NCBI GenBank assembly: GCA_017437165.1
Contig: JAFSBS010000378.1
Span: forward strand, 1-20,799
DNA: 20,799 nucleotides
Origin: Clostridia bacterium
GTDB lineage: Bacteria; Bacillota; Clostridia; Oscillospirales; Acutalibacteraceae
Reading direction: 5' to 3'
Each line of letters opens with the position of its first letter. Position 1 is the first letter of the stretch. The notes below the pieces were generated by a model that saw nothing but the letters and a program-made list of their open reading frames with translations, had not been told where the DNA came from and made no database searches. A program made the position numbers and the translations under genes. This document shows, one piece after another, positions 1-20,799 of the stretch.

Positions 1-6
1 TAAAGA

Positions 7-1329
7 ATGAGCGTTGTTTCAAAATTCCCGCCACAGAGAATGAGTACTTTAGCCCAGACTATTGATGATATTGAATATGAGAACGATATTAAATATGAAG
101 AATTGCAAAGAATGGCAATTGCTACTGCCGCTAATAAAGGTCTGTTAATTTTAACGGGTGGACCCGGTACCGGTAAAACTACTGCAATAAAAGGAATTAT
201 AAAAGTATTTGAAAAACAAAATCTTGATATTGCTCTTGCAGCACCTACGGGCAGAGCAGCAAAAAGAATGACAGAATTAACAGGTAAAGAAGCAAAAACC
301 ATCCATAGACTTTTAGAAGTTGAGTGGGATGAAGATGACCGCCCGGTTTTCAGACGTGACACCAAAAATCCACTTGATTGTAACGCACTAATTTTAGACG
401 AGCTTTCAATGGTGGATATATCTCTGTTTGCAAGTCTGCTAGATGCATTACCTTTAGGTTGCAGACTCATTTTAGTCGGCGACTCTGACCAACTTCCACC
501 GGTAGGTGCAGGTAATGTTTTACACGATTTAATTAAAGCAGAAGTGTTACCTGTTATTGAGCTTAACAAAGTTTTCCGTCAGGCTATGGAAAGTAAAATA
601 GTAAGTAATGCCCACAAAATTGTCCGTGGCGAAATGCCTGACTTGAAAAATGATAACAAAGACTTTTTCCACATGGAAAGACAGTCAACATTTTTAACAT
701 CAGAAACTGTCGCAGAACTTTGTGCAGTAAGATTAAAAAAAGCGTATGGTTGGGACCCGCTTTCAGATATCCAGGTAATTTGTCCCTCTAAAAAAGGCGA
801 AACAGGTACCGTAAATTTAAACAAAATTCTACAAAATGTGTTAAACCCAAAAGATGAGAGTAAACACGAAGTAATTGTTGCAGGGCAGTTATTCCGCGAA
901 GGCGACAAGGTGATGCAAACTAAAAACAATTATAATATTGAGTGGGAAAGCGAAGACGAAAAGGGCAACGGAATTTTTAATGGTGATATTGGAATTTTAG
1001 AAAAAATCAACACACAAAACGGACTTGTCACAATAAATTTTGACGGACGCATTGCCGAAATTGCCGCTGAAAATTTAAGCGAACTTGACTTATCTTACGC
1101 AATAACAGTACATAAAAGTCAGGGTAGCGAATTCAAAGCAGTTATTATGCCTGTTATAGGTATTGTGTCCGAACTTTCATACCGAAACCTTTTATATACT
1201 GCAGTTACAAGAGCCAAAGATATGTTAATAACAGTAGGCTCCGGGGAATTAGTTTACGCTATGACTGCAAACGATAAGAAATCGAAACGTTACTCAGCAT
1301 TATCTCACTTTTTAAAGGCTGAATTTTAA
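7..1329 (+). CDS. recD2: RecD2-like ATP-dependent DNA helicase, N-terminal part missing
   Basis: Superfamily 1B DNA helicase of the RecD2 (RecD/TraA) type, which unwinds duplex DNA 5' to 3' using ATP in repair and recombination. Visible motifs in order: Walker A GGPGTGKTT (residues 51-59), the glycine/arginine-rich AAPTGRAAKRM after it, Walker B-like LILDELSMVD (about 128-137), motif III LVGDSDQLPPVGAG, the VFRQA motif, motif V AITVHKSQGSEF and motif VI LLYTAVTRAKDM near the C-terminus. Only about 50 residues precede Walker A, whereas RecD2 proteins normally have about 300 more (the N-terminal and HhH region; full length is about 740). An in-frame TAA lies at bases 1-3, directly before this ATG, so the reading frame cannot simply extend upstream. 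Either the gene is broken or frameshifted upstream, or this is a short form; the window edge prevents deciding. The helicase core looks intact. It overlaps the next gene by one base, so the two are co-transcribed. Family assignment is strong; completeness is doubtful. Confidence 0.87.
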   Translation: MSVVSKFPPQRMSTLAQTIDDIEYENDIKYEELQRMAIATAANKGLLILTGGPGTGKTTAIKGIIKVFEKQNLDIALAAPTGRAAKRMTELTGKEAKTIHRLLEVEWDEDDRPVFRRDTKNPLDCNALILDELSMVDISLFASLLDALPLGCRLILVGDSDQLPPVGAGNVLHDLIKAEVLPVIELNKVFRQAMESKIVSNAHKIVRGEMPDLKNDNKDFFHMERQSTFLTSETVAELCAVRLKKAYGWDPLSDIQVICPSKKGETGTVNLNKILQNVLNPKDESKHEVIVAGQLFREGDKVMQTKNNYNIEWESEDEKGNGIFNGDIGILEKINTQNGLVTINFDGRIAEIAAENLSELDLSYAITVHKSQGSEFKAVIMPVIGIVSELSYRNLLYTAVTRAKDMLITVGSGELVYAMTANDKKSKRYSALSHFLKAEF

Positions 1330-2066
1330 TGGATATACACGAATTAAAAGACTTTTTAGTCACATTTTTATTTCCTAATAGGTGTCGTTACTGCACTTGT
1401 GTTATAAAACACAACGAAGAAATTTGTCAGAAATGTGAAGATAATCTTCACGAAATAATTGGCGAAATTTGTTTTAAATGTGGGTACAGTAAAGATGATT
1501 GCATTTGCAAAAACCACAAATCATATTATGAAGCAATATCTTCCCCTCTTTATTATGAAGGTACTGCAAGTAATTCTATAAAACTCCTGAAATTCCGTAA
1601 AAAGACAGAAGTTGCTGAAATTCTGTCAGAACAAATGGCAAAATGTTACATTAACAATCTGTCTGAATATTCTGTAGATTTAGTAACATTTGTACCAATG
1701 CACAAGAAAAAGCAAAAAGAACGAGGATTTAACCAGGCAGAATTGCTTACGCGAAAAATGTGCGATATTTTAGAATTACCTTGCGAAGAATTGCTGTTTA
1801 AAACTTACGAAACCGATGAACAACATTTCCTTGACGAGAATTCAAGAAAAGGTAACTTGTTAGGAGTATTTTCAGCAAATCCTGAAATTGATATTCTTGA
1901 TAAAAGAATACTTCTTTGCGATGATATTAAAACAACCGGTGCCACTTTAGATGAGTGTGCAAAAACACTTTTAATTGCAGGGGCTTCAGATGTAATCTGC
2001 CTTACTTGTGCAATTGCTAAAAAGAAAAAATCAAACAACAAACAACAAAATGCGAAAACAAAATAA
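1329..2066 (+). CDS. comF: ComF family phosphoribosyltransferase-like protein
   Basis: ComF-type protein, required in naturally competent bacteria for handling incoming single-stranded DNA and working with helicases and primosome proteins. The N-terminus has a cysteine-rich, probably zinc-binding region: C19xxCxC24, C33xxC36, C48xxC51 and C58xC60. The C-terminal half is a type I phosphoribosyltransferase fold with the PRPP-binding motif ILLCDDIKTTGAT (194-206) and the family motif RGFNQAELL (132-140). The length, 245 residues, is typical. A lysine- and asparagine-rich tail ends the protein. The start ATG overlaps the helicase stop codon (TAATG), and AAAGG about ten bases upstream can serve as ribosome binding site. 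Pairing a RecD2-like helicase with ComF is a common clostridial arrangement. Enzyme activity of ComF proteins is unproven, so the role given is family knowledge. Confidence 0.9.
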   Translation: MDIHELKDFLVTFLFPNRCRYCTCVIKHNEEICQKCEDNLHEIIGEICFKCGYSKDDCICKNHKSYYEAISSPLYYEGTASNSIKLLKFRKKTEVAEILSEQMAKCYINNLSEYSVDLVTFVPMHKKKQKERGFNQAELLTRKMCDILELPCEELLFKTYETDEQHFLDENSRKGNLLGVFSANPEIDILDKRILLCDDIKTTGATLDECAKTLLIAGASDVICLTCAIAKKKKSNNKQQNAKTK

Positions 2067-2136
2067 AACAACTACTTCTTCATTTTTGATTGGTTATAAA
2101 ACCAAATTCAAACACGAAAAATGTAGTTGTTTTTTC
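2067..2136. terminator. Two-way terminator between convergent operons
   Basis: AACAACTAC (2067-2075) pairs with GTAGTTGTT (2123-2131), followed by a T run (2130-2136). On the other strand the stem is also followed by Ts. A small inner hairpin, TTGGTT (2090-2095) with AACCAA (2100-2105), sits in the loop. It lies between the comF stop and the end of the convergent LRR gene, so it probably ends both transcripts. Confidence 0.75.
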
Positions 2137-2165
2137 TTCTGTTCACTGATTTCATTCAGGCATAT

Positions 2166-4661
2166 TCACTCTGATTCCTGAACTGCAGTTTTATATCTTT
2201 TTGCAAGATTTATAAGTTTAGAGTTTTTCGGAGTATAAATAACAAGTTCCTTATTACACTTTGAGAATTGCCAATATTCCTCTAAATCCGGTTCACCAAG
2301 AAATATTGCTTTTTTTAGATTTTTACAATGTGTAAATGCTTCACTTTCAATAAACTCCACCGATTCAGGAATTGTTATTTCATTTAAGTTTTCACAATAG
2401 CGGAATGCGGCGTAACCAATAAACGAAACCCCGTCAGGAATAGTTATTCTTTTAAGTTTATAACACCCCGAGAACGCATTTTCTTCAATTGTTTTTAAAG
2501 TTTTCGGCAAAGTAACACTTTCTATTTTATTCCCTTTAAAATCAAATGCAAATGGTGCAATACAAGTAACCCCTTCCGGAACTTCCGCATGGGTGCCGTT
2601 GCACAAATATCTGTAAAGCACTTTTCCAAAAACAATAATTTCCTCTTTATTGTTTTGAAGAAATTCCGTACCTTCAAAAACATTTCTTTTAACTCTTTCA
2701 AGTGTAGATGGAATTTTCACTTTTTTTAAATTTTTACAATTAGCAAAAGCCCAACCATCAACACTTATTACACTTTCAGGAATTACAACCTCTTCAATAA
2801 ACTCATTTGCTTCAAACGCACCGAAACTTATACTTTTAACACCATCCGGAATTATTACTTTTTTATCTTTCCCCCGATATTTATAAAGTGCTGAACCCGG
2901 AATTATAAAATCGTCTTTTAAAGAATCCAGCCACTCTGTTCCGAAAAACGCACTTTTTCCAACAGTTTCAATATTTTTTGAAATTGTCATATATTTAAGT
3001 TTTTCACAATCACAAAATGCCTGTTCACCAAGCTCGGTAACATTATCTGACATAACAACTTTTTTTAATTTCGAACAACCATAAAAAGCATTGCTTAATA
3101 TTTTTGTTACACCTGACGGAATAATTATTTCTTCAATTTCCCAACAACCACCAAAAGCCCATTCGCCCAAATACTCAAGTGAGTCAGGTAGTTTTATATT
3201 TTTCAACTTTGAAGACCATTTAAACGCTGCACAAGCAACCTCGGTTATTGTGTCAGGTAAATAAACATCTTCTAAATTTTCGCAATCGAAAAAAGCATAT
3301 TCACCTATACTTTTCATTCCTTCAGGCAAAATAACACTTTTAACTGTTTTATTCCCTGAAAAAGCCTTTGCAGAAACACCTGCAACTTGTCTTTTGCCAA
3401 TTCTACCCGGTATTACAACCGTTTCAAAATCAAGTTTACAACTCGTTATGTAAATTTCATCATTTTTCACTACAAATCCGAACTCACGTTTCCAATCTGC
3501 AAGAGTTTTCTCTTTAAGTCCAAAATCTTTTTCTATTCTGTCATTTTCTATAAGCGCTTGTTTTTTCGAAGAAAAATGTTTTGATTTATATTCAATTAAA
3601 AATGCACTTATAGCAACCACACTTTTACTTTTTTCTATATATTCATTAAGTTCATCAAATGAAATATCTTTAAACAGAGAAAAAAGTCTTTCTATAACTT
3701 CTGCATTATCATATTTAATTGCGTAGTCAATCACAAGTTTTTTATTTGCTTTTATTTTGGAAATTACACTTTTCTCCGTTTTAATAAAGTCAAAATATTG
3801 TGATAACAATGAATACATAATCACTGCCTTATTCGCTCTTTTTGAATACTCATTCCAGAACAACTCAAGTGTACTGCCACGAAATTTTTCAATTTTTCCG
3901 TAAAAAACAAATCTTTCTAAAGATTTACAACCACCAAAAACATCGTAACCTAAATTCACAAGACTTTGCGGTAAAAATATCTCTTTCAATTTTTCACAAT
4001 TATAAAACGCACTTTCTGAAATTTCGGTTACACCTTCCGGTATAACAATACTACTAAGTTTTCTGCAGCTACAGAAAGCATAATCTTTAATGATTTTCAC
4101 AGAATCAGGTATTGTTACAGCGGTAAGACCCGAGTTGTTAAAAGCACCCGCACTTATAACAGTAACCCCTTCGGGTATAATTACATCAGGTTTATTACCA
4201 TTGTATTTGTAAAGTATTGAATTTATTATAATAAACTCATCTTGGTTTTTCATTTCCCATTCGGTAGAAAAAAATACACGAAATCCTATTTCTTTAAGTT
4301 TTTCGGGAAATTTTATATTTTTCAATGCACCGCAACGATGAAACGCTCCTCTACCTATCACTTCTACATCGTCGGGTATTTCAATACTTTCAAGCGAAAA
4401 ACAGTTACTAAATGCACCTTCAGATATTGTTTTAAGCGTATCCGGAAGAAGCACGTGCTTCAAATTATCACAAAAAACAAATGCTTCAGTTTTTATAACG
4501 ATAACACCCTCGGGTATTATGACACTTTCAATAAATTGCTTATTTGAAAAGGCACGCTTACCTATAGCAGTTACACCCTCCGGTACAACCACATTTTTTG
4601 ATTTACCTTTATATCTTTTTAATACACCATTTTCAATTAAAAAATCTTTAGAATCAGCCAT
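2166..4661 (-). CDS. Large BspA-like leucine-rich repeat protein with central helical domain
   Basis: About 831 residues of LRR_5 (BspA-like) repeats with the pattern IxIPxxVxxIxxxAFxxC, split into two blocks by a helical domain. Residue numbers here count from an in-frame ATG at 4673. LRR block one is about 10-260, the helical domain about 265-400 (ending ADWKREFGF), and LRR block two about 415-790, followed by the usual BspA C-cap (TPKNSKL, LAKRY). A capping motif, DFxIxxxxLYxYxG then IPEGVxxIxxxAF, occurs four times, at about 10, 146, 588 and 677, so the protein is built from four modules. There is no signal peptide or membrane anchor, so it is probably cytoplasmic. I placed the start at the fifth methionine because GGAG (4668-4671) stands six bases before it, whereas the ATG at 4673 has no such site. 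It is the last gene of the VWA/MoxR operon, about 19 nt after the ATPase. Its helical domain is a clear paralogue of the one in the LRR protein at 6210-7298. The function is unknown; protein binding is the likely role. Confidence 0.85.
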   Translation of the reverse strand: MADSKDFLIENGVLKRYKGKSKNVVVPEGVTAIGKRAFSNKQFIESVIIPEGVIVIKTEAFVFCDNLKHVLLPDTLKTISEGAFSNCFSLESIEIPDDVEVIGRGAFHRCGALKNIKFPEKLKEIGFRVFFSTEWEMKNQDEFIIINSILYKYNGNKPDVIIPEGVTVISAGAFNNSGLTAVTIPDSVKIIKDYAFCSCRKLSSIVIPEGVTEISESAFYNCEKLKEIFLPQSLVNLGYDVFGGCKSLERFVFYGKIEKFRGSTLELFWNEYSKRANKAVIMYSLLSQYFDFIKTEKSVISKIKANKKLVIDYAIKYDNAEVIERLFSLFKDISFDELNEYIEKSKSVVAISAFLIEYKSKHFSSKKQALIENDRIEKDFGLKEKTLADWKREFGFVVKNDEIYITSCKLDFETVVIPGRIGKRQVAGVSAKAFSGNKTVKSVILPEGMKSIGEYAFFDCENLEDVYLPDTITEVACAAFKWSSKLKNIKLPDSLEYLGEWAFGGCWEIEEIIIPSGVTKILSNAFYGCSKLKKVVMSDNVTELGEQAFCDCEKLKYMTISKNIETVGKSAFFGTEWLDSLKDDFIIPGSALYKYRGKDKKVIIPDGVKSISFGAFEANEFIEEVVIPESVISVDGWAFANCKNLKKVKIPSTLERVKRNVFEGTEFLQNNKEEIIVFGKVLYRYLCNGTHAEVPEGVTCIAPFAFDFKGNKIESVTLPKTLKTIEENAFSGCYKLKRITIPDGVSFIGYAAFRYCENLNEITIPESVEFIESEAFTHCKNLKKAIFLGEPDLEEYWQFSKCNKELVIYTPKNSKLINLAKRYKTAVQESE

Positions 4662-4680
4662 TATAATCTCCATTTAAAAA

Positions 4681-6192
4681 TTACAAATCCAATTTTTCGA
4701 GTTCTGTTATAATTTCTTTTTGTCTTTCATAGAAAAGAAGTTCTTTGTTGTGGTCAAAATATTCTTTACAACCATAACGGCTTATAAAATGAGAACCATA
4801 GTAGCTTATGGTAAGCTCAGTTACGAGAATAAGCATTTCTTGTCCTTCGCCGAAAACTTCTTCACAGAACTTAAACACATTAGAAAGTTTTTCACCTGTA
4901 GAATCTGCTTTCTTTTTAAGTTCAGTTCTCTGATTATCAAAAAACTCTTTAATCAAAAGAAATGCTTTAGTGTTATCATGTGGTTCTTTTTCTGCAATTA
5001 CAGTCACAATCTCTTCCAAAGTAAAAATTGTAGAACGTAATTTCAGTTCATCTTCAGAAGAAAGACTTGAAGCAGATTTACCAACAGAAATCTGTTTCTC
5101 ATAGTTCGCAATTTGATTTCTCAAAACAGAATTCACTTCCGCATCAGGTTTTGAAAGGTTAATTTTAACTACTTTCAATGCGTTAAGAAGTTCTGTTAAT
5201 GAAAGTTCTTTACCACAGACTTCACGAAGTTCTACAGTTACTCCATCAAGTAAAAGACCAAGTAAACTGAAGCGCTCATCAAATTTCGCATTTTTAGCTC
5301 GTGCTTTTATTCCGTCGCCTGCTTTACCGTTAAGAATTGTATCAATCTGATAATCAGATTTATATTTATTAAATAAATCATAATAGTTAGCAAAGCTTTT
5401 TGCTATTTTTTTGTTCTGAATATACTGCGCAATAAATTTTTCTGTTACTTTAATGTCATTCTGCTCATAAAGGTGAATCATATCTGATAAATCTGACCAG
5501 CCACGAGCAGTAACAAAACTTTTGCCGTCAACCGTGGTTTCTATTTTATAGAAATCACTTTTTTTAATATCAAGATATGTAACAATTGAAGCGTGAACAC
5601 CTTTTTTATATGCATACTCTTTCCACACTTCAAAATCAGGTTCAACATCAATTCTTTTAAGCCTGTCCCACGTAACAATATCGAATTCACGAACAGAGTT
5701 GTTGTATTCAGGTGGGTTACCTGCAGTTACAACAATCCATCCGTCAGGTACTCTGTGTCTGCCGAAAATTTTGTATTGTAAAAACTGAAGCATTGCAGGT
5801 GCAAGGGTTTCAGAAACACAGTTTACTTCATCAAGAAAAAGAATGCCTTCATCTTTACCTGTTTTTTCAATCATATCGTAAACAGATGCAATAATTTCTG
5901 ACATTGTATATTCTGAAACGTCGTACTCTTTGCCACCATAAGTTTTTCTTTCTATAAACGGAAGACCGATAGCTGACTGCCTTGTGTGGTGAGTCATTGA
6001 GTAAGTAACAAGACTTACACCAAGCTCTGCAGCTACCTGCTCCATAATTGCAGTTTTACCAATACCCGGTGCACCCATTAAGAAAACAGGACGCTGACGC
6101 TCAATTGGTATAACATAATTACCAAATTTATCCTTTGTAAAATATGCCTTCATAGCATTCTGAATTTCAATTTTAGCTTCTTTGATGTTCAT
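4681..6192 (-). CDS. MoxR-type AAA+ ATPase
   Basis: AAA+ ATPase of the MoxR group (503 residues), enzymes that usually act with a VWA-domain partner to remodel or activate other proteins; RavA-ViaA, CoxD-CoxE and NorQ-NorD are known pairs. Visible motifs: Walker A GAPGIGKT (40-47), Walker B ILFLDEVN (117-124), the pre-sensor hairpin GRHRVPDGW (144-152) typical of MoxR, sensor 1 VVTAGNP (154-160), arginine-finger region WDRLKR (175-180), and a sensor 2-like TARGWSDL (228-235). The C-terminal half, about 250 residues, is a charged, helical extension I do not recognise and may bind partners. A textbook AGGAGGT site lies four bases before the ATG. It sits 17 nt after one LRR gene and about 19 nt before another, downstream of the VWA gene. 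All ATPase residues look intact. The family is secure; the substrate is unknown. Confidence 0.92.
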   Translation of the reverse strand: MNIKEAKIEIQNAMKAYFTKDKFGNYVIPIERQRPVFLMGAPGIGKTAIMEQVAAELGVSLVTYSMTHHTRQSAIGLPFIERKTYGGKEYDVSEYTMSEIIASVYDMIEKTGKDEGILFLDEVNCVSETLAPAMLQFLQYKIFGRHRVPDGWIVVTAGNPPEYNNSVREFDIVTWDRLKRIDVEPDFEVWKEYAYKKGVHASIVTYLDIKKSDFYKIETTVDGKSFVTARGWSDLSDMIHLYEQNDIKVTEKFIAQYIQNKKIAKSFANYYDLFNKYKSDYQIDTILNGKAGDGIKARAKNAKFDERFSLLGLLLDGVTVELREVCGKELSLTELLNALKVVKINLSKPDAEVNSVLRNQIANYEKQISVGKSASSLSSEDELKLRSTIFTLEEIVTVIAEKEPHDNTKAFLLIKEFFDNQRTELKKKADSTGEKLSNVFKFCEEVFGEGQEMLILVTELTISYYGSHFISRYGCKEYFDHNKELLFYERQKEIITELEKLDL

Positions 6193-6209
6193 TGTTAACC
6201 TCCTGAAAT

Positions 6210-7298
6210 TTATTTTTCTATTGGAATATTATGTTTCTTTGCATATTGCTCTATATAACCATTTCCTTCACTATGAAAAGTGAGAAGAGTACACCCTAAA
6301 AATGCATCTTCTGCTATTTTATTTATAGTTACCGGTAATGTAATGTGTTCTAATTTTTTTCGGCTTATTTTTTCTTTATCTGTCAGACGCTGTGCGTATG
6401 CCGAAAAAGCTTTTTCTGAAATTCCGGTAACTACATATTTACCAATTTTTTCAGGAACCTCTACTACACTTTCCAACGACTTATATTTGGTTATTACAGC
6501 AGTTGAGTTTTTAGTGTAAAAGCCAAAAATCTTTTTCCAGTCAGAAATATTCCTTTCTTTTATCCCTAACATTTTTTCTGTTTCAGTTGCCCAGAAATAT
6601 TCTTGGTCTGCAACAGAATATTTTGAATTCTTGTATTCCAGAAGAAACGAAAGAACAGAAACCGATTTATCCGCATCATTTATAAAAGCGTCTAATTCAT
6701 CCAACTGAATTTTTTTATAAAGCGAAAACAAGTTTTTTACAATTTCTGCATCATCAAGTTCAATGGCAAATTTTACTATATTTTTCTTGCTCACTTTAAT
6801 TTTTCTTTTTAATTCCGTTTCTTCTTTTACAAAATGGAAATACTGCTTCAGAAATGAACACTTAATTGCTACTGCGTGTTCTGTTCCGGTAAAATAGTCC
6901 CATATCACTTTTAATGAACTGAATTTAAAACTTGTAATATTTTCCGGTAAAATTATATGTTTTAATCTTTTACAATCAGTAAATGCATTTAAACATATCA
7001 ACCTTAAATCGTATGGAAGCACCACTTTTTCTAAACTAAAACAACCATTAAAACACGAATAATTTATTGTTTTAACCTTATTTGGTAAATTTATCTCCTT
7101 AAGGTTTGTGCAATTACAGAAGGCAAGCACTCCAATTTCTGTCACAGTTTCAGGCAAAGTAACTGATTCAATACTTACGCAGTTATAAAACGCATCTTCA
7201 CGAATACAGGTTACACCCTGCGGAACAACGATATTTTCATCATTTCCCCTGTAGCACATAACCTTATTATTTATAATTACTAAATCTTTATCGCTCAC
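6210..7298 (-). CDS. Small BspA-like LRR protein with helical domain
   Basis: A 362-residue protein with LRR_5 repeats at about 1-125, a helical, ankyrin-like domain at about 128-260, then a degenerate LRR stretch and the BspA-type C-cap (GYIEQYAKKHNIPI). The helical domain matches that of the larger LRR protein in this operon: FSLYKKIQLDELDAFI against FSLFKDISFDELNEYI, FLLEYKNSKYS against FLIEYKSKHFS, and SDWKKIFGF against ADWKREFGF. There is no signal peptide. The start codon is GTG, six bases after the VWA stop codon and in the same reading frame as the VWA gene. The only ribosome-binding candidate, GATGAG, is weak and lies about 12 bases away inside the VWA gene, so translation probably depends on reinitiation after the VWA stop. 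The function is unknown; as a partner of the VWA/MoxR pair, it may select targets. Confidence 0.82.
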   Translation of the reverse strand: MSDKDLVIINNKVMCYRGNDENIVVPQGVTCIREDAFYNCVSIESVTLPETVTEIGVLAFCNCTNLKEINLPNKVKTINYSCFNGCFSLEKVVLPYDLRLICLNAFTDCKRLKHIILPENITSFKFSSLKVIWDYFTGTEHAVAIKCSFLKQYFHFVKEETELKRKIKVSKKNIVKFAIELDDAEIVKNLFSLYKKIQLDELDAFINDADKSVSVLSFLLEYKNSKYSVADQEYFWATETEKMLGIKERNISDWKKIFGFYTKNSTAVITKYKSLESVVEVPEKIGKYVVTGISEKAFSAYAQRLTDKEKISRKKLEHITLPVTINKIAEDAFLGCTLLTFHSEGNGYIEQYAKKHNIPIEK

Positions 7299-7304
7299 AG
7301 TAAT

Positions 7305-8696
7305 TTATATCTCATCTTTCTGTAAAACTAATTTTATTGCCCATGGTGGTACATCCGGATTGTTGTATTCATCATCAATAAAAACAAATGCAGTATCGTA
7401 GTCAGGTTTTTGTTTCGGAAACTCGCCATATCCGTCAGTAAAGTAAATAAGCCCTTTAAGGTTTGTAAACTCCTTATTCACAATAAGTTGATTTACTTTA
7501 TCGAACACCGGTCTGAAATCTGTACCACCAAGACCTTTGATTTTCATAGTCTTTAAATAATCATCAAATTCCTCTTGTGTAGTTATTTTAACGTGTTCCT
7601 GAATCTCGGCATCGCATTGAATAATGTGAAGATTTATTCTACTGAAAAAACTTTCAGTACTTTTAAGTACATTATAAGTCTTCTGCACAAATGTCTGAAC
7701 CAAATCACCCGAAGTAGAACCTGAAGTATCAATTGCAATAACAAACTCTCTGATTTTTTTAACATCTTTATACTCAAGCGGTTCAACAAGTGGCAGATTT
7801 TCGTAAAGTTTTAAACCGTATGTATAAAAGATATAGTCAAATTCATCATCATTGACTTTCATTGTTTCCCCTAACACAGCAAACTTTCTTAAAAATGCGG
7901 TATAGTCGTATTTTTCACGATTAACTTCTTTTAGATTTTGCATAAGTCCGCCCGCTTTATCACCTTGTTCTTTCGAAAAGGTTTCAAGATCCGTCAGCAT
8001 TCTTTCAGAAATCTCTTGCCACATCTTGTCAAGTTCACTTCTTTTGCTCCCCTGACTATTACTTACGCTTTTATCTTCATTACCATCGCTTCTCTCAGGA
8101 TTGTCAGAGTCATTGTCATTATAAATAGGTGCTAAGCCAAATTTTTCTTCAATCTCGCCATCAGTCATATACCATACTTCGTGATTATCAGCATAAAAAT
8201 ACCCACGAAGCTCTGCCGCTTCAAGTTCACTTAAGTTTTCTTTAATATAATTATAAATCTTTTCAGCGGTAAGAATTTTTACTTCTGATTTAATCTTGCC
8301 CAGTTTTGCCTGTTGCATTTTTGCTCTTTTGCTATCCACCTGCTTTAAATAAAGGTCGTTTATAACATTTTCAACCGCTATATCACACGCTAAATCCCAC
8401 AAAGGTCTGTTGAGTGTAGGATTCATAAACATATGTCTGAAAACACAATGCATAACAATATGTAAGTAATCTCTTACCGGAGCTTCACTCTCATCCTTAT
8501 AGCTTTTTAACACATGTTGTGGATTAAACAGTAAAAACTCTCCATTTGTAAGGTAAGTTGATTCATTACACGTAAAATACTGAAAACGACTCAAAGCCAT
8601 ATCGAGAAATCTCAGATTTACCAAAAGCGTATTTCTCGAAAGGTTGATAACATCAAGCGCCAACTTGTCCAGTTTTTCTTTATAATCCTGTTCCAT
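7305..8696 (-). CDS. DUF2201-type VWA protein with degenerate peptidase-like N-terminus
   Basis: A 463-residue protein of the putative metallopeptidase/VWA family (COG3864, DUF2201). The N-terminal domain has the family pattern, HIVMH (79-83) with a further H88 and W100...LACDIAVEN, but the glutamate expected in HExxH is isoleucine here, so hydrolysis is unlikely. The middle (about 190-225) is an acidic and serine-rich linker. The C-terminal VWA domain has a complete metal site: D323-x-S325-x-S327, GGTDF with T392, and FTDGYG with D421. It is the first gene of the operon, with GGGAG nine bases before the ATG. VWA proteins of this kind work with MoxR ATPases, and one is encoded two genes downstream. 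It is cytoplasmic by sequence. It may act as the metal-dependent adaptor of the complex; that is inference. Confidence 0.87.
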   Translation of the reverse strand: MEQDYKEKLDKLALDVINLSRNTLLVNLRFLDMALSRFQYFTCNESTYLTNGEFLLFNPQHVLKSYKDESEAPVRDYLHIVMHCVFRHMFMNPTLNRPLWDLACDIAVENVINDLYLKQVDSKRAKMQQAKLGKIKSEVKILTAEKIYNYIKENLSELEAAELRGYFYADNHEVWYMTDGEIEEKFGLAPIYNDNDSDNPERSDGNEDKSVSNSQGSKRSELDKMWQEISERMLTDLETFSKEQGDKAGGLMQNLKEVNREKYDYTAFLRKFAVLGETMKVNDDEFDYIFYTYGLKLYENLPLVEPLEYKDVKKIREFVIAIDTSGSTSGDLVQTFVQKTYNVLKSTESFFSRINLHIIQCDAEIQEHVKITTQEEFDDYLKTMKIKGLGGTDFRPVFDKVNQLIVNKEFTNLKGLIYFTDGYGEFPKQKPDYDTAFVFIDDEYNNPDVPPWAIKLVLQKDEI

Positions 8697-8772
8697 ATTT
8701 CATCACTCCCTAATACACTTTTTCAGAAAAATGATTCTGTGTAAATCGCAATTCAGGAATCACTACAAATCT

Positions 8773-8781
8773 ATCATATCA
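8773..8781 (-). promoter_or_regulatory. Candidate extended -10 promoter of the VWA/LRR/MoxR operon
   Basis: Read on the minus strand, TGATATGAT gives an extended -10 element (TG-n-TATGAT) about 75 bases before the VWA start codon. I find no good -35 hexamer at the right spacing. No clear terminator separates this point from the aminotransferase gene upstream, so some read-through from that gene is possible. Confidence 0.35.
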
Positions 8782-8818
8782 CAATAGGTGTACTAATTAT
8801 GTCCCTCTCACGCTAAAA

Positions 8819-9985
8819 TTATAATACTGATTTTATTCGTTTTACCGCTTCTTCCAAAACAGATGAAGGACAAGCAATATTCATTCTCATAAAGCCTTCG
8901 CCGCCCTTACCAAATGTAGTACCGTTATGAAGCCATACACCCGCTTTTTTCAAAAATAAATCATCGAGTTCATCTGCACTTAAATTTAACTTTCTGCAAT
9001 CAAGCCACGCAAGATATGTTCCGTCCATCTTAAGCGCTGTAACTTTATAATCTTCAGGAAATGCTTTTTGCAGAATTTCAACATTTCTTTTTAAATATTT
9101 CAGTAAGCCGTCGAGCCATTCTTCAGAATCTTTATAAGCCGCTTTTGTTGCTTCAATTGACATAATATTAAGATGATGGTAGCAAGTAGAGGTACGTTCT
9201 TTTAATATTTTCTCACGCAATTTGTCGTCAGGGACTATCATATTTGATGCCTGAATACCCGCTATATTAAATGTCTTTGATGGTGCAACACAAGTTACTG
9301 TTTTCATTTTAATCTCTTCTGAAAGCATTGAAAAAGGAATATGTTCTGACCCTTCATATATAAAATCCGAATGAATTTCATCTGAAATTATATAAACATT
9401 ATGTCTTAAACATATTTCTGCAATTTTAGTAAGTTCTGATTTTTCCCACACTCTTGCTACAGGATTATGCGGTGAGCAGAATAAAAAGACTTTTACATTT
9501 TCTTTAACGATTTTCTCTTCAAAATCTTTGAAATCAATTTCATATCTGCCATTATTCAGAACGAGTTCATTTACCACGAGTTTACGGTTATTATTTAAAA
9601 CAACATTCTCAAAAGGATAATAAACAGGTTGACAAATCAATACTGCATCATTTTCCTTTGTTAATGCTCTTATAGCCATTGTAACACCGAACATAACACC
9701 GGGCATTGTCAGAAGTTCATCTTTTTCAATTTTCCAGTTCATTCTGCGATTATACCAATCTGTAACAAGTTCCTTATATTCATCATCAATTTCGCCGTAC
9801 CCATAAATTCCGTGGTCTGCGACTTTTTTTAACGCTTCTGTAATTGCCGGTGAAGATTTAAAATCCATATCTGCTATCCACATTGGAATAACAGGCATTT
9901 TTTCTGCTATTGGCAGACTTGTATATTTTATTGCACTTGTATTGCTTCTATCATAAATTTCATCAAAAAAAGAATAATCAAACAT
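8819..9985 (-). CDS. MalY/PatB family PLP-dependent C-S lyase or aminotransferase
   Basis: Fold type I PLP enzyme of the MalY/PatB group, 388 residues, the normal length. Members split cystathionine or cysteine to release homocysteine, or sulphide and pyruvate, and some act as aminotransferases. Signatures: N-terminal VIPMWIADMDF (32-42), GIYGYGE (59-65), the substrate-side SPHNPVARVW (171-180), the PLP-contacting SDEIHSDF (201-208), and the Schiff-base lysine K237 in APSKTFNIAG. The ATG at 9985 follows a strong GGAGGTG site. The gene stands alone and is divergent from the SGNH hydrolase. The exact substrate cannot be told from sequence; beta-lyase is the usual default for this group. Confidence 0.9.
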   Translation of the reverse strand: MFDYSFFDEIYDRSNTSAIKYTSLPIAEKMPVIPMWIADMDFKSSPAITEALKKVADHGIYGYGEIDDEYKELVTDWYNRRMNWKIEKDELLTMPGVMFGVTMAIRALTKENDAVLICQPVYYPFENVVLNNNRKLVVNELVLNNGRYEIDFKDFEEKIVKENVKVFLFCSPHNPVARVWEKSELTKIAEICLRHNVYIISDEIHSDFIYEGSEHIPFSMLSEEIKMKTVTCVAPSKTFNIAGIQASNMIVPDDKLREKILKERTSTCYHHLNIMSIEATKAAYKDSEEWLDGLLKYLKRNVEILQKAFPEDYKVTALKMDGTYLAWLDCRKLNLSADELDDLFLKKAGVWLHNGTTFGKGGEGFMRMNIACPSSVLEEAVKRIKSVL

Positions 9986-10050
9986 AAAAACACCTCCGTG
10001 AATTATATGGATAATATAACATTATTAGATATCACTTTACAAGTGTAATA
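9986..10050 (-). promoter_or_regulatory. Candidate promoter and palindrome upstream of the PLP enzyme
   Basis: On the minus strand, TTGTAA and TATATT stand 18 bases apart upstream of the GGAGGTG ribosome binding site. A 13-bp palindrome, CACTT-TAC-AAGTG (10033-10045), covers the proposed -35 box and could be an operator. Hexamers are only moderate matches, so both are tentative. Confidence 0.4.
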
Positions 10051-10079
10051 TTGAAAAGAATTTTATAATGTGATAAAAT
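10051..10079 (+). promoter_or_regulatory. Promoter of the SGNH hydrolase-CapA operon
   Basis: TTGAAA (10051-10056) and TAAAAT (10074-10079) are separated by 17 bases, a good sigma-A type promoter, 18 bases before the start codon of the SGNH hydrolase gene. Confidence 0.6.
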
Positions 10080-10097
10080 AATTTACGGTGATTATTT

Positions 10098-10727
10098 ATG
10101 AAAACTTTTTTATTCCAGGGTGACTCAATAACTGATGCTAACAGAGATGACGAAAATCAGGATAATTTCGGTTTAGGGTGTGGTTACGCTTTTCTTTTAG
10201 CTTCTGACGTTGAAAAGAACAGAAAAGGCAAAATTAAGTTTGTTAACCGTGGTAAAAGCGGTGACAGAATTACAGATGTTTACGCAAGAATTAAAGAAGA
10301 TATAATAAATCTGGAACCCGATTATATGTCAATTCTTATCGGTGTGAACGATGTTTCTCACGAGCTTACACAAAGTTGTGGAGTTGTATCTGAAAAATTC
10401 AGGAAAATCTACACTATGCTCATTGAAGAAATTAAAGAAGCGTTACCAGAAATTAAAATAATAATTTTAGAACCTTTCGTTTTAAAAGGCTCGGCAACTA
10501 CTTTGTTATGGGAACAATTTAATAGTGAAGTAAGAAAACTTGCAGTAATTTCCAAACAAGTTGCGGAGCAATGCAATTTAAAATTCGTTCCACTTCAGGA
10601 TATATTTGATAATGCATCTTCTGATGGAGATACAAGATACTGGTCTGTTGACGGAATTCATCCGACTTCTGCAGGCCATCAGATAATTAAAGAAGAATTA
10701 CAAAAGGCAGTTGAAGAAATAATATGA
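10098..10727 (+). CDS. SGNH/GDSL-type esterase or lipase
   Basis: A 209-residue SGNH hydrolase, likely an esterase, deacetylase or lysophospholipase-like enzyme. All four blocks are visible: nucleophile Ser10 in FQGDSITD, block II GKSGDRI with Gly55, block III GVND with Asn84, and the catalytic Asp185/His188 in SVDGIHPT. There is no signal peptide or membrane segment, so it is cytoplasmic by sequence. The length is usual for single-domain members close to TesA and rhamnogalacturonan acetylesterases. The ATG follows ACGGTGATT, a modest ribosome binding site. The stop overlaps the start of the next gene by four bases (ATGA), so the two proteins are translationally coupled. Substrate is unknown; removal of acyl or acetyl groups from a carbohydrate is a reasonable guess. 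Confidence 0.9.
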   Translation: MKTFLFQGDSITDANRDDENQDNFGLGCGYAFLLASDVEKNRKGKIKFVNRGKSGDRITDVYARIKEDIINLEPDYMSILIGVNDVSHELTQSCGVVSEKFRKIYTMLIEEIKEALPEIKIIILEPFVLKGSATTLLWEQFNSEVRKLAVISKQVAEQCNLKFVPLQDIFDNASSDGDTRYWSVDGIHPTSAGHQIIKEELQKAVEEII

Positions 10728-11887
10728 AAGAAAAAACGTCTTTGGTTTTTACAGGTGACATTGGTTTTGACCGTTATATGTATGAAAAATGGAATGATGA
10801 AAATTTAATTTCTTCCGAAGTTTTAGATTTTCTTCACAGCGCAGACCATGTAATTGCAAATGTTGAGGGCCCTATCGCTGAAGTCGAACAAAACACCACT
10901 AAAGACGGAGTACAACAACTCCTTCACACGATTGACCCAAAAGCGCTGAAAGTTTTAAGAAAAATGAATGCAGATATATGGAATATCTGCAACAATCATA
11001 TAATGGACGCAAAAGAATATGGCATAAAAAGAACTTTAGAATTTGCAAAACAAGAAAATGCACAAACTATTGGTGCGGGAATGAATATAGAAGAAGCAAG
11101 AAAGCCTGTTATTTTAGATGAAGCGGGCGGAATTGGTATGTTTGGTGTAGGTTATCAGCGTGCTTGCAGAAAAGCTGATGAAAACACACCCGGTTGCTAC
11201 AGTTGGAGTGATTTGGACTCAATCCAAAAATCTATTGACGAAATAAAACAAAAATGTCGCTGGTGCATTGTTGTTGCACACGCGGGCGAAGAATTCACTC
11301 CCCTACCTTCACCTTACACAAGGGAACGCTACCACAAATTTTTAGAAATGGGTGCCGATATTGTTGTAGCACACCATCCACACGTACCAATGAATTACGA
11401 AACTGTCGGTGATAAAATTATTTTTTATTCATTAGGTAACTTTATTTTTGACACAGACTATCAGCGTTCACAATTCAACACGGAACTCGGTCTTTTAGTA
11501 AAACTTAATTTCACTGAAAATGAATTTTCATTTGAACCAATGGGCTTAAAAATTGTTCGCGGCGACGAGCATATTGTAAAAGCGGAATTACCACGAATTT
11601 TCGTTGACGTTAATGAAGAGGAATATAATTTATTAGCACCACTTTCTGCAAAAGTTTTAGTTTCTGCAACAAAAAGACAAATGACTTATTTAAACCCACA
11701 AAGATTTAAAAATGCGACTGAAGAAGAATGGCAGGAGCATTTTAAAGAACCTTTAAGAACAGGCAGAGTGCCTGGTGAAACTCTTGATTTTTATATAATT
11801 TGCCCACTTTCTGAAGAAGCAGAAAAAGGCGAGTGGAAAAAAAGCAAATTAGAAAATGTTAAACAATATATGTTAGAACAAATATAA
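10724..11887 (+). CDS. CapA family metallophosphatase-like protein
   Basis: A 387-residue protein of the CapA/PgsA family (calcineurin-like metallophosphatase fold), named for poly-gamma-glutamate capsule synthesis but with many members of unknown role. Family signatures: FTGDIGFDR (9-17) with Asp12, VIANVEGPI (43-51), the NICNNHIMD stretch (88-95) with Asn91 and His92, VVAHAGEE (183-190), VVAHHPHVP (214-222) and FYSLGNFIFD (234-243). No other capsule genes are near and there is no N-terminal membrane anchor, unlike the CapA of capsule operons, so a capsule role is doubtful. The start overlaps the stop of the SGNH gene by four bases. Its own stop codon lies in the left arm of the following terminator stem. 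Confidence 0.88.
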   Translation: MKEKTSLVFTGDIGFDRYMYEKWNDENLISSEVLDFLHSADHVIANVEGPIAEVEQNTTKDGVQQLLHTIDPKALKVLRKMNADIWNICNNHIMDAKEYGIKRTLEFAKQENAQTIGAGMNIEEARKPVILDEAGGIGMFGVGYQRACRKADENTPGCYSWSDLDSIQKSIDEIKQKCRWCIVVAHAGEEFTPLPSPYTRERYHKFLEMGADIVVAHHPHVPMNYETVGDKIIFYSLGNFIFDTDYQRSQFNTELGLLVKLNFTENEFSFEPMGLKIVRGDEHIVKAELPRIFVDVNEEEYNLLAPLSAKVLVSATKRQMTYLNPQRFKNATEEEWQEHFKEPLRTGRVPGETLDFYIICPLSEEAEKGEWKKSKLENVKQYMLEQI

Positions 11888-11930
11888 AAACAATCCGCAC
11901 AAAATAAATTTGTGCGGATTGTTTTTATAT
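11882..11930. terminator. Long two-way terminator holding both flanking stop codons
   Basis: AAAAACAATCCGCACAAA (11886-11903) pairs perfectly with 11909-11926. The outer ATAT (11882-11885) and ATAT (11927-11930) extend the stem to 22 bp, with a five-base loop. Both strands give a T run, so it can end transcripts from either side. The CapA stop (11885-11887) and the stop of the minus-strand gene (11925-11927) both lie in the stem. Confidence 0.9.
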
Positions 11931-12506
11931 TGATAACGTTTTATACTTTTCAATCAATTCTTCATAGTGAGTATAATTTTCACTTTGCTTTATTAAATCA
12001 CCTGCTTCTCTATATGGTTTTGTAACCCTCATATAGATTGACTCGTGTTTAAGATATGCTCTTAAATCTTTTCTTTGCTTCATACTCTCTTTGAAGTTTT
12101 TAGTTTCTCTGTTTAAAATTTCTTCTTTTTCATGAAGAAGCGGAGCAGTTATATTTTCTTTACCATATTTTTTTACAAGTTTAAAAGACTCTTTTTTCGC
12201 TCTCGCACTCTTAATTGCATCTTCACGGATTTCTTTCTCAACCTTGTTTGTTTTAGGTAGTTTTTTTGCTATTTTCAACAGATTTTTTGCGTCGTCATAA
12301 ATAAACATATTGCCATTAGCAATATCTTGTTTCGCTCTATCTACTCGATTTATACCCGCTTCTGTCGTAAACTTTTCCAAATCCTCCATTATAATAGTTG
12401 CTCTTTCGATTGCAAGATTAGTCTCTTTAACTTCATTAAGTTCTTTTTTAGCATTTTTTATTGCTTGTTTTCTTAAAAGTTTCTCCTTATGTGACCTTTT
12501 ACTCAT
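11925..12506 (-). CDS. Basic coiled-coil protein of unknown function
   Basis: A 193-residue, strongly charged protein. I do not recognise it. It begins with a lysine/arginine-rich segment (MSKRSHKEKLLRKQ), continues with long predicted helices rich in Lys and Glu that look like coiled coil, and has no membrane segment, signal peptide or metal motif. It is the third gene of an operon with a receiver-domain protein and a transporter, starting 21 nt after the transporter stop. Its ribosome binding site is weak (AAGAAAA before the ATG), so translation may be coupled to the transporter. Base composition matches its neighbours. Its stop codon is in the terminator stem. A nucleic-acid-binding or scaffold role would fit the charge, but this is a guess. 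Confidence 0.7.
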   Translation of the reverse strand: MSKRSHKEKLLRKQAIKNAKKELNEVKETNLAIERATIIMEDLEKFTTEAGINRVDRAKQDIANGNMFIYDDAKNLLKIAKKLPKTNKVEKEIREDAIKSARAKKESFKLVKKYGKENITAPLLHEKEEILNRETKNFKESMKQRKDLRAYLKHESIYMRVTKPYREAGDLIKQSENYTHYEELIEKYKTLSI

Positions 12507-12527
12507 TTTTCTTGCAGATTCCGAATG

Positions 12528-14072
12528 CTATTTATCAAGAGAAACCCTTTCTTTTCCATAAAGTTCTTTCGCTTGTAAAATTATACCCATTACATCTTTT
12601 AATTCATCATCTTCTAAAACACCTAAAGAATAGTTTTCAAACATAGCACGGATTTTAAGTACATCCACATACGCTTTATGTTTATTTTCAGTAAGATTGT
12701 AAAACAGGAATGGAACAAGGTTTAAAAATGCACCAAATGCCGAGAAAACAATTAAAACCTCAAACAGATTATTTCTCATATTATCGTCATAAAGAACATT
12801 ATAATCGTCTAAAAGCCCCATTTTTTCATAAACTGCAGGGTAAAACATACCTGTAAAGAAACCTATAAAAGTACCAATCATACCAAGTGGACCAAAAAGT
12901 CCATCAACTCTTACACCGGTTTTCCATTGGTGATAATCACGCATATCAGCACTTACATTATGCTGAACAATATTCCAGAATGTATTTACAAATGTATTGA
13001 TATACCAGATAACACAAATTAAAACCAAATTATCGTAAACAAAATAAAGTGAAAGAATAACAAAAACATTTATACCATTTGCGAGAATAAGTAAGTTCCT
13101 TTTACCTATTTTTTTAATAACAAATGGTGCTGAAAGCATAGACCAGAGTGCCGCATTACCTATAACTGTATTTGCAAGTCCTAATGTTGCCTCGTACTTA
13201 CCACCGAAAGCATAAACAAAAGACCACCCCAAAATAACACCGTAGCCACCCTCTAAAAATCCTACCCAGTTTGCTGACTGAATAATCCAGTAATATTTAT
13301 TTCTGGCTACTTCTCTTATAGCATCAAACATTCTTACAGGTTCTAACTTTTTCTTTGGTAACACAAGTCGTTCTTTGCATTTTGAAAAGAAAAATAAACT
13401 TATAAACATACCAATTACTGTAAAAATCGGGTAAATAACTCTGTAAGTCCAGATATTATTAAGTCCCCAGGTAAGACCTGCAATAAGTGGAATAAATAAG
13501 TTTGTAATTGTTGGCGCTAATGAATATATAACCTGTGAAATACTCATTACATTAGTTCTTTCCTGCGCATCAGGGGTTATTATCTGTTGAAAATACGTAT
13601 AACCCTCATTGTAAAAACATAAAAAGATACTTAAAAGAAGATACATAATTTCAACGACTACTGCTTTTACAATATAACTGAAGTTTTCGTAAGGCAGCCA
13701 CACAAAAACCGTAGAAATAAGCACCATTGGTACTACCGACATTTGTATAAAGGGCAGAAATTTACCGCCTTTCAAATTATGGTTGTCGTAATACCAACTA
13801 CGAAAAATACCTAAAGGAATACCAATAATATTCGCAACATTAAGCATTATTTGTAAATCCACCGGTTTCAGACCAATACAAGCACCGACAAGGAAATTTG
13901 ACGCATTAAGACCTATTACCATAGGTAAAAGCGTTGCCCAATAAACACCAAAACCCGCACCACTCAACGATGCAATTTCTTTATATGAAATATAATTTCC
14001 TTTTGGTGGCTCGTGCCAGTATTTTTTCGCTAAACTAATTGTAGATTTTGCTTTTTCAATCAATGCCGACAT
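12528..14072 (-). CDS. GPH-type MFS sugar/cation transporter
   Basis: A 514-residue membrane protein with about 12 hydrophobic segments, resembling the glycoside-pentoside-hexuronide (GPH, MelB-like, MFS_2) family that takes up sugars with a cation. The loop between helices 2 and 3 has the family pattern FRSWYYDNHNLKGGKFLPF (90-108), with the conserved acidic and basic residues. The N-terminus (1-35) is soluble and basic. A soluble tail of about 45 residues follows the last helix. AGGTGA precedes the ATG, and the gene starts 12 nt after the receiver-domain gene. The substrate cannot be read from sequence, and no sugar enzyme sits in this operon, so sugar transport is a family inference. Confidence 0.85.
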   Translation of the reverse strand: MSALIEKAKSTISLAKKYWHEPPKGNYISYKEIASLSGAGFGVYWATLLPMVIGLNASNFLVGACIGLKPVDLQIMLNVANIIGIPLGIFRSWYYDNHNLKGGKFLPFIQMSVVPMVLISTVFVWLPYENFSYIVKAVVVEIMYLLLSIFLCFYNEGYTYFQQIITPDAQERTNVMSISQVIYSLAPTITNLFIPLIAGLTWGLNNIWTYRVIYPIFTVIGMFISLFFFSKCKERLVLPKKKLEPVRMFDAIREVARNKYYWIIQSANWVGFLEGGYGVILGWSFVYAFGGKYEATLGLANTVIGNAALWSMLSAPFVIKKIGKRNLLILANGINVFVILSLYFVYDNLVLICVIWYINTFVNTFWNIVQHNVSADMRDYHQWKTGVRVDGLFGPLGMIGTFIGFFTGMFYPAVYEKMGLLDDYNVLYDDNMRNNLFEVLIVFSAFGAFLNLVPFLFYNLTENKHKAYVDVLKIRAMFENYSLGVLEDDELKDVMGIILQAKELYGKERVSLDK

Positions 14073-14084
14073 AAATTCACCTCA

Positions 14085-14384
14085 TTATTTTGGTAATGTA
14101 TATTCTGTAATTTTGCTATCGGGAAAATTTTCATCACAATATTTTCTCATTTTTTCTATTCCCTTTATATTGTTACTGTGAATATTTATTTCAGGTACAA
14201 AAACATCATGCTCTTTCATCCATATAAGAATATCAAGACCTGTTTTTCTATCTTTACCTAAACTATAATCTAAAGAAATATGCTCAAACTTCATAACTGA
14301 CAAAAGTGTGATTGCTGTATTTGCATCTCTGCAACACTGATAACCATTAGGAAATTCTCTTGTATCATCAACAAATAATCTCAC
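14085..14384 (-). CDS. Cyclic-phosphate processing receiver-like (cREC) protein
   Basis: A 99-residue single-domain protein resembling the cyclic-phosphate processing receiver domain. It has acidic residues in RLFVDDTRE near the N-terminus, HISLDYSLG with the central Asp39, and a serine-containing EINIHSNN where response regulators have Thr/Ser. I chose the GTG at 14384 because AAAGGAG stands eight bases before it. The GTG three codons upstream sits on top of that site. Related domains have been proposed to act on cyclic phosphates of RNA or nucleotides; that role is not proven here. It leads an operon with a GPH-type transporter and a basic coiled-coil protein. Related receiver folds without a kinase could give the same pattern, so the name is moderately sure. 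Confidence 0.7.
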   Translation of the reverse strand: MRLFVDDTREFPNGYQCCRDANTAITLLSVMKFEHISLDYSLGKDRKTGLDILIWMKEHDVFVPEINIHSNNIKGIEKMRKYCDENFPDSKITEYTLPK

Positions 14385-14416
14385 ATAAAGCACTCCTTTA
14401 TTTCAGATATAATTCA

Positions 14417-14445
14417 ATTTTAATATTTTATACATACAATGTCAA
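14417..14445 (-). promoter_or_regulatory. Promoter of the receiver/MFS/coiled-coil operon
   Basis: On the minus strand, TTGACA (14440-14445) and TAAAAT (14417-14422) are separated by 17 bases, a near-consensus promoter. The start of transcription would fall just before the ribosome binding site of the receiver gene, giving a short leader. Confidence 0.75.
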
Positions 14446-14451
14446 TAAATA

Positions 14452-14480
14452 TTGCTTTATTTTAAATTTAATGTTATATT
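14452..14480 (+). promoter_or_regulatory. Promoter of the small XRE-type regulator
   Basis: TTGCTT (14452-14457) and TATATT (14475-14480) are separated by 17 bases. Its -35 box lies only six bases from that of the divergent operon promoter, so the two promoters sit back to back and could share one control site. Confidence 0.65.
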
Positions 14481-14508
14481 ATTACTAATAGTTTTAAGGA
14501 GAAAGAAA

Positions 14509-15015
14509 ATGGCTGACACAATTTATAAAGAATTACGAAAAAAGAGAGATTTAACAAGAGAAGATGTCTGTGACGAAGCAAGTAAAAGAAATCAGGTTTT
14601 GACCTATGAAAGACTTGAAAGAATTGAAAATGGTAAATTTAATATCCATCCGGAAGAAGTAATTTTACTTTCCGAAATTTATAAAGAACCGGCACTTTGT
14701 AACCACTATTGTTCAAAAATGTGTGAAATCGGGCAGAAATATGTTCCGGAAATTAAAACAAAAGATTTAGCACAAATCGTTTTAGAAATGCTTTCTTCAC
14801 TTAATTCTATGAAAAAAAGTCAGGAAAGACTTATTGAAATTACTGCTGATGGTAATATAGATGACGATGAAATTAAAGATTTTGTTTTCATTCAACAGGA
14901 GTTGGAACGAATTTCTATAACAGTTGAAACCTTGCAACTATGGGTTGAAAGAATGCTGGCTGACGGAAAAATAAATTTAGAAAAATATAACGAAATAAAA
15001 GAAAAGTCTGAGTAA
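14509..15015 (+). CDS. Small XRE-type helix-turn-helix protein
   Basis: A 168-residue protein with a lambda-repressor-type HTH in the first 60 residues (KELRKKRDLTREDV, then ERLERIENGKFNIHPEE), then a cysteine-rich patch (CNHYCSKMC) and helical, Glu-rich segments. The second half, ITADGNIDDDEI followed by ELERISITVETLQLW, is characteristic of a conserved clostridial family. I set the start at the ATG at 14509 because AAGGAGA precedes it at normal spacing. An ATG 57 bases upstream would begin inside the promoter and has no ribosome binding site. DNA binding is expected; the target is unknown, although the back-to-back promoters suggest the divergent operon. The end of the gene overlaps its own terminator. 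Confidence 0.85.
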   Translation: MADTIYKELRKKRDLTREDVCDEASKRNQVLTYERLERIENGKFNIHPEEVILLSEIYKEPALCNHYCSKMCEIGQKYVPEIKTKDLAQIVLEMLSSLNSMKKSQERLIEITADGNIDDDEIKDFVFIQQELERISITVETLQLWVERMLADGKINLEKYNEIKEKSE

Positions 15016-15036
15016 TCCGGACTTTTCTTTTATTTT
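15001..15036 (+). terminator. Terminator of the small HTH gene
   Basis: GAAAAGTC (15001-15008) pairs with GACTTTTC (15020-15027) and is followed by a T-rich stretch. The left arm lies in the last codons of the gene. Confidence 0.75.
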
Positions 15037-15083
15037 TTGCACTTTTTGTCATATTATGGCATCCGTTTTTGCAGTTATTGTAA

Positions 15084-15112
15084 TTCACTTTATTTTAAAA
15101 TTGCGATATTAT
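15084..15112 (+). promoter_or_regulatory. Candidate promoter of the small membrane protein
   Basis: TTCACT (15084-15089) and TATTAT (15107-15112) are separated by 17 bases. Just after them is a perfect six-base inverted repeat, TGCAAC (15118-15123) and GTTGCA (15130-15135), which would form a hairpin in the leader or serve as an operator. Confidence 0.45.
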
Positions 15113-15180
15113 ATAAATGCAACAAGGGAGTTGCAGAAAACAAAAACTAAAAATTTCTTTCTTTTAAAGGAGTGAAGAAA

Positions 15181-15408
15181 ATGTTAGAAATTTTAATAAG
15201 CATATTAACTCTTGCACTATTCTTTTACGCTATTAAATTAGCGTTAAAAATCACATGGGGTTTTGCTAAGATAATTGCAGTAATTTTATTCGTGATTGCT
15301 TTACCGCTTTTAGTAGTACTTCTCTTTGTTGCAGGCGGTGCAATACTTCTTTTGCCATTAGGTCTTGTTATAGCCGCTATTGTACTTTTAGTAAAATGCG
15401 CTGCATAA
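15181..15408 (+). CDS. Small two-helix membrane protein
   Basis: A 75-residue, almost wholly hydrophobic protein with two to three membrane-spanning stretches (LEILISILTLALFFYAI, then IIAVILFVIALPLLVVLL and GAILLLPLGLVIAAIVLL), ending VKCAA. I do not recognise a family. The start is the ATG at 15181, where AAAGGAG lies eight bases upstream; a GTG at 15172 overlaps that site and is unlikely. Glycine pairs in the last segment could allow helix packing. It stands alone between two XRE-type regulators, and its stop codon forms part of the first stem of the RNA structure that follows. A stress or envelope role is possible, but nothing in the sequence says so. Confidence 0.75.
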   Translation: MLEILISILTLALFFYAIKLALKITWGFAKIIAVILFVIALPLLVVLLFVAGGAILLLPLGLVIAAIVLLVKCAA

Positions 15409-15500
15409 GGCGACAGGAGCCGAATCCCGTACGCCTAAAATTAAAATCTTTCGGCACTTGTCGCCTTAAGATAGGGGCGAAAACCCCAAGGGAGAATTAA
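15407..15500 (+). ncRNA. Candidate structured RNA with pseudoknot, family unknown
   Basis: Beginning inside the stop codon of the membrane protein: stem P1 AAGGCGACA (15407-15415) with TGTCGCCTT (15459-15467); a 3x3 internal loop; P2 GCCGAA (15419-15424) with TTCGGC (15450-15455); and a separate hairpin GGGG-CGAAAA-CCCC (15474-15487). The loop sequence TCCC (15425-15428) can pair with GGGA (15490-15493), making a pseudoknot. All helices are perfect. The local base composition is richer in GC than its surroundings. It is followed by a strong terminator. It may be a free RNA or a 3' UTR element; I cannot match it to a known family. Confidence 0.45.
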
Positions 15501-15504
15501 CAAA

Positions 15505-15549
15505 GACATAGTCGGAGTGGTGTTCCACTCCGACTATGTCGATTTTTTG
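15505..15549 (+). terminator. Strong intrinsic terminator
   Basis: GACATAGTCGGAGTGG (15505-15520) pairs perfectly over 16 bases with 15525-15540, with a TGTT loop and a T run at 15543-15548. It ends the transcript of the membrane protein and candidate RNA, and may also stop the convergent regulator gene, although the T run on that side is poor. Confidence 0.9.
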
Positions 15550-15558
15550 TTAAACATT

Positions 15559-16650
15559 TCAACTTAAACTATCTATAATTTCTCTAAATTCTTTTGTATC
15601 ACGAATATTATCAAATTCGTCATGGATTAGCCATTTGTCACGAAGAATTTCAGTAAGCGGACGAGTGTCAGAGGTTTCAAAGTCAGTTCTTTTTTCTGTA
15701 ATCTCGCCAACTAAAACAGCTTTGTATTTCTGCTCATCAGGGAATTCATCAAAAGCTTTTGCTTCATCAACTGCAAGATGAAGATGTTTATACATATTAT
15801 CATAATCACTCATAAGAGCATATCTTTTGGCAATATCAAAATCAAGCCACACAGCACCCCAATTGTTTTTAGGACGATTGCCGTCAAGAATAAGTTTTTC
15901 TAATTCAAAAATTTTATTTATTGCAATAAATTCAGTTTCAACATCAACAATATCTGCATCTGCTAAAAGCCATATAAATGACCTTAATGATTCATAGGCT
16001 TCCATAATTGCCTTTTGTAGAAATGGTAGTTTTTCTTCTTTTTCTAACGCCCACCATATTTGATTCTCCTTACAAAGCTCCATTGGTGGAAAGGTTTCAT
16101 AAATCCTTTTACCAAGTTCCTTTCTGCCTTGCAGAATATGATGAAATGCAAGGCGTGATGCCGCCTCAAGGCGAATATTTTGTTCGGGACAATACTTCAT
16201 TATTCTTTCGCCAAGAGCAGTAATTTCATCATCGTACTTTTCCATATTCTCTTTCCATTCAGGTATATTTCCATCATCGTCGCCAGAAACAAAAAGAGCA
16301 TACATAAGTTTATCTAAAAGTGCGTAGTTATACGGAAACTCTGCTACACCTTTACGGGCAATAGTAATACATTCATCTATGTTGCCTTTACTTATTGCAA
16401 TTTGAAAGTCATCAAGATATTTACTCACTGCTTCTTTTTCTTTGGTTTCATCAATTCCCATAAGTCTGTCAGTAGATATGCCAAAAAATTCTGCTATAGT
16501 CGGAATTAACTCAATATCAGGGTAACAAGAATCGTTTTCCCAACGAGAAACCGACTGACAAGAAACACCAAGAACCTCTGCAAATTCTTCCTGAGTAATT
16601 TCTCGCTCTTTTCTTAATCTTTTTATTGTATCGCCAATATTTAATTTCAT
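15559..16650 (-). CDS. XRE-family regulator with helical C-terminal domain
   Basis: A 363-residue protein. Residues 5-65 form a lambda-repressor-type HTH (GDTIKRLRKEREITQEEFAE, recognition helix CQSVSRWEND, then a tail with IAEFFGISTDRL). The remaining 300 residues are helical and resemble TPR-type repeats, as in other clostridial XRE regulators that sense peptides or cell state. No metal or enzyme motif is seen. GAGGT lies a few bases before the ATG. The gene is divergent from the toxin-antitoxin module, with 216 bases between them. That spacer holds an ATTACAAT-type half site (16722-16729) like the toxin operators, so cross-control is possible but unproven. Effector and targets are unknown. 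Confidence 0.85.
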   Translation of the reverse strand: MKLNIGDTIKRLRKEREITQEEFAEVLGVSCQSVSRWENDSCYPDIELIPTIAEFFGISTDRLMGIDETKEKEAVSKYLDDFQIAISKGNIDECITIARKGVAEFPYNYALLDKLMYALFVSGDDDGNIPEWKENMEKYDDEITALGERIMKYCPEQNIRLEAASRLAFHHILQGRKELGKRIYETFPPMELCKENQIWWALEKEEKLPFLQKAIMEAYESLRSFIWLLADADIVDVETEFIAINKIFELEKLILDGNRPKNNWGAVWLDFDIAKRYALMSDYDNMYKHLHLAVDEAKAFDEFPDEQKYKAVLVGEITEKRTDFETSDTRPLTEILRDKWLIHDEFDNIRDTKEFREIIDSLS

Positions 16651-16800
16651 AATAAAACCTCATTTATAAATATTGAAATCAGCACTGCTTTCTGATTACA
16701 TTGTGCCATATCTCAAGAAGAATTACAATATCACGAAACGAGAGTTTTTTTCACAGCATTGGTGAATAGCATTACTTTATCACATAATTGTAACTACATC

Positions 16801-16829
16801 TTGACACACTATCATTGTAATGATATAAT
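16801..16829 (+). promoter_or_regulatory. Consensus promoter of the toxin-antitoxin module
   Basis: A perfect TTGACA (16801-16806), a 17-base spacer, and a perfect TATAAT (16824-16829). This is the strongest promoter in the window, which fits a tightly repressed toxin-antitoxin operon. Confidence 0.9.
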
Positions 16830-16852
16830 CTCTTTGTAGCATTACAATGATA
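16810..16852. promoter_or_regulatory. Paired 13-bp operators of the toxin-antitoxin promoter
   Basis: TATCATTGTAATG (16810-16822) fills the promoter spacer, and its perfect reverse complement CATTACAATGATA (16840-16852) lies just after the start of transcription, two bases before the ribosome binding site. Binding of a repressor to both would block the promoter. The HTH antitoxin of this operon is the natural candidate. Confidence 0.8.
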
Positions 16853-16866
16853 CAGGAGATGTTTTT

Positions 16867-17565
16867 ATGAACAAAATAGAACTATTTCATGGTTCAGACC
16901 ATATAATAGAAATTCCAGATATAACTAAAGGGAATCCTAAAAATGACTACGGGAAAGGGTTTTATTGCACTCGTATTCCTGAAATGTCAAAAGAATGGGC
17001 TTGTAAGCAAAATAGTAATGGTTTCAGTAATAAATATGAATTAGACCTTACTGATTTGCGAATACTTGATTTAACAGATGATCGTCACACCGTTCTCAAC
17101 TGGATTGCAATTTTACTTGAACACAGAACGCTTTCTCTGGACTCTGAAATTGCAATTGATGCAAAAGATTATATAGTAGAACATTTTTCTATAGATACTT
17201 CTCAATATGATGTCATTGTAGGGTACCGTGCAGATGATTCATATTTCAGATATGCAGAAAGCTTTGTAGAAAACAGTTTATCTTTACGGAGTTTAAATAA
17301 GGCTTTGCACCTTGGCAAACTTGGTGAACAAACAGTTCTTGTTTCAGAGAAAGCATATAGCCAAATCCATTTTATAGATGCTGAGCCTGTAGATAAAACC
17401 ATCTATTATCCAAAATTTATTTCTCGCGATACCAAAGCTCGTGAAGCATATAAAGCTGACATTAAAAAGACTAAATCTTATCGTAACGATATATTCGTAA
17501 TGGACATACTCAGAGAGGAGATAAAAAACAATGACCCACGCATACAGCAAATCATATCTGAGTAA
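16867..17565 (+). CDS. DUF3990-like toxin with ADP-ribosyltransferase-type fold
   Basis: A 232-residue protein of the DUF3990 type, which resembles the ADP-ribosyltransferase fold. Visible family motifs: LFHGSD (6-11), the basic/glycine segment YGKGFYCT (28-35), and the late LGEQTVLVSEKAYSQI (152-167), where the catalytic Gln/Glu would lie. About 50 charged residues follow the core. The ATG follows AGGAG at eight bases. The second gene overlaps its end by 35 bases and encodes an HTH protein, which gives the gene order toxin-antitoxin. It is cytoplasmic. Known DUF3990 proteins are found mainly in clostridia beside HTH or DUF3791 partners; NAD-dependent modification of a cellular target is expected but not shown. 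Confidence 0.82.
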   Translation: MNKIELFHGSDHIIEIPDITKGNPKNDYGKGFYCTRIPEMSKEWACKQNSNGFSNKYELDLTDLRILDLTDDRHTVLNWIAILLEHRTLSLDSEIAIDAKDYIVEHFSIDTSQYDVIVGYRADDSYFRYAESFVENSLSLRSLNKALHLGKLGEQTVLVSEKAYSQIHFIDAEPVDKTIYYPKFISRDTKAREAYKADIKKTKSYRNDIFVMDILREEIKNNDPRIQQIISE

Positions 17566-18178
17566 CGCTAAAATCAGACTTGCTCAATTTTTTGATTATG
17601 CTATAAACGATTGTGGATTTAAAAGTGACTGGATAACAAACCTGTTTATTATATCGGGATACGCTGAACAGTTTGAACGCGGTAATCCTTCGGTGCTTTC
17701 AGGGTTATCAGGTATTGAACTGGCATATGAAGTTATAAATAAAATTTACCCCGAAAAGAAATTACCTGAGCCAAATTTCGCTAAAGACAAATCACCTGAA
17801 TACTGGGCAGGTTGGGCATTGGCAGAATACCAATGGTACACAGGAAAAAGATTTAAGGATATTTTTGAATACGCTCCATTATCTAAAATTATATCTATGT
17901 ATTCGATTTATCACGAAATGGATATTTCACAATTTATAGAAGCTATCAACAAATTTTATAGTGAATCAAATGCTGATACTAAACTGAAACGCATAAGAGA
18001 AAGTCGTGGACTTTCGCAATCTGAACTGGCACTTCATTCTGGCGTGAACTTACGATCTATTCAGATGTATGAACAAAAGGCAAATGATATCGATAAAGCT
18101 CAAGCACAGACATTATATAAATTATCGAGGATTTTAGGTTGCGATATAGAAGACTTGCTTGAGAATCCTATGGATTAA
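17531..18178 (+). CDS. HTH antitoxin of the DUF3990 module
   Basis: A 215-residue protein with an N-terminal helical domain (about 10-140) and a C-terminal lambda-repressor-type HTH (about 152-210: LKRIRESRGLSQSELA, then VNLRSIQMYEQK). The N-terminal part has signatures seen in clostridial DUF3990 partners: ISGYAEQFERGNPS, GLSGIELAYEV and SPEYWAGWALAEYQWYTG. It probably binds and neutralises the toxin, while the HTH binds the paired operators. The start overlaps the toxin gene by 35 bases, with GAGGAG ten bases before the ATG. This order (toxin first) is less common than antitoxin first. The antitoxin role is inferred from position and domains. Confidence 0.8.
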   Translation: MTHAYSKSYLSNAKIRLAQFFDYAINDCGFKSDWITNLFIISGYAEQFERGNPSVLSGLSGIELAYEVINKIYPEKKLPEPNFAKDKSPEYWAGWALAEYQWYTGKRFKDIFEYAPLSKIISMYSIYHEMDISQFIEAINKFYSESNADTKLKRIRESRGLSQSELALHSGVNLRSIQMYEQKANDIDKAQAQTLYKLSRILGCDIEDLLENPMD

Positions 18179-18216
18179 AAAGGTGATAGGGAATTTATCC
18201 CTACCACCTTTTATTT
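18178..18216. terminator. Terminator between the toxin module and GH92 gene
   Basis: AAAAGGTG (18178-18185) with CACCTTTT (18205-18212), extended inward by TAGGGA with TCCCTA after one A-C mismatch. Ts follow on both strands, so it can serve both convergent genes. Confidence 0.85.
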
Positions 18217-18245
18217 TGGCAATTCATCGCGTTCATAAAGTCTGT

Positions 18246-20483
18246 TTATTTTTCAACTTTTTCAAAATAATCTGTTACAGGCTCTTTTGAAAGTTCAAAT
18301 TTCAATGTACCACCTGATGTTATTTCAAAATATGACAAATACGGTCTTTTTATCAAATTTCCGTTAAACTCCATTTTGCTGATATATGGATATTCAAGTG
18401 GGTCTTTGTCACATTCAACTGTGAATGTGTCTCCATTTTCGCAAGTGTGATATTTTTTATTTAATTTAACAGTAGCCTTTTTAAATAAAGGAGTGTTAAT
18501 AAAATAATCCTGTTGTCCCGGGCATACCTGTGCGAAGCCTAAACCTGACAGAACATACCACGCAGAAAGCTGACCAACATCTTCGTTACCACAAAAGCCG
18601 TAAGCACCAGTTCTGTAGGATTCTTTTTGCACCCTTCTTGTCCAGTACTGTGTACGGTGTGCAAGTCCGAAAACATTGAAATAATGGGTAATATTATGGC
18701 AAGGCTCATTTGAGTGGTTGTAGTCATCATTCCATAATCTGCCAAAATCTGCTTTTTCAAAAAATCTTTCTAACAGTATGAGCGCTCTTTCGTTACCGAA
18801 CAATTCAAAAAGTCCTTTTACATCATAAGGCACAAACCAGGATTGTTGGAAAATATTACTTTCGACACATCCGTCATCATCGTACTCATTTTCTTCAAAA
18901 ACAAATTCGCCATTCGCTTTTCGTGGTGCTAAAAAGCCGAGATCCTTATTATAATTATCTTTATAGCTTTTCGCACGATTTAAAAAGTACTCTGCGTTTT
19001 CTTCATCACCTTTTTCTTTACTGAAAAGGTACATTGTGTAATCTGCAAGTAAATATTCCAAAGTGTCACTTAATTCATCAGGAACGAAGGCTTCTTTTAA
19101 GTATTGTTCACACTCAGGTCTTATTGTGTGGAATTTTTTATTAAACAATTCCTTTTCCCCTTTTGTTGAAGCAACAATTATATCGTAAGCCTTCTGTACA
19201 TCATAATTTCTGATATTTTTAAGATATGCGTCAGCTACAACTATAGCTCCGGGGTCGCCAACCATACAACCGGCATTTATTCCTAAAAGTTCCCAACGAG
19301 GGAAAGATGAATTGTTCACTTCTGCAATTTTCAAAAGAGAATTAACTTCGTCGTTTACAATATCAGGACGAATAATTCCTAAAAGCGGAAATTCACTTCT
19401 GTAAACATCCCAACCGCTGAAAACTGTGCGGTAAATATAACTGTCATCTTTTATAATTTCACCATTCAAAGAAAATCTGCCATCAACATCTGCAGAAACT
19501 CTTGGGTCTAAAAGCACATGATAAAGACAGGTGTAAAAAAGTTTTAAATCTGTTTCATTACTGCCTTCAACATCTACAATACTAAATGCCTCTTCCCATA
19601 AATCGCAGGCTTTTTTTCTTTGAAGTTCAAAATCAAAGTCGGTCATTTCCGCCTTAAGATTTTTTCTTGCACCTTCAAGACTTGTATAAGAAATACCACA
19701 TTTTAAAATTATTGGTTCTGCAACAGAATCGCCATAATCAAGAATCAAGCCAACATCTTCGTGACTGAATTCTTGTAAATTTTCACTTTGCATTTCTTCA
19801 TTTGAAAAGAATTGCATCTTTAAAGGTTTTCGTGACAATTCGCAGGTAAAATAAAAATCGTAAAAGATTTTACCGTGACCGTGACCGAAGCCACCGCCTT
19901 TTGGGGTGCATATAATTTTACCCTCAATGGTATTTTCATTAACTATTTTTATTTCCTCAAAATCTGCTTTACCACCTATTCTGCGAGAAAAATTCATTAT
20001 AATTCTTGCGTTTTCGTTTTGAGGATATGTAAACCTTAACATACCGGTGTGAACATTTGCAGTTGCTTCTGCTAAAATATTATAACGGTCTAATTTTACT
20101 GCATAGTAACCGGCTTCTGTTACTTCGCTATCGTGAGAAAACTCCGACTTCCAGCCTTTTGTACCTTTTTTAAACTCTACGTGTTCATTACTGCCACTTC
20201 TTAAGTCAGTTTCACCAATAACAGGCATAATCTGAAGATTTCCTAAATCACCATACCAACCAATACCACTCATATGGTTGAAACTGAAACCTTCTATTGT
20301 ATTGTGGCAATAGTTATAACCGTTACCATTATCACCGCCTGTAACAGTATCGGGAGAGAGTTGAACCATACCACCGGGAACTGATACACCGGGGTAGGTT
20401 TTACCACCACCGTGACATTCCTCAATGCTGTCTTCTTCTGCAACGGTACCGATTGAAGTATCTACATATTTTGCCTTGCTCAT
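18246..20483 (-). CDS. GH92 family alpha-mannosidase, no signal peptide
   Basis: A 745-residue glycoside hydrolase of family 92, calcium-dependent exo-acting alpha-mannosidases. N-terminal beta domain signatures: YVDTSIGT (6-13), KTYPGVSVPGGMVQLSPDT (28-46), GFSFNHMSG (65-73). The alpha/alpha-barrel follows, with SGWDVYRSEFPLL (356-368), VESNIFQQSWFVPYDV (540-555) where Glu541 is the likely general acid, and the calcium/base region GNEDVGQLSAWYVLS (632-646). The C-terminal CPGQQDYFINTPLF fits the family. The ATG follows AGGTGG. There is no signal peptide, so the enzyme should act on imported mannosides inside the cell, unlike the many exported Bacteroidetes members. It lies 30 nt after an aldo/keto reductase gene, so the two are probably co-transcribed. 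The bond preference cannot be read. Confidence 0.9.
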   Translation of the reverse strand: MSKAKYVDTSIGTVAEEDSIEECHGGGKTYPGVSVPGGMVQLSPDTVTGGDNGNGYNYCHNTIEGFSFNHMSGIGWYGDLGNLQIMPVIGETDLRSGSNEHVEFKKGTKGWKSEFSHDSEVTEAGYYAVKLDRYNILAEATANVHTGMLRFTYPQNENARIIMNFSRRIGGKADFEEIKIVNENTIEGKIICTPKGGGFGHGHGKIFYDFYFTCELSRKPLKMQFFSNEEMQSENLQEFSHEDVGLILDYGDSVAEPIILKCGISYTSLEGARKNLKAEMTDFDFELQRKKACDLWEEAFSIVDVEGSNETDLKLFYTCLYHVLLDPRVSADVDGRFSLNGEIIKDDSYIYRTVFSGWDVYRSEFPLLGIIRPDIVNDEVNSLLKIAEVNNSSFPRWELLGINAGCMVGDPGAIVVADAYLKNIRNYDVQKAYDIIVASTKGEKELFNKKFHTIRPECEQYLKEAFVPDELSDTLEYLLADYTMYLFSKEKGDEENAEYFLNRAKSYKDNYNKDLGFLAPRKANGEFVFEENEYDDDGCVESNIFQQSWFVPYDVKGLFELFGNERALILLERFFEKADFGRLWNDDYNHSNEPCHNITHYFNVFGLAHRTQYWTRRVQKESYRTGAYGFCGNEDVGQLSAWYVLSGLGFAQVCPGQQDYFINTPLFKKATVKLNKKYHTCENGDTFTVECDKDPLEYPYISKMEFNGNLIKRPYLSYFEITSGGTLKFELSKEPVTDYFEKVEK

Positions 20484-20513
20484 AAAACCACCTGAATTTC
20501 TAATAATAACTTT

Positions 20514-20799
20514 TTATTTTTTATTACTAAATTTTTTAATTACTCCACTTGCAGTTTTATACATTGGAGTTTCTAATGTATCAACCGCATTTTTAAGTTC
20601 TTTTCTTATTTCAATCGCTTGTGGGCAGTGTGTTTCACATTTACCGCAATTTATACAAGCAGAAGCAGGGTTACTACCACTAAAAGCCGTTGCCCTTAAA
20701 TATTCTTTAAACCCTAAGAATTTATTACCTGTAAAGTGTGTATTATATGCAGAAAATGTACCACTTATATTTATATTCTGCGGACAAGGCATACAGTAA
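20514..20799 (-). CDS. Ferredoxin-like aldo/keto reductase, C-terminal end only
   Basis: Only the last 95 or so residues are inside the window; the frame is open to the edge, where it reads YCMPCPQNINI. The pattern C-x2-C-P, then ACINCGKCETHCPQAIEIR, is the [4Fe-4S]-binding C-terminal part typical of clostridial aldo/keto reductases that have a ferredoxin-type cluster domain. The catalytic barrel would lie beyond the window. An internal ATG at 20792 is not the real start, since the conserved Tyr-Cys lie upstream. It is transcribed ahead of the GH92 gene with 30 bases between, so the pair is one operon. Confidence 0.85.
   Translation of the reverse strand, partial: YCMPCPQNINISGTFSAYNTHFTGNKFLGFKEYLRATAFSGSNPASACINCGKCETHCPQAIEIRKELKNAVDTLETPMYKTASGVIKKFSNKK

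Follow-up and report, generated by a model that had tools for sequence, protein, structure and literature searches.

Fast-evolving LRR proteins with a helical domain are linked to a MoxR-VWA gene pair in gut Clostridia

MoxR-VWA machines are widespread, and to our knowledge it is not known how most of them choose their targets. Characterised pairs often adjoin the gene of a client, such as nitric oxide reductase or rubisco, and MoxR loci of the YehL/YehP/MolR type in E. coli carry DUF4132. RavA/ViaA is not known to have an LRR partner. In NorQD, the VWA protein plugs the MoxR ring, according to PMC13036017. MoxR-vWA ternary conflict systems comprise the classes VMAP, iSTAND, FtsH, beta-propeller, iSTAND2 and TERNS3 according to PMC7159879 and PMC8195603; the former describes the beta-propeller class as lacking a conventional effector, and the P-loop GXXXTAKS as frequent, though not universal, in the beta-propeller and FtsH classes. 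No LRR third component of a MoxR-VWA pair was found in the openly licensed PMC literature searched (CC0, CC BY, CC BY-SA), including passages of PMC7159879, PMC8195603, PMC11090510, PMC11674859, PMC12839542, PMC9976466 and PMC13036017.

The locus described here lies in a 20,799-nucleotide stretch of DNA (hereafter, the window) and consists of four consecutive genes, all on the minus strand, as the sequence-only reading had described them. The first (7305..8696) encodes a VWA protein of 463 aa with a DUF2201_N domain, which is degenerate and metallopeptidase-like, and a DUF2201 VWA domain (Pfam). It is followed by LRRa (6210..7298; 362 aa, GTG start), in which LRR_5 repeats (7274-6921, Pfam) precede a helical domain. 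The third gene (4681..6192; 503 aa, Pfam AAA_5/AAA), whose ATG is preceded by aggagg, encodes a MoxR-type AAA+ ATPase with Walker A (6075-6052) and Walker B (LFLDE, 5841-5827) motifs in conserved alignment columns. The last, LRRb (2166..4673; 835 aa), has six LRR_5 stretches (Pfam) with a single helical domain among them. Gaps of 6 and 17 nt had been correctly reported, whereas the third, given as about 19 nt, has that length only when measured to the second ATG of LRRb and is 7 nt to the first. The longer figure derives from a ggag motif ahead of the second ATG (4661), which is probably the true start and would give a protein of 831 aa.

Just past LRRb on the minus strand (2060..2130), inspection by eye showed acaactac ... 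gtagttgt, an imperfect inverted repeat, and then a T-rich run. These possibly mark the end of the operon, but a terminator scan did not report them. A promoter scan returned 19 promoter-like sites, where 27.3 were expected, and an Rfam search gave no match.

The same genome carries a second operon, ordered VWA-LRR-MoxR (C20:3244-7320), whose ATPase is 53% identical to that of the window over residues 1-347. Linkage is also kept in relatives. Among the best 80 of at least 220 named relatives, 73 loci have an LRR or helical-domain gene within 5 kb of MoxR, as do 51 of the 57 with wide flanks. The count for plain LRR genes in the same 80 loci is 69, and this figure is less circular, because the HMM for the helical domain was trained on partners from these loci, and later on the window too. 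A separate draw of order and class genomes gave 36 of 47 loci; these divide into 36 of 42 for close MoxR proteins and 0 of 5 for divergent or truncated ones. Some contigs are common to the family, named and order/class sets (at least L058/L090, L069/L136 and L249/L111). Given the second operon and the linkage kept in relatives, the arrangement is not due to chance. The sequence-only reading had proposed that the four genes form a system, an idea that would fail if LRR genes adjoined the pair in this genome only. The counts above extend well beyond it, and linkage persists while gene order is shuffled.

This shuffling is extensive. The LRR gene can lie before, between or after the VWA-MoxR pair (with V, M and L for the three genes, VML in 36, LVM in 30 and VLM in 13 of 101 loci), and the MoxR tree requires many order switches, with at least 8, 6 and 5 changes on well-supported branches alone. 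Because gut Clostridia commonly carry LRR_5 genes, those described here might be neighbours by chance or old synteny, and LRR_5 proteins are indeed encoded on ten other contigs of this genome. However, 286 kb of background sequence from the named and family loci contain one LRR ORF, linkage survives repeated order changes, and the helical-domain HMM matches only one of the ten other LRR_5 ORFs in the genome, some of which are partial. The neutral explanation is therefore contradicted by the counts, and we consider it hardly credible.

A partner was not found nearby in 7 of the best 80 of at least 220 named loci, 4 of 25 family or own-genome loci and 6 of 42 close order/class loci. Some of these (L068, L121 and L127) have wide flanks, so such loci may do without the partner or have its gene at another site. 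Presence is patchy, with 22 of 300 family, 27 of 295 order and 24 of 391 class genomes. Hosts among the best 80 of at least 220 named relatives are mainly Clostridia, plus three Coriobacteriia; carriers among the named relatives listed include Caproiciproducens galactitolivorans, Butyrivibrio proteoclasticus and Senegalimassilia anaerobia. No LRR or helical domain is fused to VWA or MoxR in these loci, and a long VWA frame in L101, considered as a fusion, looks like a GC-rich open frame instead. As an empty-site check, we located ComF in a genus-mate (G251), where the genes around it differ and do not include the operon; genus-mates are too distant (ComF 47-50%) for an insertion to be called.

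The LRR partners share a conserved C-terminal helical domain. In LRRa it spans residues 158-230 (6609..6827, minus strand), as identified by hhalign and by our own HMM, and LRRa matches the core partner family along both its LRR and helical parts (hhalign probability 99.8). Searched against 7 sequences, the HMM gave an i-Evalue of 6e-4 before iteration; afterwards, with the window's own rows included in the model, the value was 2.9e-12. The corresponding values for LRRb (residues 299-371; 3561..3779, minus strand) are 6e-3 and 7.3e-13, again with 7 sequences searched before iteration and window rows in the iterated model. The domain is predicted to fold with high confidence (pLDDT ~97-98) and has a weak match to ankyrin repeats. 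Among the solved structures nearest to the LRR proteins are TpLRR and gut LRR proteins.

The only Pfam matches in the window's two LRR proteins are LRR_5, LRR_8 and FNIP repeats. The partners scanned from ten relatives contain, besides LRR, only DUF4132, DUF6273 or Ank. The helical HMM also recognises partners of these kinds whose LRR score is low or absent, among them the two with DUF4132 (L085 and L091). Partner length ranges from 219 to 915 aa, and the number of LRR genes per locus varies, reaching five in L222. By analogy with the client genes beside characterised pairs, the LRR proteins might be clients reserved for MoxR-VWA, which would fold, assemble or activate them, rather than selectors of targets, and apart from the pair itself only the LRR gene is linked in the majority of loci. 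However, no part evolves faster than the partner, whose length also varies widely. Because partners with DUF4132, DUF6273 or Ank retain this match, a constant dock with a variable head is the likelier arrangement, and we judge the client explanation quite improbable.

The rate of evolution of the LRR protein exceeds that of its partners; it was less identical than VWA in all 936 pairs compared, which are not independent. Between the window and a near-identical genome (L057), identities are 99.6% for VWA, 99.8% for MoxR and 99.3% for LRRb, compared with 89.5% for LRRa, which has 107 nt differences where the other three genes have 14-16 each. Synonymous divergence is likewise concentrated in LRRa (pS 0.257, versus 0.02-0.05 for the other genes), whose pN is 0.059. 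From these values, LRRa looks like a divergent allele acquired by exchange rather than by selection on amino acids, although a single pair of genomes was compared and one of them may be mis-assembled. The two LRR proteins had been described as cytoplasmic, and a recognition layer had been suggested. The first part agrees with the absence, by eye, of a hydrophobic N-terminal segment that could be a signal peptide in LRRa and LRRb; the second is consistent with fast evolution, variable LRR number and the swapped LRRa allele.

The VWA protein combines an intact MIDAS with a degenerate metallopeptidase-like domain. HExxH is the catalytic motif of zincins, and the metallopeptidase-like domain of the window has instead HIVMH (H79-I-V-M-H83; 8448..8462, minus strand), without the catalytic glutamate that active DUF2201_N metallopeptidases have. 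Among the 127 VWA proteins that cover the site (of 134 sequences collected, 133 of them distinct and one a duplicate), H79, H83 and H88 are always kept, and residue 80 is Glu in one. This exception (L115) retains HExxH although it has an LRR partner. The domain has almost always lost its catalytic residue, with its histidines preserved, but HExxH is kept in 22 of 23 viral-contig relatives among the matches listed. In the VWA domain (7323..7742, minus strand, Pfam range), which ends at residue 458 of 463, the MIDAS residues D323, S325, S327, T392 and D421 are intact; the first four are conserved in 133 of 133 proteins covering them and the last in 132 of 132. Ahead of this domain, residues 275-313 (7758..7874, minus strand) form a conserved stretch with invariant residues, mostly of low confidence in a single-chain model (segments with pLDDT <50). 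It is a candidate interface or pore-insertion element. PDB sequence searches yielded nothing useful with the VWA profile and only short AAA+ P-loop matches with MoxR.

A role in immunity or conflict, in which an invader (a phage or a rival's protein) is sensed by the LRR proteins and a response is then set off by the MoxR-VWA core, would resemble the proposal for MoxR-vWA ternary conflict systems, whose third component is a fast-evolving recognition protein (PMC7159879 and PMC8195603). Patchy presence, the variable number and length of LRR proteins and the swapped LRRa allele are in keeping with such a role. However, no effector domain follows the VWA domain in the window, and the domains of the ten scanned partners supply none beyond those named above. 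PADLOC matched no specific defence model to the four proteins: MoxR had weak partial ATPase matches only (the best to IetA, 22.6 bits, residues 6-63), VWA and LRRa had no match and LRRb had one (E 0.086). Clustering of flanking ORFs of at least 100 aa revealed, by eye, no recurrent defence neighbour, and no fourth partner or target gene in most loci; with the PADLOC result, a defence-island context was rejected. The largest clusters (14 and 13 loci) resemble, by eye, an ABC-transporter ATPase and a MATE transporter, with 1 of 17 and 4 of 14 members, respectively, within 1.5 kb of MoxR. The tightest cluster is a protein of ~409 aa from 6 loci; its gene is on the same strand in every one and lies within 1.5 kb of MoxR in 4 of the 6.

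Nor do mobile elements favour a conflict role. A plasmid search gave no match. IMG/VR holds at least 38 relatives, each at most 29% identical among the matches listed; of these, 19 have a VWA gene and none an LRR or helical-domain gene, and no close viral-contig copy appears among the matches listed. Eight GenBank records named "Bacteriophage sp." matched, with identities of 42-51% for seven and 27% for the other. Phage carriage on this basis was rejected, because the three examined of the eight are labelled UNVERIFIED and are, by eye, bacterial contigs, with genes such as folC-like and aminotransferase genes (L307) or rpsF, ssb and rpsR-like genes (L308). We therefore regard the conflict role as possible but rather doubtful. 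The earlier suggestion of a surveillance, conflict or protein-quality purpose thus stands as conjecture, with no specific PADLOC model, defence neighbour or listed close viral-contig copy behind it.

We favour, with moderate confidence, a three-component MoxR-VWA remodelling machine in which an LRR-helical subunit selects targets; the motor protein, its docking partner and the fast-changing recognition protein probably work together as one machine. We infer the complex, its binding partners, the remodelling and the nature of the targets as follows. MoxR would form an AAA+ ring, and the VWA protein, whose N-terminal domain nearly always lacks the catalytic glutamate, would be a non-catalytic adaptor coupling the ring to targets. 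A cytoplasmic LRR-helical protein would be the dedicated third subunit; it would dock to the VWA/MoxR core through its conserved helical domain and use its variable LRR face to pick the protein to be remodelled. In the lineage of the window, this subunit may have been duplicated and lengthened (LRRa and LRRb), and alleles of LRRa exchanged, changes that would allow a broader set of targets. A more ambitious and unlikely version is an NLR-like intracellular surveillance machine split over three genes in gut Clostridia and Coriobacteriia. It would join the MoxR ring, an adaptor (VWA) derived from a metallopeptidase, and expandable cytoplasmic LRR-helical sensors, whose LRR faces would diversify, partly by allele swaps, to recognise foreign or damaged proteins. 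Under the favoured three-component reading, the pair would be accompanied throughout gut Clostridia, named species among them, by an LRR subunit that is dedicated to it and diversifying, and how a MoxR machine selects its targets would become directly testable.

Like the ternary conflict systems, this operon joins a MoxR ATPase and a vWA protein with a variable third component that has a presumed recognition role. It differs in that the third component is LRR_5 plus a helical domain, the vWA protein of the window has no C-terminal effector and has an N-terminal degenerate metallopeptidase-like domain, and the hosts are mainly Clostridia with three Coriobacteriia (best 80 of at least 220 named relatives). 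The P-loop is also not GXXXTAKS: the window has GAPGIGKT, and 21 aligned sequences follow the pattern G[PA]PG[IV]GKT. Against Pfam bpMoxR, the window's MoxR scores 23.4 bits (cut-off, 27), and many close relatives carry a precomputed PF20030 label. BspA-type surface proteins share the LRR_5 repeats, whereas the LRR proteins of the window lack a signal peptide (by eye), have a helical C-terminal domain and belong to a MoxR-VWA operon. The DUF4132 in 2 of 10 scanned partners recalls YehL/YehP/MolR-type loci. RavA/ViaA likewise pairs a MoxR ATPase with a VWA partner, but the window scores 13.1 bits with the ViaA equivalog model (cut-off, 500). The locus resembles the general MoxR-VWA chaperone pair in its adjacent MoxR with Walker A and B and VWA protein with a MIDAS, and NorQ/NorD and CbbQ/CbbO in its MoxR ring and MIDAS-bearing VWA adaptor. 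It differs from the latter two in the extra LRR subunit, and no nor or rubisco gene is present among the other window genes examined by Pfam. The N-terminal domain of the NorQ/NorD and CbbQ/CbbO VWA proteins belongs to a family other than that of the window's VWA protein. By analogy, their VWA-in-pore mechanism, as given in PMC13036017 and PMC9976466, would be the best template for this machine.

ORF calls and Pfam domains agree with the sequence-only reading of four same-strand genes in the order VWA, LRR, MoxR and LRR, and place them on the minus strand. The VWA protein (8696-7305) carries DUF2201_N and DUF2201; the first LRR protein (LRRa, 7298-6210, with a GTG start) carries LRR_5; the MoxR-type AAA+ ATPase (6192-4681) matches AAA_5/AAA, with a bpMoxR Pfam score below the model cut-off; and the second LRR protein (LRRb, 4673-2166) matches LRR_5 in six stretches. 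Counted to the first ATG of LRRb, the MoxR-LRRb gap is 7 nt. The second ATG (4661), however, has a ggag motif in front of it, so the gap of about 19 nt in that reading is probably right. An aminotransferase gene is located 122 nt upstream on the same strand, and downstream are a loose inverted repeat and its T-rich tail, seen by eye after LRRb, and a convergent ComF-like gene. Elsewhere in the window, a DUF3990 gene overlaps one whose product has HTH_3 at its C-terminus (16867-18178, plus strand), a couple that looks like a toxin-antitoxin-type pair, and 14085-14393 (minus strand) encodes cREC_REC, a small cyclic-phosphate processing receiver-like protein.

The proposed neighbourhood recurs well beyond this genome. 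We scanned named genomes with a MoxR alignment, took the best 80 of 220 relatives, and annotated the ORFs of loci with HMMs built in this analysis. By title, hosts of these 80 are mostly Clostridia; they include three Coriobacteriia and a Muribaculaceae-labelled MAG. A partner, meaning an LRR and/or helical-domain gene, resides within 5 kb of MoxR in 73 of the best 80 loci (69 with the LRR model alone), and a VWA gene is found anywhere in the locus in 74. Among those of the 80 with wide flanks, the counts are 51/57 for a partner and 56/57 for a VWA gene. Seven of the 80 have no partner (L099, L101, L103, L121, L126, L127 and L157). To counter the bias of the best-80 list, 47 further MoxR loci were taken from order and class genomes; 36 have a partner and 42 a VWA gene. 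Partners occur in 36/42 of these loci when MoxR scores above 600 bits and in 0/5 when it is divergent or truncated. Family loci, together with those of the window's own genome, have a partner in 21/25 cases (absent from L068, L073, L074 and L076), and further phylum loci, with 1.5-kb flanks, in one of three (L310). The background more than 6 kb from MoxR is one LRR ORF in 285.8 kb (105 named, family and own loci). At L073 and L074, a MoxR of this family, with no VWA or LRR in view, adjoins a gene that resembles Hsp33 by eye.

On a tree of 101 MoxR proteins, built by a quick method (39/98 inner branches have support below 80), the partner follows the pair in 36 cases, precedes it in 30, sits between its members in 13 and occupies several positions in 5; no VWA is in view in 9, and a partner is missing in 8. 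The labels "after", "before" and "between" require 14, 12 and 10 changes, or at least 8, 6 and 5 when well-supported branches alone are used. This linkage, kept despite repeated relocation, argues most strongly for a working unit.

Nor is the operon a local accident. The source genome (457 contigs, 1.93 Mb, 81% complete) carries a further VWA-LRR-MoxR operon on a different contig, and both LRR operons are present in one genus-mate genome (L057 and L079). A third MoxR-VWA pair in the window's genome (L006, contig C143, 2-2348, minus strand) has no LRR gene in view, and the contig end falls inside its VWA gene. An LRR-helical protein is also encoded on a 3.2-kb contig of this genome (L039, 1129-2037, minus strand), and no MoxR or VWA gene was noticed in the 2.3 kb examined. 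MoxR relatives occur in 22/300 family, 27/295 order, 24/391 class and, at a stricter limit, 7/398 phylum genomes, in draws that overlap and include the window's own genome.

Partners diverge faster than the pair they accompany. Over 936 pairs of loci with similar MoxR, MoxR, VWA and the best-matching partner have mean identities of 57, 48 and 31%, and partner identity is below VWA identity in all 936, which are not independent; for the window and L090, the values are 74, 69 and 37%. Partner length ranges from 219 to 915 aa (n=98), and one MoxR-VWA locus (L222) has five LRR genes plus one more helical-domain gene. The helical HMM also matches partners that score low or not at all as LRR proteins and carry DUF4132, DUF6273 or ankyrin repeats (L085, 4461-6911; L091, 4142-5500; L087, 6492-7997; L082, 9553-11199).

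Compared with the near-identical L057, protein identity is 99.6% for VWA, 99.8% for MoxR and 99.3% for LRRb, and 89.5% for LRRa (window 6210-7298, L057 7767-8855). Of 1089 nucleotides in LRRa, 107 differ, and these form two blocks; the other three genes show 16, 14 and 14 differences; pS is 0.26 for LRRa and 0.02-0.05 for the others. An assembly error may account for this divergence. Because silent sites are raised too, exchange explains LRRa better than selection on single residues, and we infer a divergent allele exchanged between otherwise near-identical operons in this one genome pair.

The swapped allele and the patchy spread would suit a role in biological conflict, as would the ternary-system logic described in PMC7159879 and PMC8195603. 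However, we found no effector domain in the proteins scanned and no defence neighbour in the flanks; PADLOC and NCBIfam gave no specific match to the window operon proteins; plasmids gave no match; and viral contigs, among the matches listed, showed no phage link. We consider a conflict role rather unlikely. Three "Bacteriophage sp." GenBank records flagged UNVERIFIED (L307-L309; MT835935.1, MT836813.1 and MT837836.1) carry the module, and by eye we read them as bacterial chromosome pieces.

The VWA protein itself appears to contain a nearly dead metallopeptidase. Such peptidases rely on an HExxH motif for catalysis. Of 134 VWA proteins examined (133 distinct), 127 cover this site, and all 127 keep H79, H83 and H88 (window numbering), with another residue in place of the Glu after H79 in 126. 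The exception, at L115 (5839-7140), keeps the motif as HEIFH and has an LRR partner in the same locus. D105 is kept in 128/128 and E109 in 123/128, and the MIDAS residues are intact. Since the Glu is also missing from three more distant pairs with no partner in view (L006, with HQVLH, L243 and L268), its loss probably preceded the LRR partnership. Distant MoxR genes on IMG/VR viral contigs (L269-L306) have VWA neighbours at 19/38 loci, and HExxH is present in 22/23 such neighbours that cover the site, among the matches listed; this phage-borne MoxR/metallopeptidase-VWA pair merits its own study. Just before the VWA domain, residues 275-313 include many that are invariant in the alignment and are largely of low confidence in a single-chain model, which would fit a segment whose folding depends on contact with a partner.

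Among the open-licence papers searched, we found no LRR third component of a MoxR-VWA pair. That the LRR protein is instead a client of MoxR-VWA seems quite improbable. We moderately favor an arrangement in which MoxR would supply the motor, the VWA protein would act as both adaptor and plug, and the LRR-helical protein would select targets. These roles are drawn by analogy from NorQD, in which, according to PMC13036017 and PMC9976466, a finger of the VWA protein enters the MoxR pore, and movement powered by ATP twists a linker so that the target is remodelled.
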